This document shows positions 1 through 64,000 of a stretch of DNA of 64,000 bases, piece after piece. Origin of the DNA: Bryocella elongata (GTDB lineage: Bacteria; Acidobacteriota; Terriglobia; Terriglobales; Acidobacteriaceae). The notes under the pieces are model-generated. The model searched no databases and had not been told where the DNA came from. It worked only from the letters and a program-made list of their open reading frames with translations. Each line of letters begins with the position of its first letter. Position 1 is the first letter of the stretch. The stretch is taken from NCBI RefSeq assembly GCF_900108185.1, contig NZ_FNVA01000003.1, forward strand, positions 62,001 through 126,000, in the 5' to 3' direction. Position numbers and translations under genes: made by a program.

Positions 1-2034
1 GCGATCAGCACGCAGAAGCGCTCCACCATCACGGACACGGTGAAGTTGCCGCGTCTGAGCATCGGCTGGCTGACGCCCGCGGCGTTCACGCCGGATGCGT
101 ATGCCACCGACAGCGCGATGTATGCGCTCGGCATGTCGAAGACCAGCCGCCTGGATGAAGCGCTGGTGCTGAAGACCCAGGTTGCGCAGAGCGTGAACTG
201 CGAGTCGCAGCAGCTGAAGCTTACCGGTATCGCGAGCTGCGACATCACAGCGAAGCCCGGTGTGAAACTCGAGGACCTGGAAGCGACCTTCTGGGCTGAG
301 CTGAAGAAGCTGCAGGACGAAGGTCCCACGCCCGGAGAGGTCGAGGCTGCGAAGGCGACCAGCCTGACGCGCAAGATCACGGGCCTGCAGCGCCTGGGCG
401 GCTTTGGCGGTGTGGCCGACACGCTGGATATGTACAACCAGTACACCGGCGATCCCGGCTATCTGCCGAAGGATGTTGCAGCCGCCGCAGCTGTGACTCC
501 GGAGGCCGCGAAGGCCGCGGCGAACAAGTACCTCACCAAAGATTCAGCCGTGGTGATCTACTGCGTGCCGGGCAAGAAGGTGCTGGACGACGTGCCGCGC
601 TCGCCTGACAACACCGACGCGGACGTGAAGATCACCAACCCGTACACGCAGGCCTTTGAGGATACGGAGAACTGGCGCAAGGCTGTGCCCAAGCCCGGCC
701 CTGCGCCCACCGTGCACCTGCCTGTGCCGCAGAGCTTCGCGCTGGCCAATGGCATGAAGGTGCTGGTGTATGAGCAGCACTCGCTGCCCATCCTGACTGC
801 CAATGTGGTGGTCCGGGCGGGCGGCGAGAACAACCCGGCCGGCAAGGAAGGCCTCTCGATGCTCACCACGCAGGTGATGGGCGAGGCCACCGAGACGCGC
901 AGCGTGGAGCAGCTCTCCGGCGCCGCGGAGCGCATCGGCACACGCGTGGGCCTGAGCGCCACCATGGACATGGGCGGAGCCGACATGACTGTGCTCACCA
1001 ACCACACCAGCGAAGGCATGGACCTGCTCTCCGATGTGGTCGAGCATCCTGCGTTCCACCAGGAGGACTTCGATCGCCTGCGCAAGCGGCGTCTGGTTGG
1101 CATTCAGCAGGAGACGGATTCGGTCGCCGGCATGGCGCAGCGCGTCGGCCCGATGCTGATCTATGGCCGCACGCCGTATGGCGTTCCCTTCGGCGGCACG
1201 ACGGCCAGCATGGAGAGCATCACGCGCGACGACGCGGTGAGCTTCTACAAGAGCCGCTACGCGCCCGGTGACGCGGCGCTGGTGCTGGTCGGCGATATCT
1301 CACTGAAGGAAGCGCGCACGCTGGCGGAGCAGTACTTCGGCAAGTGGACCGGCACGGCTGCGGCGATCGCTCCGCTCCCGGTTCCGCCGACGCCTTCCGC
1401 GACGCACATCGTCATCATCGACAAGCCGGGTGCACCGCAGACTGCGCTGTTTGCATTCGGGGTGGGCGTTCCTGCCACCTCGCCCGATCTGCCAACGATC
1501 CAGGTGATGAACTACACGCTGGGTGGAGCGTTCGCCAGCCGCATCAACATGAACCTGCGCGAAGAGCATGGCTACACCTATGGTGCGAGCTCAGGCTTCC
1601 GCATGTATCGCGGCGCGGGGCCGTTCCTTGCTGGCGGCCTGGTGCGGACCAACGTTACGGGCGACTCGGCCGTGCAGCTGATGTATGAGCTGAAGCGCTT
1701 CCCGGACAATCCTCCCACCGAAGCGGAGCTGACCGAGGCCAAGAACTCGAATGTGCAATCGCTGCCCGGGGTGTTCGATACCACGGCGTCGATCGCTGGC
1801 TCGCTCTCGAGCATCTTCCTCTATAGCCGGCCGCTGGACTACTATGCGACGCTGCCGGCCCGCTACCGCGCTGTGACCGCAGCGGATGTGGCCCGGGTGG
1901 CGCGGGAGTACGTCCATCCGGACCAGCTCACCATCGTCGCCGCAGGTGACCGCAGCAAGATCGAGCCCGGGCTCAAGGACGCCAAGCTGGGACCGATCGA
2001 GGTGCGGGACATCAATGGGAAGAAGGTCGAGTAA
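1..2034 (+). CDS. M16 family (insulinase-like) zinc peptidase, 5'-truncated
   Basis: The reading frame is open from the first base of the window, so the GTG at 40 is internal and the true start lies upstream. About 677 residues are visible. They correspond to the end of the first M16 unit followed by a complete second unit, which begins near VPQSFALANGMKVLVYEQH. The second unit has no HxxEH zinc motif: the equivalent stretch reads GLSMLTTQVMGEA. In two-unit M16 proteins one half is normally catalytic and the other structural, so the active site should be in the missing N-terminal part. The protein is probably secreted or periplasmic, like its relatives, but the signal peptide cannot be seen. 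Three AGCAGAAC-like words and a hairpin terminator follow the stop codon. Confidence 0.88.
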   Translation, partial: AISTQKRSTITDTVKLPRLSIGWLTPAAFTPDAYATDSAMYALGMSKTSRLDEALVLKTQVAQSVNCESQQLKLTGIASCDITAKPGVKLEDLEATFWAELKKLQDEGPTPGEVEAAKATSLTRKITGLQRLGGFGGVADTLDMYNQYTGDPGYLPKDVAAAAAVTPEAAKAAANKYLTKDSAVVIYCVPGKKVLDDVPRSPDNTDADVKITNPYTQAFEDTENWRKAVPKPGPAPTVHLPVPQSFALANGMKVLVYEQHSLPILTANVVVRAGGENNPAGKEGLSMLTTQVMGEATETRSVEQLSGAAERIGTRVGLSATMDMGGADMTVLTNHTSEGMDLLSDVVEHPAFHQEDFDRLRKRRLVGIQQETDSVAGMAQRVGPMLIYGRTPYGVPFGGTTASMESITRDDAVSFYKSRYAPGDAALVLVGDISLKEARTLAEQYFGKWTGTAAAIAPLPVPPTPSATHIVIIDKPGAPQTALFAFGVGVPATSPDLPTIQVMNYTLGGAFASRINMNLREEHGYTYGASSGFRMYRGAGPFLAGGLVRTNVTGDSAVQLMYELKRFPDNPPTEAELTEAKNSNVQSLPGVFDTTASIAGSLSSIFLYSRPLDYYATLPARYRAVTAADVARVAREYVHPDQLTIVAAGDRSKIEPGLKDAKLGPIEVRDINGKKVE

Positions 2035-2037
2035 GGC

Positions 2038-2069
2038 AGCAGAACCGCTGAGTAGCAGAACAGCAGAAT
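2038..2069 (+). repeat. AGCAGAAC word repeats after the M16 gene
   Basis: Just after the TAA stop are two exact AGCAGAAC copies (2038-2045, 2054-2061) and one variant ending in T (2062-2069). The same word occurs five times in tandem after hslU and in the 3' end of the gene at 14317-14799. Its function is unknown. Confidence 0.7.
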
Positions 2070-2072
2070 AGT

Positions 2073-2100
2073 AAGGGCCGCCTGGAATTGGGCGGCCTTT
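2073..2100 (+). terminator. Rho-independent terminator of the M16 gene
   Basis: The 10-nt arms (2073-2082 and 2091-2100) pair with one G-T wobble around an 8-nt loop. The right arm ends in TTT. It lies directly after the stop codon and the repeat words. Confidence 0.7.
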
Positions 2101-2171
2101 GCTGTTGGTGCGCGTGATCTTTTGTTCCGGTGTCGCGATGCGGACCGGCGCCATCGTCTAAGCTGATCGAC

Positions 2172-3284
2172 ATGCGACGAGCGATTCTCACCGCGCTGCT
2201 TTGCCTTGCGCCTCTTGCGGCTTCTGCCGGGAGGTACACCAGGCCCGCTCCGTTTTCTCCAGCACATGCGGGCGTGACCACGCGCGTGTTTCATCCAAAG
2301 GAGCTGCGGGACTGGCGTGGCGGCAAGCCTCAACTCAACGTGACGGTGTGGTATCCCGCGCCGGAGAGCGTGGCGGAGACGCCACAGTGGATCGGGCCGC
2401 CCGGAGCTCCGCTGCTGAGCAAGGGGAGCGCCGCACCGAATGCTCCGATGATTCCTGGCCTGCGCAAGCTGCCGCTGCTGGTGCTTTCGCACGGCACGGG
2501 CGGCTCCGCGGACCAGATGGCGTGGCTGGGCACAGTGCTGGCCCGTGCGGGCTTCATCGTGGCCGCGGTGGATCATCCCGGCAACAACGGCAACGAGCCT
2601 TACACCGCGCAGGGCTTCGTGCTGTGGTGGGAACGCGCGACCGACCTTAGCGATGTGATCACCGGCATGCTGGCCGATGAAGAGATTGGCCCACGCATCG
2701 ATCGCGACCGGATCGGGGCGGCGGGATTTTCGATCGGCGGCTACACCGTGATGGAGCTCGCAGGAGCGCGCACGGATGTGAGCGTGCTCTATGACGAGTG
2801 CAAGGAGCACACCGATCTCGCGTGGTGCCATGTGCCGGAGATGAAGGCCTTTGGGCCGCCTCCCGTGATGCTGGAGACGGCGCGCAAGACCAGCAGGGTC
2901 TCGCTGGCGCGAAGCGGAGAGAGCTTCGCGGATGACCGCATCCACGCTGTGTTTGCGATCTCTCCAGCCATTGAAGAGGTACTGACGCCGGAGAGCCTGA
3001 AGGACATCCGCATGCCCATCGATGTTGTCGTGGGTAATGCGGATCCCATCGCTCCGGCACGGTACAACGGAGACTACCTGCGCTCGAAGGTGCGGGGCCT
3101 GCACGAGACGGTGCTGCCGGGCGGCGTCGCGCACTACACGTTCCTCGATACCTGCACGACGCTGGGCAGGGAGAAGCTGGGTGTGTACTGTGCGGACGAG
3201 CCGGGCGTCGACCGCGATGCCGTCCACATGAAGGTCGCGGAGATGGCCGTGGCGTTCTTCAAACGCGAGCTGGATGTAAGGTAA
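2172..3284 (+). CDS. Secreted alpha/beta hydrolase (dienelactone hydrolase/PAF-acetylhydrolase-like)
   Basis: This is a predicted hydrolase of 370 residues. The ATG at 2172 is preferred over the upstream GTG at 2130 because it opens a clean signal peptide (MRRAILTALLCLAPLAASA). LVLSHGTGG looks like the oxyanion region. GFSIGG carries the GxSxG nucleophile, with Ser at about residue 187. VVGNADPIAP and GGVAHYTFL are the likely Asp and His sites. The substrate cannot be deduced, and related proteins cleave short esters, lactones or oxidised lipids. A -10-like TAAGCT ends 7 nt before the ATG and no Shine-Dalgarno is seen, so the mRNA may be leaderless. It converges on the rlmI-like gene. Confidence 0.82.
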   Translation: MRRAILTALLCLAPLAASAGRYTRPAPFSPAHAGVTTRVFHPKELRDWRGGKPQLNVTVWYPAPESVAETPQWIGPPGAPLLSKGSAAPNAPMIPGLRKLPLLVLSHGTGGSADQMAWLGTVLARAGFIVAAVDHPGNNGNEPYTAQGFVLWWERATDLSDVITGMLADEEIGPRIDRDRIGAAGFSIGGYTVMELAGARTDVSVLYDECKEHTDLAWCHVPEMKAFGPPPVMLETARKTSRVSLARSGESFADDRIHAVFAISPAIEEVLTPESLKDIRMPIDVVVGNADPIAPARYNGDYLRSKVRGLHETVLPGGVAHYTFLDTCTTLGREKLGVYCADEPGVDRDAVHMKVAEMAVAFFKRELDVR

Positions 3285-3290
3285 GGCGGT

Positions 3291-4580
3291 CTATTCCACG
3301 CGCAGGATGAGGCACTTCAGGTACTGCGTCTCCGGCAGGGTAAGCACTTCGGGATGGTCGGGCGCAGCGGCGCGAACCTCCAGCAGTTGCACGCGACGGC
3401 CCGCATCAGCGGCTGCGGCGGCGACAACCTCGGTGAACTCCGCCAGCGAGACGTGGTGCGAGCAGGAGCAGGTGATGAGCGTGCCGCCGGGAGCGAGCAG
3501 GCGCAGAGCGCGAAGGTTAAGCTCCTTGTAGCCTCGGAGCGCGCCTTCGGCCGCACGCCTGGTCTTCGCGAAGGCGGGCGGATCAAGCACGATCGCATCG
3601 AAGGACTCGCGCGCATCGAGCGGCAGCTTCGTCTTCGCGTCGGGATTGCGGTGCGCATCGTCGAGCGCCCGCATCAGGTCGAAGGCATCGGCTTCGATCC
3701 AATCGACCCTGGTTGCGGCCAGCGTCTCCTGGTTGAGCTTGAGGTTCTGCTCTGCAGCTTCCAGGGCCGAATGGGACTGGTCGACACCGGTGACCTTGTC
3801 GCAGACCTGCGCGAGGTGCAGCGCAAAGCCTCCGTGGTAAGTGCAGATATCGAGGGCGCGCTTGTGGAGCCCCGAAACCCTGACATGCGCCGCTGCGGCG
3901 GCATAGTTGAGCCGCTGATCCAGGAAGGCGCCGGTCTTCTGTCCTGCGCCAACGTCGTAGCCGAAGCGCACGTCATTGAGGGAGAAGACGGTGGTCGCTT
4001 CCGGTGTGGGCTGATTGGTAAAGAGCGCCTCCGTGGCGGGCGCGGCGAGCTGCTCGAGCTCACGGATACGCGGGTCGGGCCGCTCCCAGATGGTCAGAGG
4101 CTCGAGATTGGGCGAGAGCCTGGCTTTGAGCGTGTCGACGACCGCCTCGCGGACATCGTCCTGCGCGGTGCCCTGCGTGAGCAGTTGCAGAACGACCATG
4201 GAGCCGTATCGATCGACGATGATGCCGGGCAGGGCGTCTGCCTCGCTGAAGATGAGCCGCTGCGCCGTGGTGGAGTCGCCGAGTGGAGCGACGATGCGAC
4301 GGCGGTCGACGGCCGCAGAGATCCGGGTGCGCACATCGGCGATGTACTGCTCGCGGGTGAGGTCTGCGGTGGTCGATACGAGGCGGCCAGCAATCAACGA
4401 CGCACTGGAGTAAAGCGCGGTGCCCAGGGGCCGCAGGCTCGCGTCCAGGACCGTGACGAGCGAGCCAGGAGCTGCATCGGGCTCCGGACCTTCGAGGTCA
4501 TTGCGATAGATCCAGAGGTATCCGCTGCGAAGGCGGGCGGAGGCGCGGCGGCTGGTGCGAAGAACAGGGAGCTCAGACAT
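3291..4580 (-). CDS. rlmI: Class I SAM-dependent rRNA methyltransferase, RlmI-like (23S rRNA m5C)
   Basis: The protein has 429 residues, the length expected for the RlmI/YccW family, which methylates a cytosine of 23S rRNA. The N-terminal RSGYLWIYRNDLEG segment fits the PUA domain. A central Rossmann fold contains DICTYHGGFALHLAQ (SAM site) and IVLDPPAFAKTRRA (motif IV, DPP). TCSCSHHVS supplies the expected catalytic cysteine region. The start is the ATG at 4578-4580. On the minus strand a TACACT hexamer lies 8 nt upstream and no Shine-Dalgarno is evident. The stop is 6 nt from the convergent hydrolase. Exact target specificity is inferred from the family. Confidence 0.85.
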   Translation of the reverse strand: MSELPVLRTSRRASARLRSGYLWIYRNDLEGPEPDAAPGSLVTVLDASLRPLGTALYSSASLIAGRLVSTTADLTREQYIADVRTRISAAVDRRRIVAPLGDSTTAQRLIFSEADALPGIIVDRYGSMVVLQLLTQGTAQDDVREAVVDTLKARLSPNLEPLTIWERPDPRIRELEQLAAPATEALFTNQPTPEATTVFSLNDVRFGYDVGAGQKTGAFLDQRLNYAAAAAHVRVSGLHKRALDICTYHGGFALHLAQVCDKVTGVDQSHSALEAAEQNLKLNQETLAATRVDWIEADAFDLMRALDDAHRNPDAKTKLPLDARESFDAIVLDPPAFAKTRRAAEGALRGYKELNLRALRLLAPGGTLITCSCSHHVSLAEFTEVVAAAAADAGRRVQLLEVRAAAPDHPEVLTLPETQYLKCLILRVE

Positions 4581-4642
4581 ACAAGCTCAGTGTAGAGCCC
4601 GCCGCGCGAATCGCAGCTTTACCGGGTTATTTGCGATGAAAG

Positions 4643-4975
4643 CTAGCGGTTGAAGTCGTGCAGGGTCTGCCCTGCGGCCTGCGCCAGCTCTCCCGCAGCG
4701 TCCTGCACGGCGCCGCCGATGTGATCGATGGCGCCCTGGTCCTGGAGCTCCTGGTTACCCGTGGCGCGACCGACACCCTGCTTGAGGCTACCGATCAGGC
4801 CCCTGCCCTTGCCCGTGACGCGCTGCTTCGAGCCCCAGACCGAGGTCTTGCGCGCTGCGTCTTCGACATCGTTCGAACCCGTTGCATGTTGTGGGACAGG
4901 CATGTTCTTGAGGAAGTATGCCGCTAACGCTACGCCTGCTGCCGCTGCTACCCATGGAAATGTCTTCATCATCAT
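4643..4975 (-). CDS. CsbD-like stress protein with N-terminal membrane anchor
   Basis: This is a protein of 110 residues. A hydrophobic N-terminal segment (about residues 6-23, PWVAAAAGVALAAYFL) is followed by a linker. Then comes a CsbD-like repeat region from about residue 60 (GSLKQGVGRATGNQELQDQG, then AIDHIGGAVQDAAGE). CsbD proteins are small stress-response proteins of unknown mechanism, and the N-terminal anchor is an addition to the usual cytosolic form. The gene is divergent from the BaiN-like flavoprotein, 77 bp away, so the two probably share a control region. The family call rests on the glycine/glutamine-rich repeat and length. Confidence 0.72.
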   Translation of the reverse strand: MMMKTFPWVAAAAGVALAAYFLKNMPVPQHATGSNDVEDAARKTSVWGSKQRVTGKGRGLIGSLKQGVGRATGNQELQDQGAIDHIGGAVQDAAGELAQAAGQTLHDFNR

Positions 4976-5052
4976 CGAGCCCTCTGCGAGATGAGATGCG
5001 CGTTCGCGCGATGATGCTGCCCTCGCTTCGCGCGTCCATACAATGAAGATCG

Positions 5053-6279
5053 ATGCAGACGCGTACAGACGTGGTGGTGATTGGTGGTGGAGCGGCCGGA
5101 CTGATGGCCGCGCTGGAGGCAGGCCGGCGTGGCCGCCGGGTCCTGGTGCTGGAGCACGGGGAGCAGATCGGTCGCAAGATCCTGATCTCGGGCGGCGGGC
5201 GCTGCAACTTCACCAACACAGGCGCGCGGGCGGAGAACTATCTCAGCGCGAATCCGCACTTTGCGAAGTCCGCGATGGCACGCTACCTGCCGCAGGACTT
5301 TATCGCGCTGGTACAGAAGCATGGCATCGCCTTCCACGAGAAGACGCTGGGGCAGCTATTCTGCGACGGCTCGGCGCGACAGATTGTGACCATGCTGGAG
5401 GCGGAGTGCGGCGAGGCCGGGGTACAGATCCAATGCGGCGCTACCGTTACGGAGGTTCGTTCTACCCCGGCAGGTGATGCGGGGCAGGTTGATGCACGCT
5501 TCCATCTGACCACCAGCGTGGGCGACTTCGCCTGCGAGTCACTGATCATCGCCAGCGGTGGTCTCTCGATCCCCAAGATGGGTGCGACAGGCTTTGGGTA
5601 CGACGTTGCGCGGCAGTTTGGGCACAGCATCATCGCGCCGCGTCCCGCGCTAGTGCCGCTGGTGTTGAGCGCGGACGATCGGGAGCGTTGGTGCGACCTC
5701 AGCGGGTTGTCTGCGGAGAGCGTGGCGCAGGTCGAGCGAAAGGCTGCAAAGAAGGACCGCAACGAGCGGATCCCCGCATTTCGCGAGCAGCTGCTGATTA
5801 CGCACCGCGGACTGAGCGGGCCAGTTGTGCTGCAAGCTTCGAGCTACTGGCGCGAAGGAGAAGCGGTACGGTTCGACCTTGCTCCGGGACAGGATGTGTT
5901 CGCGCCGCTGTATGCGAAGGAATCGCGACGGGACCTTGCCGCGCTGTTCTTTGCTCTGCGAGAGGTGTTGCCGGCGCGGTTCGCAGAGCGGTGGGTTCGA
6001 AACATGGATCCCCAGGACTGGACCAACGCCGGGCTTGCGAGGCTTGAAGCTGCTCTGCATGCGTGGGCCTTTGTCCCCGCCGGAACAGAGGGATTCGCCA
6101 AAGCCGAGGTGACGTTGGGTGGCGTGGATACACGGGAGCTCGATGCACGCACCATGGAGAGCCGCCGCGCTGAAGGGCTGTACTTCATCGGCGAGGTCGT
6201 CGACGTAACGGGGTGGCTGGGTGGCTATAACTTCCAGTGGGCATGGGCTAGCGGCGTGTCTGCGGGGCAGTCAGCGTAA
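5053..6279 (+). CDS. NAD(P)/FAD-dependent oxidoreductase, BaiN/HI0933-like
   Basis: The protein has 408 residues, as usual for the family. TDVVVIGGGAAGLMAALEAG at the N-terminus is the dinucleotide-binding GxGxxG fold. It is followed by the family signature GRKILISGGGRCNFTNTG. A middle SGLSGPVVLQASSYW segment and a C-terminal GEVVDVTGWLGGYNFQWAW segment are also typical. Family members are flavoproteins of poorly known function, and one is a bile-acid reductase. The start is the ATG at 5053. A TACAAT hexamer (5039-5044) ends 8 nt before it, suggesting a leaderless or near-leaderless transcript. The neighbours give no pathway. Confidence 0.88.
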   Translation: MQTRTDVVVIGGGAAGLMAALEAGRRGRRVLVLEHGEQIGRKILISGGGRCNFTNTGARAENYLSANPHFAKSAMARYLPQDFIALVQKHGIAFHEKTLGQLFCDGSARQIVTMLEAECGEAGVQIQCGATVTEVRSTPAGDAGQVDARFHLTTSVGDFACESLIIASGGLSIPKMGATGFGYDVARQFGHSIIAPRPALVPLVLSADDRERWCDLSGLSAESVAQVERKAAKKDRNERIPAFREQLLITHRGLSGPVVLQASSYWREGEAVRFDLAPGQDVFAPLYAKESRRDLAALFFALREVLPARFAERWVRNMDPQDWTNAGLARLEAALHAWAFVPAGTEGFAKAEVTLGGVDTRELDARTMESRRAEGLYFIGEVVDVTGWLGGYNFQWAWASGVSAGQSA

Positions 6280-6306
6280 ATGGTCGAGATCGAACTCAAG
6301 CACGTC

Positions 6307-9300
6307 CTACTGCACGATGAGCGTGAGCAACACTGTGTGCGAGATGCCTGACGCGGAGCCGGTGATAGTGAGGGTATAGGTGCCTGCGGGCGTGGGATAT
6401 GGAAGCGTCGTCGTTGCTCCCGGAGGCAGTGCGCGCCCCGCACCGCAGCCGCTGAGCGAGGCGAGACCTATCGAGACAAGCATCATGCAAGCGAGGGAGA
6501 CAAGCCTTCGCCTGCGTCGGCCGAGCCAGAGCAGCGGCATGCTCAAGGCGAATGCGATCTCTGTTCTGCGTTGCATCCACGGAGGTGCCGGGCCGCGTTC
6601 CAGTGCAGCGACGCCCGTGGTGACCGTGACGCTGATGACTTGGGTTCCGCCCAGTGCCCCGGTCGCTGGAGAGGCGAGGCAGTGCGAGTTCGTGGGTGCT
6701 CCAGTGCAACTAAGGGCAACGGGGCCGCTGAGAGACGCGGTCGAGGCGAGCTGCAGCGCGTACGACGCCGTGCCTCCGGTGTTGACCGTCTGCGATGTGG
6801 CTCCTGTAGCTACGAGGGTGAAGTCTACGCCTGCGCCCGCCAGCGCGACGGTTTGCGTTGCGGGAACACCGTTGGTGGTGAGCGTCAGCGAGCCGGAGTA
6901 AGAACCGGGCGCGGCGGGAGTTGAGTTGATCTGCAGCACGCAGTTGGCGCCGACTATGAGCACTGCGTTGCAGCTGTTGGAAGCGAGGGCGAAGCCGGGG
7001 CTGATGCTGGTGTTAGCGATGTTCAAGGGCAGGCCGCCGTTATTGGTCAGCACAACGGCCTGCGTGGCAGAGGCTGCGCCGACGCCGGTGGGAGCGAAGG
7101 TCAGCGACGCGGGACTCAGCGAGACACCTGGCGGCGCAGCACCGGTACCAGTCAGTACCACCGTCTGCGTGCGATACGAGTCGCTGATCGTGAGGATGCC
7201 GCTGCGGGCTCCTGTAGCCGTGGGTGTGAATGTGACGACGACGGCACAGGTGGAGTGCGCTGCCAGCGAAGGACCGCATGCGTTCACTGCACCGAACTCC
7301 GTGGTCGAGGTAGACGTTGCGATCAGCGTGAGCGGGACGTCCCCGGCGTTGGTCAGGGTCACTTGCTGGCCGGCGCTGGTGGTGCCGATCTGCTGCAGGG
7401 AGAAGGTGAGGGCCAACGGCGTCAGCGTATCCGTGGCAGGTGCATTGCCGGTACCGTTCAGCACGGCGGTCTGCGATCCAGCGCTGGTCGCGACGGTCAG
7501 CATGCCGGAGCGTGTGCCTGTGGCGACAGGGGTGAAAGTGATCGCGAGGGAGCATCCCGAGCTGGGTTGCAGGGAACTGCCGCAGGTATTGCTGGTGATC
7601 GCGAAGTCACCGGTGATGACCGGCGCCTGCAAGGTCGCGGCGTTGCCGCCGGTGTTGGAGAGCGTGACGATGAGCGTCGCCGATGTCTGGTTGACCAGGG
7701 TCGCGGGGAAGCTGAGCGACGAAGGCGTGAAGACGAGATTCGCTGGAGCGACGGCGACTCCGGTGAGAGAGATCGTCTCCGTGTGAGCGCTGTCCACCAG
7801 CGTGATCAGGCCGCTGCGATTTCCAGTCGCTGAGGGCGTGAACGTGATGCTGAGAGTGCAACTGCTGTGAGCTGCGACCGAAGCTCCGCAGCTGCTGACA
7901 GCGGCGAAGTCTGGGCTCGCGGACGTAATGCTGCTGATGCTGAGGTTGACGTCGCCGGTGTTGCTCAGCGTGACCGTTTGCGCGGGACTTGTGGTGCTCA
8001 CCTGCTGCGAGGGGAAGGTGAGTGCGGTCGCGCTGAGCGTGTCCGTCGCAGCCTGCTCGCCCGTACCGCCAAGGCTGACGGTCTGCGTGCGCAGCGCATC
8101 CGTGATGACCAGGCTGCCCGTGCGCGTGCCTGAGCCCGATGGCGTGAACGTGACGTTGAGCGTGCAGGAGCTATGCGCCGCCAGCGATGCGCCGCAGTTC
8201 CCGGTGGCACCGAACTCTGCGCTGGAGGTGGTGATGCTCTGGATGCTCAGCGCGACGTCGCCTGTGTTGGTGAGCACGAGGTTCTGCGGGCTGCTGGTAG
8301 TGCCCACGGGCTCGATGGCGAAGGTGATCGCGGTCGCGGAGAGGTTGTCGGTTGCGGGCAGGTAGGTGGAGCCGGTGAGGGCGACCACCTGCGTGCGTAG
8401 GGTATCCGCCACGGTGAGTACGCCCGTAGATGTTCCTGTGGTCGAGGAGCTGAAGCTGATGCGATAGCTGCAGGAGCTGTGTGCCGCCAGCGAAGGTCCG
8501 CAGCCGTCCGCTACCGCGAAGTTTGGGTTCGAGCTCGAGACGCCGGTGAGGGACAAGGCCACGTCGCCGGAGTTTGTGAGCGTGGCGAGCTGCGCCACGC
8601 TGCTGATGCCGGTGGACTGCGCGGCGAAGGTGAGGGACAACGGAGAGAGCGTGTCCGTTGCAGCGGCGAGGCCTGTGCCGCTGAGGGTGACGGTCTGGAT
8701 CGCTGGCGTGGCGCTATTGCCGACCGTCAGCGTGCCTGTGAGTGCTCCGCCCACCAAGGGTGTGAACGCCACGCTGACTGTGCAGGAGCTCCCCGCAGCC
8801 AGCGTACTTCCACAGTTGCTGGAGGCGAGCGTGAAGCCTGCGCTCACGTTGATTCCCGCGAGCGTGAGCGGCAGGCCGCCGGGATTGCTGAGGATCAGGT
8901 TCTCGGTGGCGCTGGTGCTTCCCACCACCGTGGAGGGGAAGGACAGCGCCGTGGCGGAGAGTGTGAGCGCGGCTGGTGTCGCCCCGGTACCCGAAAGGGC
9001 CACGATCTGCGGAGACGAGGGAGCATCGTCGACGAGGGTGAACGTGCCATTGAAGGCGCCGCCTGCGGGAGGCGTGAAGGTGATGCTGAAGGTGCAGGCC
9101 GAGCCTACGGACAGCGTCGCACCGCAGGTCGACGAGGCGACATTGAAGCCGGCGCTGGCGGTGGCAGACGAGACGTTCACGATTGTGCCGCCGTTGTTGG
9201 TAAGCGTGATGACCTGCGCCGTGGCGGTGGTACCCGTGAGTACCGCACCGAACCCCAGGCTTGCGGGTGCGACGGAGACACCTGCCGGCGCGGTTCCCTG

Positions 9301-12300
9301 TCCCGTGAGCGCGACGCTTTGCGTGCCGTTGGCATCGACCAGCGCGATGCTGCCGGTGCGCGCGCCCGTGGTGGTCGGAGAGAAGCTGACCGTGATGCTG
9401 CAGGAGGTGAGCGCCGGCAGTGAACTGCCGCAGTTGTTGGTCTGCGGGAAGTCGAGGCTCGACGACGTGATGCTGGTGATCGGGAGGGGCAGATCGCCGG
9501 AGTTCGTCAATGTGATGTTGCGCGGCGAGCTGGTGGTGCCGATGGTCTGCGAGACAAATGCGAGGCTGGTCGCGGAGAGCGTATCCGTGGCAGGAAGCGA
9601 ACCTGTGCCCGACAGCGCAACGGACTGGGTATGGAGCGCGTCAGTTACGGTGAGCGAGCCGCTGATGCTGCCGCGCACGGCTGGGGTGAATGTGACGCTG
9701 AGCGCGCAGGAGCTGTGTGCTGCAAGCGAGGCGCCACAGTGATTGACGAGCGTGTAGGGAGACGGCGAAGCTGCGATGCTCGCAATGGCAAGCGCCAGAT
9801 CGCCGGAGTTCGTCAACATCACGGTCTGGGCTGTGCTGGTGGTGTTCACGAGTTGTGAGGGGAAGGTAAGTGATGCCGGCGCGAGGGTGTCCGTGGGTGG
9901 AGCAGCACTGCTGCCGCTCAGGGCCACGGTCTCGGTCTGGATGGCGTCCACGATGATGAGCGAACCCGTGCGTGTGCCGGTCACCGTGGGCGCGAAGACG
10001 ACACTCACACTGCAGGCTGTGTGAGGAGCGATGGAGCTGCCGCAGGCGTTCGTCTGGGGGAACTCGGTGCTGGTGGAGCTGATGCTGCTGAGGGACAAAG
10101 CGACGTCGCCGGAGTTAGTAATCGTCGCGAGCTGAGCCGCGCTGCTGGTGTTCACAGCCTGCGAGGCGAAGGTGAGCGAGACAGGCGAGAGCGTATCGGT
10201 CGCGGGATTGAAGCCGGTTCCGCTGAGGCTTACGGTCTGCGATCGGATCGCATCGGTGAGGGTCAACGTCGCGGTGCGCGTGCCACTCGCTGAAGGGGTA
10301 AACGCAACGTTGATGCTGCAGGAGCTTTGCGCGGCCAGCAACGTGCCACAGGTGTCGGTCTCACCGAAGTCTGCGCTTGACGAGGTGATGCTGGAGATCG
10401 CCAGGGCGAGGTCACCGGCGTTTGTGAGCGTGACCGTCTGTGCGGCGCTGGTGGTGTTCACCGGCTGTGAGGCAAAGGTGAGCGATGTTGGCGTGAGCGC
10501 GTCTGTGGCGGGATGGACGCCTGTGGCGCTCAACGGGACGACGACGGTGCCGCTCCCGGCGCTGGAGGGGATCGAGAGCGTCCCCGAAGCGCTGCCCAGC
10601 ACGACGGGAACGAAGACGACGCCCACCGTACAACTGGTCCCCGCGGCAAGGCTGTGACCGCTGCAGGTGTCTGGCGCGCTGGCGGGGATGGCGAAGTTCC
10701 CGGTCACGCTGAGGGTGCCGATCACGAGTGTGGTGTTGCCACTGGAGGTGACGGTGAGGGTCTGCGCGGCGGAGGTGTTGCCGACTCCCGTGGCGGGGAA
10801 GGTGAGGCTCGCAGGAGAGACCGTGATCGCTGCCGCGACAGGCGGGGCGGCGGTGAGCAGCGGCGTGCTCCAGATGCCGCGGCCGTAGGTACCGGCGCGC
10901 AGCAGGCCGACGCGGCCGTCGCCGGTGGGCAGGCTGGCCCCGGCGGCGAGCGAGGTCACGGGCGAGTTGGGCAGGCCGGTACCGAGCGGGCTCCAGCAGT
11001 TGGTGGTCGGGCAGGTGGTGACGGAGGAGGTGACATAGACGCCGGTATCGAGCGCCACGTAGACGGTGTTTGCGTCGTTGGGATCGACGGCGACGGCGTT
11101 GGCAGGAGCGTTGGGAAGGTTTGCGGAGATGTTGGTCCAGTGGGCGCCGAAGTCGGTGGAGCGATAGAGGTGGGGCTCGCCGAAGCCCATGATGGTTGCG
11201 TAGATGATGGCTCCGGTCGCATCGTGGGGATCGACGGCGAGGGCTGAGACGTCGAAGCCTGCGGGGTTGAAGCCTGCGGAGTCGTTGGTGACCGGTGAGC
11301 CCGTGACGTCGGTCCACGCGGAAGTGCTGGTTGCGGCGTTGGCGGTGGTGGTGACGAAGACATGGCCGCCAATGGCGGCGCCACCGTCGAGCGAGCCGCT
11401 GATGCCGGCATAGATGACCTGGGAACCGGCCCATTGTGCGCTGGACGAGCTGGAGACGGGTCCGCCGAGCGCGATGGATCTCACAAGTGCGCTGGACGGA
11501 GTGCAAGGTGTGGCGCCGCCATCGAACGCAGGAGAGAGAGCGTTGCTGGTGGACCAGCTTGATCCTGAGCCTGCGGGCCCGCGCCACACGCGGCAGGTCG
11601 CGGTGACGAGGCTGGTCGTCATGCCGGGATCGAGCAGGGCGGGCGCATCGAGCTGGGCGGCGTCGTAGCTCACCTGGGCTTCGCCGACCGTTGCCGGAGG
11701 GACAAAGTTTGCCGGGGCGCAGGCTGGCCCCAGCTGGCAGAGAGCAACGTTGACCCCTGCGCCGATGCTGAGCAGCCAGTTCGAGGGCGTATTGGGATCG
11801 AGGAGAGGAAATCCGCCTTCCCCGGCCGACAGCTGCGGCCACGCGGCAAGCGAAGAAACCGTGCTCGTGGCTCCGGAGCCGTTCTGTCCGAGCCCGGCGA
11901 GCAGCGTATCGGCGTCCGAAGGATGCTGCGCGAGACCCACGATCTCGGCAAGCGAACCTCCTGCCCCGATGGCAGCGTTGAGGTTGTCGAAGTGGCTTGC
12001 GTCCGAGGCAGAGCAGGCTGCGCCCGTCTCGGCCACGCCGTCCAGTGAGCGCCAGAGGCCACTGTCGTTTCCGAGGAAGAGCAGTGGATTTCCTGAGGAT
12101 TGGCTGAGGGTCGCCAGTGCATGTTGCGCGGGCGCTACCTGCGCGGGAGCGGCGCAGCCATTGACGGCGTTGGTGGTGTTGCGCCAGGTGCAGGAGGTTC
12201 CGTTGAGCGCGAGGGTGCAGCGGTAGAGGTCGATCGTGCCGGCGTAGAGGGCCGTTTCGCCCGAGGACGCGGGTGCAGCGGAGAGCGCGAGATTGTAGGT

Positions 12301-13713
12301 ACCCTGCGCGATGGTGGTGTTACCGGAGCCGGCCTCCAGCGAGCCATTGTCGATCCGCGTGGCGAAAGCCGGTTGGGGCGTCGAGCACGCGCCGGCGTTG
12401 AGGCGGCAGAGATCCTGCCAGAGGCCCTGATCGTTCGAGCTGGCGTCGACGGTGAGGGCGTAGAGATCGCCTGTGGCGGGCTGTACCGCTAGTGCTCCTC
12501 GGAAGATCGGGCAGGCGGTAGAGGTGGTGATCGACGGGCAGTTCGCTAGCGCGAGGCCTGCGCCGGGCTGCGAAGCGAGGCGCGTCCAGGTCATGCCGTC
12601 GGGGGAGCTGTAGTAGCCGTGATAGCGAACGGCCGCGACAAAGAGAGCCCGCTGCGCGTCCCACACCATCGAGGTCACGGGGTTTCCGGGCTGGCTGCCG
12701 AAGTAGGGCGTGGGCTGCTGGACGACCTGGGCTCCGTCATAGAGGCTGGCCATCTGCCAGGTCAGGCCGGCGTCGCTGGAGTAGTACAGGCCCGCCGTGG
12801 AGGTGCTGGATTCGCCGGTGAGGATGCCGTCGGCGGAGGTGGAAAATGCCGCTACGACCAGCGAGGGTGAGGCGGTCGAGAACGCGATGCCTGCCGTTGC
12901 GAGGCCGATGAAGCTGTGGTTGCCGTTCACGCCGTCGTGCGAACCCTGGATGACGGCCCACGTGAGGCCGCCGTCGGTGGAGCGCAGCAGACCTTCGCCG
13001 TAGAGGGAATCGATGGCATCGTTGGGATCGCCAGTGCCCGCGAGGAGTACGGGGTTGGTGTGGGGCTGCACAGCCAGCGCACCGATCGAGAGCGAGGGGA
13101 TGACGGCGCTGCCGGAGTTCGCGCTAAAGGCGGGAAGGTCATCGGTGAGCGGCGCAAAGGTGACGGAGCCGAGGGCGCTGGCAGCGTTGGCCGACTTCCA
13201 GACGCCGCCGCCGGTCGTCCCGAGATAGACGGTGTTGCCGGTGGCATCGTTGAGGTCGAGCGCTAGGGCGGTGACTCGCCCCGTGACATTGCCGTAGCTG
13301 AGGGACGCGAGGGAGCCGGGACCGAGTGGCTGCCACGGAGCGGTGAGGATGGAGCTGTCTGGCCGGGCGCTGCGGGCGGTTGCCATCGCGAACGACTGTC
13401 GGCGTGCCACGGCCAGAGCTTGCGACGGGCTGAGAAGCGGGTCGCGGGCCCCCGCTGGCCGGGCGACTCCACGCGCAGAGGCGAAGGTCCTGGCTCGAGC
13501 CCGGCGATTGGCGGAAGGTTGACTGCTTTCGGTCTGGCGGCCTTCGGACGGGACCTGTGGGTGGCTCGACAGCGGTGCTATGACGCAGAGGCTCGCCGCA
13601 ACCAGGAGCGAACTCAAGCATGGGCGGAAGAACCGGGCGCATATCCGCCTTTGCAGCGGCGTGTGATGGCACGTCGTGCTGTTGGGCAGGCTCGCGATAC
13701 GACTCAGCGGCAA
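6307..13713 (-). CDS. Giant secreted protein: Asp-box propeller plus 13 ASH (choice-of-anchor D) repeats
   Basis: The protein has 2468 residues. The only start in frame upstream of conserved sequence is TTG at 13713, and the first in-frame ATG is about 110 codons later. A basic segment then a hydrophobic run (RRICARFFRPCLSSLLVAAS) looks like a signal peptide. Roughly residues 120-950 contain sialidase/Asp-box motifs (STDGGLTW, SSDAGLTW, STDFGAHW). Thirteen ASH-type repeats of about 101-104 residues follow, most with TDTLSPxSLTFxSQ, LTNSGD and CGxSLAAHSSC. The C-terminus is an Ig-like domain interrupted by MPLLWLGRRRRR, a hydrophobic stretch and LSGC, then PTPAGTYTLTITG. It is a likely surface or adhesion protein, but its ligand is unknown. 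Confidence 0.85.
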   Translation of the reverse strand: MPLSRIASLPNSTTCHHTPLQRRICARFFRPCLSSLLVAASLCVIAPLSSHPQVPSEGRQTESSQPSANRRARARTFASARGVARPAGARDPLLSPSQALAVARRQSFAMATARSARPDSSILTAPWQPLGPGSLASLSYGNVTGRVTALALDLNDATGNTVYLGTTGGGVWKSANAASALGSVTFAPLTDDLPAFSANSGSAVIPSLSIGALAVQPHTNPVLLAGTGDPNDAIDSLYGEGLLRSTDGGLTWAVIQGSHDGVNGNHSFIGLATAGIAFSTASPSLVVAAFSTSADGILTGESSTSTAGLYYSSDAGLTWQMASLYDGAQVVQQPTPYFGSQPGNPVTSMVWDAQRALFVAAVRYHGYYSSPDGMTWTRLASQPGAGLALANCPSITTSTACPIFRGALAVQPATGDLYALTVDASSNDQGLWQDLCRLNAGACSTPQPAFATRIDNGSLEAGSGNTTIAQGTYNLALSAAPASSGETALYAGTIDLYRCTLALNGTSCTWRNTTNAVNGCAAPAQVAPAQHALATLSQSSGNPLLFLGNDSGLWRSLDGVAETGAACSASDASHFDNLNAAIGAGGSLAEIVGLAQHPSDADTLLAGLGQNGSGATSTVSSLAAWPQLSAGEGGFPLLDPNTPSNWLLSIGAGVNVALCQLGPACAPANFVPPATVGEAQVSYDAAQLDAPALLDPGMTTSLVTATCRVWRGPAGSGSSWSTSNALSPAFDGGATPCTPSSALVRSIALGGPVSSSSSAQWAGSQVIYAGISGSLDGGAAIGGHVFVTTTANAATSTSAWTDVTGSPVTNDSAGFNPAGFDVSALAVDPHDATGAIIYATIMGFGEPHLYRSTDFGAHWTNISANLPNAPANAVAVDPNDANTVYVALDTGVYVTSSVTTCPTTNCWSPLGTGLPNSPVTSLAAGASLPTGDGRVGLLRAGTYGRGIWSTPLLTAAPPVAAAITVSPASLTFPATGVGNTSAAQTLTVTSSGNTTLVIGTLSVTGNFAIPASAPDTCSGHSLAAGTSCTVGVVFVPVVLGSASGTLSIPSSAGSGTVVVPLSATGVHPATDALTPTSLTFASQPVNTTSAAQTVTLTNAGDLALAISSITSSSADFGETDTCGTLLAAQSSCSINVAFTPSASGTRTATLTLTDAIRSQTVSLSGTGFNPATDTLSPVSLTFASQAVNTSSAAQLATITNSGDVALSLSSISSTSTEFPQTNACGSSIAPHTACSVSVVFAPTVTGTRTGSLIIVDAIQTETVALSGSSAAPPTDTLAPASLTFPSQLVNTTSTAQTVMLTNSGDLALAIASIAASPSPYTLVNHCGASLAAHSSCALSVTFTPAVRGSISGSLTVTDALHTQSVALSGTGSLPATDTLSATSLAFVSQTIGTTSSPRNITLTNSGDLPLPITSITSSSLDFPQTNNCGSSLPALTSCSITVSFSPTTTGARTGSIALVDANGTQSVALTGQGTAPAGVSVAPASLGFGAVLTGTTATAQVITLTNNGGTIVNVSSATASAGFNVASSTCGATLSVGSACTFSITFTPPAGGAFNGTFTLVDDAPSSPQIVALSGTGATPAALTLSATALSFPSTVVGSTSATENLILSNPGGLPLTLAGINVSAGFTLASSNCGSTLAAGSSCTVSVAFTPLVGGALTGTLTVGNSATPAIQTVTLSGTGLAAATDTLSPLSLTFAAQSTGISSVAQLATLTNSGDVALSLTGVSSSNPNFAVADGCGPSLAAHSSCSYRISFSSSTTGTSTGVLTVADTLRTQVVALTGSTYLPATDNLSATAITFAIEPVGTTSSPQNLVLTNTGDVALSIQSITTSSAEFGATGNCGASLAAHSSCTLNVTFTPSGSGTRTGSLVITDALRTQTVSLGGTGEQAATDTLSATALTFPSQQVSTTSPAQTVTLSNTGDVNLSISSITSASPDFAAVSSCGASVAAHSSCTLSITFTPSATGNRSGLITLVDSAHTETISLTGVAVAPANLVFTPSSLSFPATLVNQTSATLIVTLSNTGGNAATLQAPVITGDFAITSNTCGSSLQPSSGCSLAITFTPVATGTRSGMLTVATSAGSQTAVLNGTGNAPATDTLTPLALTFSLQQIGTTSAGQQVTLTNAGDVPLTLIATSTSTTEFGAVNACGPSLAAHSTCAVVVTFTPTATGARSGILTISDSYRTQTVVLTGTGAAPPGVSLSPASLTFAPTGVGAASATQAVVLTNNGGLPLNIANTSISPGFALASNSCNAVLIVGANCVLQINSTPAAPGSYSGSLTLTTNGVPATQTVALAGAGVDFTLVATGATSQTVNTGGTASYALQLASTASLSGPVALSCTGAPTNSHCLASPATGALGGTQVISVTVTTGVAALERGPAPPWMQRRTEIAFALSMPLLWLGRRRRRLVSLACMMLVSIGLASLSGCGAGRALPPGATTTLPYPTPAGTYTLTITGSASGISHTVLLTLIVQ
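6828..10850 (-). repeat. Tandem array of 13 ASH-domain coding repeats (about 305 bp each)
   Basis: Within the giant gene, thirteen consecutive units of about 303-312 bp encode beta-sandwich ASH/choice-of-anchor D domains. Units starting with TDTLS-type sequences are more alike than units starting AGVS/AALT/GVSL, so at least two repeat subtypes alternate. Each unit keeps a pair of cysteines around CGxSLAAxSSC. The array could recombine and change length. Borders are approximate. Confidence 0.85.
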
Positions 13714-14279
13714 GCAGACAGTCCCGGATACAGCGGCGTTGAGGCCCGAGGTACAGCTTATCTTCTGCTACTTCGGCAAACGACGCACTCCGCGCAAGGC
13801 AGAGAAGGCCAGGCAGCGAAGACGGTTATGCCGAAACGGTACAGAGAAATGAGCTTCGGTTTGGCGCTGAGTGTAGCAGGCTTCGGCGAGTCTCCGCGCA
13901 AATGTGCTATCAGCAGGCAACCTATCTCGTCTGGCAACGCTTTATCTTGCGATCTCGTGGGGAGTTACGGGCCAGCCCGCAGAAGTTTGCAGGCATCCGA
14001 TCTTGAAGGAGCGGACGTGCACGCCCGGGCCCAGACGTATCGGCGTGCACGCCGCCCGCTCCGTCGATCCTTTGTCTCCGACTTAGTCAGCGAATTCGAT
14101 CCTGCGGCCGCCACGAGCCGTAATCCGGTATATCGCATGGGGCTCGGTTGGATGGGGAGGAGCGACCTCTACGGCCTGCGTGAGGATCAGCGACAACGTG
14201 GAACTGATCGGCGACGCCCTCGCGGGGCGACCGCTACAACGAGTTCCAGATCCAGCGGATTGCGAAGAGACGTTCGAGG
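13714..14279. other. Gene-poor 570-bp gap upstream of the giant gene
   Basis: No credible protein is seen on either strand. Plus-strand frames across 13420-14325 look like shadow sequence, with skewed Arg/Ser/Ala content and no domain. The gap must contain the promoter of the giant minus-strand gene, yet no consensus promoter is visible there. A direct GTGCACG pair (within 14015-14052) and several GC-rich patches could be structured. Either this is decayed sequence or it holds a non-coding element that I cannot name. Confidence 0.4.
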
Positions 14280-14311
14280 CAGCGGAACAGATGGAGCCCA
14301 GGTTTCCGCTG
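14280..14311 (-). terminator. Hairpin after the DUF3592-like gene
   Basis: Perfect 8-bp arms CAGCGGAA (14280-14287) and TTCCGCTG (14304-14311) enclose a 16-nt loop. They lie just beyond the stop codon at 14317-14319 of the minus-strand gene. There is no long T tract, so it may be a weak terminator or a 3' stabilising hairpin. Confidence 0.45.
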
Positions 14312-14316
14312 TTCTG

Positions 14317-14799
14317 TTAGCTTGACGTTCTGCTGCTCTGCGGTTCCGCTGCACTTCGAATAATTCCGGGCGTTCTGAGGCCGCTCCAGACCTCGCTGAC
14401 GAGGACGCTATTGCCCGGATTGCGGGGGTCGTAGCGAACCTGGACCGGCTGGTCGAGACGGAAGCCTCGCACACGGTCGGCGAGCGCGGAGACATCCTGC
14501 GCGCAGTTGTAGACGACGCCTGCGAGGCGATAGCTGTAGACCAACACCTCGGGCTCGTCGGAGATGCTCTCTTCGCCCGCCAGGGTGCGGGCATCGAGGA
14601 TAAAGCCGTCGGTGATGCGGCCCTTTTCGGAGAGATGCATCCGGCGGCGGCGTTCGACTTCATCCGGGGTGGGGCGGCGCAGGCGGAAGAACAGCCAGAT
14701 GCCGAAGCCGATCAGCAGAAGGCCGCCGACGATGGCTCCGACCACCCGCAGGTCGATGCGCTGCAGCGTCTGCATCAGCTTGTGGACGGAGGGCTTCAC
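14317..14799 (-). CDS. Small membrane-anchored DUF3592-like protein
   Basis: The protein has 160 residues from a GTG start. An ATG eight codons later (14775) is an equally possible start. One transmembrane helix (about residues 20-40, VVGAIVGGLLLIGFGIWLFF) is followed by the basic RLRRP. A soluble domain then includes YSYRLAGVVYNCAQDVS and VQVRYDPRNPGNSVL. The YDPxNPxxS pattern is typical of DUF3592 proteins, whose function is unknown. The last codons are built from AGCAGAAC-like words (14327-14334 as the complement), so the repeat family seen elsewhere invades the coding end here. The gene is divergent from hslV. Confidence 0.7.
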   Translation of the reverse strand: MKPSVHKLMQTLQRIDLRVVGAIVGGLLLIGFGIWLFFRLRRPTPDEVERRRRMHLSEKGRITDGFILDARTLAGEESISDEPEVLVYSYRLAGVVYNCAQDVSALADRVRGFRLDQPVQVRYDPRNPGNSVLVSEVWSGLRTPGIIRSAAEPQSSRTSS

Positions 14800-14911
14800 T
14801 TCAAGGCGTTCCCGAGGGGTCTATTGAGGCCAGCATATCGCAGCCGGAAGGCTCGTGCGGCGAGACGCGCGAGATGGAGGGATATACTTTGAGGCTGTGC
14901 CGAAGAGGACT

Positions 14912-15565
14912 ATGAAGCGATCGCAGAACGCCCGAACAAACTCGCGGCCCGGCCACGATGCCCGCGCCGGCCACCCACTGGATCTGGCGGACGGACGCCG
15001 CGTGCGCTCGACCACCGTGCTGTGCGTACGCCGCGGGGCTGATACCGTCATCGCCGCCGATGGCCAGGTGACCCTGGGCGCCACCGTGATGAAACGCGCC
15101 GCGAAGAAGCTGCGGCGGCTTTACAACGAGCGCATCCTCGCTGGCTTTGCGGGATCCACCGCCGATGCCTTCGCGCTGTTCACGCGGTTCGAATCCAAGC
15201 TGGAGCAGTTCGGCGGCAACCTGAGCCGGTCGGCAGTGGAGCTGGCCCGCGAGTGGCGTACGGACAAGCAGCTTCGCCAGCTCGAAGCGCTGCTGATCGT
15301 CGCCGACGGGAAGCAGATGTATGTGCTCTCCGGCGATGGCGATGTGATTGAACCGGACCCGGTGCGCAACGCCGCGGGTGAGACCGTCGGCTATATCGCG
15401 ACGATCGGCTCGGGCGGAAACTATGCGCTGGCCGCCGCGACGTCGCTGCTGGAGAACACCGATCTCACCGCCCGCGAGGTGGTGGAGAAGAGCATGAAAA
15501 TCGCGGCGGAGATCTGTATCTACTCCAATGACAATGTGACGTTTGAAGAGCTGAGGGCCGAGTAG
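14912..15565 (+). CDS. hslV: ATP-dependent protease proteolytic subunit HslV (with N-terminal leader)
   Basis: HslV is the N-terminal-threonine peptidase of the HslUV (ClpYQ) protease and works with the HslU ATPase. [47 protein letters not shown] and [13 protein letters not shown] are typical HslV signatures. The ATG at 14912 has a good Shine-Dalgarno (AAGAGGA, 5 nt away), which supports this start. It leaves a 33-residue basic leader before the catalytic Thr34, whereas most HslV proteins have only the initiator Met. The leader must be removed for activity. TATACT at 14883-14888 may be the -10 element. Two small genes separate hslV from hslU. Confidence 0.93.
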
Positions 15566-15588
15566 AATACTGATAGTGGAGGGCTTCC

Positions 15589-15813
15589 ATGCAGGAGTGG
15601 GTTGCTGCTGATCCGAGCCGAACGATTCGCATCTTTGAGTCGTTTGAGGAGCAAGACCGGGAGACGATCCGGTACTGGAAAGCCCAGCCTTTCGGGGCCA
15701 AGATGCGGGCGATCGCGGAGATGGCGGAAGCGTTCTCACGCCAGCATGGGATCGATACGGATGCTCAAGGACCAAGAAGAGTTACTCGCCGCATTCAACG
15801 CACACGGGGTTGA
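15589..15813 (+). CDS. Small protein of a nucleotidyltransferase-associated pair (possible antitoxin)
   Basis: The protein has 74 residues. The ATG at 15589 follows GGAGGG, a strong Shine-Dalgarno. The body reads SRTIRIFESFEEQDRETIRY and contains a predicted amphipathic helix rich in Glu/Arg. I recall small FxSFEExD-type proteins commonly encoded just before DUF6036-type nucleotidyltransferases, but this match is from memory. The last 53 nt overlap the start of the next gene in another frame, so the pair is translationally coupled. An antitoxin-like role for its partner is an inference only. Confidence 0.62.
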   Translation: MQEWVAADPSRTIRIFESFEEQDRETIRYWKAQPFGAKMRAIAEMAEAFSRQHGIDTDAQGPRRVTRRIQRTRG

Positions 15814-16219
15814 ATACGTTGTCATCGGCGGCCACGCTGTGGGTGCCTACGGCGAACCTCGCTTGACGAAGGACCTGGATATTCGGATTCGAAGTACCCC
15901 TGAGAACGCACAACGCATTTTCAAGGCGCTGGCAGAATACGGAGCACCGATCGCCGGGTATCAACCGTCGGATTTTTTCGGACGTCCCGGCCAGGTAATT
16001 CAGTTCGGTGTTCCTCCGAATCGGATCGATGTGCTGCAGGCCATTGAGGGCGTATCAACGGAAGAAGCTTGGCGAGACCGAACTATCTGCTTCCTCGATG
16101 GAGGAGTGCAAGCGTCGGTTATTTCCCGCGAACACCTGATTCGAAATAAGAAGGCTGTCGGCAGGCTGCAGGATCTTGCGGACGCAGCTATGTTGGAAAA
16201 ATACGGTGATACGGAATAA
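15761..16219 (+). CDS. Nucleotidyltransferase-fold protein (DUF6036/AbiEii-like)
   Basis: The protein has 152 residues from the ATG at 15761. An alternative ATG at 15746 adds five residues. It contains YVVIGGHAVGAYGEPRLTKD followed by LDIRI, which is the GGxAxxxxG...RxTxDxDI pattern of minimal nucleotidyltransferases. Such proteins are often toxins of type IV toxin-antitoxin systems or AMP/NMP transferases. Base composition is visibly less GC-rich than hslV and hslU, consistent with later acquisition. It overlaps the small upstream gene by 53 nt, and its TAA overlaps the hslU ATG by one base (TAATG). The module therefore sits inside the hslV-hslU operon without breaking it. Confidence 0.75.
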   Translation: MLKDQEELLAAFNAHGVEYVVIGGHAVGAYGEPRLTKDLDIRIRSTPENAQRIFKALAEYGAPIAGYQPSDFFGRPGQVIQFGVPPNRIDVLQAIEGVSTEEAWRDRTICFLDGGVQASVISREHLIRNKKAVGRLQDLADAAMLEKYGDTE

Positions 16220-17784
16220 TGGCCATTTACCTACCCGCAACCGCAGAAGATCAAGCCGTCTCGCTTGAAGATATGACGCCCCGCGAGATCGTCGCGGAGC
16301 TCGATAAGTACGTGGTCGGGCAGGCTGCGGCCAAGCGTGCCGTCGCCGTGGCGCTGCGCAATCGCACCCGCCGCCAGAAGCTTTCACCAGACATTGCCGA
16401 CGAGGTGATGCCGAAGAACATCCTCATGATCGGGTCGACCGGCGTGGGCAAGACCGAGATCGCGCGGCGGCTGGCGAAGCTGACCAACTCACCCTTCCTG
16501 AAGGTCGAGGCGTCGAAGTTTACCGAGGTGGGCTATGTCGGGCGTGACGTGGAGTCCATCGTGCGCGACCTGGTCGAGACTGCCATCGACATGGTGCGCG
16601 AAGAGAAGCTGGACGAGATCGAAGACCGCGCCGAGCTTGCCGCCGAAGACCGCATCATCGACCTGGTGCTGGCCCAGAGCGAACGCCCTGCGCCGGCGCG
16701 CGCCGACCACCCCGCAGGGGTGACGGAGATTGCCGCCCCCGCGCTCGCCGCGGCTGAGCCGAGCGGAATCCATGCTGTAGAAGCCCCTGCGGCTCCTGAG
16801 TCGGACCGCAGCCGCGAACGGGAACGCCTGCGGCAGCAGTTCCGCGAAGGACGGCTCGACGACCGCATGATTGAGCTGGAGACCCGCGATCGCAACCAGC
16901 CGCAGGTCGAGATCTTTTCCAACCAGCCGTCTGACGAGATGGAATCGAATGGCATGAAGGAGATGCTCTCGAACATGTTCGGGCAGCGGACCCGCCGCCG
17001 CCCCATGAAGCTCGGTGAGGCCTTCGACTACCTGGTGCAGGAAGAAGAGGGACGCCTGCTGGACATGGACCAGATCACGCGCGTCGCCATAGAGCGTGTG
17101 GAGGACACGGGCATCGTGTTCCTCGATGAGATCGACAAGATCGCAGGGCGCGAGGGCGGGCATGGTCCCGACATCAGCCGCGAAGGCGTGCAGCGGGATA
17201 TCCTGCCGATCGTCGAAGGCACGACCGTGAACACGAAGTATGGCTTCGTGACGACAGATCACATCCTGTTCATCGCGGCGGGAGCGTTCCACGTCTCCAA
17301 GCCCAGCGACCTGATCCCCGAACTGCAAGGCCGGTTCCCCATTCGCGTGGAGCTGAAGCCGCTGACCGTCGACGACTTCCTGCGCATTCTCACCGAGCCG
17401 CGCGCCTCGCTGGTGAAGCAAGCTCGGGCGTTGCTCGAGACCGAAGGACTGACGCTGGAGTTTACCGCGGAGGCGCTTGAAGAGATGGCCCGGTTCGCCT
17501 TCACGGTCAACGAGCAGACCGAAAACATCGGCGCGCGGCGCCTGCATACCATCCTCGAGAAGGTGCTGGACGAGATCAGCTTCTCCGCGCCGGACATGAT
17601 CCGCGCCGCGCAGAGCGGTACGAACGCCAATATTGATGGCGTTCCGGCTCTGGTGGACCGCGTCGTGCATCGCGACAACGGTGAAGACACCACGCAGCGC
17701 GTGCTGACGATCGACCACAAGTACGTTGCCGCGCAGGTGGAGAGCATCGTGAAGAACGAGGACTTGAGCCGGTACATTCTTTAG
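16219..17784 (+). CDS. hslU: HslUV protease ATPase subunit HslU
   Basis: HslU is the AAA+ unfoldase that feeds substrates to HslV. The 521 residues include YVVGQAAAKRAVAVALRNR, Walker A GSTGVGKT (residues 72-79) and Walker B IVFLDEIDK (about residue 300). Sensor and arginine-finger regions are present (QTENIGARRLHT). The C-terminus EDLSRYIL matches the tail that docks into HslV. The intermediate domain (about residues 155-235) is enlarged by an Ala/Pro-rich stretch. The start overlaps the preceding stop (TAATG). Five tandem AGCAGAAC words begin at the stop codon, and a hairpin terminator follows. Confidence 0.95.
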   Translation: MAIYLPATAEDQAVSLEDMTPREIVAELDKYVVGQAAAKRAVAVALRNRTRRQKLSPDIADEVMPKNILMIGSTGVGKTEIARRLAKLTNSPFLKVEASKFTEVGYVGRDVESIVRDLVETAIDMVREEKLDEIEDRAELAAEDRIIDLVLAQSERPAPARADHPAGVTEIAAPALAAAEPSGIHAVEAPAAPESDRSRERERLRQQFREGRLDDRMIELETRDRNQPQVEIFSNQPSDEMESNGMKEMLSNMFGQRTRRRPMKLGEAFDYLVQEEEGRLLDMDQITRVAIERVEDTGIVFLDEIDKIAGREGGHGPDISREGVQRDILPIVEGTTVNTKYGFVTTDHILFIAAGAFHVSKPSDLIPELQGRFPIRVELKPLTVDDFLRILTEPRASLVKQARALLETEGLTLEFTAEALEEMARFAFTVNEQTENIGARRLHTILEKVLDEISFSAPDMIRAAQSGTNANIDGVPALVDRVVHRDNGEDTTQRVLTIDHKYVAAQVESIVKNEDLSRYIL

Positions 17785-17822
17785 CAGAACAGCAGAACAG
17801 CAGAACAGCAGAACAGCAGAAC
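17783..17822 (+). repeat. Five perfect tandem AGCAGAAC units after hslU
   Basis: Units lie at 17783-17790, 17791-17798, 17799-17806, 17807-17814 and 17815-17822, all identical. The first overlaps the hslU TAG stop. The arrangement of stop codon, AGCAGAAC words and GGCCGC-type hairpin matches that after the M16 gene at 2032-2100. Confidence 0.9.
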
Positions 17823-17835
17823 AATGTGACAACCG

Positions 17836-17864
17836 CGCGGCCCGAATGGGGCCGCGTCGATTTT
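17836..17864 (+). terminator. Rho-independent terminator of the hslVU operon
   Basis: Perfect 8-bp arms CGCGGCCC (17836-17843) and GGGCCGCG (17849-17856) enclose a 5-nt loop. TCGATTTT follows. It terminates the hslV-module-hslU transcript before the operators of the next gene. Confidence 0.75.
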
Positions 17865-17930
17865 GAACGTGTTCACTTTTAAGTTGCGTCGCTGTCGGTA
17901 TGGGCGTATTTCTATTTCTGAACACGTTCA
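17864..17930 (+). promoter_or_regulatory. Paired TetR-type operators TGAAC-N2-GTTCA flanking a promoter
   Basis: Two near-identical palindromes lie at 17864-17875 (centre GT) and 17919-17930 (centre AC). The second extends to perfect 9-bp arms (TTTCTGAAC / GTTCAGAAA). Their centres are 55 bp apart, close to five helical turns. A possible -35 (TTGCGT, 17884-17889) and an AT-rich -10 region (about 17907-17916) lie between them. The likely regulator is the TetR-family protein encoded at 18535, but this is inferred from proximity. Confidence 0.6.
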
Positions 17931-17970
17931 GAAACGAATCGGAGCTGATGCAGCACCAAGGAGAGGGAAG

Positions 17971-18351
17971 ATGAATATCGGTTTGATCTACGCGCTGTAT
18001 GTCGCCATTTCACTGGCCATGACGGCCTGGGTAGCGCGCACGCTGCACCGCAACGGACGGGTCTTTCTTGTGGATGCCTTTCGCGGCAACGAGATTCTGG
18101 CGGACGCGGTGAATCACCTTCTGGTCGTTGGGTTCTACCTCGTGAACATCGGCTTCATCCTCTTGGCGCTCAAGACGGAGTACTCGATGGCGAACCTGCG
18201 GGCCGTGCTGGAGGTGGAGAGCTGGAAGCTTGGGGTCGTGGTCACGGTGCTGGGCATCATGCACGTCACCAACATCGTCATTCTGACGTTGATGCGGTTT
18301 GGCACGCGGAACCGGGCGAATCGCGAGACGGAGCTTCCGGCGACGGCGTAG
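17971..18351 (+). CDS. Small polytopic membrane protein under TetR-type operators
   Basis: The protein has 126 residues. The ATG at 17971 follows GGAGAGGGAAG, a strong Shine-Dalgarno, and is chosen over an upstream in-frame start that would run through the operator. Three hydrophobic segments are visible: near residues 3-20, 45-66 (HLLVVGFYLVNIGFILLAL) and 84-106 (GVVVTVLGIMHVTNIVILTL). I do not recognise the family. Operators at 17864-17930 and a TetR gene downstream suggest an inducible membrane function, possibly related to lipid or small-molecule stress. That role is a guess. Confidence 0.75.
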   Translation: MNIGLIYALYVAISLAMTAWVARTLHRNGRVFLVDAFRGNEILADAVNHLLVVGFYLVNIGFILLALKTEYSMANLRAVLEVESWKLGVVVTVLGIMHVTNIVILTLMRFGTRNRANRETELPATA

Positions 18352-18425
18352 GAGTTCGTGCCGTCAGCTCCGTTGTAGAGATTGGCTGGTGGCACGAGCA
18401 ACTTTCCAGAAGGCTGAGAACAACC

Positions 18426-18614
18426 ATGCACAACCGGAGATTTGTGATGCTTACCCCCGCAACGAGTATCCTCATCCTGAGCCTGGCCACGGTGGCCAGC
18501 CTGTGGCTCTGTACCCGAAGCAAGCAGCACAAGAGTGCTACATCGAAACCTCTGCGTCGCGCCGTGCATCGTCCGTCGCAGGTTCTGGGAGATCCGTACC
18601 ATCTGCGCAGCTAA
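18426..18614 (+). CDS. Possible small membrane peptide upstream of the TetR gene
   Basis: The frame encodes 62 residues with one hydrophobic segment (about residues 9-28, LTPATSILILSLATVASLWL) and a basic tail. A second in-frame ATG is at 18447. It overlaps the proposed TetR start by about 80 nt. No homology is recognised. The hydrophobic helix argues for a real product, but length and overlap keep confidence low. Confidence 0.3.
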   Translation: MHNRRFVMLTPATSILILSLATVASLWLCTRSKQHKSATSKPLRRAVHRPSQVLGDPYHLRS

Positions 18615-19332
18615 GAAGACATCGACGATCGAGAAGCCTGCGAGACAGGCGCGCAGGGCGGCGGGCGCCGAGGCGGGGACGAAGAGCGAGGAGACGCGCG
18701 CTCGCATCCTTGCCGCGGCGCTGGCGGTCTTCCGTGAGCACGGCTTTGAGCGGGCCACGATGCGGGAGATCGCGGCCGAGGCGGGCGTAGCCACCGGTGC
18801 GGCGTACTACTACTTCGACTCCAAGGACGCGCTGGTGATGGCGTTCTATGAGCAGTCGCAGCGGCAGATGGTGGCTGACCTCGAAGTGAAGCTGGCGCAG
18901 GCAAAGACGCTGGAGCAGCGGCTGCGGACCATCATCGGCGAGAAGCTTGAGTACTTCGCGCCCAACAAACGGTTGCTCGGAGCGCTCTCTGCGCATGCGG
19001 ACCCGGAGCATCCGCTGAGCCCTTTCAGCAGCGAAACGAGCGCCATCCGCGAGGAGGACCTGGGCTTCTTCGAGCGGGCTGTTGCAGACTCGGGCGTGAA
19101 GCTGCCGAAGGACATCGCACCATACCTTCCGCGGCTGCTGTGGATGTACCAGATGGGGCTCATTCTTTTCTGGGTATATGACCGCTCCACGAATGCCCGC
19201 CGCACGAAGGCCCTGTTCGACCAGACACTGAAGATGCTGCTGTTGACGTTGAAGATTGCGCAGCTTCCGCTGCTGCGGCCGATGCATCGGATGGCGGCGG
19301 AGTTGCTTCGCGTGGTCTACGACGAAGCGTAG
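18535..19332 (+). CDS. TetR/AcrR family transcriptional regulator
   Basis: The protein has up to 265 residues from a GTG at 18535. No ATG occurs before the conserved domain, so the start is uncertain. The N-terminal HTH reads ARILAAALAVFREHGFERAT followed by MREIAAEAGVATGAAYYYF, a textbook TetR DNA-binding domain. The C-terminal ligand domain is about 190 residues and includes a hydrophobic YLPRLLWMYQMGLILFWVYD stretch, which suggests a lipophilic ligand. It probably represses the membrane gene at 17971 through the TGAAC-N2-GTTCA operators about 610-670 bp upstream. That link is inferred. Confidence 0.85.
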   Translation: MLHRNLCVAPCIVRRRFWEIRTICAAKKTSTIEKPARQARRAAGAEAGTKSEETRARILAAALAVFREHGFERATMREIAAEAGVATGAAYYYFDSKDALVMAFYEQSQRQMVADLEVKLAQAKTLEQRLRTIIGEKLEYFAPNKRLLGALSAHADPEHPLSPFSSETSAIREEDLGFFERAVADSGVKLPKDIAPYLPRLLWMYQMGLILFWVYDRSTNARRTKALFDQTLKMLLLTLKIAQLPLLRPMHRMAAELLRVVYDEA

Positions 19333-19375
19333 CGCTCGCCGCATCGTTGTGAGCCTGCTGCGCTATGCTGGCCCT

Positions 19376-21109
19376 ATGCAGCGTGTGACAAACGCCTTGG
19401 CCGGGACTGGGACGTGGGCCCGGCGACTCCTGATTGCGTACAGCGCGATCCTCTTCTTCAATGGGATTGGTCTGGCGAAGTACGACATCTATCAGCTTGA
19501 TGGCGACGCGCTGGCGTTCATGGATATTGCCTCCGCGATGCTGCGGCACGACTGGGCGATGGCCATCAACGGCTATTGGAATCCGCTGTATTCGGTCGTC
19601 CTTGCAGCAGGGCTGCAGCTCGCACATCCCACGCGGGTGCACGAGCTGCAGGTGTTCTACTACTGCAACTTCTTCATCTACTGCTGTTCGTTCGCGGCCT
19701 GCGCGTACCTGATCTCCGGGCTGTTGCAGCTGCGTGCAAAGAAGGATCCTGACGCCACCCATGCCTTCTCGGCCACGGCGTTGTACTTCTTCAGCTTTGC
19801 GACGCTGCTGGTGTCGTTCCTGCGCGAGCTTTCGCTGGGCAAGGTGCGTAGTGACGCGCTGATGATGACGCTGTTTTTCGTCGCTGCGGGAACGTTGCTG
19901 CGCATCCAGGTCGAGCGCAGGGTGTGGCTCTTTCCGCTGCTTGGATTGTCGCTGGGGCTGGCGTACCTGACCAAGTCGTATGCGATGATTCCGTCGGTGT
20001 TGTTGCTCGGAGCCCTTGGCTTGTATGCCGTCTTGCGCGAACGGCGGATGCTTGCCGGTGTCATTCTCGCGGGCCTCGTCTATGCGGCGCTGGCAGGACC
20101 TTACGTCTATGGCATATCGAAGCAGCGCGGGTATCTGACGACCGGCGAGAGCGCACGCATGAACTATGCCTTCTTTGTCGATGGCACCGCGCGCTGGCAC
20201 GAGTGGCGGACGGGCGACCTGGGCCACGCCAGCGCGAACTGGGCGCATCACGAAGAGCTCCTGCTAAATTCACCGGCGATCTACAGCTATCGCGACCACC
20301 AGGTGGGCACATATCCCCTGTGGTTTGATCCTTCGTACTGGACGCAGGGGCTGAAGCCGAAGATCTACCTGATGGGGCATGTGCACCGGCTGATCCGGAC
20401 CACCGAGCTGCTGACCAGGTTCCTGCTGGAGCGGCCTGAGCCGCTCGTCGTGCTGCTTTTGTTCTTCCTGCTCGGAGCCAGATTGCCCGCGAGTTGGCGC
20501 GAAGCTCTGCCGTACCTGGTGCTGATCGGATGGGGAGCGCTGCTGGTCGCCATCTACATGCCCATCGACCTGCAGGATCGTTACGTGCAGTTCGCATTCA
20601 TGTTTGTGCTCTTCCCGCTGACGGCGATGCTGCGGACCGGAAGAAGCGCAGCGTTGCCAGCTGGTGTCGAGGTCGCGTGCATCGCACTGGCCTTCGTGCT
20701 GCTGGGACAAAGCCTGCGCGATATCGCGCAGACGCGCCGGATCGACAACGTGACCGCGCAGCCGGGTGGAGCGTACAGCAAACAGATCTATCCGGCAGCT
20801 GCCGCGTTGCGAGCACTGGGAACGAGCCCCGGGAGCTATGTGGCCTGCTTCGGCGATCAGGCCTGCTACGTCGACCAATACTGGGCGCGGCTTGCGGATA
20901 CGGCCATCGACACCGAGATTGAGGTGCCGGATGATGGCGATCCGATGACGTTCTGGAACTCCCTCACGAACAAGGAGCAGGTGCTGGCTACGGTGCGGCG
21001 GAATGGCGCCAAGGCGATTGTTGCCGAGTCGGCAACGACCACGGACACACCAGCTGGGTGGGAGCATGTACCGGGAACGGTCTTCTTCGTCTATCCGCTG
21101 AATCAGTAA
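19376..21109 (+). CDS. Polytopic GT-C-type glycosyltransferase-like membrane protein
   Basis: The protein has 577 residues from the ATG at 19376, which is preferred because the preceding 40 in-frame codons overlap the TetR end. About ten hydrophobic helices are visible. The first loop contains YQLDGDALAFMDIASAML and NGYWNPLYSVVLAAG, resembling the acidic-motif loop of GT39/ArnT-type enzymes that use polyprenyl-phosphate sugars. A soluble C-terminal part (about residues 460-577) follows. TATGCT (19364-19369) ends 6 nt before the ATG. The gene converges on a GT2 gene, with 3 bp between the stops. The sugar and acceptor are unknown. Confidence 0.7.
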   Translation: MQRVTNALAGTGTWARRLLIAYSAILFFNGIGLAKYDIYQLDGDALAFMDIASAMLRHDWAMAINGYWNPLYSVVLAAGLQLAHPTRVHELQVFYYCNFFIYCCSFAACAYLISGLLQLRAKKDPDATHAFSATALYFFSFATLLVSFLRELSLGKVRSDALMMTLFFVAAGTLLRIQVERRVWLFPLLGLSLGLAYLTKSYAMIPSVLLLGALGLYAVLRERRMLAGVILAGLVYAALAGPYVYGISKQRGYLTTGESARMNYAFFVDGTARWHEWRTGDLGHASANWAHHEELLLNSPAIYSYRDHQVGTYPLWFDPSYWTQGLKPKIYLMGHVHRLIRTTELLTRFLLERPEPLVVLLLFFLLGARLPASWREALPYLVLIGWGALLVAIYMPIDLQDRYVQFAFMFVLFPLTAMLRTGRSAALPAGVEVACIALAFVLLGQSLRDIAQTRRIDNVTAQPGGAYSKQIYPAAAALRALGTSPGSYVACFGDQACYVDQYWARLADTAIDTEIEVPDDGDPMTFWNSLTNKEQVLATVRRNGAKAIVAESATTTDTPAGWEHVPGTVFFVYPLNQ

Positions 21110-21112
21110 GTT

Positions 21113-22042
21113 CTACGGCTCGAAGAAGGGAACGTCGAGGTAGCGCATGCGGCGCACCTCGGCGCGGCCGCGAGCGACCGAGTCCAGGATCAGGCCACAG
21201 AAGAGCGACAGCGACGCGAGCAGCATGATCCCCATCGCGAGGATGGCCGTAGGGAAGCGTGGCACCAGGTGCGTGCGGTGGAACTCCAGCGCGATGGGCA
21301 GCGCCAGGCCAATGCTGAGGCAGAAGAAGAACACCGCAGCCAGCGAGAAGAAGAGCAGTGGGCGCTCATCCTTGACGAGCAGGATGATGGTGCGAAGGAT
21401 GCGTGCGCCGTCGGCGTAGGTGTTGAGCTTGGAGGTGCTGCCCTCTTCGCGGTCGCGATAGGGAGTATCGACCTCGCCCAGCGGCATGCGCAGCTGCAGC
21501 GCGTGCACGGTGAGCTCGGTCTCGATCTCGAAGCCGTGCGATGCAGCAGGAAAGCTCTTGACGAAGCGGCGCGAGAAGATGCGGTAGCCGCTGAGGAGGT
21601 CGCGGATGCGGCTTCCGAAGATCTTCGCGACCAGGCCGGTGAGAACGGAGTTTCCAAGCCGATGCCCAGGCCGGTATGCGGCCTCAATGTCGGTGATGCG
21701 AGCGCCGTTCACCATGTCGAGATGCTCGCGCAGAAGCAACTCGATCATCTGCGGCGCATACCTTGCGTCGTAGGTGCCGTCTCCATCGACGAGGACATAG
21801 ATGTCGGCTTCTACGTCCGAGAACATGCGTCGGACGACGTTGCCCTTGCCGGGAAGAGTCTCGCGGCGCACGATGGCGCCATGTTCTCGGGCAATCTCCT
21901 CCGTGTTGTCGGTGGAGTTGTTGTTGTAGACGTAGATCACAGCGGACGGCAGCGCGGCACGAAAGTCATCGACGACCCGCGAGATCGATATAGCTTCGTT
22001 GCGGCACGGCACAAGAACTGCAATGCGGGGAGTGTTCGCCAT
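21113..22042 (-). CDS. GT2 family glycosyltransferase (polyprenyl-phosphate sugar synthase-like)
   Basis: The protein has 309 residues. The ATG at 22042 opens MANTPRIAVLVPCRNE, the usual GT2 N-terminus. A longer upstream reading would overlap the neighbouring gene. YVLVDGDGTYDARYAPQMIE carries the DxD-like metal site. RIRDLLSGYRIFSRRFVKSF and FEIETELTVHA are characteristic of DPM1/polyprenyl-phosphate glycosyltransferases. Two C-terminal helices (about residues 228-250 and 264-290) anchor it in the membrane. It probably supplies a polyprenyl-linked sugar to the GT-C-like neighbours, which is an inference from clustering. Confidence 0.85.
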   Translation of the reverse strand: MANTPRIAVLVPCRNEAISISRVVDDFRAALPSAVIYVYNNNSTDNTEEIAREHGAIVRRETLPGKGNVVRRMFSDVEADIYVLVDGDGTYDARYAPQMIELLLREHLDMVNGARITDIEAAYRPGHRLGNSVLTGLVAKIFGSRIRDLLSGYRIFSRRFVKSFPAASHGFEIETELTVHALQLRMPLGEVDTPYRDREEGSTSKLNTYADGARILRTIILLVKDERPLLFFSLAAVFFFCLSIGLALPIALEFHRTHLVPRFPTAILAMGIMLLASLSLFCGLILDSVARGRAEVRRMRYLDVPFFEP

Positions 22043-22068
22043 GGTGTGAGCTTCTTGGGTCAAGGCTA

Positions 22069-23610
22069 TCACTGTGCTCCTGAAGGACATTGGCCCTGTC
22101 GCGCGAAGGTCTGCGGCATGAGGAGGCTCTGCGCGGCTGTCGCCGGGATATCGCAGGGCAGGAATGCCAGCGAAGGTTGATCCCCTACGGTGTTGACGAA
22201 GTTCATGGGAGCGATTGCCTCCTGGCGATACCCCGAGGTGAACGGTGGCCCATTGAACAACCAGGCAGGGGAGTACGTTTCGGGCTCGTGATCGAGGAGG
22301 ATCGCTGTGAAGTGTTTGCCGGCAATGGCTTCTCGTACCTCCGCCGCTACCTGTGGGTCCTTCTCCAGCACGGCGTCGAGAGCGTCCATCTCCGCGTGCA
22401 AGGGCTTGCCCGCGAGGATGGCATCGTAGCTGTGGCTGGTGAGCCAGATATCGCCAGGAACACCACGGACGATGTCCAGGAAGTGCTCGCGCGTGGCGAG
22501 CATCGATGGCGAAGGATCGAATTCGATCGGCCGGTAGAGGTGCATGGATATCTGCGCGATGACCATCAGCCAGAGCAGGCCCGGAAGCGGCGACTGCGCG
22601 TCGAGAGGCGCCAACCGGGCAATCGCGATACCGGCGACCAGCACGAGCCACACGTAGGCGGGAAGGATTGTGTTGACGTAAGAGCCCTCATGCGCGCGCG
22701 CGAACCAGATGCTTCCCGTAATCAGCAGCGTGAACCAGACATAGAAAAAACCACGCTGGGAAGACCAGCGGATGGGTCGGACCATGAGCGCCATCGCGCA
22801 CAGAAGCAGGGCGATGGGCAGAGGCTGGAGCAGATCGTAGGGCAGATACAGCACCGCGTAGTGCCTTGAGATTCCGAGCTGTTTCACGGTACCGAAGACA
22901 TAGTAGCTGTACCAGCCGCCCGAAGTGCGCTGCAGCCAGACGATGCTGAGCCACGCAAGCGCAGCATAGATCGCCATATTGAGCACCATGCGGCGCGGCC
23001 GTCTCCACTCGACGACAAAGGCCAACAGCCCTATGGGCAGAAATCCCTGCTTCGTCTGGAACGCCAGCACCCAGACTATGGCTGCAATCGGCGGAGGTGC
23101 GAAGCGCATACAGTACACGGCAAGCACAAAGAGAAAGACGGACAACGAATCCACTCGCCCAATGTCGTACCACCCCAATGCGACGCTGTAGAGCGAAGCA
23201 TAGATGCCCACGGCAGAGATGGCCGCTACGGTGTTCGCAGTCTCGCGGCGAATGTGCAGATACAGTACCGCTGCGGTTCCCAGCGCTGACAACAATGACA
23301 CCGAGCGAAGAGCGACATATCCCAGCCCGGTGATCTTGGACATCGCGAGTGAAGCATAGAAGAACAGAGGCGCATACAGGAACGGGGCCCATTCGAGCGA
23401 TGGCTTCCCGTACAAAGGTTGTCCATGGGCGAGCCGCCACACGGAGGTCATCATGGCTGATTCCATGCGGTCAAGTTCAAAGGGATACCGCAGTCGCCGC
23501 ACGGCTGTGTATACGAATGCCAACAGCATCAGCAACGAAAGAGAGACCGCGATGCCCTGGGTTCGACGCAGCCATAAAGCGCGTTGCGCGCTGGCATTCG
23601 GTGCATCCAT
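22069..23610 (-). CDS. Polytopic membrane protein, GT39-like
   Basis: The protein has 513 residues. The ATG at 23610 (MDAPNASAQ) is chosen over an upstream in-frame start because a TATACT hexamer lies 7 nt before it. About ten hydrophobic helices are visible. The first loop reads YPFELDRMESAMM then GQPLYGKPSLEWAPFLYAPL, which I recognise from acidobacterial and chloroflexal GT39-type membrane proteins. A soluble tail of about 110 residues follows. Base composition is somewhat lower in GC than flanking genes. It is upstream of the GT2 gene on the same strand with a 26-bp gap, so the two are likely co-transcribed. No substrate is deducible. Confidence 0.72.
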   Translation of the reverse strand: MDAPNASAQRALWLRRTQGIAVSLSLLMLLAFVYTAVRRLRYPFELDRMESAMMTSVWRLAHGQPLYGKPSLEWAPFLYAPLFFYASLAMSKITGLGYVALRSVSLLSALGTAAVLYLHIRRETANTVAAISAVGIYASLYSVALGWYDIGRVDSLSVFLFVLAVYCMRFAPPPIAAIVWVLAFQTKQGFLPIGLLAFVVEWRRPRRMVLNMAIYAALAWLSIVWLQRTSGGWYSYYVFGTVKQLGISRHYAVLYLPYDLLQPLPIALLLCAMALMVRPIRWSSQRGFFYVWFTLLITGSIWFARAHEGSYVNTILPAYVWLVLVAGIAIARLAPLDAQSPLPGLLWLMVIAQISMHLYRPIEFDPSPSMLATREHFLDIVRGVPGDIWLTSHSYDAILAGKPLHAEMDALDAVLEKDPQVAAEVREAIAGKHFTAILLDHEPETYSPAWLFNGPPFTSGYRQEAIAPMNFVNTVGDQPSLAFLPCDIPATAAQSLLMPQTFARQGQCPSGAQ

Positions 23611-23656
23611 GGCTGCTAGTATAGGTCTGTTTGCAGGGGTCGCGTGAAGCAGAGAT

Positions 23657-24844
23657 ATGGAATATCGCCTACAGAGACGCTGCGATTTCGCGCTGAAGGC
23701 TTTGCTCCTTTGCTGTGCAACCGTTCTGATTCCACTCAGCATCTATAACCTGCACAATCGCGGAGACTGGAGTCTCGCCGACTGGTTGATCAATTACTCG
23801 AGCGGCTTTGTGCGTCGAGGATTGATTGGTTCGGGGTTTCTCGCCCTTGCGCGGATGCACATTCCGGTCGTGGCATCCGTGCTGCTTGTGCAGCTTGGTG
23901 TGTATGGCGTCACGCTCGTCGGAGTATGGCGGATCTTTCGCGAAGTCGACTGGACGTTTGGGCTCCTGCTCATCATCTTCTCGCCTGCCACGTTGCAGTT
24001 TCCTCTCATGGATCCGGGCTTCGCGCTACGAAAAGAGATTCTGCTCTATGCAACGCTTACGTTCGTTCTGATCTTCGCTGGACGGATGCGAACATCATGG
24101 TTGATCCTCAGCCTCCTGTTGATCGTGGCGGCGATGGTGCTGTCCCATGAGGCCATCTTTGTCTACCTGCCTTATGTTGTCGCCGCCCTTTTCCTGGTGA
24201 CGCGCGATCTCCGCAGAACACTGCTCATCTCGCTGCTGCCTCTGATTGTGGCTGCGCTTTGCTTTCTCTCGGTCTCCCATCATCCGGGAGGAGCATCCGC
24301 CGCGCAGGCTATCTGCGTCGCGGTGAAGAACACGCATCCTCCACACGCTGAGACGATCTGCGGAGGCGCCATCGACTACCTCGCGCAGACGTCAGATTTT
24401 GCGCGGGAGCACGTGCTTCGCGTCTCGAACGCAGAGCACTACTGGCGCGTGATGCCTACGCTGTTTCTTCTCTCGGCGTTCCCGTTTGTCTGGCAGCTGG
24501 AGACCATGCGCCGGCTTGGTCAGCGCCGCGAGGCATTCGTGATTGGCGGGTGTGCGCTACTCGCTACGCTGGGCTCGATCGGGCTCTTCCTGTTTGGGAC
24601 CGACTGGACGCGATGGGTATCGATCCATGCCTTCTGCCTGATGCTGCTGTGCGGCTTTGCGGCATCCCGGCGGAGGAATGCCGAGCACGATACGGGGGCG
24701 CGACCGCTATCAAGGAGCCGCCTGATGGTGGGAGGAGCCGCACTTGCCGTCTATGCGCTGGCGTGGAATCTTGCGCTCTATCAGCCGCGAATTCCCCTTG
24801 GCGGCCTGGTTCACTACGTCGTCATGGCACGCCGCGACGCCTGA
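23657..24844 (+). CDS. Polytopic membrane protein of unknown function
   Basis: The protein has 395 residues with about nine or ten hydrophobic helices and no long soluble domain. The N-terminal part contains WSLADWLINYSSGFVRRGLI, a pattern I associate with uncharacterised membrane proteins of exopolysaccharide loci. I cannot assign a family. It is divergent from the GT39-like gene, with 46 bp between starts, which suggests a shared promoter region and a common role in surface glycan assembly. A strong terminator follows. GC content is lower than in housekeeping neighbours. Confidence 0.68.
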   Translation: MEYRLQRRCDFALKALLLCCATVLIPLSIYNLHNRGDWSLADWLINYSSGFVRRGLIGSGFLALARMHIPVVASVLLVQLGVYGVTLVGVWRIFREVDWTFGLLLIIFSPATLQFPLMDPGFALRKEILLYATLTFVLIFAGRMRTSWLILSLLLIVAAMVLSHEAIFVYLPYVVAALFLVTRDLRRTLLISLLPLIVAALCFLSVSHHPGGASAAQAICVAVKNTHPPHAETICGGAIDYLAQTSDFAREHVLRVSNAEHYWRVMPTLFLLSAFPFVWQLETMRRLGQRREAFVIGGCALLATLGSIGLFLFGTDWTRWVSIHAFCLMLLCGFAASRRRNAEHDTGARPLSRSRLMVGGAALAVYALAWNLALYQPRIPLGGLVHYVVMARRDA

Positions 24845-24861
24845 GTTCTGCGCTGAACGCA

Positions 24862-24896
24862 CCGAGGGCCGGACATGGCGTCCGGCCCTCGGTATT
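24862..24896. terminator. Strong bidirectional terminator between membrane gene and tal
   Basis: Perfect 13-bp arms CCGAGGGCCGGAC (24862-24874) and GTCCGGCCCTCGG (24880-24892) enclose a 5-nt loop, followed by TATTT. It lies between convergent genes and can serve both. Confidence 0.85.
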
Positions 24897-24928
24897 TGCG
24901 ATTCGTCCCGACTCGATTGCCCGGCCGC

Positions 24929-25924
24929 TTAGGCGTTGACCGGCTCAGCCTTGAGCTCGGCGACGCGCTTGGCGAGCAGAGCTTCGAGGTCTTCGAGAGC
25001 CTTGGAGAAGCCTTCGATGCCTTCCTTCAGCTTGTCGTGGGCCATCCGGTTTTCCTCGTGCATCTTGTCGAAGGTCGCCTTGTCGATGGAGATCTTCTCG
25101 ACATCGGAGGCCTTAGCCTTCTCAGGATCGAGAGCGCGCTCGAGGGTGCCTTCGGTGTTCTGCAGCTTCTCGAGGAGGTCCGGAGAGATGGTCAGCAGGT
25201 CGCTGCCGGCGAGTTCGACGATCTCACCCGTGTTGCGGAAGCTGGCGCCCATGACCTGGGTCTTGTAGCCGAACTTCTTGTAGTAGGTGAAGACCTCGGT
25301 GACGCTCTTGACGCCCGGATCGTTCGCGCCCTCGTAGTCGCCGGGCTCGTTCTTCTTGTACCAGTCGAGGATGCGGCCGACGAAGGGCGAGATGAGGGTG
25401 ACCTTGGCTTCAGCGCAGGCGATGGCCTGGTGCAGGCCGAAGAGCAGCGTCAGGTTGCAGTGGATGCCTTCGGTCTCGAGGATCTCGGCGGCCTTGATGC
25501 CTTCCCAGGTGGAAGCGATCTTGATCAGCACGCGGTCGTTGGTGATCCCAGCAGCGTGGTACTGGCTGATGATGTCGCGTGCGGCAGCCAGGGTGCCTTC
25601 GGTGTCATAGCTCAGGCGGGCATCGACTTCGGTCGAAACGCGGCCCGGGACGATCTCGAGGATCTTGCGGCCGAAGGCGACAGCGAGCGACTTGAACGCC
25701 GCGGCGGCGATTGCCTTATCGTCCGCCGACTCACCCAGGGAGGACTTCGCCTGCGAGAGCACGTCGTCGATGATCGACTGGTACTCGGGCATGGTGGCGG
25801 CCTTGGCGATGAGCGAGGGGTTGGTGGTCGCGTCGGTCGGCTTGTACTTCTTGATGGAGTTGATGTCGCCGGAGTCGGCGACCACGGTGGTCATGCTCTT
25901 GAGCTGATCGAGAAGATTGGCCAT
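24929..25924 (-). CDS. tal: Transaldolase
   Basis: Transaldolase transfers a dihydroxyacetone unit in the non-oxidative pentose phosphate pathway (sedoheptulose-7-P + glyceraldehyde-3-P to erythrose-4-P + fructose-6-P). At 331 residues it matches the TalB length. TDATTNPSL (residues 30-38) is the N-terminal signature, and [12 protein letters not shown] carries the Schiff-base lysine at residue 135. [18 protein letters not shown] and [13 protein letters not shown] are further family blocks. The start at 25924 has GGAG 8 nt upstream. A TATAAT -10 is seen 50 bp before the start. It is followed upstream by glycogen synthase, fitting a carbon-storage and sugar-phosphate theme. Confidence 0.95.
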
Positions 25925-25973
25925 GGAAAGCTCCCTGCGGCGTCAATGTAGGCGCAAACGGCGCGTCCCCTCC

Positions 25974-25979
25974 ATTATA
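25974..25979 (-). promoter_or_regulatory. Consensus -10 hexamer (TATAAT) for tal
   Basis: On the minus strand this hexamer reads TATAAT, 50 nt upstream of the tal ATG. No good -35 is seen 16-18 nt further up. Confidence 0.45.
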
Positions 25980-26060
25980 AATGCCGGGGCCGTTACGGTT
26001 GCGTGACGAGGAAGTGGGGCCGCCGGACAGCACATTGTGGGGATGCGCCCGGCAGCAACA

Positions 26061-27599
26061 TCAGCCCTTGCGGGCAGCAATGAGTTTTTCGTAGAGATCG
26101 ATGGTCTGCAGGGCGATGGCGGTCCAGCTGAACTGGGCCTCCACGCGGCGGCGGCCGGCCTCACCCATGGCGCGGGCCTCGTCCGGATTGGCGAGCAGAT
26201 CGTTGAGCTTCGCGGCCAGGGCCTTCGAGAAGGCTTCCGGGTCGGAGGGAAAGGTCGTCACCGGATCGGCCTCAAACGGGACCAGGTAGCCGGTCTGCTC
26301 CGCGTGTGAGGGAGAGTCCGGTCCCGCCTTGGGCTCGGGGGCAGTCTGGCGGGCTGCTGGGACGTCGGTGGTGAGGATGAACTCGAACTCCGTGTGGCGG
26401 CGACGGGGTGTCGTGACCGGGGAGTTGGAGCCGGATGCATTGAAAGTCGGACCGCTAAACGAGGGATCCACGACGACTTCCAGGATGCCGCCAGTCGCCG
26501 AGGCGACTACTGGAGCGCGGCAGGCCATGGCTTCGAGGTTGATGATGCCGAAGGGCTCGTAGACCGAAGGGCAGCAGAAGACGGCGCAGTGCGAGTAGAG
26601 CTGGATGGCCTCGGCCTTGGTGACCATCTGCTCGATCCAGACGATGTTGTGGCCGGTGCCGGTGGGATCGCCGGTCGCGGTGGCGAAGCCGGAGGGGTTG
26701 CTGATACCGTCGCTCTCGACCGCCACCATGGCTGGCTGGCTGCCGATCGTGGCCGCGCGGGCCTCCTCGACCTTGGCACGCATCTCGGCCGCGATCTCCG
26801 GGGTGTCCGGGGCACCGGCGCAGAGGACGACCTGGGTGCCGGGCGGAAGGTACTTGATGGCATCAACAAGGTGTGTGACGCCCTTCTGGCGCGTGATGCG
26901 GCCGACGAAGAGGACGTAAGGCTTGTGCGGGTCGACGCCGTACTTGATCAGCGCGTCCTGGTGGGGGGTGTACTGGTACTGCTGCAGGTCGATGCCGTTG
27001 TAGATGACGTGGATCTTCGCGGGATCGACGTCGGGGTAGGCCTTCTGGATGTCGGCCTTGGTGCCCTGCGAGACGGCGATGACCGCGTCCGCATCAAGGA
27101 TTGCCGTCCGCTCCATCCACGAGCTCAACGCATAGCCCGAGCCCAGCTGCTCCGCCTTCCACGCGCGCAGCGGCTCCAGCGAGTGCGTGGTGAGGACGAA
27201 GGGGATGTTGTAGAGCTTCTTCGCGAGGAAGCCGGCCATCGAGACATACCAGGTGTGGGTATGGATGACGTCGAGCTTCTCGAGGTTGAGCTGCTGCAGG
27301 AGATTAAGCGACAGGGCCTCGAGCGCGCCCTTGAACTTCTGCGTGGTGCCATTGCTGATCGCCTCCCACGGCTGCTCGAAGTGGACATCCAGGCCAGATG
27401 AGCCCCCTTCGGTGAGCCCTGCGGGCGGCTCCTCGCAGTGGTCGCCGCGTGGGTCGCCCTGCTCCTTCGGTACTTCACCCCAGGCGTGAACCTCGACCTC
27501 GATCTGCCGTGCCATCTCGCGGGAGAGGTACTCGACGTGAACGCCGGCGCCTCCATAGACATAGGGGGGATACTCACGGGTCATCAGGCCAACACGCAC
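26061..27599 (-). CDS. GT4-family glycogen synthase (actinobacterial GlgA/GlgM type)
   Basis: The enzyme has 512 residues. MRVGLMTREYPPYVYGGAGV, VIHTHTWYVSMAG, YVLFVGRITRQKGVTHLVDA and PFGIINLEAMACRAPVVAS are hallmarks of the Corynebacterium-type glycogen/maltose-1-phosphate synthase family. It uses ADP-glucose to build alpha-1,4-glucan or maltose-1-phosphate. Three non-conserved insertions are apparent: about residues 46-72, about 280-312, and about 379-435 (between EVVVD and TGYLVPFE). The last carries SNSPVTTPRRRHTEF and EPKAGPDSPSHAEQ. The insertions lengthen the protein beyond the usual 390-410 residues. Neighbouring tal is transcribed in the same direction after a 136-bp gap. Confidence 0.88.
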   Translation of the reverse strand: MRVGLMTREYPPYVYGGAGVHVEYLSREMARQIEVEVHAWGEVPKEQGDPRGDHCEEPPAGLTEGGSSGLDVHFEQPWEAISNGTTQKFKGALEALSLNLLQQLNLEKLDVIHTHTWYVSMAGFLAKKLYNIPFVLTTHSLEPLRAWKAEQLGSGYALSSWMERTAILDADAVIAVSQGTKADIQKAYPDVDPAKIHVIYNGIDLQQYQYTPHQDALIKYGVDPHKPYVLFVGRITRQKGVTHLVDAIKYLPPGTQVVLCAGAPDTPEIAAEMRAKVEEARAATIGSQPAMVAVESDGISNPSGFATATGDPTGTGHNIVWIEQMVTKAEAIQLYSHCAVFCCPSVYEPFGIINLEAMACRAPVVASATGGILEVVVDPSFSGPTFNASGSNSPVTTPRRRHTEFEFILTTDVPAARQTAPEPKAGPDSPSHAEQTGYLVPFEADPVTTFPSDPEAFSKALAAKLNDLLANPDEARAMGEAGRRRVEAQFSWTAIALQTIDLYEKLIAARKG

Positions 27600-27698
27600 G
27601 GGCAGGGTCTCCTTGTGTGGGCCGCTCGGACGGCGGCTCCTACTGAATCCATGGATGAGAATACTCGCGGCTGCGGGCTTTGTGGGTCTGCAACCGTG

Positions 27699-27728
27699 GC
27701 TGGTTTGCGTGCAGCTGGTTTGCGTGCA
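27699..27728 (+). repeat. Two perfect 15-bp tandem copies upstream of the ECF sigma gene
   Basis: GCTGGTTTGCGTGCA is repeated exactly at 27699-27713 and 27714-27728. It lies in the 282-bp region between the divergent glycogen synthase and sigma genes, and could be a tandem regulator site. Confidence 0.6.
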
Positions 27729-27830
27729 TCTGGGCGGGCGTGTTGAATCGCGTTATGCCGAGGAAGTTTTCTGTGAGCCGAAGCTGCCTGTGCTGTAGGC
27801 AGCCTTTGGAGCCCGAAGAAAAATCTCCGC

Positions 27831-27844
27831 AACCGTGAACGGTT
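27831..27844. promoter_or_regulatory. Perfect palindrome AACCGT-GA-ACGGTT
   Basis: The palindrome has 6-bp arms around a GA centre, 38 bp before the proposed ECF sigma start. It is a candidate operator; the regulator is unknown. Confidence 0.45.
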
Positions 27845-27881
27845 TTGCCCTGGCTCCGGTCTTTGGATGTGTAGGGCACGC

Positions 27882-28460
27882 ATGATCAAACCTCCGGACC
27901 CAGGGCAGCAAAGCAATCGAGAAGACCGCGACAGCGCATTAGCGCGGATTGCGGCGGAGCACGCGCGGCTGCTGTATCGCGTGGCCTATGGCGTTCTGCG
28001 TCATCCGCAGGACGCCGAGGATGCGGTGCAGGACGCGCTGGTGAAGCTGGTTCGCAGCGACCGCTGGCAGGCGATGGAGAACGAGCGGGCGTTTCTCGCA
28101 CGGACGGTGTGGCGCACGGCGCTGGATCGCCAGAGTGCGCGCGTGGTCGGACTGAGCGACGACGCGGATGCGGTGCGGCTGGCGGATGCAAGGCCGACTC
28201 CCGAGCACGCGGCGGCGCAGAACGATGAGCGGGCGCTGCTCAGTGAGCTGATCGACGAGTTGCCGGAGGAGCTGCGGCAGACGCTGGTGCTCTCCGCGAT
28301 CGAAGAGCTGAGCTCGCGGGAGATCGGCGAGGTGATGGGTGTGCCGGAAGGCACGGTGCGAACGCGGCTGATGCGGGCGCGGGGGCAGTTGAAGGACAAA
28401 TTCACGGAACGCTGCGTCGCTGGCCGGGAGGTCACGGCCAGCAGAGGAGGCGGACGATGA
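27882..28460 (+). CDS. ECF-subfamily RNA polymerase sigma factor
   Basis: The protein has 192 residues from the ATG at 27882. A GTG/ATG-type start at 27867 is an alternative. Sigma region 2 is seen in LLYRVAYGVLRHPQDAEDAV followed by QDALVKLVRS. Region 4 is seen in LPEELRQTLVLSAIEELSSR followed by EIGEVMGVPEGTVRTRLMRA. The TGA stop overlaps the ATG of the next gene (ATGA), so translation is coupled to a TonB-like membrane protein instead of a recognisable anti-sigma factor. Upstream elements include a 14-bp palindrome and a 15-bp tandem repeat. The regulon is unknown. Confidence 0.9.
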   Translation: MIKPPDPGQQSNREDRDSALARIAAEHARLLYRVAYGVLRHPQDAEDAVQDALVKLVRSDRWQAMENERAFLARTVWRTALDRQSARVVGLSDDADAVRLADARPTPEHAAAQNDERALLSELIDELPEELRQTLVLSAIEELSSREIGEVMGVPEGTVRTRLMRARGQLKDKFTERCVAGREVTASRGGGR

Positions 28461-29458
28461 TCGAGAGCAACGAGGTGTTGGACAACGGCTTTGAGGCGAT
28501 GCTGCAGGGTGTGCTCGCCGAACGCAGCGCGGCGCAGAAACAACCGGCGGGGCTGGAGCAGCGGCTGCTGGCGAAGATGCGGCTGGCCGCGGAGGAAACC
28601 CACCCATGCCGCGATGAGGCCGCGGCATGGATGGGGCACCCGGCACCCGGGCTTGTGGGAGCTCCGATGTTCGGGTTTGCGGAGAGCGTCGCGACGAAGC
28701 GAAGCCGGGCGTCGATGTGGACGGCTTTTGCGGTGCATGGGTTCGCTCTGCTGCTGGTGCTGACCGTTGTGGGCAGAGGCGCGGTGCAGGTGTTGAGGCC
28801 GAAGAAGACCTCCGAGGCGATCTCGCTGACGCTGCCTCCGCCGCCTGCGGTGCTGCCGCGGGCCGAGCGCACCGGCGGTGGGGGTGGGCAGCACAATCTC
28901 GCTCCCGTCGCGCAGGGACATCTGCCGAAGCTCGCGCAGTTGCAGTTGATGCCTCCGAAGGCTCCGCCGACGGAAGCCGCGAAGATCACGATCGAGCCGA
29001 CGGTCGTATTGCAGAAGGACCTGAAGATGGCCGACAACTCGCTGCCGAATCTTGGCCTGCCGGATTCGTCACTGCATGGCGTCTCGCTGGGCAATGGCGC
29101 GGGGACGGGCATCGGGTCAGGCCATGGCGCTGGCATTGGGCCGGGAGCCGGGGGGAATACCGGTGGCGGGGTGATGCATATCGGCGGTTCGGTGAAGGCG
29201 CCGGTGGTGATTTCGTCCGTGGAGCCCGAGTTCAGCGAAGAGGCGCGCAAGGCCAAGTTCTCGGGGAACGTCCAGGTGTACCTGGTGGTGGATCAGCACG
29301 GGAATCCAACGCATGTGCGGGTGGTGCGCGGTGTCGGCATGGGGCTCGATGAGAAGGCGGCAGAGGCCGTGAAGCAGTACAAATTCAAGCCGGCGACGCA
29401 GAACGGCAAGCCGGTGGAGGTAGACATGTACGTGGATGTGGGCTTCCAGATCTTCTAG
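28457..29458 (+). CDS. TonB-family energy transducer coupled to an ECF sigma factor
   Basis: The protein has 333 residues. A cytoplasmic N-terminal segment of about 80 residues precedes one transmembrane helix (about 83-105, AFAVHGFALLLVLTVVGRG). A Pro- and Gly-rich periplasmic linker follows (GNGAGTGIGSGHGAGIGPGA). The C-terminal TonB domain covers about residues 245-333 (VNSSVEPEF-like SVEPEFSEEARKAKFSGNVQ and GLDEKAAEAVKQYKFKPA). The long cytoplasmic N-terminus is unusual for TonB and could contact the sigma factor encoded with a 4-nt overlap just upstream. That would make it a membrane sensor-transducer, which is an inference. No ExbB/ExbD or receptor gene is nearby. Confidence 0.85.
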   Translation: MIESNEVLDNGFEAMLQGVLAERSAAQKQPAGLEQRLLAKMRLAAEETHPCRDEAAAWMGHPAPGLVGAPMFGFAESVATKRSRASMWTAFAVHGFALLLVLTVVGRGAVQVLRPKKTSEAISLTLPPPPAVLPRAERTGGGGGQHNLAPVAQGHLPKLAQLQLMPPKAPPTEAAKITIEPTVVLQKDLKMADNSLPNLGLPDSSLHGVSLGNGAGTGIGSGHGAGIGPGAGGNTGGGVMHIGGSVKAPVVISSVEPEFSEEARKAKFSGNVQVYLVVDQHGNPTHVRVVRGVGMGLDEKAAEAVKQYKFKPATQNGKPVEVDMYVDVGFQIF

Positions 29459-29542
29459 GCGCGCGCTTCGACGACAGCAAGCAGGGCCTCCTGCGGTAGA
29501 CTTCGGCCATCCGCCGCTGAGCTGCCTCTGGAGGCCCTTTCC

Positions 29543-31948
29543 ATGGTTTTGATGATTCCCCGTTCGGCACGCTGCTTTGCCCTGCTTGCCTTTTCCCTCT
29601 CATCCCTTGGGATGTACGCGCAGTCCGACGCGCTGGACTTCGTGGATGGACGGGTGGTCGCAGGCGCTGCGGCGAAGCCCGTCGCCGATGCCCGCGTGGA
29701 GCTGGTGAACAGCTGCCAATGGATGAAGGGCCCCGTGAACGTGGTGCTGAAGGCCACGACCGATGCGCAGGGCATGTATCACTTCGCCGAGGTGCAGCCT
29801 GGCGGGTGCTTCGTGGTGAAGGCCTACAACACGAAGGGCCAGGTGGCCGCGCAGACCGCCGAGTTCGAGATGGCGAGCTATGCCCATCCGGAGATTGCCG
29901 ACCTGAACATCGAGCCGGTCGACCCTGCCGACCCTTACAAGTGGCTGGAGGACGTGAACGGCGCGAGATCCATGGATTGGGTGAAGTCGCAGAATGCGCG
30001 CACCTTGAAGGCACTCGAGGCCGATCCGCACTACCAGCCTATGTTTGACGACGCGCTGAAGATCGCCGAGGATCCGCATCGCCTTCCTCTGCCGATGATG
30101 GTGGGGGACTGGGTCTTCAACTTCTGGCGTGATGCGGCGCATCCGCATGGTCTGCTGCGCAGGACGACGCGGTCGGACTACGCGACCGCCGAGCCCCACT
30201 GGCAGACGATCATCGACGTGGACGCGCTGGGAGTGAAAGAAGGCGTGAAGTGGGTGTGGCATGGGATGCAGTGCCTGTATCCCGGCAACGAATACTGCAT
30301 GGTGGAACTCTCCGCAGGGGGCGAAGATGCGGCCTCGCTGCGCGAGTTCAACCTGAAGACCGGGAGCTGGGTTGCGGACGGTTTCACGCTCCCGCGCAGC
30401 AAGCAGAGCGTCGCGTGGAAGGACAAGGACACGCTGCTGCTCTCGCGTGACTGGGGCGCGGGCACGATGACCACATCGGGCTATCCGTTCGTCGTGAAGG
30501 AGTGGAAGCGCGGCACGCCGCTGGACAGCGCGAAGGAGATCTACCGCGGCCAGGCGAGCGATATGGATGTTTCGCCGCGCACCATGCACGATGCCCGGGG
30601 GCACACGTTGGTCGTGGTGGAACGCAGGCCATCCTTCTTCGAGGTCGAGACCTGGGTGGTGACGGCTGGCGGCCTCAAGCGGCTGGCCATCCCGAAGAAG
30701 GCGGAGCTCTCCGGATTGCTCGATGGACGGCTGCTGGTGACGGTGCGAGAAGACTGGAGCGCGGGTGGGGCGAGCTTCAGCAAAGGTTCGCTGGTCGAGA
30801 TGAAGATCGCGGACGTGCTGCGCGACCCGGAGCACCTGAAGCCTGCCGTAGTGTTCGCGCCAACGAAGGATGAGTTCCTCGGCGATGTCGCCACGACACG
30901 CGGCTACGCGGTGCTGACCACGCTGGACCACGTGCAGGGACGCGCTTCCATCTACAGGCCGACCGCAACAGGCTGGACGAAGCAACCGCTCGACGTGCCC
31001 GAGAACGTGACCGTCGACCTGGTGGACACGAGCAACACGGACGATGCGTTCTATCTCGAGATCACGGGATTCCTCACGCCTCCGACGTTGCAGCTTGGCG
31101 ATGCGGCGAAGGGCACGATGATGCTGGCGAAGTCCGGCCCAACGCTCTTCGATGCTTCGAAGGATGCCGTCGAACAGCGGTACGCGACCTCGAAGGACGG
31201 CACGCAGGTGCCTTACTTCATCGTGCACCGCAAGGACATGAAGCTGGACGGCACGAACCCGACGTTGCTGGATGCCTACGGCGGCTTCGAGGTGTCCGAG
31301 ACGCCGAGCTACTCGGGGAACATCGGCAAGCTGTGGCTGGAACGCGGCGGAGTCTATGTACGCGCCAACATTCGCGGCGGCGGGGAGTTTGGTCCGGCGT
31401 GGCATGAGGCGGGGCTCAACGTGCACCGCCAGCGGATCTACGACGACTTCTATGCCGTCGCTGGTGACCTGATGACGACGAAGGTGACGGGCCCGGCGAA
31501 GCTTGGCATCCTCGGCGGCTCCAACGGCGGCCTGCTGATGGGCGTGGAGTTTGAGCAGCATCCGGCGATGTGGAAGGCCGTCGTGATCCAGGTGCCGCTG
31601 CTGGATATGCTGAACTTCGAGCACATTGAAGCCGGTGCGAGCTGGGTGGGCGAATACGGTTCGGTGAAGGTGCCGGAGCAGCGGGCGTTTCTCGCCTCGA
31701 TCTCTCCGTATCAGAATCTGAAGGCCGACGGAAAGTATCCCGAACCGCTGATCTTCACGACGACGAAGGACGATCGCGTTGGCCCGGAGCATGCGCGCAA
31801 GTTCGCCGCGGAGATGGAGGGCTTCCATCTGCCCTTCTACTACTACGAGGAGATTGAGGGCGGACACGCGGCGGGAGCGGACCTGAAAGAGGAAGCGCGC
31901 ACATGGGCGATCACGTACACGTATCTCGCGAAGAAGCTGATGGAGTAG
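29543..31948 (+). CDS. Secreted prolyl oligopeptidase (S9A) with N-terminal carboxypeptidase-regulatory-like domain
   Basis: The protein has 801 residues. A signal peptide (RCFALLAFSLSSLGMYAQ) leads into a beta-sandwich-like segment of about 90 residues (VDGRVVAGAAAKPVADARVE, then TTDAQGMYHFAEVQPGG). This segment resembles the carboxypeptidase regulatory fold. The S9A enzyme begins at DPYKWLEDVNGARSMDWVKS. The catalytic triad is visible as GGSNGG (Ser about 660), TKDDRV (Asp about 743/744) and EGGHAAG (His about 775). Family members cleave short proline-containing peptides. The fusion of a regulatory-like module to a POP is uncommon. It is followed on the same strand by an S10 peptidase. Confidence 0.9.
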   Translation: MVLMIPRSARCFALLAFSLSSLGMYAQSDALDFVDGRVVAGAAAKPVADARVELVNSCQWMKGPVNVVLKATTDAQGMYHFAEVQPGGCFVVKAYNTKGQVAAQTAEFEMASYAHPEIADLNIEPVDPADPYKWLEDVNGARSMDWVKSQNARTLKALEADPHYQPMFDDALKIAEDPHRLPLPMMVGDWVFNFWRDAAHPHGLLRRTTRSDYATAEPHWQTIIDVDALGVKEGVKWVWHGMQCLYPGNEYCMVELSAGGEDAASLREFNLKTGSWVADGFTLPRSKQSVAWKDKDTLLLSRDWGAGTMTTSGYPFVVKEWKRGTPLDSAKEIYRGQASDMDVSPRTMHDARGHTLVVVERRPSFFEVETWVVTAGGLKRLAIPKKAELSGLLDGRLLVTVREDWSAGGASFSKGSLVEMKIADVLRDPEHLKPAVVFAPTKDEFLGDVATTRGYAVLTTLDHVQGRASIYRPTATGWTKQPLDVPENVTVDLVDTSNTDDAFYLEITGFLTPPTLQLGDAAKGTMMLAKSGPTLFDASKDAVEQRYATSKDGTQVPYFIVHRKDMKLDGTNPTLLDAYGGFEVSETPSYSGNIGKLWLERGGVYVRANIRGGGEFGPAWHEAGLNVHRQRIYDDFYAVAGDLMTTKVTGPAKLGILGGSNGGLLMGVEFEQHPAMWKAVVIQVPLLDMLNFEHIEAGASWVGEYGSVKVPEQRAFLASISPYQNLKADGKYPEPLIFTTTKDDRVGPEHARKFAAEMEGFHLPFYYYEEIEGGHAAGADLKEEARTWAITYTYLAKKLME

Positions 31949-32043
31949 AGCACCCGGATTTATCGGAATCGGGGGTTTCTGCGTCCTCAGGGGCGCTTCC
32001 GCCGTACTATCTCCATAACCCCGCTTTTTCCGGAGAACGATAC

Positions 32044-33711
32044 ATGCGCTTCAAAGTTGCCGTGGCAGGCCTTGGCCTGTCTGTGATGTTGCCTTCCCTG
32101 CTGGCTGCGCAGGAGATGCCCGCGCGGCCTGAGCGCACGACGACCACCACGACGACGGCCCCCGAAGGTCCGCGCCGCGCCGCAACGCTGCCTGCCGACT
32201 CCACCACGGAAGGTTCGGTGAAGGTGGGCGGCAAGGAGATCGCATACAAGGCCGTTGCCGGCCTGCTGACCGTAGGCGCGACCGATCCGCAGGATGCGAC
32301 GCTGGGCTTTGACGGCAAGCCGCTGCCCGAGGCTGCGGTCGATCTTCCTGCGCGCGCCGAGGACCAGCCCGCGACCGCGAAGATGTTCTATACCGCGTAC
32401 TTCGCCAAGGGCGAGGATGTGGGCACACGTCCGATCGTCTTCATCTACAACGGTGGCCCCGGTTCGGCGACGATGTACCTGCGCATGGGCTCGCTGGGCC
32501 CGGTTCACATTGCGGTGCCCGATCTGGATCACCCGGCCGGTGGACCGTACAAGATCAACTCCAACCCGTACTGCCTGCTGGACGTCGCCGACCTCGTCTT
32601 CATCGACGCTCCGGGCACGGGCTACAGCCGGGTGCAGGGACGCGATGCGTTCAAGGCGTTCTATGGCGTGGATCAGGACGCAGCTGCGTTCGACCGCTTC
32701 ATCCGCCGCTTCATGACCAAGTTCAACCGCTGGCAGTCGCCGCGCTTCCTCTTCGGCGAGAGCTACGGCACCACGCGCGACGCCGTTCTCTCTGCCGTGC
32801 TGCATGACCACGGCGTCGATCTGAACGGCGTTGTCTTCCTGAGCCAGATCCTCGGCTTCGACAATTCGGCTGATGGCTCGGACTCGAGCCCCGGCATGGA
32901 GAACGGGTTCTTCCTCGCGATGCCCAGCTTTGCCGCGACCGCGTGGTACCACCACAAGGTGGCGAACGCTCCGGCAGACCTGGAGACGTTCCTGCACGAG
33001 GTGGAGAAGTTCTCGCTCGGCGAGTATGCTTCCGCGCTGCTGCAGGGCGCGGACCTCGACCCGGCGAAGAAGGCTGCCGTTGCCGCCAAGCTGGAGAGCT
33101 ACACGGGCGTTCCTGCCGCGACGTGGCTGAAGGCCAACCTGCGCATGACCGGCAGCGAGTTCGCCAAGTATGTGCAGGACTCGGACAACATCACTACCGG
33201 CCGCCTGGACTCGCGCTACCAGGGCCCGGCGATGGACCCGCTCTCGCAGGGTACGGGCTACGATCCATTCACGGAGTCGATCGATTCGTCGTATCTCGCG
33301 GCAATGAATACCTATGCCCACGAGACGCTGCACTTCGGCGAGCAGATGACCTACAAGCCGAGCGCTCGTGAGCAGGGCTTCAACTGGGACATGGGACATC
33401 GCGTTCCGGGCCGCGGCTTTGGTGGCGGCGGACGTGACAAGACACTGAACGTGGTGGGCGACCTGGCATACGTGATGAAGTCCGTGCCCAAGATGCACGT
33501 ACTGCTGATGGGCGGCTACTTCGACATGGGCACGCTGTACTTTGGCGCGACCTATGAAATGAAGCACCTGCCCATGCCCGTGGAGCTGCAGAAGAACATC
33601 TCTTACAAGTTCTTCCCCACCGGCCACATGGTCTATGTGAACGAAGAGGCGCTGAAGGGCCTGCACGACACAACCGCCAAGTTCATCACAGACAACAAGA
33701 TCGCCAAGTAG
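32044..33711 (+). CDS. Secreted S10-family serine carboxypeptidase
   Basis: The protein has 555 residues from the ATG at 32044, which starts MRFKVAVAGLGLSVMLPSLL, a signal peptide. A Thr-rich linker follows. VFIYNGGPGSATMYLRMGSL is the S10 oxyanion block (NGGPG). FGESYGT holds the nucleophile at Ser240, and GHMVYVN the His at about 528. S10 enzymes remove C-terminal residues and work at acidic pH, suited to an acid-soil bacterium. The gene follows the S9 peptidase by 95 bp and may be co-transcribed. A structured region (33712-33807) follows the stop. Confidence 0.9.
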   Translation: MRFKVAVAGLGLSVMLPSLLAAQEMPARPERTTTTTTTAPEGPRRAATLPADSTTEGSVKVGGKEIAYKAVAGLLTVGATDPQDATLGFDGKPLPEAAVDLPARAEDQPATAKMFYTAYFAKGEDVGTRPIVFIYNGGPGSATMYLRMGSLGPVHIAVPDLDHPAGGPYKINSNPYCLLDVADLVFIDAPGTGYSRVQGRDAFKAFYGVDQDAAAFDRFIRRFMTKFNRWQSPRFLFGESYGTTRDAVLSAVLHDHGVDLNGVVFLSQILGFDNSADGSDSSPGMENGFFLAMPSFAATAWYHHKVANAPADLETFLHEVEKFSLGEYASALLQGADLDPAKKAAVAAKLESYTGVPAATWLKANLRMTGSEFAKYVQDSDNITTGRLDSRYQGPAMDPLSQGTGYDPFTESIDSSYLAAMNTYAHETLHFGEQMTYKPSAREQGFNWDMGHRVPGRGFGGGGRDKTLNVVGDLAYVMKSVPKMHVLLMGGYFDMGTLYFGATYEMKHLPMPVELQKNISYKFFPTGHMVYVNEEALKGLHDTTAKFITDNKIAK

Positions 33712-33807
33712 ACCCAACCTGTCGTAACCCAGGGCAGCACAATTCGCGTCACCACCAAGGCCGGGCATATTGCCCGGCCTTGCTGCGTTCCGGCGACGGA
33801 ACAGGTT
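33712..33807 (+). ncRNA. Candidate structured 3' UTR or terminator complex
   Basis: Several pairings occur together. An 11-bp perfect hairpin has arms 33757-33767 and 33771-33781 with loop TAT. A 6-bp hairpin with a GNRA loop is at 33787-33802 (GTTCCG-GCGA-CGGAAC). A closing pairing joins AACCT (33716-33720) to AGGTT (33803-33807). No U tract follows, so a simple terminator is not the only reading. Confidence 0.35.
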
Positions 33808-33986
33808 TGCAGCTCGGCCGTCCGGCTCCGGGGGCGTGGCCATGCCTGTCTTTCGATACGCCGCGAGATGACGCTTCGCGCCGTAGAATCGAGGCCAGTT
33901 TGGAGTGAGATATCTCCGGACAGAGGGTTTGAGCTGCTGACCTCCGACGCACCGGTACCGATGACGGATTTGGGACCACGAACGGA

Positions 33987-35933
33987 ATGGGAAAGGAGCA
34001 ACCCGCAACGATGCCTCTGCCCTGGCTGCCAGTGCGAGACGATTGGGATGAGCAGCTTCGCCACGCGAGGTTCGCTGCCCAGGATGAAGCGATTGGGTTG
34101 CTGCGCTCTCTGGCACTTTCGCAGATGGAGTTCCCGCAGCTGGGCAAGCTCGACCGAGCGCTGACGAAGGTGCTTGCGGCGGGCCAGGCGGCGGCGCTGG
34201 AGCCAGTGCGACTGGCGATCCTCGGGTCTTCGACCACCAACCATCTGCCTGCGGCGATTCGCGTTGCAGGACTTCGGCGCGGTCTGGCCATCGAAATCTA
34301 CGAAGCGCCCTACGGCATGTACCGGCAGGAGCTGTTGAGCGCAGATTCCGGCCTCGCACGCTTTCGGCCCGACGTGGTGCTGCTGGCGCTCGACGCTCGG
34401 CACATGGTCGCGTGCGATGGAGCTTCGCCCGAAGCGGCGATCGAGCTGATGCAAGACTGCTGGCTGCGGGCGCGAGCAAGCTTCGGTTGCCAGGTCATTC
34501 AGCAGACGTTGCTTCCGGTTCTCCCCGCCGTGCTGGGAGACAACGAGGAGCGGCTGGCGTGCTCGCCTGCCACACGGCTGGAAGCTGTCAATCAGAAGCT
34601 CCGCGAGGTGGCTGCATCTGAGGGTGTGGACCTGCTCGCCATCGACCGTCTGTGCGCGGTGGACGGCCTTCGCGAGTGGCATGATGCGGCCCTGTGGCAT
34701 CGAGCAAAGTACGAGGTGCACCCTCGCGCTGCGGAGCTCTATGGCGATCACGTGGCGCGGCTTGTGGCAGCGGAGCGCGGCCGTTCGGCGAAGTGCCTCG
34801 TGCTCGATCTTGACAACACACTGTGGGGCGGTGTGATCGGTGATGACGGGCTCGAAGGCATCCTGCTGGGACAAGGCAGCGCCGCGGGCGAAGCGCATGT
34901 GGAGCTGCAGCGGTATGTGAAGAAGCTTGCCATGCGCGGCGTGGTGCTCGCGGTGTGCAGCAAGAACGACGAGGCCAACGCGCGTGAACCGTTCGAGGAG
35001 CATCTGGAGATGGTGCTGCGCTCGGGTGACATCGCATGCTTTGTTGCCAACTGGGAGGACAAGGCGGCCAATCTGCGCGAGATCGCAGCGCGGCTGAACC
35101 TTGGACTCGATGCGCTGGTGTTTCTCGACGACAACCCGGTGGAGCGTGCGCTGATCCGCCGCGAGCTGCCCATGGTGATGGTGCCTGAGATTGGCGAGGA
35201 CCCGGCAGAGTACGTGGGAACGCTGGCGGCGGCGGGGTACTTCGAAGGGCTGCGTGTTACCGAGGAAGATCGTGAGCGGGCTGCGATGTACCAGGCCAAC
35301 GCGGAGCGCGAGCGGCTGAAACGTGGCTACGCCTCGACGGGTTCGGGAGCGACGGATCTTGATAGTTATCTTGACTCGCTGGATATGACCCTGACCGCCG
35401 GGCCCATCGATGGCATGTGCCTTGCACGTGCGACGCAGCTGATCAACAAGACGAACCAGTTCAACCTGACGACGAAGCGCATGACCGAGTGCGAGGTCGC
35501 GGCGGCGGTGCGCAATCCGCACATGGTCACCCTCCAGGTGCGGCTCGCTGACCGTTTCGGTGACAACGGCATGATTGCCGTACTGCTCGCCTGCACCGAG
35601 GGACCCGAGGCGCAGATCCAGCTGTGGCTGATGAGCTGCCGCGTGTTGGGGCGACGGGTGGAAGAGGCCTGCTTGAATCTGCTCGTCGAACAGCTGCGCG
35701 GCATGGGCGTCGAACGGGTGTACGGCCTGTACAAGCCGACGGCGAAGAACGCGATGGTCAGCGAGCTCTACGAGCGGCTGGGCTTTTCGCGATTGCAGAC
35801 TGCCGCGACGGGAGAACCGGCGAGCGATGAGTCGCACTGGGAGCTCGAGATCGCGCGATTCACACCCCACGATGTGCCGATGCGGGTGATTTCGACGGCA
35901 TCGATCGAGGCACAACCGGCCGTACCGGCCTAG
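33987..35933 (+). CDS. FkbH-like HAD-IIIC family protein
   Basis: The protein has 648 residues. An ATG at 34011, after AAAGGAG, would shorten it by eight residues. The N-terminal domain has VRLAILGSSTTNHL. The HAD domain has KCLVLDLDNTLWGGVIGDDG, VLAVCSKNDEANA and LVFLDDNPVERALIRRE. A C-terminal GNAT-like part has RATQLINKTNQFNLTTKRMT. FkbH-like proteins load glyceryl or related acyl units onto carrier proteins, or act as phosphatases in polyketide and surface-glycan pathways. No carrier protein or synthase is present nearby. A VOC-fold gene follows after 61 bp and may act with it. The substrate is unknown. Confidence 0.85.
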   Translation: MGKEQPATMPLPWLPVRDDWDEQLRHARFAAQDEAIGLLRSLALSQMEFPQLGKLDRALTKVLAAGQAAALEPVRLAILGSSTTNHLPAAIRVAGLRRGLAIEIYEAPYGMYRQELLSADSGLARFRPDVVLLALDARHMVACDGASPEAAIELMQDCWLRARASFGCQVIQQTLLPVLPAVLGDNEERLACSPATRLEAVNQKLREVAASEGVDLLAIDRLCAVDGLREWHDAALWHRAKYEVHPRAAELYGDHVARLVAAERGRSAKCLVLDLDNTLWGGVIGDDGLEGILLGQGSAAGEAHVELQRYVKKLAMRGVVLAVCSKNDEANAREPFEEHLEMVLRSGDIACFVANWEDKAANLREIAARLNLGLDALVFLDDNPVERALIRRELPMVMVPEIGEDPAEYVGTLAAAGYFEGLRVTEEDRERAAMYQANAERERLKRGYASTGSGATDLDSYLDSLDMTLTAGPIDGMCLARATQLINKTNQFNLTTKRMTECEVAAAVRNPHMVTLQVRLADRFGDNGMIAVLLACTEGPEAQIQLWLMSCRVLGRRVEEACLNLLVEQLRGMGVERVYGLYKPTAKNAMVSELYERLGFSRLQTAATGEPASDESHWELEIARFTPHDVPMRVISTASIEAQPAVPA

Positions 35934-35994
35934 CGCTCGTTTCGTTCCCGCAGGTCATTCCCGCACGTCATCCCTGCTCCAGGAGATCGCCTTG

Positions 35995-36450
35995 ATGGTT
36001 GCGCCCAACCTGGTCCTGCACCACGTCGGCTATGCGGTGAAGGAGATCGAGCCGATCGCGGCGCTCTATATCGAGCGCTTCGGGTATGAAATAGCCTCGC
36101 CGGTGATCCACGATCCTTTGCAGACCGCGCGGGTGCAGTTCCTGCGCATTCCGGGCAATCCGGCGTACCTGGAGTTTGTCGCGCCCGACGGTCCCGCAAG
36201 CGTGCTCACGAATGCCGTGGCCAAGGGCGGTGGGCTCAATCATCTCTGCTACACCTCTGGGCCGCTGGAGGAGACGATCGCCCACTTGCAGGCCTCGCAG
36301 ATGATTCTCATCTCCGAACCGAAGCATGCGGTCGCATTCGACGGGCGGCGGATCTGCTGGCTGATGGGGCGCGACCGGTCCCCTGTGGAGCTGGTGGAGC
36401 GGCGGGCTCCTGACGACCTCTGCACCCCGCTGACCGAAGTTGAGCCTTGA
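35995..36450 (+). CDS. VOC (glyoxalase/epimerase-fold) protein
   Basis: The protein has 151 residues from the ATG at 35995, with AGGAG about 10 nt upstream. LVLHHVGYAVKEIEPIAALY and GLNHLCYTSGPLEETIAHLQ are the two beta-alpha-beta halves of the vicinal-oxygen-chelate fold. Possible metal ligands are the His residues in LHHVGY and LNHLCY plus Glu in EFVAPDG and VELVERR. Methylmalonyl-CoA epimerases and lactoylglutathione lyases share this layout. Pairing with the FkbH-like gene suggests an epimerase or hydro-lyase in the same small pathway. This is inferred only. Confidence 0.8.
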   Translation: MVAPNLVLHHVGYAVKEIEPIAALYIERFGYEIASPVIHDPLQTARVQFLRIPGNPAYLEFVAPDGPASVLTNAVAKGGGLNHLCYTSGPLEETIAHLQASQMILISEPKHAVAFDGRRICWLMGRDRSPVELVERRAPDDLCTPLTEVEP

Positions 36451-36482
36451 GCCCCTTCATGCGCCGCTAGAATGGCATCTGC

Positions 36483-37577
36483 ATGGCAACACGTGTTCGA
36501 TCGTTTGCGAAGATCAATCTCGGCCTGGCGGTGGGTCCACCGCGGCCGGACGGCTTTCATGCCCTCTCGACCATCTACCAGACGATCGGGCTGCACGACT
36601 TCGTGACGGTCTCGGCGCGACAGGCTGCTGAGATGAGGATCACGCTGACGGCGAATCACCGGGGCGTGCCTCGCACCGAAAACGGCGATGCCGAGAAGAA
36701 CACCGCCTGGCGGATGGTGTCTGCGGCGCTGACCCGGATGGGCGTGACCGCCGAGGTTCACCTCGATATCGACAAGCGTCTGCCGGTGCAGGGCGGGCTT
36801 GGCGCGGGGTCGGCGAATGCGGTCGCGGCGCTGATGGGGTTGGAGCGGGAGCTCGGCGTGGCGCTGCCGGGAGCGGAGCGTTTGCGGCTGGCGGCGGAGA
36901 TTGGGTCGGATGTGCCGCTATTCTTGCTGGGCGGCACGGTACTTGGGATCGGGCGCGGCGAAGAGGTGTATCCCCTTCCGGATCTTGGGGTTGCGCCGTG
37001 CGTTGTCGCCACGCCGGGGGTTGGCGTTTCGACCAAGCAGGCGTTCGCCGACCTGGATGCGCGGTACCCGAGTGCGGGCTCGGTCGCGCCCTCATTGACC
37101 TCCAGTGTGGAAAACGCTAGAATAACGAAGTTGAGCTGCGCGTCAGCCGCCGTTTGGGCCTGCAATGGAATTGCGGGCAATGCGAACGGAACTGCGCCGC
37201 ACTCCTCCGGTACCACCCCAACAGTTTCTCCGGAACACGGTTTCGGGATTTCGCCTTCGGGCGAGCAGTTCGAGGGTGGTCTGGCCGAGAACCCACTTCT
37301 CGCGCTTGTCCGCACCGGGATCGAGAACGACTTCGAAGAGGTCGTCTTCTCACAGCATCCCTTCCTGCGTTCAACCAAGCGTGAGTTATTGGGAAGCAGC
37401 TCGAGCCAGGCGCTGTACGCAGCGCTTTCCGGCTCGGGGTCGGCGTTGTTTGGTCTGTACTTCAGTCAAGCAGCGGCGCGAGAAGCTCAACAGCGGGTCG
37501 AACATTCGGGCACCAGGGCGCTCCTTACGGAGATGCTGGATCGCCAGACGTACTTCGACACGATGTTCGCAGAGTAG
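36483..37577 (+). CDS. ispE: 4-diphosphocytidyl-2-C-methyl-D-erythritol kinase with internal insert
   Basis: IspE phosphorylates CDP-methylerythritol in the MEP isoprenoid pathway. The 364 residues include SFAKINLGLAVGPPRPDGFH (N-terminal substrate site), PVQGGLGAGSANAVAAL (GHMP ATP loop, about residues 101-117) and LSGSGSALFGLY (about 315-326). The usual length is about 285 residues. The excess is an insert at about residues 196-270, between DLDARYP and LALVRTGIENDFEE, rich in Ser, Gly, Ala and Thr. The insert DNA contains a promoter-like TTGACC-N17-TAGAAT (37095-37123). TAGAAT at 36468-36473 may serve as the gene's own -10. tRNA-Gln and prs follow. Confidence 0.88.
   Translation: MATRVRSFAKINLGLAVGPPRPDGFHALSTIYQTIGLHDFVTVSARQAAEMRITLTANHRGVPRTENGDAEKNTAWRMVSAALTRMGVTAEVHLDIDKRLPVQGGLGAGSANAVAALMGLERELGVALPGAERLRLAAEIGSDVPLFLLGGTVLGIGRGEEVYPLPDLGVAPCVVATPGVGVSTKQAFADLDARYPSAGSVAPSLTSSVENARITKLSCASAAVWACNGIAGNANGTAPHSSGTTPTVSPEHGFGISPSGEQFEGGLAENPLLALVRTGIENDFEEVVFSQHPFLRSTKRELLGSSSSQALYAALSGSGSALFGLYFSQAAAREAQQRVEHSGTRALLTEMLDRQTYFDTMFAE
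37095..37123 (+). promoter_or_regulatory. Near-consensus sigma-70 promoter inside the ispE insert
   Basis: The -35 TTGACC (37095-37100) is separated by exactly 17 nt from -10 TAGAAT (37118-37123). It points towards the 3' end of ispE, tRNA-Gln and prs. A UUCG-loop hairpin (37251-37264) lies downstream in the same insert. Confidence 0.55.
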
Positions 37578-37610
37578 CTTCGTCGGCACTGTAGTTCAGG
37601 CCGGGAAGAC

Positions 37611-37684
37611 TGGGCGATCGACTAACGGTAGGTCAAGTGCCTTTGACGCACTCAGTCCAGGTTCGAATCCTGGTCGCCCAACCA
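37611..37684 (+). tRNA. tRNA-Gln (anticodon TTG)
   Basis: The acceptor arm TGGGCGA/TCGCCCA, D-stem GAC/GTC, anticodon stem AGTGC/GCACT with loop CTTTGAC (anticodon TTG), and T-stem CCAGG/CCTGG with TTCGAAT all fold. CCA is encoded at 37682-37684. It lies between ispE and prs. Confidence 0.95.
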
Positions 37685-38020
37685 ACCTTAGCCGTTCGCC
37701 AGGCCCATTCAACAATCATGGGACCGCGCGAAATGTAGTTTTCGGGACTTTTGATTTTTGGCGCGGAAGCAACGTGATGCGCCGGGAAGTTTTTTGCAGT
37801 ATGCCGCCGGGCGGGGAGCAATTCTCGACATGGCGGAGGAAGTAAGAAAGAAGAGTTTCTGAGCCTTCGGAGTAGCGGGCAACACACGCACGAAGGCCAA
37901 AGAAGGAACCAGCGTTCTAGCAAGAGGGCCGTACGCGCACAAAACGGCGTACACGGCATGAGAGCAAGACAAAGCAGCTGAGTAAACAACAGGTCAACCA
38001 ACCTGGAGGGTTTCTCGAAC
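37685..38020 (+). other. 336-bp gap: tRNA trailer and prs leader
   Basis: No protein is visible. The gap holds two inverted repeats that could fold in the prs leader. One is GCCTTCG (37863-37869) with CGAAGGC (37891-37897). The other is a GC-rich pair around GTACGC and GCGTAC (about 37928-37958). GGAGGG precedes the prs GTG by about 15 nt. No recognised riboswitch is evident. Confidence 0.4.
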
Positions 38021-39118
38021 GTGAGCCAAAAAGACACGACTGCGGTTCCAACCCAGAGTTCTACGAGCGCAACCAGTGACGGCGCGGGGATTGACCCGGC
38101 GAAGCCGGCTGCGGATGCAGCCGCCCCTGCTCAGGCAGGCAAAGCGGCAGACAAAAAGCGCGTGTCGAAGGTAGTCGACGACAAGCGCTTCAAGATCTTC
38201 TCCGGATCGGCAAACAGGCCGTTGGCGGAGGAGGTCGGGAAGTTTCTCGGTGTACCCGTCGGCGAGACGCGCCTGGTGCGCTTCTCCGACGGCGAGACCC
38301 ACTTCCAGCTCCTTGAAAACGTGCGCGGTGTGGATGTCTTCGTCATCCAGCCCACCTGCCATCCGGTCGATCAGAACCTGATGGAGCTTCTGATCATGAT
38401 CGACGCGCTGCGACGCGCTTCGGCCGGACGCATCACCGCCGTGGTTCCGTACTACGGCTATGCCCGCCAGGACCGCAAAGACAAGCCCCGTGTGGCAATC
38501 ACGTCGAAGCTGGTTGCTGACCTGATGGTCAGTGCCGGAGCGCAGCGAGCGCTCTTCGTCGACCTGCATGCAGCCCAGATTCAGGGCTTCTTCAATATTC
38601 CCGTGGATCATCTGTTCGCCAGCCCGGTGCTGGTGAGCTACTTCCGCGACATGAACCTGCCGAACCTGACCGTGGTCAGCCCGGACGCCGGCGGCGTAGA
38701 GCGTGCGCGCTTCTTCGCCAAGAAGCTGGAAGTGCCGCTGGCCATCGTCGACAAGCGCAGGACAGACATCAACGTCACCGAGGTGATGAACGTGATCGGT
38801 GATGTAAAGGGCAGGACCTGCCTCATCCTCGACGACATCGTCGATACGGCAGGTACGCTGGTGAAGACCGCCGAGGCATTGCTGGACCAGGGCGCGGACC
38901 GCGTACTGGCCTGCGCCTCGCACGCCGTGCTGAGTGGCCCGGCCGTGGAGCGCATTACGAACTCCCGCCTCGAGCAGCTGGTGGTAACCAACACCATCCC
39001 TCTGAGCGACGCCGGGCAGAAGCTTGAAAAGATCAAGGTGCTTTCGATCGCCGGCCTGCTGGGCCGCGCCATTGAAAACATCCACCTGGAGACGTCGGTA
39101 TCGACGCTCTTCAACTAG
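38021..39118 (+). CDS. prs: Ribose-phosphate pyrophosphokinase with N-terminal extension
   Basis: Prs makes PRPP from ribose-5-phosphate and ATP for nucleotide, His and Trp synthesis. The conserved enzyme starts near FKIFSGSANRPLAEEVGKFL. Signatures include FSDGETHFQLLENVRG, RRASAGRITAVVPYYGYARQ, DLHAAQIQGFFNIPVDHLF and LILDDIVDTAGTL (PRPP loop). A 50-residue Ala/Pro/Lys-rich N-terminal extension is present from the GTG at 38021; E. coli Prs has none. No ATG lies between the GTG and the core, and a GTG at about 38165 is another possible start. A long inverted repeat follows the stop. Confidence 0.93.
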   Translation: MSQKDTTAVPTQSSTSATSDGAGIDPAKPAADAAAPAQAGKAADKKRVSKVVDDKRFKIFSGSANRPLAEEVGKFLGVPVGETRLVRFSDGETHFQLLENVRGVDVFVIQPTCHPVDQNLMELLIMIDALRRASAGRITAVVPYYGYARQDRKDKPRVAITSKLVADLMVSAGAQRALFVDLHAAQIQGFFNIPVDHLFASPVLVSYFRDMNLPNLTVVSPDAGGVERARFFAKKLEVPLAIVDKRRTDINVTEVMNVIGDVKGRTCLILDDIVDTAGTLVKTAEALLDQGADRVLACASHAVLSGPAVERITNSRLEQLVVTNTIPLSDAGQKLEKIKVLSIAGLLGRAIENIHLETSVSTLFN

Positions 39119-39120
39119 AG

Positions 39121-39273
39121 GCAAGGGATTAGGGGTCAGGGATTAGGGATTAGCAAGAGCATCCCTCCTGACATCGGTTCCAATCACAGCGGCGTGAGCC
39201 GCAAAGGGAGTGAAGGAGCAGCGAGGCACGAGCGGATTTGGCTAATCCCTAATCCCTGTTCCCTCATCCCTGC
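39121..39273 (+). repeat. Long inverted repeat with GGGATTAG words between prs and rplY
   Basis: The left arm (39121-39154) and right arm (39241-39273) are near-perfect reverse complements over about 33 bp. The right half is exact (CAGGGATTAGGGATTAGC). The loop is 86 nt. Each arm contains the word GGGATTAG repeated. It sits between the prs stop and the rplY start. Confidence 0.88.
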
Positions 39274-39298
39274 TCTTTGCGCCCGAAAGGAAAGCACA

Positions 39299-39973
39299 AT
39301 GGCAGACAAGACAGTTAGCGCAGTGGTTGCAACCCCGCGCACCGGTACCTTCAATAAGAACCATGCACGTCGGGTGCGCGTGTCGGGCCTGATCCCGGCC
39401 GTCGTTTACGGCGCAGGACTTCCCTCGGTAGCGGTCACGGTGGACCCCAAGGTCATCACCAAGATCCTGCACTCCGATTCCGGCCACAACACGCTGTTCG
39501 ATCTCTCCATCGAAGGCGCACCTGCGGCGAAGGGCATGATCGTCGACTGGCAGAACGAGCCTATCAAGGGTCACCTGCTGCACATCGACATCAAGCGCAT
39601 CGCGATGGACAAGATGATGCGCGTCAGCGTTCCCGTACAGCTGGTCGGTACCCCGGCTGGCGTGAAGACCGGCGGTGGCATCCTGAGCCAGGTTCTGCAC
39701 GAAGTCGAGATCGACTGCCTCCCGAACGACATCCCGAGCCACATCGACATCGACGTGACCGGACTCGAGGTTGGCCAGGCGATCCACATCTCCGAGCTTC
39801 CCCACACCGCCAGCTACAAGTTCATCGGCGGCGAAAACACGATGGTTGCGCACATCACGATCTCCAAGGCTGAGGCCGAGGCAGAAGCGGGTGTGGCTGC
39901 TCCGGCTGAGCCGGTTGTGGCGAAGAAGGGCAAGCAGGACGCTGAGAAGCCCGCCGCAGACAAGAAGAAGTAG
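39299..39973 (+). CDS. rplY: 50S ribosomal protein L25 (Ctc form)
   Basis: L25 binds 5S rRNA; this is the long Ctc-type form (224 residues). The ATG at 39299 has AAAGGAAA 7 nt upstream. An upstream in-frame start at 39194 would translate through the inverted repeat and is rejected. NHARRVRVSGLIPAVVYGAG and HLLHIDIKRIAMDKMMRVSV mark the 5S-binding domain. VEIDCLPNDIPSHIDIDVTG marks the C-terminal domain. The tail is Ala/Glu/Lys-rich. The order prs, rplY, pth is widely conserved in bacteria. It is flanked on both sides by inverted repeats. Confidence 0.95.
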   Translation: MADKTVSAVVATPRTGTFNKNHARRVRVSGLIPAVVYGAGLPSVAVTVDPKVITKILHSDSGHNTLFDLSIEGAPAAKGMIVDWQNEPIKGHLLHIDIKRIAMDKMMRVSVPVQLVGTPAGVKTGGGILSQVLHEVEIDCLPNDIPSHIDIDVTGLEVGQAIHISELPHTASYKFIGGENTMVAHITISKAEAEAEAGVAAPAEPVVAKKGKQDAEKPAADKKK

Positions 39974-39978
39974 TTCCG

Positions 39979-40067
39979 AAGTGAGTAGAGAGCAGTGAGC
40001 AACGAGTAGTGAAGGCAAGCATGAGCATCGAAATGTCTACTCACTCGTCACTGACCTCTACTCACTC
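39979..40067 (+). repeat. Inverted repeat with GTGAGTAGAG words between rplY and pth
   Basis: The left arm (about 39979-40013) and right arm (about 40035-40067) pair over about 30 bp with a few mismatches and a 3-nt bulge. Both arms are made of GTGAGTAG/CAGTGA words. The loop is about 20 nt, and the pth ATG follows after 22 nt. Confidence 0.82.
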
Positions 40068-40088
40068 GCTCCTTTCCGGAGCGGCAGC

Positions 40089-40682
40089 ATGAAGCTGATC
40101 GTAGGGCTTGGCAATCCTGGAGCGGAGTACGAGTTCACTCCGCACAACGCCGGGTTTCTAGCCATCGACCGGCTCGCTCTGGTGGCGGGCGCTACGGTCA
40201 GCAATCGGCGAGGCAGGGCCTTGACGGGCAAGGGACGGCTGGCAGGGGAAGACGTCCTGCTGGCGAAGCCTGAGACCTTCATGAACCTGAGCGGGCTTTC
40301 GATCGCCGCGCTGTTGAAGGAGTTAGAGCTTCAAGTCGAGGACCTGATCGTCCTCTACGACGAGCTCGCAATTCCGCTGGGTTCGATTCGCGTACGCGAG
40401 CGAGGTTCAGCGGGAGGGCACAACGGGGCCAAGTCGGTCATCGGGGTGCTTGGAACGGAAGAATGGAAGCGCATCCGTATCGGGGTCGGGAAACCGCCGC
40501 TCGAGACCGGACGCGAGGTAAAGGCCGGCGGCAAGGACTACCTGCTTTCGCCGATGACGAAGCGAGAGCTGGCCACGCTGGATGTAGTGCTCGACGATGC
40601 GGTACGCGCCGTCGAGGCCGTGATGATCAAAGGGATCACCGCGGCGATGAGTGAGTTCAATAAGAAAGTGAGTAGTGATTAG
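40089..40682 (+). CDS. pth: Peptidyl-tRNA hydrolase
   Basis: Pth releases peptides from prematurely dropped peptidyl-tRNAs. The 197 residues match the family. MKLIVGLGNPGAEYEFTPHN contains the catalytic His (HNAGF). FMNLSG, VLYDELAIPLGSIRVRERGS and AGGHNGAKSVI are conserved blocks. The start is the ATG at 40089, directly after an inverted repeat. The 3' end of the gene (from 40667) is itself the left arm of the next inverted repeat, so the last codons (KKVSSD) are probably dictated by the repeat and not by protein function. Confidence 0.96.
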   Translation: MKLIVGLGNPGAEYEFTPHNAGFLAIDRLALVAGATVSNRRGRALTGKGRLAGEDVLLAKPETFMNLSGLSIAALLKELELQVEDLIVLYDELAIPLGSIRVRERGSAGGHNGAKSVIGVLGTEEWKRIRIGVGKPPLETGREVKAGGKDYLLSPMTKRELATLDVVLDDAVRAVEAVMIKGITAAMSEFNKKVSSD

Positions 40683-40750
40683 AGAGCAGAGAGTAGACCG
40701 CAGCAAGGTTGCAACGACGTCTACTCACTCCTCACTGAACTCTGCTCACT
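40667..40750 (+). repeat. Inverted repeat overlapping the pth 3' end
   Basis: The left arm (40667-40698) starts inside the pth coding sequence, and the right arm (40719-40750) is its reverse complement at about 24 of 32 positions. The words are the GTGAGTAG type seen between rplY and pth. The loop is 20 nt. Confidence 0.75.
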
Positions 40751-40792
40751 CAAAGAAAAACGCCAAGCCGTCGTGAGTTCGCTCAAAACGGT

Positions 40793-40809
40793 GCGGGGCA
40801 AAACCCCGC
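40793..40809 (+). promoter_or_regulatory. Short GC hairpin in the rpsF leader
   Basis: Arms GCGGGG (40793-40798) and CCCCGC (40804-40809) with loop CAAAA end 13 nt before the rpsF ATG. It could be part of an S6:S18-type autoregulatory leader, but the conserved CCG bulge is not established here. Confidence 0.35.
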
Positions 40810-40822
40810 GGAAAGAACAACA

Positions 40823-41287
40823 ATGAATCGCAGCTACGAAATCATGTTTATTGTTCGGCCGGACACCGATGAGGCCGAGACCGAAAAGCTGATCGAGACC
40901 TTCTCCGGTTACGTCACCACCGGTGGCGGCACGGTCAAGGCCGTCGAGAAGATGGGCCGCCGCCGTCTCGCTTACACCGTTCGCAAGTTCAACGACGGCA
41001 TCTACATCCTGCTGATCGTCGAAGCTCCGGCCTCGCTGATCTCCGAGATCGAGCGTCGTCTCCGCGTCTCCGAGCAGGTGATCAAGTTCATCACCGTGCG
41101 TACGGACGAGGAAGACAAGCGCGTTGCCAAGATCAAGAAGCACCGCGATGCGCACGTAAAGCGTTCGGCACTGCCGCAGGTGAGCCCCGAGGCCGCTGCT
41201 GTTGCTGCTGAGCCTGTGGCCGCTCCGGTTGCAGCTCCTGTAGCTGAGGCTCCGGCCCCCGCTGCGGCAGAGACCGTCACCGCGTAA
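40823..41287 (+). CDS. rpsF: 30S ribosomal protein S6
   Basis: S6 pairs with S18 on the 30S platform. The 154 residues begin MNRSYEIMFIVRPDTDEAET. The core has MGRRRLAYTVRKFNDGIYIL and the RNA-binding half SEQVIKFITVRTDEEDKRVA. The C-terminus has an extension of about 45 residues rich in Ala and Pro (EPVAAPVAAPVAEAPAPAAA), which S6 of E. coli lacks apart from a Glu tail. It starts the rpsF-rpsR-rplI operon. Confidence 0.96.
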   Translation: MNRSYEIMFIVRPDTDEAETEKLIETFSGYVTTGGGTVKAVEKMGRRRLAYTVRKFNDGIYILLIVEAPASLISEIERRLRVSEQVIKFITVRTDEEDKRVAKIKKHRDAHVKRSALPQVSPEAAAVAAEPVAAPVAAPVAEAPAPAAAETVTA

Positions 41288-41504
41288 GGCTCTCCTTTCG
41301 CTTCAGCGAAAGGACCTGACGTGAGGAGGCAATCAAGACCAACGCCGCAGGACGCTTCCAATCCTGCTTCGCGGGTGGGCCGAGCAAGTTGAGACGCCCA
41401 GATCGACCGAAGCAGTGCAATGTCCACGGGCCCCAGGGGGTCCGGAGCGTGAGCGGCAGAACCGGCCAGCCGAGAGAGCTGGCCACGAAAGAAGGAGCAG
41501 CAAC

Positions 41505-41900
41505 ATGGCTGACGAAACGACTCAAGCAGCAGCGCCGGCGGCAACCGCTGGCGAGACTCCGGCGGCGGCAGCAGCGCCGCGTGCCGAGGGTGGATCCCCG
41601 CGTCCCAGCGGCCCCGGCGGCCCCCGTCCCGGTGGTTCGCGTCCTCCCCGTCCCGGTGGGCCTGGCGGCCCTGGCGGCCGTAAGTTCTTCCGCCGCAAGA
41701 AGGTCTGCAAGTTCACGGTGGAGAAGATCGACACGATCAGCTACCGCGATGTGCGCCTGCTGCAGCAGTTTGTGAGCGATCGCGGCAAGATCATTCCGCG
41801 CCGCCTCACCGGCACCTCGGCCCCGTTCCAGCGCAAGCTGACCCGGGCCATCAAGCAGGCTCGGTCGATCGCCCTGCTGCCGTACGCCGCGAAGTTCTAG
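41505..41900 (+). CDS. rpsR: 30S ribosomal protein S18 with long N-terminal extension
   Basis: The protein has 131 residues. The ATG at 41505 follows GAAGGAG, a clear Shine-Dalgarno. The S18 core starts at [20 protein letters not shown] and continues with [18 protein letters not shown] and [13 protein letters not shown]. The first 60 residues are Ala-, then Pro/Gly/Arg-rich ([15 protein letters not shown]) and are absent from typical S18 (about 75 residues). The 217-bp gap after rpsF has no gene. Its role is probably rRNA binding through the basic Gly/Pro tail, an inference. Confidence 0.95.
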
Positions 41901-41978
41901 CCCCGTCGCCCGGGCCGCAGACGCGGTTCCCGGGCGCATGCGCCGCTGTGAGCGGCCACGCAGTATTGGAGACAAGTC

Positions 41979-42506
41979 ATGGAAGTCATTCTGAAAGAGG
42001 ATGTAAACAAGCTGGGCCACGCCGGAGACGTCGTGAAGGTGGCCAACGGCTACGGGCGCAACTACCTGCTGCCCTACAAGCTGGCGATCGAAGCGACCGT
42101 TGCAAACAAGGCCGTCATCGAGCAGATGAAGGGTGCCGCGATCCGCAAGGCTGCGTCCGAAAAGGGCGGAGCTGAGGAGCTCGCGACCAAGCTCAACGAC
42201 GTTGTCGTGACGTTCGAGCGCAAGACCGGTGAGAGCGGCCAGCTGTTCGGCTCGGTCACCTCGTCCGACATCGCGCACGAGCTGGAGAAGCAGGGCTTCA
42301 CGATCGATCGTCGCCGCATTCACCTGGAGCAGCCGCTGAAGACCACCGGCGAGTTCCACGTGTCCGTGAAGCTGCACCGCGAGGTGTCGGCGCACGTGCA
42401 GGTGACCATCAAGAGCGATGCCCCGGAGGTCACGACCGAGGCGGCAGCCGAGGATACCGGCTTCAAGAGCACCTACGACGGCCCGTTCGATACGGACTTC
42501 GACTAA
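41979..42506 (+). CDS. rplI: 50S ribosomal protein L9
   Basis: L9 has an N-terminal rRNA-binding domain and a C-terminal globular domain joined by a long helix. The first residues MEVILKEDVNKLGHAGDVVK and NGYGRNYLLPYKLAI are diagnostic. GQLFGSVTSSDIAHELEKQG marks the C-terminal domain. At 175 residues it has a tail of about 25 residues (AAAEDTGFKSTYDGPFDTDF) compared with the usual 147-150. It is the last gene of the operon, followed by mini-hairpins and a strong terminator. Confidence 0.95.
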   Translation: MEVILKEDVNKLGHAGDVVKVANGYGRNYLLPYKLAIEATVANKAVIEQMKGAAIRKAASEKGGAEELATKLNDVVVTFERKTGESGQLFGSVTSSDIAHELEKQGFTIDRRRIHLEQPLKTTGEFHVSVKLHREVSAHVQVTIKSDAPEVTTEAAAEDTGFKSTYDGPFDTDFD

Positions 42507-42527
42507 ACTGCAGCGCTGGCGCGTTAG

Positions 42528-42573
42528 CCTGCTTCGCAGGATAGCTTGCGAAGCAAGATAGCGCGCTGCGCGC
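42528..42573 (+). repeat. Three consecutive mini-hairpins after rplI
   Basis: CCTGC-TTC-GCAGG (42528-42540), CTTGC-GAA-GCAAG (42545-42557) and GCGCGC-T-GCGCGC (42561-42573) are spaced by ATAG or ATA. They lie between the stop and the terminator. Confidence 0.7.
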
Positions 42574-42594
42574 GTTAGTTGTTGGAGATAAGAG

Positions 42595-42627
42595 ACGGCG
42601 TTGCAACTGCGGTTGCGACGCCGTTTT
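42595..42627 (+). terminator. Rho-independent terminator of the rpsF-rpsR-rplI operon
   Basis: The 13-bp arms (42595-42607 and 42612-42624) pair with one G-T wobble around a 4-nt loop, followed by a TTTT run. Confidence 0.88.
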
Positions 42628-42646
42628 GCTATGTTCGGAGCAAGAC

Positions 42647-43924
42647 TTACGCGAACATCGCGTGCTCGTGCTGCAGGGCGGTGACCAGCGCGTCGAGATC
42701 CTGGTGCGTGCTGTAGAGGCCGGGCGTCACGCGGACGGCTGCGCCGCGGGTAATGCCCTTTCGGGCAACCGTATGCACGCGGTACTTCGTAAAGAGCGTC
42801 TGCTGCATCTGGTTGGCCTGCTCGATGGATTTCATCCCCCGGGTGCGGAAGGATGTTGTCGCTCCATAGCGTGCGGGATCGTCCGGCGTCAGTATCTCTA
42901 TGCCGGGGAGGTCGCGGACGCGCTCGACCCAGTAGTTGCGCAGCCCTTGCAGGCGCGCGCGTTTGCGCTCCACGGTGATCTGCTCGTGGACTTCGATTGC
43001 TTTAGGGATCGTCAGCATGGCGGCGAAGCTCACCGTTCCGGAGAAGACCCGCGAGCGCACGTCCATCGATGAATCTTCGGTGTTGCCGTTACAGGGCTCG
43101 ATGCTGCTGAGCCGCGACTTGCGAATGAACATGGCGCCGGTGCCTTGCGGCGCAGCAGCCCACTTGTGCAGGCTGAAGCCGACGAAGTCGAGGTCCATCT
43201 CGCGCACGTCGATGGGCATCTGCGCCACCGAATGCGCGATGTCCACGATGCAATCCACGCCATGCCGCCGCGCCAGCCCGACGATCTCCTTTACCGGCGT
43301 CACCAGGCCGGTGCGATGGCATAGATGCGTGACCAGCATCAGCTTCGCGTGCGGCGTTCGCTTGAGCACATCCTCATAGGCGGCGAGGATCGCGTCCGTG
43401 GTTGCGGGCTCGGGCATGACGAAGGTGACGACCTCGACGCCGCGGCGCTCCTTGAGGAACGTCATCGCGTCCTGCATGGCGTCGTAGTCGAGGTCGTGGA
43501 AGATGACGGCATCGCCGGGTGAGAGATGCGTGTAGCCGGTGATGAGATCCTGCAGCGACTCCGTGCCGCAGCGCGTGAGGGCAATCTCCGCCGGGTCCGC
43601 GTTGATGAGCTTTGCTACCGCGACGCGTCCCTGCTCCAGCATGGGAGCGATGGGCATGCCGGGCATGGTGCCGCGGGCGAAGACGCTGTTGTAGCGATTC
43701 ACGAAAGCAATCTTCGAGAGGTACTCCTGCTGCGTGGGGATTGTCATCAGGCCCCAGTAGCCGTTCTCTAGGTTGATGTAAGTCCGGTCGACATCGTATA
43801 GCGAAGCGAAGTAGGCCGCCTCGGAGTCGGCGCTGTGCAGGGCTGCGGGCACGCTTTGCGCGAGCGTGGAGCCTGTGGCAAGCGAGGCGGCGGCTACCTT
43901 CAGAAAATCGCGGCGGGTCTTCAT
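42647..43924 (-). CDS. Tat-exported PLP-dependent aminotransferase class V-fold enzyme
   Basis: The protein has 425 residues from the ATG at 43924. The N-terminus MKTRRDFLKVAAASLATGST is a twin-arginine signal. The fold-type I core includes ENGYWGLMTIPTQQEYL, CGTESLQDLITGY, VDIAHSVAQMPIDV (Asp228 for the PLP ring) and FSLHKWAAAPQGTG, with Lys254 as the Schiff-base residue. Isopenicillin-N-epimerase-like and cysteine-desulfurase-like enzymes are the closest recognisable relatives. Export suggests that PLP is loaded in the cytosol. The substrate is unknown. The gene converges on rplI and is followed upstream by a MacB-like permease. Confidence 0.87.
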   Translation of the reverse strand: MKTRRDFLKVAAASLATGSTLAQSVPAALHSADSEAAYFASLYDVDRTYINLENGYWGLMTIPTQQEYLSKIAFVNRYNSVFARGTMPGMPIAPMLEQGRVAVAKLINADPAEIALTRCGTESLQDLITGYTHLSPGDAVIFHDLDYDAMQDAMTFLKERRGVEVVTFVMPEPATTDAILAAYEDVLKRTPHAKLMLVTHLCHRTGLVTPVKEIVGLARRHGVDCIVDIAHSVAQMPIDVREMDLDFVGFSLHKWAAAPQGTGAMFIRKSRLSSIEPCNGNTEDSSMDVRSRVFSGTVSFAAMLTIPKAIEVHEQITVERKRARLQGLRNYWVERVRDLPGIEILTPDDPARYGATTSFRTRGMKSIEQANQMQQTLFTKYRVHTVARKGITRGAAVRVTPGLYSTHQDLDALVTALQHEHAMFA

Positions 43925-44067
43925 GCAGGCTCCTGGCGACAGGGATTGAGCGCACGGCGTGGGCGCGCAGGTGCGGCGTCGATCTCCCTTGAGGCTTGAG
44001 GAAAAGTCTACGATGCTTCGGTTGCAATTCGGATGTGACGCTGGCTGGGGTTGCGAAGATCCGCCGG

Positions 44068-44088
44068 CGCCGGCAGAAAGAGCCGGCG
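44068..44088 (-). terminator. Hairpin after the MacB-like permease gene
   Basis: Perfect arms CGCCGGC and GCCGGCG with a 7-nt loop lie immediately beyond the stop codon of the minus-strand gene at 44089. No T run is evident. Confidence 0.5.
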
Positions 44089-45360
44089 TTACTCGTACTT
44101 CAGCGTGGCCACGGGATCGAGCTTGGCGGCGCGGTTCGCGGGCAGCGTGCCGAAGATCACACCGACGACCACGGAGGTCATGAGCGCGGCGACAGCGCTC
44201 CACCAGGTGATGGGGATCGCGAAGTCGGTGAAGAAGTGGACGCTCCATGGAATCGCGAGCCCGATGACGGTGCCAACGAGGCCGCCGGAGAGTGAAAGCA
44301 GAATGCTCTCCGTGAGGAACTGGATGCGGATCTCGCGGCTGGTCGCGCCAAGCGCCTTGCGGATGCCGATCTCCTTGATGCGCGACTGCACGTTCGCGAG
44401 CATGGAGTTCATGATGCCGACGCCCGACACCACCAGGGTGATGACCGACGCAAGCAACAGCACCAGCGCGAGCATGTCAGCGATCTTGCCGGCGGTCTTC
44501 AGGATGTCCGTGAGGGTCTGCGCGCGGTAGACGCTGGTGGTGTAGTGGCGGGAGTGGATGATCTGCGTGATGCGCTTGGCCGCTGGTTCCACCTCGTTGG
44601 CCGACGACATGGAGAAGAAGATCTCCTTGAGAGTGTCCGTGCCGGTGAAGTAACGGGCCACCTCGTAGGGCACGAGGATGGTGTGCTCACTGATCTCGGA
44701 CTGCCCGTAGGTGTCCGTGCTTTCAGCGAAGACGCCGACGATGACGAAGGGGATGCCTCGGCAGGTAATCGTCTTGCCGAGCGCCGCCTGATAGCTGCCA
44801 AAGAGCTCGATCGCCATGGGAGCGACCATGTCCGCCACGTTTGCGTGGGTGCTGGCGTCCTGGCTATCGAAGAAGCGTCCCGCCTTCGTCTTGAGGTTGC
44901 GGACGATCTTGTACTCGGGACTGACCCCGAGGATCGCCATCTCCTGGGTCTTGCCGCTGCCCAGCGAGACGCGGTCATCGTACTCCAGCATGGGCGAGGA
45001 GGCGACAATACCGGGAACCTGCTCGTCCACGGCCTGCATGTCCTCGCGGGTCATGAAGTCCGGCGTGGAGACGTTGTTGGGGCCCATGACCTGGCCGCCG
45101 GAGTACTGCATCTCGACCTTGTTCGGGCCGAGACCGTTGAGGGTGTCGAGCGCAAACTGGCGGCCGGTAAGGCCCACCGTCACGACCAGCACGATCGACG
45201 CCGAGCCAATGACCATGCCCAGCATCGTCAGCAGGAAGCGCGTCTTCGACCCGCAGAAGGTCTCGTACGCCTGCGTGAGGACCTCACGAAAGGCGACCGT
45301 CGTGCGCGCGCTGCGCAGGGTGTTGTCGAAGCTGGTGGCGGAGGTGGTGGTGGTGGCCAT
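44089..45360 (-). CDS. MacB-like ABC transporter permease
   Basis: The protein has 423 residues. The first transmembrane helix (about 43-66, FLLTMLGMVIGSASIVLVVT) is followed by a periplasmic MacB core (about 70-290). Three helices follow within an FtsX domain (DMLALVLLLASVITLVVSGV, RIKEIGIRKALGATSREIRI, LSGGLVGTVIGLAIPW). Such permeases act with an ATPase and often a periplasmic adaptor to export peptides, lipids or macrolides. Neither partner is encoded nearby, so this is an orphan. It is divergent from the alpha-2-macroglobulin gene (208 bp apart), where both promoters must lie. Confidence 0.88.
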   Translation of the reverse strand: MATTTTSATSFDNTLRSARTTVAFREVLTQAYETFCGSKTRFLLTMLGMVIGSASIVLVVTVGLTGRQFALDTLNGLGPNKVEMQYSGGQVMGPNNVSTPDFMTREDMQAVDEQVPGIVASSPMLEYDDRVSLGSGKTQEMAILGVSPEYKIVRNLKTKAGRFFDSQDASTHANVADMVAPMAIELFGSYQAALGKTITCRGIPFVIVGVFAESTDTYGQSEISEHTILVPYEVARYFTGTDTLKEIFFSMSSANEVEPAAKRITQIIHSRHYTTSVYRAQTLTDILKTAGKIADMLALVLLLASVITLVVSGVGIMNSMLANVQSRIKEIGIRKALGATSREIRIQFLTESILLSLSGGLVGTVIGLAIPWSVHFFTDFAIPITWWSAVAALMTSVVVGVIFGTLPANRAAKLDPVATLKYE

Positions 45361-45568
45361 GGATCCGGATTCCCGGCTGCTGCCGGGCAGAGTTTCAGTA
45401 TCGCAGCCAAGCGACGCTGGCTGCTACCCTCCCTGCTCAGACGCCCGCCGGCTGCAGATGGATTCGCGGTTCCTGCCGATCGTGCGAATATGGCGGTACT
45501 CCCCCGCACGTTCCCGGGCGGGAGCGGTCCCGGTTTGTCCTCTACCCCGAGCTTTGCCTTGAGGAACC

Positions 45569-48500
45569 ATGGGTTTGCGCCTTCGTCGTCCATTCCGCGA
45601 GCTTCCGGCCTGCCTGTCCGCGGTGGCCCTTGGCCTGGGCGCGCTCGCGTGCGTCGCGGCGCAAATGGACGGCGGTCCGCTTGCGGTCGATGAGCGAGGG
45701 ATGTCGCTGTCCGCAGTTCCCAACGGCCTCGCGCTTCGGCTGCCTGTCCACGGCGGCTTGGGCGGGCACGCGGCAACTATCAAAGCGGAGCTGCTCGACA
45801 CGCTGGGGATCGTGCGATCGCAGGCTTCGTCCACATGCGAACTCCATGGGCAAGCCACGGTCTGCGAGCTGGCGATGCCGCCCGCGATGCCCCCGAATCA
45901 CCTCGATTCGATCGACGGGGGCGACCTGTCGCTCTACCGGGTGCGCTACAGCATTGCGGAATCCGAGGTGCGAGAGGCTGGGCGCGCGAGCGGGATCGTG
46001 TCGGTGGGAGGCATCGCACCGGGGCTGTTCGAGCTGCACGCGGCAGCTCCCAAGGTGGTGCGGGCCGGGGCGACGTACATCGTGCGGCTGCGGGCGATTC
46101 ATCCGCTGACGCATCTGCCGAGGCCCGGGGTTGCGCTGGAGGTCAGCTTGTCTGCCTCGTATGTGGAGGATGACAGGAAGGATGAGGGCATCGGCAAGAG
46201 CCAGGCGCTGACCGATGCCGACGGCTTCGCTTCTGTCCCGGTGACGGTGCCGGCCGGTCCCGATATCGCTTCCGTGGATGTGGACGTGGAGGGAAGCTTT
46301 GGGAACTTCAGGCTGAGCACCACGCAGACGCTGAACGTAGCGACCGCCCCGCACTTCAGCCTGACAACGGACAAGCCTCTGTACCAGCCCGGGCAGGCGG
46401 TGCACACGCGGATGCTTCTGCTGGACCGCAACGCCCATGCCGACGCTGGAAAGACCGTACAGGTGGACGTGCGTGATCCCGATGAGACGCTTGTCTACCG
46501 CGCGACGGCGGTGACCTCAGCGTATGGCATCGCCACGGTGGACTGGGCCGTGCCGCCCAGGTTGCGCCTGGGCGAGTACACGTTGATGGCGAGGGAGACG
46601 GGTGACCCCGGTGGCAGCAGCTCGAGTAACCCGATGGAGGCCAGGGCTACTGTCCGGGTGAGCCGCTACGATCTGCCCACCTTCGTTGTCACGCCGCAAC
46701 CGGACAGGACGTTCTACCTTCCCGGCAACAATGCGGAGGTTGAGGTGCGGGCGAACTACCTCTTCGGCAAGCCGGTGTCGCGCGGCCACGTTCGAGTGGT
46801 GCGGGAGGACGACCGGACGTGGAACTTCGTGGAGCAGAAGTTCGATGTGAAGGCAGGAAGAGAGATCACAGGCGACCTGGGCCGGGACGGAGTCTTCCGG
46901 GCGCACATCCCGTTGGGCCGCGACCAGAAGCTCGCGGCGCGCGAACCAGGTCAAGTACCAGGCAATGACGTCAGAGATGTGCACTTCGCGGCGTACGTAA
47001 CGGATGCTTCGACGGGCCGCACCGAGCAACGCCGGTTCGATCTTCGTCTTGCGAGCCAGGCGTTGAACGTCTATGTAGGTACGCCGCCGCAGACTGCGGG
47101 GCTTCCGCAGCAGCAGTATGTGAGCGTAACAACTGCCGACGGCACGCCTGTCGAGTGCGATGTGACGGCGGCGCTGCTACCAGCCACGTCGGACAAGGAA
47201 CCCTGGCCGAAGCAAGCTGCGAGAGCATTGCCCCTGGCACATCTGCATACCGATGCCCACGGGCTGGCAAGGCTCACGATGCCCACCTATGAGGAGCTGT
47301 TGAAGCTGCGTCCAGCTTCACTGGATGGCCCTGACTTCAGTGCAGACGAAGCTCTGCGGCTGGTCGTCAGCGCCCGCAACGGCCAGGGCATGACCGGAAG
47401 TGTGGAGCAGAGCCTGCGGACGCCTGGGGCGGTAGTCCGAGTGATGACGCCGCAGACGATCTATCGCCCGGGGCAACCGATCGCGATCACGCTGGAGTCC
47501 GCGCAGCCCTCGCTGGCGCTCACGGTGCAGGTGATTCGGCAGACGCAGCGTGGGGCTCTGCTGCTGGAGGCGCGCGATGTGACGCTGTCGCATGGCCACG
47601 CCACGCTGACCTTGCCTTCCGATGCGCGGTACGGCGGCATCGTGCTGATCAACGCGGTAGCCGTGGGCACGGAGGTTGCTGTGCCGGACGAGAACTATGG
47701 AGGCGAAGACGCCCGCAGCTCCCAAGTGTCGCGGGCGCTGCTGTTTCCGCGTGACAACCAGCTGCATGTGGGCGTCGCGATGTCCGCCGAGACCTACAAG
47801 CCGGGCTCAGAGGCTATGGCTGCGCTTACCGTGCGAGGGCCACAGGATGCCGATGGCGACGACAACCAGAGTGCGCCGACGGTGGTTGGACTGGTCGCGG
47901 TCGACCGCGCAGTCGAGGAACGCAACCGGGCCGACAACGACTTTGGAGGCAATGAACGCGAGGCAACGTCGTTCTTCTTTGGGCAGGACGCGGACTACAG
48001 CGGTGCGGCAGGCGGCTTCACGCTGTCCTCACTGCAGCAACTCGACTCGGCCAAGCCGGTGCCGGAGGGCGCGCAGCTCGCGGCAGAGATTCTGCTCTCC
48101 AACGAGCGGATAGTCTTCGATGCGGCCAGCGACGTTCCCCCCGAGGACCTCGCCGGCGTCTTCCGGATTCTGATCGATGGCCAGTTGAGCCCTGCTCGCC
48201 TGGCTTTGAACCACGCCATCAGCAGCCATGCCGAGCTCAACGGCACGGAGCCGGAGGTGGCCGCAGTGCTCTCTGCAGAGGGCATCGACCTGCACGCGCT
48301 GCGCGACCCCTGGGGCCGTCCGTACACGCTGATTGCGCGGCCGGAGAACAGCGGCCAGACGAACCTTGTGCTGATCAGCGATGGGCCGGACAAGAAGCAC
48401 AGCACTGCGGATGACTTCGAGGTGAACCTCGCGTCGTGGCGCTGGTTCGAGGCACGACTGCGGCAGCTGCAGCACGCAGTCTTCGCGTACCACCAGCGCA

Positions 48501-51500
48501 CGGGCGAGTATGTGCGAACGCAGCATGATCTGGCCGAGGCAATGCAGGCGGAGGGCGTCGCTTTTGAGAGCTGGCTCGACCCGTGGGGGCGGCCGATTCA
48601 ATATCGCTTTGCGGTGGAACAGACGCGCTTCGCCGTGGAAGTGCGGACCTTGGGAGATCCTGCGACGAAGCCCCTGTACGCGTGGGAACGCCCGCCGTTC
48701 GTCCTTGGGACGGCCTACACCGACTACACCGCAGACCTGAAGGTGGCCCTGGATCGTGCGTTGAATACCTATGCCGCGAGCCACGCCTTCCCGCGCGACA
48801 ATGCCTCGCTGCAGGCGGCATTGAGGGGCTCTCAGGTAAAGCCCGCGGACCTGCGCGACCCATGGAAGCATCCGCTCTACGCCACCTTCCGCAGCCACAT
48901 TTTCTATGCGGACAAGGCCCGCACCGAGATGCATGCAGCCGCTCCGGGAGCGGAGCCGGAGGTGCGGACGACGATGACTCCGGTGACGGCGGTCTCCGAC
49001 ATCGTCGAACTCCACAGCGCGGGAGCGGATGGACAGCGCGGCACAAACGATGACTTCATCGCTGCCACGGCATCGATGGTGCGTTCGACACAAAGTGCCC
49101 AGCAGGGCGCGCCGCAGCGTATGCAGCATGCAACGGTGCACGTGGGTCCTTCGGGCGAAGTTTCGGGGCTGATCACCGATCCTTCTGGTGCGGCCATTCC
49201 GGGCGCGACCATTACCGCCACGGAACTGAAGACCAGAGCAGAGATGGAAGCGCAGTCCGACCGCGAGGGGCAGTATCTCCTGGGGCCGCTTCCGGTGGGC
49301 CTTTACAAGGTGCGATTCCACATGAACGGCTTCGACGATCTTGTTTACGACCAGGTCGCCGTCAAGATGAAGGAGATCGTGACGATCGATGCGAAGCTTC
49401 TGGTTGGAACCGAGAGCCAGATGATCGAGGTGACTGCTGCGCAAGCGACGCTGGAGACCTCCAGCGCATCGGTGGGGGTCACTGTCCAGGCGCTGGCGAG
49501 TCTGCCCGCGACGCGGGATGTGAAGTCGCTGATGCGCCTCATCCCCGGGGCAACGGCGGAGTCTGCGCCGCCGACCGCGACACCACGGCTGCGAGAATAC
49601 TTTCCGGAGACGCTGTTGTGGCGGCCTGAGATCCTCACCGCGGCCGATGGCACGGCGACCGTGAAGTTCCCCGTGGCTGACAACATCACTTCTTGGCAGA
49701 TCGCTGCCGCGGCCTCTGCGCTCGAAGGAAACACGGGCTCTGGCACAGCGGAGTTCACCACCTTCCAGCCGTTCTTCGCAGCGTTCGATCCGCCTTCCGT
49801 GTTGACGACTGGAGATCGCATCGCGCTGCCGGTGACGCTTCGCAACTACCTCGATCACGACGTCTCCGTGGAGGGGACTATCGCTCCCGCGGCTTGGTTC
49901 CATCTCGATGGAGCGGCGAGCAGCACGGTCCATGTGGCGTCACGGGGCTCGATCTCGCCGGTCTTCCGCTTCACGGCTGTGGCCCCGGTGAGCAACGCGC
50001 TGCAGGAGTTCACTGCGACGATGATCGGCGGTGCGGATGCGGGTGATCGCATCGCCCGGCCGGTGACGGTGCATCCCGATGGCCTGGATAGTGCCGTGTC
50101 GACGGCGGCGATCGTCAATGGAGCCACGACGCTCAACGTTACGTTGCCGCCTGACACCATCTCTGGGAGCACCGATGCCGTGCTGAAGGTGTATCCAAAT
50201 CTTGGCGCGCATCTGCGCGATGCGATGGCAGCGATGGTGGCTTATCCCGATGGTTGCGCGGAGCAGATCATGTCCATTGCGTGGCCCAGCCTGCTGCTGC
50301 AGAAGTACAGCGCGAAGCTACCGCACAGCGATACAAGGACTTCGGTTGACGAGAGGCTGCAGCGGCAGACGAAGACGTATCTCGAGCAGGCGTACCAGAA
50401 CCTTCTGGGGAACCAGCTGCCCTCGGGTGGCTTCGCATACTGGACGAAGGGCTCCCCGACGGACATTGCGCTGACAGCCTACGCCGTGGAGTTTCTGCAG
50501 CAGGCAAGCGAGTTCATCGCGGTCGATCCCAAGGTGATCGGCAACGCGGTGACATGGCTCGCGAGCCAGCAGGAGAAGAGCGGCCTGTGGCTTACGCTGG
50601 ACGCCTACCGGCAGAAGCAGCCGCTGGACAAGCGCGGCAACGCGATGCTGACGACCTCCGTTGCGGCCATGATCAGCGGCGCCCCGGGCGGCGAGCCGCT
50701 CATTCGCAAAGCGCTCACCGCAACGCAGGGCTTCGTCAACGAGTTCGATGAGCCGTACACGCTCGCAAACTATGCGCTTGGCTCGTTGGCGCTGGGTGAC
50801 ACGGCACGCAGTGAACCAGCGATCCAGCGGCTGCGGGAGATGGCGCTCAGTGAGAACGGCGGAGCGTACTGGAGCCTCGAGACCAACACGCCTTTCTACG
50901 GATGGGGACGGGCGGGGCGCGTGGAGAGCTCGGCGCAGGTGCTGCGCGCGCTGGTGGCGTCGGGTGCGACGGCGAACGACGATCTCGTTGCGCGCGGTCT
51001 GCTGTTCCTCGATCACCAGCAGGACAGGCAGTCGCTCTGGTACTCCACGCAGGCCACCGCGCGCGTGCTGGATGTGCTGGCGGAGATTGCCTTGCAGGCG
51101 CCAGTGACACCTGCAGCTGGGGCGACAGACGGCACGTTGGCAGTGACCGTGGACGATCAGCCAGCGAAGTCGATTCCATTCCCCGCGAGCAACTCCGACA
51201 GTGGGCCGATCTTCATACCGCTGGGCACGCAGCTGGGCGCCGGGACACATCGGATCGCGCTCGCAATGCCCTCTGGCGGAGGGTCCGCAACGGCGCAGGT
51301 GGTCGCGAACTTCTACCGCCCCTGGTCAGCGATTGCAGGCCAAAGCGGCATTGCGAATCACGAGCGCCTGCGCCTCGTTGTGGACTACAGCAGCAGGCAT
51401 CCGCAGGTGGGCAGGGCTGTCGTGGTGAAGACGCATATAGAGCGCATTGGCTTCCGGGGATACGGGATGCTGCTGGCAGAGATCGGGCTGCCGCCAGGTG

Positions 51501-51745
51501 CGGACGTCGACCGCGCGTCGCTGGAATCCGCAATGACCGCGAGCGGAGCGCAGCTGAACCACTACGAAGTGCTGCCCGATCGCGTGATGCTGTACGTTTC
51601 CCCTCGCGCGGGCGGAGTGAACCTCAAGTTTGCCTTCAGGCTGCGCTTCGGCATCGATGCGCTAACGGGTCCGTCCAGCGTGTACGACTACTACAACCCG
51701 GATGCACGAGCGGATGTGGCTCCCACGCGCATGCAGGGATGGTAG
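45569..51745 (+). CDS. Large alpha-2-macroglobulin-family protein with inserted pseudopilin-like and Oar-like modules
   Basis: The protein has 2058 residues with an N-terminal signal peptide. Residues to about 850 are MG-type beta domains (FSLTTDKPLYQPGQAVHTRM; TIYRPGQPIAITLES). At about 860-1180 are three units ending in DPWGRPYTLIARP, DPWGRPIQYRF and DPWKHPLYATF, with ISDGPDKKHSTADDF and SAGADGQRGTNDDF. These resemble GspG-type pseudopilin C-termini. At about 1195-1330 an Oar-receptor-like segment has SGLITDPSGAAIPGATITA and a plug-like ALASLPATRD. Normal A2M sequence resumes at YFPETLLWRPEILTAADGTA. The thioester site is PDGCAEQ, with Cys1563. A2Ms trap attacking proteases. The mosaic structure is unusual. 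Confidence 0.88.
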   Translation: MGLRLRRPFRELPACLSAVALGLGALACVAAQMDGGPLAVDERGMSLSAVPNGLALRLPVHGGLGGHAATIKAELLDTLGIVRSQASSTCELHGQATVCELAMPPAMPPNHLDSIDGGDLSLYRVRYSIAESEVREAGRASGIVSVGGIAPGLFELHAAAPKVVRAGATYIVRLRAIHPLTHLPRPGVALEVSLSASYVEDDRKDEGIGKSQALTDADGFASVPVTVPAGPDIASVDVDVEGSFGNFRLSTTQTLNVATAPHFSLTTDKPLYQPGQAVHTRMLLLDRNAHADAGKTVQVDVRDPDETLVYRATAVTSAYGIATVDWAVPPRLRLGEYTLMARETGDPGGSSSSNPMEARATVRVSRYDLPTFVVTPQPDRTFYLPGNNAEVEVRANYLFGKPVSRGHVRVVREDDRTWNFVEQKFDVKAGREITGDLGRDGVFRAHIPLGRDQKLAAREPGQVPGNDVRDVHFAAYVTDASTGRTEQRRFDLRLASQALNVYVGTPPQTAGLPQQQYVSVTTADGTPVECDVTAALLPATSDKEPWPKQAARALPLAHLHTDAHGLARLTMPTYEELLKLRPASLDGPDFSADEALRLVVSARNGQGMTGSVEQSLRTPGAVVRVMTPQTIYRPGQPIAITLESAQPSLALTVQVIRQTQRGALLLEARDVTLSHGHATLTLPSDARYGGIVLINAVAVGTEVAVPDENYGGEDARSSQVSRALLFPRDNQLHVGVAMSAETYKPGSEAMAALTVRGPQDADGDDNQSAPTVVGLVAVDRAVEERNRADNDFGGNEREATSFFFGQDADYSGAAGGFTLSSLQQLDSAKPVPEGAQLAAEILLSNERIVFDAASDVPPEDLAGVFRILIDGQLSPARLALNHAISSHAELNGTEPEVAAVLSAEGIDLHALRDPWGRPYTLIARPENSGQTNLVLISDGPDKKHSTADDFEVNLASWRWFEARLRQLQHAVFAYHQRTGEYVRTQHDLAEAMQAEGVAFESWLDPWGRPIQYRFAVEQTRFAVEVRTLGDPATKPLYAWERPPFVLGTAYTDYTADLKVALDRALNTYAASHAFPRDNASLQAALRGSQVKPADLRDPWKHPLYATFRSHIFYADKARTEMHAAAPGAEPEVRTTMTPVTAVSDIVELHSAGADGQRGTNDDFIAATASMVRSTQSAQQGAPQRMQHATVHVGPSGEVSGLITDPSGAAIPGATITATELKTRAEMEAQSDREGQYLLGPLPVGLYKVRFHMNGFDDLVYDQVAVKMKEIVTIDAKLLVGTESQMIEVTAAQATLETSSASVGVTVQALASLPATRDVKSLMRLIPGATAESAPPTATPRLREYFPETLLWRPEILTAADGTATVKFPVADNITSWQIAAAASALEGNTGSGTAEFTTFQPFFAAFDPPSVLTTGDRIALPVTLRNYLDHDVSVEGTIAPAAWFHLDGAASSTVHVASRGSISPVFRFTAVAPVSNALQEFTATMIGGADAGDRIARPVTVHPDGLDSAVSTAAIVNGATTLNVTLPPDTISGSTDAVLKVYPNLGAHLRDAMAAMVAYPDGCAEQIMSIAWPSLLLQKYSAKLPHSDTRTSVDERLQRQTKTYLEQAYQNLLGNQLPSGGFAYWTKGSPTDIALTAYAVEFLQQASEFIAVDPKVIGNAVTWLASQQEKSGLWLTLDAYRQKQPLDKRGNAMLTTSVAAMISGAPGGEPLIRKALTATQGFVNEFDEPYTLANYALGSLALGDTARSEPAIQRLREMALSENGGAYWSLETNTPFYGWGRAGRVESSAQVLRALVASGATANDDLVARGLLFLDHQQDRQSLWYSTQATARVLDVLAEIALQAPVTPAAGATDGTLAVTVDDQPAKSIPFPASNSDSGPIFIPLGTQLGAGTHRIALAMPSGGGSATAQVVANFYRPWSAIAGQSGIANHERLRLVVDYSSRHPQVGRAVVVKTHIERIGFRGYGMLLAEIGLPPGADVDRASLESAMTASGAQLNHYEVLPDRVMLYVSPRAGGVNLKFAFRLRFGIDALTGPSSVYDYYNPDARADVAPTRMQGW

Positions 51746-51769
51746 GAGAATTTCCCGAGTACATGAAGA

Positions 51770-51801
51770 AGGGCCTCCTGTCCTGATGGACGGGAGGCCC
51801 T
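51770..51801. terminator. Bidirectional terminator between the A2M and sugar dehydrogenase genes
   Basis: The 14-bp arms (51770-51783, 51788-51801) pair with one G-T wobble around a 4-nt loop. They lie between convergent genes. Confidence 0.8.
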
Positions 51802-51825
51802 CATTCCTGCAGCCAGCTGCGGGAG

Positions 51826-53046
51826 CTACTTGGGAGTCACGCGATACACGGCGCCCACCTTCGCGTCTTCGAGCATCCAGAGCGCACCGTCGGGTGCGAC
51901 CTCGACGTCGCGGATGCGGTGACCGACGACCCAGCGTTCTGCGGGCTTCGCATTGCCCTTCTTGTCGAACGTGATGCGGAACAGCGCCTGGCTGGCGAGG
52001 CCGCTGATGAACGCGGAGCCATTCCACTGCGGGAACATGGCGCCCTTGTAGAACATCAGGTTGCCCGGAGCGATGATGGGCGTCCAGTAGATGACCGGCT
52101 TGGTGAGATCCGCCCGCGTATCCGGGCTGGGGATCGGCACGCCGTCATAGTTGGTGGCGTAGGAGACCAGCGGCCAGCCGTAGTTCTTGCCCGGCTGGAT
52201 GAGGTTCAGTTCGTCGCCACCCTTGGGGCCGTGCTCGACCTCCCACAGCCGGCCGTCCGGAGCGAAGGCAAGACCGTAGGGCGTGCGATGTCCGCTGGAC
52301 CAGGTCTCAGAGGGAGTGAGATTCGGGCCGGGGAAGGTGTACGTGCGGACGACGGGAGCGGTCTTCGCCTCTTCGGTGTTCGCTGGCGGATCGATCACGG
52401 GTACGGTCGGCGTGCCGATCTTGCCGGCCATCGGGTTGCCGGGCGCGGGCTTGCCATCGAGCGTCAGGCGAAGGATCTTGCCGAGCGGCTGGTTGGGGTC
52501 CTGCGCGGGAGTCATGCGCTGGCGGTCACCCACGGTGAGGTACAGGAGCTTGCCATCAGGCGAGAACGCCACCTGCGCGCCGAACTGTCCACCGTTGCCG
52601 CGCTCACCATCGCGCCAGATGACCTTCAGGTTTTCGAGGCTTGCCGCGTCGGGCGTGAGTTTAAGCTCAGCCTTCGCCAGGGCGAGGCTCGAACCACCCG
52701 GGTCGCCGGGTTCGGAGTACGTCAGGTAGACACTGTGGTCCTTCGCATAGTGCGGCGAAAGGAATACGCCGAGGTTGCCGCCCTGCCCGCGGTACAGCAC
52801 CGCAGGCGCATTCGCGACGGGCATCTTGTCGCCCTTCTGCGTCACGAGGAACAGGCCGCCGACCTTCTGCGTAATCAGCATCCTGCCATCGGGCAGGAAG
52901 GCGATGCGCCAGGGAAACGAGAGCGTCGTGACCTGCGTCATCGTGAACGGAACCGTGGCCTCTGGCTTCTGTTCGCCAGCATTGATCTGCGCACCGGCCT
53001 GCATTGCCGCCAGTGCCAGGAGCCCACCCATCATGAACCGCTTCAT
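51826..53046 (-). CDS. Secreted PQQ-dependent sugar dehydrogenase-like (glucose/sorbosone dehydrogenase fold)
   Basis: The protein has 406 residues with a signal peptide (MKRFMMGGLLALAAMQAGAQ). Beta-propeller blades contain FPWRIAFLPDGRMLITQK, FSPDGKLLYLTVGDR, SSGHRTPYGLAFAPDGRLWE and the signature VEHGPKGGDELNLIQPGKNY. This matches soluble aldose sugar dehydrogenases (Asd/YliI type), which oxidise aldoses with PQQ and pass electrons to quinones or dyes. No PQQ synthesis genes are visible in the window, so the cofactor must come from elsewhere. GAGGA precedes the ATG. Confidence 0.9.
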   Translation of the reverse strand: MKRFMMGGLLALAAMQAGAQINAGEQKPEATVPFTMTQVTTLSFPWRIAFLPDGRMLITQKVGGLFLVTQKGDKMPVANAPAVLYRGQGGNLGVFLSPHYAKDHSVYLTYSEPGDPGGSSLALAKAELKLTPDAASLENLKVIWRDGERGNGGQFGAQVAFSPDGKLLYLTVGDRQRMTPAQDPNQPLGKILRLTLDGKPAPGNPMAGKIGTPTVPVIDPPANTEEAKTAPVVRTYTFPGPNLTPSETWSSGHRTPYGLAFAPDGRLWEVEHGPKGGDELNLIQPGKNYGWPLVSYATNYDGVPIPSPDTRADLTKPVIYWTPIIAPGNLMFYKGAMFPQWNGSAFISGLASQALFRITFDKKGNAKPAERWVVGHRIRDVEVAPDGALWMLEDAKVGAVYRVTPK

Positions 53047-53303
53047 CAGGTATTCCTCAATTTGTTTGGATTGCCGTGTGGTGTGGATCGCATCGCCTGC
53101 GCCGCGCCTCCGAGATGTCCGGAGTATCCGCGAATCCGCGCAGAAGCAGGCCGGAGAGCAAACTCTTTATAGCATTTGACGGCAGGCACCTGATGATAGA
53201 CGCCCGATGGGGCGCTCGTCGTTCGATGCCTCCATGCTGCATGCCCAGGCCAGCCCCGGGCAGCGCCGTCATACAATGGTCAAAGCAACAGCGCGCACCC
53301 CGC

Positions 53304-53393
53304 GGAGGGATGTGTGAGTGGTTGAAACAGGCGGTCTTGAAAACCGCTTAGCCTTAACGGGCTACGGGGGTTCGAATCCCTCTCCCTCCGCCA
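53304..53393 (+). tRNA. tRNA-Ser (anticodon TGA)
   Basis: This is a class II tRNA. Acceptor GGAGGGA/TCCCTCC, anticodon stem GCGGT/ACCGC with loop CTTGAAA (anticodon TGA), a long variable arm (TTAGCCTTAACGGGCTAC region) and a T-loop with TTCGAAT are visible. CCA is encoded at 53391-53393. Confidence 0.95.
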
Positions 53394-53711
53394 TTCCTAT
53401 GTGCACCAGAGTTCTCCGGCGCCATGCTCTTCCTGCGCGGGCCTGGTTGCTGTTGCGCCAGATGCATATGTCGGTGTCCGTCGCTCTGGCGGAGTGCACC
53501 TTTTGGCTTTGCGGGCGTTCTGCGCGTTCCTGGTGGAACAAGGAGCGGAACCGCGAGTCGTCATGGACATCGCGATGGAAGTTCATTGCCCTTTCGCGTG
53601 GCCATTGATAGAGTCGTGTCACTTCCGAGCCGCAAGGTATTTCGATGGTCGCCGGACACTGCAAAGAGACCCCAGTGACGCGTCGTGACAGGGCGCGTCA
53701 GTACGGATTGC
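53394..53711. other. 318-bp gap after tRNA-Ser
   Basis: No supported gene is seen. Short open frames on both strands have no domain, and the minus-strand one runs into the antisense of the tRNA. The promoter of the CadC-like gene should lie near the 3' end of this gap, but no consensus is clear. Confidence 0.4.
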
Positions 53712-56072
53712 ATGGCTATCCCGATGAAAAATGGTCAGGTTCTCCGTTTCGCGGACTTCGAAATTGACCCCGCGAGCCGTTCTGTCCTTCGTGGCGGAAA
53801 CAGGCTCACGCTCAATCGACGAGCCTTCGACGTGCTGTACTTCATGGCGCTGCACAGCGGCGAGGTGCTGAGCCGCGAAGAGTTGCTGCGCGGCGTATGG
53901 CCGGATTCGCATGTCGACGCGAACAGCCTTTCGCAGAGCATCTCCGCACTCCGAAAGGCGCTGGAGGAAAAGCCTGGCGAGAACGCTTACATCGCCACGC
54001 TTCCCGGCCGGGGATATCAATTTCTGGCTCCGGTCGAGGTCGTTCCGACAGCAACCGACACCGGCGCCGGGTTGGTGCAGCACCAGGAGCCGAGCTCTCT
54101 GGTGTTTGAAGAACGCACCTTCAGCCACCACGTCGTGACCGAGGAACGGCTCGAAGAGAGATCCCGTCGTCGCCTGATGATTGTTGGCGGTCCCATCGCG
54201 GCGATGGCTTTGTGTGTAGCCGTCGGGATCGGAGTGTGGCGGGCCCGCAGCGAATCCGGTGGAGGTCACGTAACGGCAGTCCTCGCCGATCTCGAGAACG
54301 ATACGGGCGACACAGAGTTCGATCACACGCTGAACAAGGTATTGCAGATTGATCTGCAACAGTCTCCCTACTTTGGCGTGGTGAGCGAAGGGCGGGCGCG
54401 CCGGACGTTGAAGATGATGCGGCAGGATCCGACCGAGGCGCTGACAGCACCGCTGGCGCGCGAGGTCTGTCAGCGCGTCAACGGACAGGTCTATGTCGTC
54501 CCCGCGATTGCGAAGCTCGGCGACCGCTATTCCCTCACCATGCAGGTGAATGCATGCTCTGACGGACACGCGCTGGGGTCGGACCGTAAGGAGGTCGCGT
54601 CGAAGGACAAAGTGCTGACGGCATGGTCGGATCTGACGCGGCGCGTGCGGCGATCAGCCGGCGAATCGCGAAGCTCGATCAAGGAGTTCGACAAGCCGCT
54701 GTATGACGAGCCGACGTCATCACTCGATGCGCTGCGGGCCTACTCCGAAGCGACGCGGCTGGGCGACGGAGGGAAGTTCCAGGAGTCGATTGCGCTTTAT
54801 CAGCATGCGGTTGAGCTCGACCCGAACTTCGCAGTGGCCTACGCCGACATGTCGACGATGTACTACAACATCGACGACAAGGTCCACGACAAGACCGCAA
54901 TCGCCAAAGCCTATGCGATCCGCGACACGGTGAATGAGCGCGAGCGGTTTTACATCGAGCTGCGCTATGCGCAGAGCGTGACGGGCGATCTGAACGCCCT
55001 GCTTGATTCTCTGCATCGCTGGGTGGCAACGTATCCGCAGGACAACCTGCCGCTCAGCGACCTGGTGAACTTCGAGACATGGACCGGGCACTATCCCGAG
55101 GCGGCTGCCTACGCAGATCGTGTGGCCGAGCTCGAACAGAGCCAGAACATTCACAACGGGATCTCTTACGAGATCGCTGCCCGTGCTTATCACCATGCAA
55201 ATTTGCCAGACAAGGTCCGCGCCACCTACGCCCAGGCGATGCAGTGGAAGGTGGACACGCAAGGTCTGCACTGCGTGATGCTGGAGTTTGCCGCAGAGAA
55301 CGGGGACCAGGCAGAGGTGGATCGCCAGATTGCATGGTCGCGCAACACGCCTGCCGAAGCGCATATGCTGCAGGAGGCAGGACTGGCTGCGTTGGCCGCG
55401 GGTCAGGCGAAGAAGGCCGACGGGCTGTTCAAGGAAGCCAGGCTGGCAGCGACCCGCGACAAGGTCGAAGACTCGATGCCGGACCTCGACGACTATTACG
55501 TGCGCATGCTGGCCGAGGTGGGCCTGAAAGACCGCGCTCGCGAGATGTTGAAAGTATTGCCTCCGGCAGATCCATCGCTGGATCGTGCGTTCACCCAGGC
55601 TGAGATTGGCGATGATGCTGCCGCGCTTGCAGCAGCGGAGCACATGCGCGCCGAATCCCCGCAGGACACCCTCGTCACTGCAGAGTATGTCCCCAGCGTG
55701 CAGGCGGTGATTGCCTTGCAGCAGAACCGAGCTTCGGATGCGGTGCGCCTGATGGAGGCAAGCTCTCCCTTTGAGCTGCGCGATCCGACGATTCCATATC
55801 TGCGCGGGCAGGCATACCTCGCCGCGCATCAATCGGCCGAGGCACTCCGCGAGTTTTCGGAGCTGGCGGATCGACCGTATCTCGCCGACCCTTCAGCGGC
55901 GCTGACCAACCTGGCGCATCTCGGCGAGGCCAGAGCCTACGCGCAGGAGCACAACGAAGCGCAGGCCGATGAGCAGTACGCGAAGTTCTTTGCCGCATGG
56001 TCTGCCGCAGATCCTGATCTTCCAATCCTGCACGAGGCGCGGCTGGAGGAGCAGAGGACTCGCCATCCGTAG
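53712..56072 (+). CDS. CadC-type winged-helix regulator with TPR-like repeats
   Basis: The protein has 786 residues from the ATG at 53712. Another ATG at 53724 is possible. The N-terminal OmpR/PhoB-type winged helix covers about residues 8-105 (NRRAFDVLYFMALHSGEVLS, SLSQSISALRKALEEKP, YIATLPGRGYQFLAP). A transmembrane helix lies at about 154-176 (LMIVGGPIAAMALCVAVGIG). The periplasmic part begins with a TolB-like/adenylate-cyclase-associated region (VLADLENDTGDTEFDHTLNK). Helical TPR-like repeats follow to the end (ESIALYQHAVELDPNFAVAY). Such one-component membrane regulators sense periplasmic signals. The regulon is unknown, and the M14 peptidase is the adjacent convergent gene. Confidence 0.87.
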   Translation: MAIPMKNGQVLRFADFEIDPASRSVLRGGNRLTLNRRAFDVLYFMALHSGEVLSREELLRGVWPDSHVDANSLSQSISALRKALEEKPGENAYIATLPGRGYQFLAPVEVVPTATDTGAGLVQHQEPSSLVFEERTFSHHVVTEERLEERSRRRLMIVGGPIAAMALCVAVGIGVWRARSESGGGHVTAVLADLENDTGDTEFDHTLNKVLQIDLQQSPYFGVVSEGRARRTLKMMRQDPTEALTAPLAREVCQRVNGQVYVVPAIAKLGDRYSLTMQVNACSDGHALGSDRKEVASKDKVLTAWSDLTRRVRRSAGESRSSIKEFDKPLYDEPTSSLDALRAYSEATRLGDGGKFQESIALYQHAVELDPNFAVAYADMSTMYYNIDDKVHDKTAIAKAYAIRDTVNERERFYIELRYAQSVTGDLNALLDSLHRWVATYPQDNLPLSDLVNFETWTGHYPEAAAYADRVAELEQSQNIHNGISYEIAARAYHHANLPDKVRATYAQAMQWKVDTQGLHCVMLEFAAENGDQAEVDRQIAWSRNTPAEAHMLQEAGLAALAAGQAKKADGLFKEARLAATRDKVEDSMPDLDDYYVRMLAEVGLKDRAREMLKVLPPADPSLDRAFTQAEIGDDAAALAAAEHMRAESPQDTLVTAEYVPSVQAVIALQQNRASDAVRLMEASSPFELRDPTIPYLRGQAYLAAHQSAEALREFSELADRPYLADPSAALTNLAHLGEARAYAQEHNEAQADEQYAKFFAAWSAADPDLPILHEARLEEQRTRHP

Positions 56073-56075
56073 CCG

Positions 56076-58763
56076 CTACGGCTGAGCTCCCTGTCCGGTT
56101 CTACGAGCCGCCCCTGCCGCTGCGGGAGCAGCAGCTTCCGACCCCGCAGACGTTTCGCCGGCTGCCCGTGCGGGCGGCGCAGGCGTTGGAGTCTCAACCG
56201 GCATCGGCGGGTCTTCAAACTGGTAGAGCGCGTTGAAGAGGTACCGGTAGGTACCGTGCGCCTGTCCGCGATGCTGCGGCTTGAAGCCATAAAGGAAGAC
56301 GCGGCCCTTGCCGTAGCTCACCTCGAGTGCGGCCACCTTGTCGTGCAGCAGCTCCTGGTGGATGATCAAGCCGCTTTCGAGCAGCTCGCCCTGCTTGGCA
56401 TACTTTGCCAGCACCGCACCCTTGAAGCCGGGTTGAATCTCAAACGCTGGGCCACGCTCGAACATCACGACAGGCGATGACGGCACACCGAAGTTGATGG
56501 GCAGCTCCGGATGCTGCACCTCGATACGCAGCAGGGCGCCAGAGCAGTAGAACTTGTCGTTAGGCAGGCCCTGCACGATGTTCTTCACCGGCAGCGACAT
56601 CACAGGGATGAGCGCCGAGGCCGCCTGGTTGAAGGCGATGAGCGTTCCGCCGCTGCGCACGAACTCGCGCAGGTTCTCCGCACCGGACTCTTCGATGCCG
56701 CCAGCGTATTGTCCCGGAACCATGCCCTCGCGGAAGCCGTGCATGAGCTGGTTGCTGTTGATGTCCGGCAGGATGATGACGTCGTAACGATCGCGCAGAT
56801 TCGCGGAGCGAATGTCCGCGTTGTAGAGGCTCTTCGCGCCGTAGTTGTAATTCTCGAGAATCCAGCGTGTCCAGCCTTCATCGATGGCGCCCGTCCATGG
56901 ACGGTAAAGACCCACGCGCGCCTTCTTTAGCGCCACGGTCTTCTCCGGCGCTGACGCCATGGCTACCGCTCCCACCCCGTACTTCGAAGTGAGGTCGCTG
57001 ATCGCGGCGTGGTCGATGCCCTTCACGAGGAAGGCTCCACGCTCATTGCCCTCTGCCGTCTTCAACGGCTCACTGGCCATGGAGACGCTTCCACCCTTGG
57101 CCAGCACCGCGTTCACGATCTGGAAGGCATTGTTCGGCTTGTGGCTGATGGCGAAGGTCTCTCCTGCGCCGCTGACACCGGCTTCGGGCAGCTTCACCGC
57201 GTCGACCTTGCTCATCTTCGCTCGTTGCGTGGCCTCGAGGGGATCGCTCACGGTGTCGACGGCAACACCCATCTGCAGCGGCAGGGTCCAGCCGGTGATG
57301 TCATACGGCAGATGCGACCCTGAGGCTGTCTCGCCGGTAGCAGCGGCGGGATAGGCCTGGCGTTCCATCAGCTCCTTCGCCATGGGCGCGAAGGCCTGAT
57401 CCATGGGCACAACCCATGAGCCCGCCGGATAGGCGATGCCATTGGCTTCGAAGCCCGCGTTGGTCTGGTACACATCGAGGCCGTTGTCGATCATCTTCTG
57501 CGCGAGCAGGCCAGCCTCAGGAACATCCGCCTGCTTCGAGCTGATGACATACGCGAACGGCGGCTCGGTGCGGCGCTTGTTGTCGCGAGCGGTCTGATAG
57601 CGGTTGTACTGCAGCGCTTCGTGATTTTTCGCGGCGAGATCGAGGACGGACATCGAACCCGCGACCATGTAGTCGACTGCATCCTTCAAACGCCACCAGC
57701 CACCGACCCACGGAGCGGTGTACATGCTGAGCACGCGAAGATCGTTGTACTCAGTGGGGAACTCATCGACCGTATACAGGCGCGGGGTGGCGTAGCGATA
57801 GAGCGCGGTCTCGGTGAAGAAGGAGATCTCGCCGCGATAGACGCCGGCCCAGTCGGTGAAGCCTGCGTACCAGTTATCGAAATGAGTCTCGGAGATGGCG
57901 CCGGGCATGTTGTGCTGGTCGAGATAGGCGGTCATGTTGGTGCCAAGCACGTTGAGCCAGCTGCGCACATACGGGCTGATGTTGCCGGAGATGGGATCGG
58001 CGAAGGGCGGAATCCAGATGCGTGCAGGGAACGGCGCGGTCTGGTGCTGGCAATAGAAGATATCCGGGCTGTACTCGATCTCGGTCTTCGTGACGACCTG
58101 CTCTTCCTTCATGTTGAGCATGAAGCCGTCACGGTTGTTGTCGTGCCCGACGTACTCCTGGTAGAGCCACGGCAGCGGCGCGACCTCGTACTTGGTGCCC
58201 ACGTTCTTGCGGTACCAATTGACGATCATGTCCTGACCATCGGGATTGAGCGTGGGCCAAAGGACGAGGATGACGTTGTCCAGAATCGCGTCGATCTCGG
58301 GATCGTTCTTCGCCGAAACGAGCTTGTACGCGAGCGTGATGGAGTGTTGCCCACCCGCAACCTCGGAAGAGTGCAAGCCGCCATCGATGTGCACGATGAC
58401 CTTGGACTGCCGCGCAAGCGCGAGCGCACTCGCATCGTCCAGGCCATCGGCCGTGGCCAGCTTGCGCGCGTTCTTCTTGTACTCGTCGAGCTTGGCGAGG
58501 TTCGCAGGCGAAGAGATGACGGCCACCTCGATGTCGCGGCCCTGCGTGGTCTTGCCGACGGTGAACATCTTCATGCGGTCGGTACTGGCCGAGAGCGTAT
58601 GGAAGTACTTGACCGCGTCCTCATACGTTGCGAGGTAGAAGTCGTCGCCCGGCGTGTGTCCCAGCACCGAGACCGGGGTGGGGGCCTGCGCATGCAGCGC
58701 GGGGTGCGACGCGAGTAGAACCGGAAGAAGACACAGCGGGCGGAGACGTCGAAGAAGACTCAT
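56076..58763 (-). CDS. Secreted M14-family zinc carboxypeptidase
   Basis: The protein has 895 residues from the ATG at 58763, which follows AAGGGAA and opens a signal peptide (RLRPLCLLPVLLASHPALHA). DGGLHSSEVAGG carries HxxE (His131, Glu134). NPDGQDMIVNWY and HDNNRDGFMLNMKE are further M14 features. The C-terminal half resembles the extended bacterial M14 proteins with a glutamine-amidotransferase-like region (YDVIILPDINSNQLM). The end is Pro/Ala-rich. The enzyme probably degrades extracellular peptides. The stop is 4 nt from the convergent CadC-like gene's stop. Confidence 0.88.
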   Translation of the reverse strand: MSLLRRLRPLCLLPVLLASHPALHAQAPTPVSVLGHTPGDDFYLATYEDAVKYFHTLSASTDRMKMFTVGKTTQGRDIEVAVISSPANLAKLDEYKKNARKLATADGLDDASALALARQSKVIVHIDGGLHSSEVAGGQHSITLAYKLVSAKNDPEIDAILDNVILVLWPTLNPDGQDMIVNWYRKNVGTKYEVAPLPWLYQEYVGHDNNRDGFMLNMKEEQVVTKTEIEYSPDIFYCQHQTAPFPARIWIPPFADPISGNISPYVRSWLNVLGTNMTAYLDQHNMPGAISETHFDNWYAGFTDWAGVYRGEISFFTETALYRYATPRLYTVDEFPTEYNDLRVLSMYTAPWVGGWWRLKDAVDYMVAGSMSVLDLAAKNHEALQYNRYQTARDNKRRTEPPFAYVISSKQADVPEAGLLAQKMIDNGLDVYQTNAGFEANGIAYPAGSWVVPMDQAFAPMAKELMERQAYPAAATGETASGSHLPYDITGWTLPLQMGVAVDTVSDPLEATQRAKMSKVDAVKLPEAGVSGAGETFAISHKPNNAFQIVNAVLAKGGSVSMASEPLKTAEGNERGAFLVKGIDHAAISDLTSKYGVGAVAMASAPEKTVALKKARVGLYRPWTGAIDEGWTRWILENYNYGAKSLYNADIRSANLRDRYDVIILPDINSNQLMHGFREGMVPGQYAGGIEESGAENLREFVRSGGTLIAFNQAASALIPVMSLPVKNIVQGLPNDKFYCSGALLRIEVQHPELPINFGVPSSPVVMFERGPAFEIQPGFKGAVLAKYAKQGELLESGLIIHQELLHDKVAALEVSYGKGRVFLYGFKPQHRGQAHGTYRYLFNALYQFEDPPMPVETPTPAPPARAAGETSAGSEAAAPAAAGAARRTGQGAQP

Positions 58764-59032
58764 ACATTCCCTTTCGAACACGGCAAGAACGAACACGATG
58801 AGCCTCTCGTCCGGGAGCTCACGACCGGAGGCGTGGAGACAATGCCAGCCACGAATGGCGGAATGGCATGTGCGAGGGCGTACGCTGACGCGCAGGGCCC
58901 TGGAATCTTCAGGAATGGCGTCGGTTCGACGGCATCCCGCTGTGAGTTGATGGATATGAATCTACCGGGAATCAGGTTGGGAGGGAAACTGTTCGCAGAT
59001 CAACGGCGTGGGACTGCAAACGGGGATGGGCC

Positions 59033-59989
59033 TTACGGTGCACTGCGTGCAGCCTGACTGGCCAGAGTAGCGATTCGCTGAAAGGTCTCCCTGAGTTCCG
59101 GCGGCCCGTGCACCACAATCTTTCTCCCGGTGCTGAGCAGCATGGCGGCGACCAGCTCGAGGCGGTCCCGGCCGCAGCGAAGGCGCGTCCCCTCAGCCTC
59201 GGCCTCCATCGCGACCCTCCAGGGAGCAAAGTTGCGCTCTGCCTCTTCCAACGGCAGGTCGATCCACACATCCACCTGGTACAGCGACTGGAGGAAGGGC
59301 ATGCTCTCTGAAAGAAAACGGCGGGCGTCGAAGCCCGTCACTGCGGGAAACATCTGGTCTGTGGTTTCGATTCGCGTCACGCGATCGAGGCGGAAGGTGC
59401 GCATCGCACGGCGTGCCATGCAGTGGCCCATGAGGTACCAGCGGCCATCGATGTGCAGCACAGCGTAGGGCTCGATCTCGCGAAAGGAGTGAGCCTGGCT
59501 GTGCGACTCGTACGCGAAGCGAATGCGGCGACAGTTGCGAATGGCATAGGCTGCGGTGGTGAGGCACTCCAGCGAAGCCGGAGCGACCCAGGCGCCGGGC
59601 TCGATGGTGATGACGTTCTCGACCGTTCGTATGCTCTCGCGCAGTGACTCGGGAAGAACGCGGCCGAGCTTTGCGAGTGCGCCTTCCGTCGCGGGAGCAA
59701 ATGCGGCGAGCCCCACCTGGCGCAAGGCACGCAGGCCCAGCGACAAGGCGAAGGCCTCTTCATTGGTGAGGAGCAGTGGCGGCAGGCGGTAACTCGGACG
59801 CAGGCGATAGGCGCCGCCCACGCCCGGCGAAGAGCCAATGGGGATGCCGAGGTCTCGCAGCCTGACGATGTACCGTTGCACGGTGCGAAGATCCACCTCC
59901 AGGCGCTCCGCGAGCTCCGCGCCGGTTACGTGGTCGCGCGCCTGCAGGATCTCGAGGACGGCGAAGACGCGCATGATCGGGTCGTACAT
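59033..59989 (-). CDS. YafY-family transcriptional regulator (HTH + WYL)
   Basis: The protein has 318 residues from the ATG at 59989 (GGGAGGA upstream). The N-terminal HTH (AVLEILQARDHVTGAELAER, then LEVDLRTVQRYIVRLRDLGI) is the HTH_11 type. The WYL domain includes RIRFAYES, EPYAVLHIDGRWYLMGHC and RTFRLDRVTRIETTDQMFP. WYL regulators respond to nucleic-acid or small-ligand signals. It is divergent from a DinB-like gene with 92 bp between the starts. This pairing is common for YafY regulators and suggests control of the DinB gene. ACAGAG-N13-CTCTGT (60018-60042) is a possible operator. Confidence 0.88.
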   Translation of the reverse strand: MYDPIMRVFAVLEILQARDHVTGAELAERLEVDLRTVQRYIVRLRDLGIPIGSSPGVGGAYRLRPSYRLPPLLLTNEEAFALSLGLRALRQVGLAAFAPATEGALAKLGRVLPESLRESIRTVENVITIEPGAWVAPASLECLTTAAYAIRNCRRIRFAYESHSQAHSFREIEPYAVLHIDGRWYLMGHCMARRAMRTFRLDRVTRIETTDQMFPAVTGFDARRFLSESMPFLQSLYQVDVWIDLPLEEAERNFAPWRVAMEAEAEGTRLRCGRDRLELVAAMLLSTGRKIVVHGPPELRETFQRIATLASQAARSAP

Positions 59990-60017
59990 ACGATTTCCAT
60001 CCTCCCTGCAATCTACG

Positions 60018-60042
60018 ACAGAGGCTGTCGGGAATGCTCTGT
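60018..60042. promoter_or_regulatory. Inverted repeat in the yafY-like/DinB divergent gap
   Basis: ACAGAG (60018-60023) and CTCTGT (60037-60042) are separated by 13 nt, midway between the two divergent starts. It is a candidate YafY-type operator. Confidence 0.3.
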
Positions 60043-60081
60043 AGCTTGAGGCTAAGCCCAGACGGGCCCTGGAGGATGAAG

Positions 60082-60564
60082 ATGACAACCGAGACAGCAA
60101 CCGTGAACCTCGTGACGGCAGAGGCGTTTCTACAGAACTGGCAGGCGCATCGGCGCCTTACCCGCAAGGTGATTGCGGCGTTTCCCGAAGATCAGCTGTT
60201 CACGTTCACCCTGGGCGGCATGCGCTCTTTCGGCCAGATGGCGCTGGAGATGATTGGCATGGCGGTACCGGTTGCGGCCGGCGTCGGGACCGGCAAGTGG
60301 GGCGGCTTCGAATACGGCAAGCCCGGAACCAAGGCTGACCTTCTGGCACTGTGGGACGAACAGACGCCGCTGCTGGACGAGGCGTTTCGCGCGATTCCTC
60401 CCGACCGCTTCTGGCTCGTGACGAAGGCATTTGACCAGTGGGAGATGCCCGGGATGGTGATGCTCCAGTACTCCGTGGACAACGAGATTCATCATCGCGG
60501 CCAGGGGTATGTGTATCTGCGCGCGCTGGGCATCGAGCCTCCGGTCTTCTGGGAGCGTGACTAG
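60082..60564 (+). CDS. DinB-like (DUF664-type) putative metalloenzyme
   Basis: The protein has 160 residues. Of two close ATGs, 60082 is preferred because GGAGG lies 7 nt upstream; 60076 is too close to it. The helical bundle contains MRSFGQMALEMIGMAV near the N-terminus and QYSVDNEIHHRGQGYVYLRA near the C-terminus. The His residues of the latter are the expected metal ligands of the DinB fold. Family members include thiol-S-transferases and hydrolases. The substrate is unknown. It is likely controlled by the divergent YafY-like regulator. Confidence 0.78.
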   Translation: MTTETATVNLVTAEAFLQNWQAHRRLTRKVIAAFPEDQLFTFTLGGMRSFGQMALEMIGMAVPVAAGVGTGKWGGFEYGKPGTKADLLALWDEQTPLLDEAFRAIPPDRFWLVTKAFDQWEMPGMVMLQYSVDNEIHHRGQGYVYLRALGIEPPVFWERD

Positions 60565-60699
60565 GAGGCCTCAGGGCGATCGTATTTCTTCGTGGCGGTT
60601 GTGACGGCTGGGGGGATTATGTTCATGTTGTTCATGACGCAGCGCCACGGAATCGTGCATCGTAGATCGTAGAAGAAGCAAGCGCCAAGGAGAATCACG

Positions 60700-61236
60700 A
60701 TGACCGAGCCTGTTGCGTCTTTGACACTGCCGCCCGACGATCCTGCACGCGCACTCGCGGTTGCCCACATCAACGAGGATGATGGGCTTCCGCACATCGG
60801 CCTGGTCGGCGATACCTACACGGTCACCGTGAGCGGCGAGGACACCAACGGCCGGTTCTGCGTGATCGACATGCACATCCCTCCGGGTGGAGGACCTCCG
60901 CCGCATCGTCACGACTTCGAGGAGACGTTCATCCTGCTGGAGGGCGAGATGGTGGCGACCTTCCGCGGCGCGAAGACCGTGGTGCGGGCCGGCGACACGA
61001 TCAACATTCCGGCCAACGCTCCGCACCAGTTCCACAACGCCTCGTCGTCCGCAACGCGGCTGTTGTGCATCTGCTCGCCTGCCGGGCAGGAGAAGTTCTT
61101 CGCGGAGGTCGGTATCCCCGTCGCGACGCGGACCACACCCCCTCCCGCGCTCACTGGCGAGGAGCAGGCGGCCTTCATCGCCAAGGTTGTGGCTCTCGCA
61201 CCGAAATACAGAACCGAGTTGCTGAAGGAAGCCTGA
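60700..61236 (+). CDS. Cupin-domain protein
   Basis: The protein has 178 residues. AAGGAG lies 7 nt before the ATG. IDMHIPPGGGPPPHRHDFEE with TFILLEGE is the first cupin motif, G(X)5HXH(X)3-4E(X)6G. PANAPHQFHNASSSATRLL is the second, with the metal-binding His. Small single-domain cupins are often quercetinase-like dioxygenases or sugar isomerases, but their activity cannot be read from sequence. A C-terminal helical tail of about 50 residues follows. It lies 135 bp after the DinB-like gene on the same strand. Confidence 0.85.
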   Translation: MTEPVASLTLPPDDPARALAVAHINEDDGLPHIGLVGDTYTVTVSGEDTNGRFCVIDMHIPPGGGPPPHRHDFEETFILLEGEMVATFRGAKTVVRAGDTINIPANAPHQFHNASSSATRLLCICSPAGQEKFFAEVGIPVATRTTPPPALTGEEQAAFIAKVVALAPKYRTELLKEA

Positions 61237-61377
61237 GCATCGGGGCGAGGCTTCAGGGACGAAGCTCAGGGGAACGCTGCGATCCGGAGTAAGGATGCCG
61301 GTGAGACTCGGTGCAACGGCGGCCCGTATATCGGGTATCGTTACACCAAGTTCACCGACACTCTCCGAGGCAATCCC
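61237..61377 (+). other. Leader region of the S9 peptidase gene with riboswitch-like core
   Basis: About 61293-61333 contains GCCGGTGAGACTCGGTGC and AACGGCGGCCCGTA. This resembles the GGTGAGA...CGG core of cobalamin riboswitches. The upstream AGGGAA box and the rest of the fold are not recognised, and the downstream gene has no B12 link, so confidence is low. CGAGG precedes the ATG. Confidence 0.2.
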
Positions 61378-63864
61378 ATGGATCGCAAGCTGGCCCTGGC
61401 GCTCGCGCTGTCTTTCACTATCCCTGTCTGCGCGCAGACCGAGTTGAAGTATCAGCAGCCGCCCGCGGCCATTGAACAGCTGTTGGATGCCCCGCCGACG
61501 CCCACAGCGCGTGTATCTCCGGACCGCAAGGTGCTGCTGATCGAGCAGCCCGCGACGTTTCCGACGATCGCCGATGTGGCGGCGCCGCGCTATCGGCTGG
61601 CAGGCATCCGGTTCAACCCTGTCATCAGCGGACCGAGCGTGGTGACCTACGACATCGCGCTGAAGCTGCAGCCCGTGGCTGGAGGCGAAGCGAAGGCCGT
61701 GACTGGCCTGCCGGCAAAGTTGAAGGCTTCTGACGCCAGCTTCTCTCCGGATGCGAAGCACATCGCGTTCGTGCGCACTGTGGATGCTCCGGCGACGATG
61801 GCCGGGCAGGAGCTTTGGGTCATCGATGTGGCTACCGCGGCCGCGAATCGCGTGGGTGCGGTGCACCTGAACTCGATCCTCGGGCATCCGTGCGAGTGGC
61901 TGCCGGATTCGACGGGGCTGCTGTGCAAGACGGTGCCTGCGACACGCGGCGCTGCGCCGAAGGAGACGGGTGTTCCGACCGGCCCGCATGTACAGGAAAA
62001 CCTGGGCACCAAGCGGCCTGCACCGACCTATGAGGATCTGCTAAAGACGCCTGAAGATGCCGCGATCTTTGAGTACTATGCAACATCGCAGCTGGCGGTG
62101 GTATCGCTGGGCGGCGTGGTAAAGCCGCTCGCGGTGAAGGGCGTAGTCGAAGGCGCAAAGCCTTCGCCGGATGGCCACTATGCGATGGTGTCCCTGATCC
62201 ATCGGCCGTTCAGCTACACGATTCCCTACGAGCGGTTTCCTCAGCTGACGGAGATTGCGTCGCTGAAGGGTTCAGCGTCGCCGCATGTTCTGCAGGACCG
62301 CCCTGCGGTGGACGATCTGCCTATCAGCCGCGACGCGGTGCAGCCTGGGCCGCGCGACTATAGCTGGCGCTCGGATGCACCTTCGACTGTGGTGTGGGTG
62401 GAGGCTGCGGACAACGGCGATCCCAAGATGAAGACCAATGTGCGTGACCGCGTGAAGGCTCTGCCTGCACCGTTTACCGGCGAAGCGACGACGCTGGTGG
62501 AGCTGGCGATGCGTGTGCAGCGCGGCTTTGGTGCGGCAGCAGCTGGCCCTGTGCAGTGGGGCAATGAGCACCTTGCTCTGGTGACGGAGTCGCGCTGGGC
62601 GGACCGCAAGACTGCGATTGTGGCGTTCGATCCGAGCACTCCGGACAACACGACGATGCTGTACGAGGGGTCATCGCAGGATCGGTATCACTCGCCGGGA
62701 CGGCCGATGACGGAGTCGAATGCGGCTGGGCATCCCGTGCTGCAGCTCACACCGGATGGCTCGGGGATCTACTTCTCATCGGAGGGCGCTTCGCCCAAGG
62801 GCGACTTCCCCTTCGTGGGCGTGATGCCGATCGCAGGAGGCAAGGAGTCGGTGCTGTTCCACTCTGTCGATCCTTACTATGCGCAGCCCGTGGCCCTGCT
62901 GGCCGGCAACACGCAGCTGCTGGTGCGCCGCGAGGCTGCGACGGAGTCTCCCAATTACTTTGCCGCGACGTTGAAGGCAGGTGCAGCGGACTTCCGCCAG
63001 GTGACGCACTTCGCTTCACCGTATGCGGGCATCGCGATGCCTACCCACCAGCTGCTGCACTACAAACGCGCCGACGGCGTGGAGCTGACGGCGACTTTGT
63101 GGCTGCCTGCAGGCTATGACAAATCGCAAGGCCCGCTGCCGACGCTGATCGAAGCCTATCCGGCGGAGTTCAAGACACGTGCCGCTGCGGCGCAGGTGAC
63201 AGGTTCCACCAACCGCTTCCCGAGCTTCGGTTGGGGCGGCTCACCGGTGTACTTTGCGCAGAACGGCTATGCGGTGATGGAGAACGCCGCGATTCCGATC
63301 ATCGGGGAAGGCGACAAGGAGCCGAACGATACCTACGTCGAGCAACTGGTGGAAGGTGCGAAGGCTGCCGTAGAAGCCGGTGTCGCAACCGGCACGGTGG
63401 ATCGCAATCGCATCGGCGTGATGGGCCACAGCTATGGCGCGTTCATGACGGCGAACCTGCTGGCGCATACGGACATCTTCCGCGCGGGCATCGCTCGCTC
63501 GGGAGCGTACAACCGCTCGCTGACGCCGTTCGGCTTCCAGAACGAAGAGCGCACCTACTGGCAGGCGCCGCAGGTGTACTTCGAGATGTCGCCGTTCAGC
63601 TACGCCGACAAGATCAAGACACCGATCCTGTTGATTCATGGCGAGGCCGACGACAACACCGGCACCTTCCCGATCCAAAGCGAGCGGTTGTACGCGGCGC
63701 TGCAGGGCCAGGGAGCAACGGTGCGGCTGGTGTTTCTGCCGCTGGAGCCGCATCACTACGGAGCGCACGAGAGCCTGCAGCACATGCTGTGGGAGATGAA
63801 TCGCTGGCTGGACACGTACGTGAAGCCGATGACGCCAGCGGTTGCTCCTGCGAAGAACGACTAG
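61378..63864 (+). CDS. Secreted S9-family peptidase (glutamyl/acylaminoacyl peptidase-like)
   Basis: The protein has 828 residues with a signal peptide (MDRKLALALALSFTIPVCAQ). The N-terminal beta-propeller (SPDAKHIAFVRTVD; TPDGSGIYFSSEGASPKGDF) precedes the alpha/beta-hydrolase domain. The catalytic triad is GHSYGAFM (Ser685), GEADDNTGTF (Asp758/759) and EPHHYGAHES (His792/793). The layout is closest to S9D glutamyl endopeptidase-like enzymes. A hairpin terminator follows. It is one of two S9 enzymes in this window, and the sequences are not closely alike. Confidence 0.9.
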   Translation: MDRKLALALALSFTIPVCAQTELKYQQPPAAIEQLLDAPPTPTARVSPDRKVLLIEQPATFPTIADVAAPRYRLAGIRFNPVISGPSVVTYDIALKLQPVAGGEAKAVTGLPAKLKASDASFSPDAKHIAFVRTVDAPATMAGQELWVIDVATAAANRVGAVHLNSILGHPCEWLPDSTGLLCKTVPATRGAAPKETGVPTGPHVQENLGTKRPAPTYEDLLKTPEDAAIFEYYATSQLAVVSLGGVVKPLAVKGVVEGAKPSPDGHYAMVSLIHRPFSYTIPYERFPQLTEIASLKGSASPHVLQDRPAVDDLPISRDAVQPGPRDYSWRSDAPSTVVWVEAADNGDPKMKTNVRDRVKALPAPFTGEATTLVELAMRVQRGFGAAAAGPVQWGNEHLALVTESRWADRKTAIVAFDPSTPDNTTMLYEGSSQDRYHSPGRPMTESNAAGHPVLQLTPDGSGIYFSSEGASPKGDFPFVGVMPIAGGKESVLFHSVDPYYAQPVALLAGNTQLLVRREAATESPNYFAATLKAGAADFRQVTHFASPYAGIAMPTHQLLHYKRADGVELTATLWLPAGYDKSQGPLPTLIEAYPAEFKTRAAAAQVTGSTNRFPSFGWGGSPVYFAQNGYAVMENAAIPIIGEGDKEPNDTYVEQLVEGAKAAVEAGVATGTVDRNRIGVMGHSYGAFMTANLLAHTDIFRAGIARSGAYNRSLTPFGFQNEERTYWQAPQVYFEMSPFSYADKIKTPILLIHGEADDNTGTFPIQSERLYAALQGQGATVRLVFLPLEPHHYGAHESLQHMLWEMNRWLDTYVKPMTPAVAPAKND

Positions 63865-63885
63865 TCGCACTGGCTAAGAAAGATT

Positions 63886-63921
63886 GGGCCGTACAGAGGG
63901 TAACTCCAATCTGTACGGCCC
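63886..63921. terminator. Hairpin terminator after the S9 peptidase gene
   Basis: Perfect 12-bp arms GGGCCGTACAGA (63886-63897) and TCTGTACGGCCC (63910-63921) enclose a 12-nt loop. It may serve the gene entering from the right on the minus strand too. Confidence 0.8.
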
Positions 63922-63966
63922 TCATCTTGTCTGCGGGCTCACGTCATAGACGAGCCAGGGAGCGGC

Positions 63967-64000
63967 TTACTTCACGGTTGAGTCATCGGGGAAGAAGACC
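63967..64000 (-). CDS. Possible 3' end of a truncated minus-strand gene
   Basis: The last 34 bases contain a minus-strand TAA (63967-63969) preceded by open codons ending DDSTVK. The shared terminator at 63886-63921 supports a convergent gene here. Too little is visible to identify it. Confidence 0.3.
   Translation of the reverse strand, partial: VFFPDDSTVK

Follow-up and report, generated by a model that had tools for sequence, protein, structure and literature searches.

Repeats built from seven-nucleotide units (heptads) are known from distant bacterial groups, with no agreed origin or function, and the STRR repeats of cyanobacteria are another known kind of repeat. Several systems have been described that resemble the hairpins considered here. 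The heptameric repeats of Xanthomonas/Nostoc (GGGAATC/GGGGA(C/T)T), reported by Rehm et al., are intergenic arrays that often comprise about four 7-nt units, lie on the sense strand just downstream of stop codons or on the other strand just upstream of starts, are rare between divergent genes and also occur as convergent inverted pairs (PMC4692102). Two Xanthomonas genomes were reported to contain 70 and 75 such pairs, with 83% of the sites common to both; each lineage uses one G-tract word, a G-quadruplex reading has been suggested, and according to the authors the role of the repeats "remains to be elucidated" (PMC4692102). In the trnL group I intron of Nostoc, Kaasalainen et al. described a P6b stem made of Class I (TDNGATT) or Class II (NNTGAGT) heptads, a single hairpin with heptads in both arms in which one class has repeatedly been replaced by the other, the stem remaining (PMC4476775). 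The TAACTGA heptads of Beggiatoaceae and Cyanobacteria (MacGregor, PMC4679880) are intergenic direct repeats, found mostly before start codons, the main genome having a single inverted pair; their reverse complement, TCAGTTA, has AG once per seven bases. The REP, GTAG and CGTC palindromes are short inverted repeats that follow genes in co-directional or convergent arrangement, and form tagged families, some of them tied to a transposase; as described, they have no heptad build (PMC3733652).

The locus analysed here is the prs-rplY-pth-rpsF block of a 64-kb stretch of DNA (the window, in which position 1 is the first letter). Its features, with the gene names of the original prediction, are as follows.

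38021..39118, forward strand: prs, a name consistent with the translation
39124..39154, forward strand: 5' arm of hairpin 1, directly 3' of the prs stop codon; units AGGGATT, AGGGGTC, AGGGATT and AGGGATT, then AG
39189..39291, forward strand: conserved rplY leader (GCGGC hairpin, AAAGGGAG ... GCCCGAAAGGA), interrupted by the 3' arm of hairpin 1
39241..39271, forward strand: 3' arm of hairpin 1, the reverse complement of the 5' arm, within the apical part of the rplY leader
39299..39973, forward strand: rplY
39980..40009, forward strand: 5' arm of hairpin 2, AGTGAGT-type heptads, with the rplY stop codon 6 nt upstream
40037..40066, forward strand: 3' arm of hairpin 2, with the pth start 22 nt past its end
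40089..40682, forward strand: pth
40667..40698, forward strand: 5' arm of hairpin 3, AGTGAGT-type heptads, covering the last pth codons and the stop codon
40719..40750, forward strand: 3' arm of hairpin 3, with the rpsF start 72 nt downstream
40823..41287, forward strand: rpsF

An inverted repeat had been predicted in each of the gaps after prs, rplY and pth, and all three were recovered, with arms of 30-32 nt, as ranks 1, 3 and 4 among the six inverted repeats found in the window. The arms of hairpin 1 (31 nt) are 90% complementary and separated by 86 nt, those of hairpin 2 (30 nt) are 80% complementary with a 27-nt spacer, and those of hairpin 3 (32 nt) are matched at 25 of 32 positions, a value derived from the score, with a 20-nt spacer. 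The loop sizes first given for hairpins 1 and 3 (86 and about 20 nt) hold, but not the size of about 20 nt given for hairpin 2; likewise, a near-perfect complement was found in hairpin 1 but not in the other two. The third repeat does reach into the coding end of pth, its 5' arm running over the stop codon. A common style had also been recognized across the three gaps, and the arms of all three hairpins are indeed imperfect tandem heptads, with AGGGATT words in gap 1 and AGTGAGT words in gaps 2 and 3; this build is the key feature that the original prediction overlooked. Tandem Repeats Finder reports a period of 7 and 4.3 copies in both arms of gap 1; the heptads of gaps 2 and 3, with lag-7 identities of 0.63 and 0.54, are more degenerate, and the program reports no array there. 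RNA folding of gaps 1, 2 and 3 gave -88.8, -39.8 and -37.2 kcal/mol (z of -6.6, -3.65 and -4.8), and for each gap none of 200 shuffles folded equally well.

The view that these are not simple terminators was borne out, as no terminator-like site, meaning a G+C-rich stem with a T run behind it, was found in 38900-41000, where shuffles gave a mean of 1.6 sites; a sigma-70-like site was not found in that interval either. At gathering thresholds, Rfam models matched only two tRNAs in the whole window, and the seven weak matches obtained up to E=5 in 39100-40830 all lie under the cut-offs and look like chance. Elsewhere in the window, the two halves of a perfect 17-nt inverted repeat, at 63505-63521 and 63679-63695, are 157 nt apart.

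The three hairpins are part of a genome-wide, dispersed family of AG-phased heptad hairpins in this genome, which belongs to the Granulicella group. Its 5.67 Mb contain 53 matches to GGGATTAGGGATTAG with at most one mismatch, and 135 matches to AGTGAGTAGTGAGTAG with at most three mismatches (48 with at most one) against 35 for a backwards control; overlapping matches inside one array are counted separately in these numbers, and the backwards control of the GGGATTAGGGATTAG search carries no information, since reversing a GGGATTA-type repeat merely shifts its phase. Recent local duplication alone, named beforehand as one of the findings that would speak against the prediction, is ruled out by this dispersal of the words. 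Among the related genomes, the AGTGAGT pattern, with at most one mismatch allowed, matches 22 times in G017 but nowhere in G002, G006, G010 and G014, and AGACAGTAGACAGTAG has 36 matches in G018, 18 in G007, 9 in the genome of the window and none in G002 and G010. Inverted repeats were collected from samples of own and related sequence totalling 1.36 Mb and from targeted own loci; the lag at which they best match themselves is 7 in 41 of them (42 rows, less one masked row of Ns), and any one of the remaining lags between 4 and 12 is best in 1-7. In the genome of the window, the neighbouring genes, named by eye from their translations, include rimP-nusA, atpD-atpC, rpoB-rpoC, rpsB, rplN-rplX, rplF-rplR and atpE-atpB, and also less central genes. 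Codon adaptation of the genes flanking eight heptad hairpins (median 0.75, n=13) exceeds that of other genes (0.57, n=321; p=3e-4) in a 464-kb own-genome sample picked independently of hairpins, from which L062:18561 (inside a called gene) and L077:3232 (weak) were omitted. Just upstream of the window, on contig C7 of the same genome, three AGGGATT hairpins lie within about 1.2 kb (L018:1479-1602, 2117-2227 and 2533-2649), and a CTCGCAT heptad run at L076:9526-9591 represents a different class of 7-nt array in this genome.

Both neighbours were called for 38 of the 41 heptad hairpins, of which 32 lie between co-directional genes, 6 between convergent genes and none between divergent genes (p=1.7e-4); the background of 225 gaps (142 co-directional, 37 convergent, 46 divergent) is from the own genome only, while the 38 include other species, and such gap counts are rough because our gene caller spans 73% of bases. 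A mobile palindromic family had been proposed, and the dispersed, paired and intergenic placement, avoiding divergent genes, fits a REP-like family mobilized by a RAYT or some other transposase, as does the presence of Y1_Tnp (PF01797) matches in 26 of 28 genomes of the genus. GTAG, which along with CGTC is an unpaired tag of REP palindromes, is found within heptads, and no tagged foot was noticed by eye. The PF01797 counts (0-11 per genome), however, do not track heptad occupancy by eye, being low, for example, in G006 and G017, in which several gaps carry heptads; the loops are unrelated among copies or native to their site, and a single site can carry different words. The proposal fits loosely, in that copies are dispersed, and we regard transposase-driven movement as very unlikely.

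Orthologous gaps were drawn from the named genomes and their relatives, excluding gaps of less than 30 or more than 400 nt and loci L049-L060, L131 and L132, and identical gaps were counted once; the closest rplY found has 79% DNA identity. G016 (L036), a relative from the genus of the window, has gap sequences identical to those of Granulicella paludicola (L084), and an entry titled "Verrucomicrobia bacterium" (L083) has gaps identical to those of G018, which belongs to the window's genus, so that its title looks mislabelled. Comparable hairpins had been expected in relatives, and heptad hairpins are present at the same gaps, often with other words: they were detected in 37 of 193 distinct gap sequences and in none of 1544 dinucleotide shuffles. 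By gap, the counts are 7/52 for prs-rplY, 13/47 for rplY-pth, 2/53 for pth-rpsF, 4/15 for atpD-atpC and 11/26 for rplF-rplR, so that the majority of gaps have no heptad hairpin; the last two gaps were picked for the hairpins that they hold in the own genome, and the three-gap block on account of the original prediction, and the gap-only view overlooks hairpin 3 of the window, one arm of which overlaps pth. The three-gap block (22/152) differs from other co-directional gaps of the named contigs (0/148; p=2e-7). For the 12 genomes that belong to another family of the order, inspection of the extracted gaps by eye revealed no heptad hairpin.

The 37 hairpins have 31 different commonest words in their 5' arms, and one rule links the words: AG recurs every seven bases in the 5' arm. 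AG fills 83% of the heptad-phase slots of the 5' arms and 18% of those of the 3' arms, and AG exceeds CT in 35 of the 5' arms, with two ties and no case of the reverse; the rule is taken from the orthologous-gap set because most own-genome loci were fetched with AG-containing patterns. Within a species the arms pair with mean scores per gap of 13.8-25.6, between species with 4.0-9.5; of 322 comparisons between species, 33 score at least as high as the lowest within-species value for the gap concerned. For Xanthomonas and Nostoc it has been suggested that heptads are G-quadruplex elements: the words of gap 1 carry G tracts and the placement agrees with that report (PMC4692102), but four GGG tracts occur in just 4 of the 37 orthologous 5' arms, and within the window a quadruplex-capable word is restricted to gap 1, those of gaps 2 and 3 having no GGG, which leaves this reading barely plausible. 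A stop cassette was also considered and rejected: three-frame stops within the first 38 nt are enriched in heptad gaps (15/37 against 11/152 of the others) without being a rule, and two of the 37 arms have no stop at all.

How words change could be followed between two close species, G002 and G032, which are 93-97% identical around the compared sites. Of twenty G002 loci retrieved, ten lacked a counterpart in the retrieved parts of G032; 14 sites were sorted by eye: the arrays are kept at four, partly changed at five and made of another word at five. The identical arrays are those of L234, L237, L240 and L244 (L234 and L237 show a single array); one or two heptads differ at L176, L207, L236 and L245, and at L238 the 5' arm is interrupted by an insertion in G032. 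Both arms carry another word in prs-rplY, rplY-pth, L233 and L246, as does the one array shown at L232. At rplY-pth, AGAGNNT words in one species correspond to AGTGNNA words in the other, in both arms, and in G032 the aligned arms are matched at 30 of 31 pairs. Elsewhere, atpD-atpC shows a compensated double change (GGCTTAG/CTAAGCC in one species, GGATCAG/CTGATCC in the other) with uncompensated differences nearby, in the pair L109/L114 three-base parts of the heptads (TTA, CAG etc.) differ as wholes in both arms, and at L245/L251 one arm is altered and its partner is not.

We favour, with moderate confidence, an origin of the AG-phased heptad hairpins at the DNA level, by 7-nt slippage together with inverted template switching. 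In a typical hairpin the 5' arm, made of about four mostly AG-initial 7-nt units, lies close behind a stop codon, and the 3' arm, its reverse complement, further downstream. Slippage by 7 nt would exchange and spread units inside one arm, and inverted template switching during replication would let one arm be copied from its partner, with the result that the two change jointly while the loop may stay. The close match of the arms after a full word change inclines us to such copying, and template switching is known to create and maintain (RNA) hairpins (PMC8794818). The 5' array seems to be the older one, since a strict array detector found an AG array alone in 31 gaps and a CT array alone in 10, several of the latter having a 5' arm that failed the detector; in shuffles the same detector found AG arrays in 96/3860 and CT arrays in 13/3860. 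Two complementary arrays were found in 19 gaps and two non-complementary ones in three, where no clear two-word hairpin was seen by eye. The hairpins would then be retained or tolerated behind stop codons in the gaps of well-expressed core operons, whose transcripts would carry a long duplex.

Several observations weigh against copying at the DNA level. All changes come from species comparison, no mutation having been directly observed, the one-arm change at L245/L251 does not fit, and the sites are long-lived. Among 69 loop pairs, no inverted loop, one mark of template switching, was seen: 40 align better forward and 14 better inverted, the latter by at most 2.5. The replaced words might also be imported alleles, the whole gap being exchanged by homologous recombination with divergent strains. 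At prs-rplY the G002/G032 loop is strongly diverged along with both arms, as such import would predict, and replacement of the whole region has likewise been considered for the trnL P6b stem (PMC4476775). At rplY-pth, in contrast, the loop can be aligned (score 11 forward, 4 inverted) and the flanks, scoring 54 and 60 of 60, are 57/60 and 60/60 identical up to the edge of the gap; single-heptad differences occur too, and import leaves the heptad build itself unexplained, so that we hold it to be improbable. Slippage alone, for its part, does not account for the retention of AG, the continued occupation of the same core-operon gaps or the words common to loci of one genome. A dedicated system, for instance an enzyme using a short template that reads or writes AG every seven bases and rewrites both arms at fixed core-operon places, would produce lineage word dialects in a programmed rather than passive way; we think it doubtful.

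The serious rival to DNA-level copying is a functional RNA hairpin, an intercistronic duplex whose pairing would be selected whatever the word, for RNase III-type processing, mRNA stability or translational insulation; we consider it possible, though unlikely. The original prediction had likewise put forward RNA processing or translation coupling as possible roles. An RNA role is consistent with the persistence of the sites across the genus, the strong folding of the three window hairpins and flanking genes that are well expressed, judged by codon usage. Strong inverted repeats of any kind are frequent in rplY-pth (23/47) and rplF-rplR (16/26) compared with other gaps (17/148), but prs-rplY (9/52) and pth-rpsF (6/53) show no such enrichment of inverted repeats as such, and in a good number of relatives these gaps are free of hairpins. 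Selection on pairing at the transcript level would be expected to raise G-U mismatches above A-C mismatches; counts were 40 G-U and 49 A-C in 32 hairpins (p=0.40), and 44 and 31 in the 37 orthologous-gap hairpins (p=0.17), two overlapping sets. This test is weak, since it has no positive control and 99 non-heptad intergenic inverted repeats likewise lack a G-U excess (169 against 217 A-C), so that no class shows the expected excess.

Hairpin 1 also meets a second conserved structure, its 5' arm lying upstream of the rplY leader and its 3' arm inside the apical loop of that leader. The stem of the leader covaries across the family, with two-sided changes at three positions among 37 compact leaders (e.g. 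A-U in 17, G-U in 5 and G-C in 15), and no Rfam model matches the leader at gathering thresholds; it is possibly an autoregulatory leader of L25, the rplY product. The distance from GGGAG to GCCCGA in 49 leaders is 19-34 nt in 38, 54-63 nt in three and 73-85 nt in eight, and these eight longest leaders carry the 3' heptad arm, by eye. By geometry, leader and heptad hairpin would be mutually exclusive unless a pseudoknot forms, and their overlap may constitute a candidate switch. Two further conserved elements precede ribosomal protein genes. One, upstream of rpsF at 40761-40822 (ACCG ... CGGTGCGGGGC-GAACCCCGC), is shared by many relatives and may be an S6:S18-type leader, as we presume; the other is a hairpin before rplR, at the end of the rplF-rplR gap (CCGAACGTCG ... 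CGACGC ... TAGGAA; L201-L226), conserved in the genus.

The original prediction knew of no named family that matches, which was wrong in part, close kin being found in the Xanthomonas/Nostoc heptamers (PMC4692102) and the Nostoc trnL P6b stem (PMC4476775). With the former the Acidobacteria hairpins share tandem 7-nt units and, judged by our own gene calls, the intergenic position near stop codons, the rarity between divergent genes and the convergent pairs; unlike them, they use many words, mostly without four G tracts, follow the AG rule and can differ in word at one orthologous site. As in P6b, complementary heptads form both arms, and AGTGAGT fits NNTGAGT, but AGGGATT mismatches Class I at its first base, and many words at many intercistronic sites, outside any tRNA-Leu group I intron, replace the two classes at one intron site (PMC4476775). 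A search of titles and abstract openings on Acidobacteria or Granulicella, with most subscription journals outside its scope, did not find such hairpins; what is new is their occurrence in Acidobacteria, at several orthologous core-operon sites, with the AG rule and the paired replacement of words.

Taken together, these data indicate that several orthologous sites keep the hairpin as its sequence is replaced, and close species pairs reveal the small steps. They also call for caution: when the two arms of a hairpin change in step, selection on RNA is not the only possible reason. Because sites are kept with replaced sequence, close pairs are available and one AG rule runs across the words, strain comparison could separate slippage, template switching, transposition, recombination and RNA selection; the replacement of words at kept sites offers a way to study the origin and persistence of such repeats.
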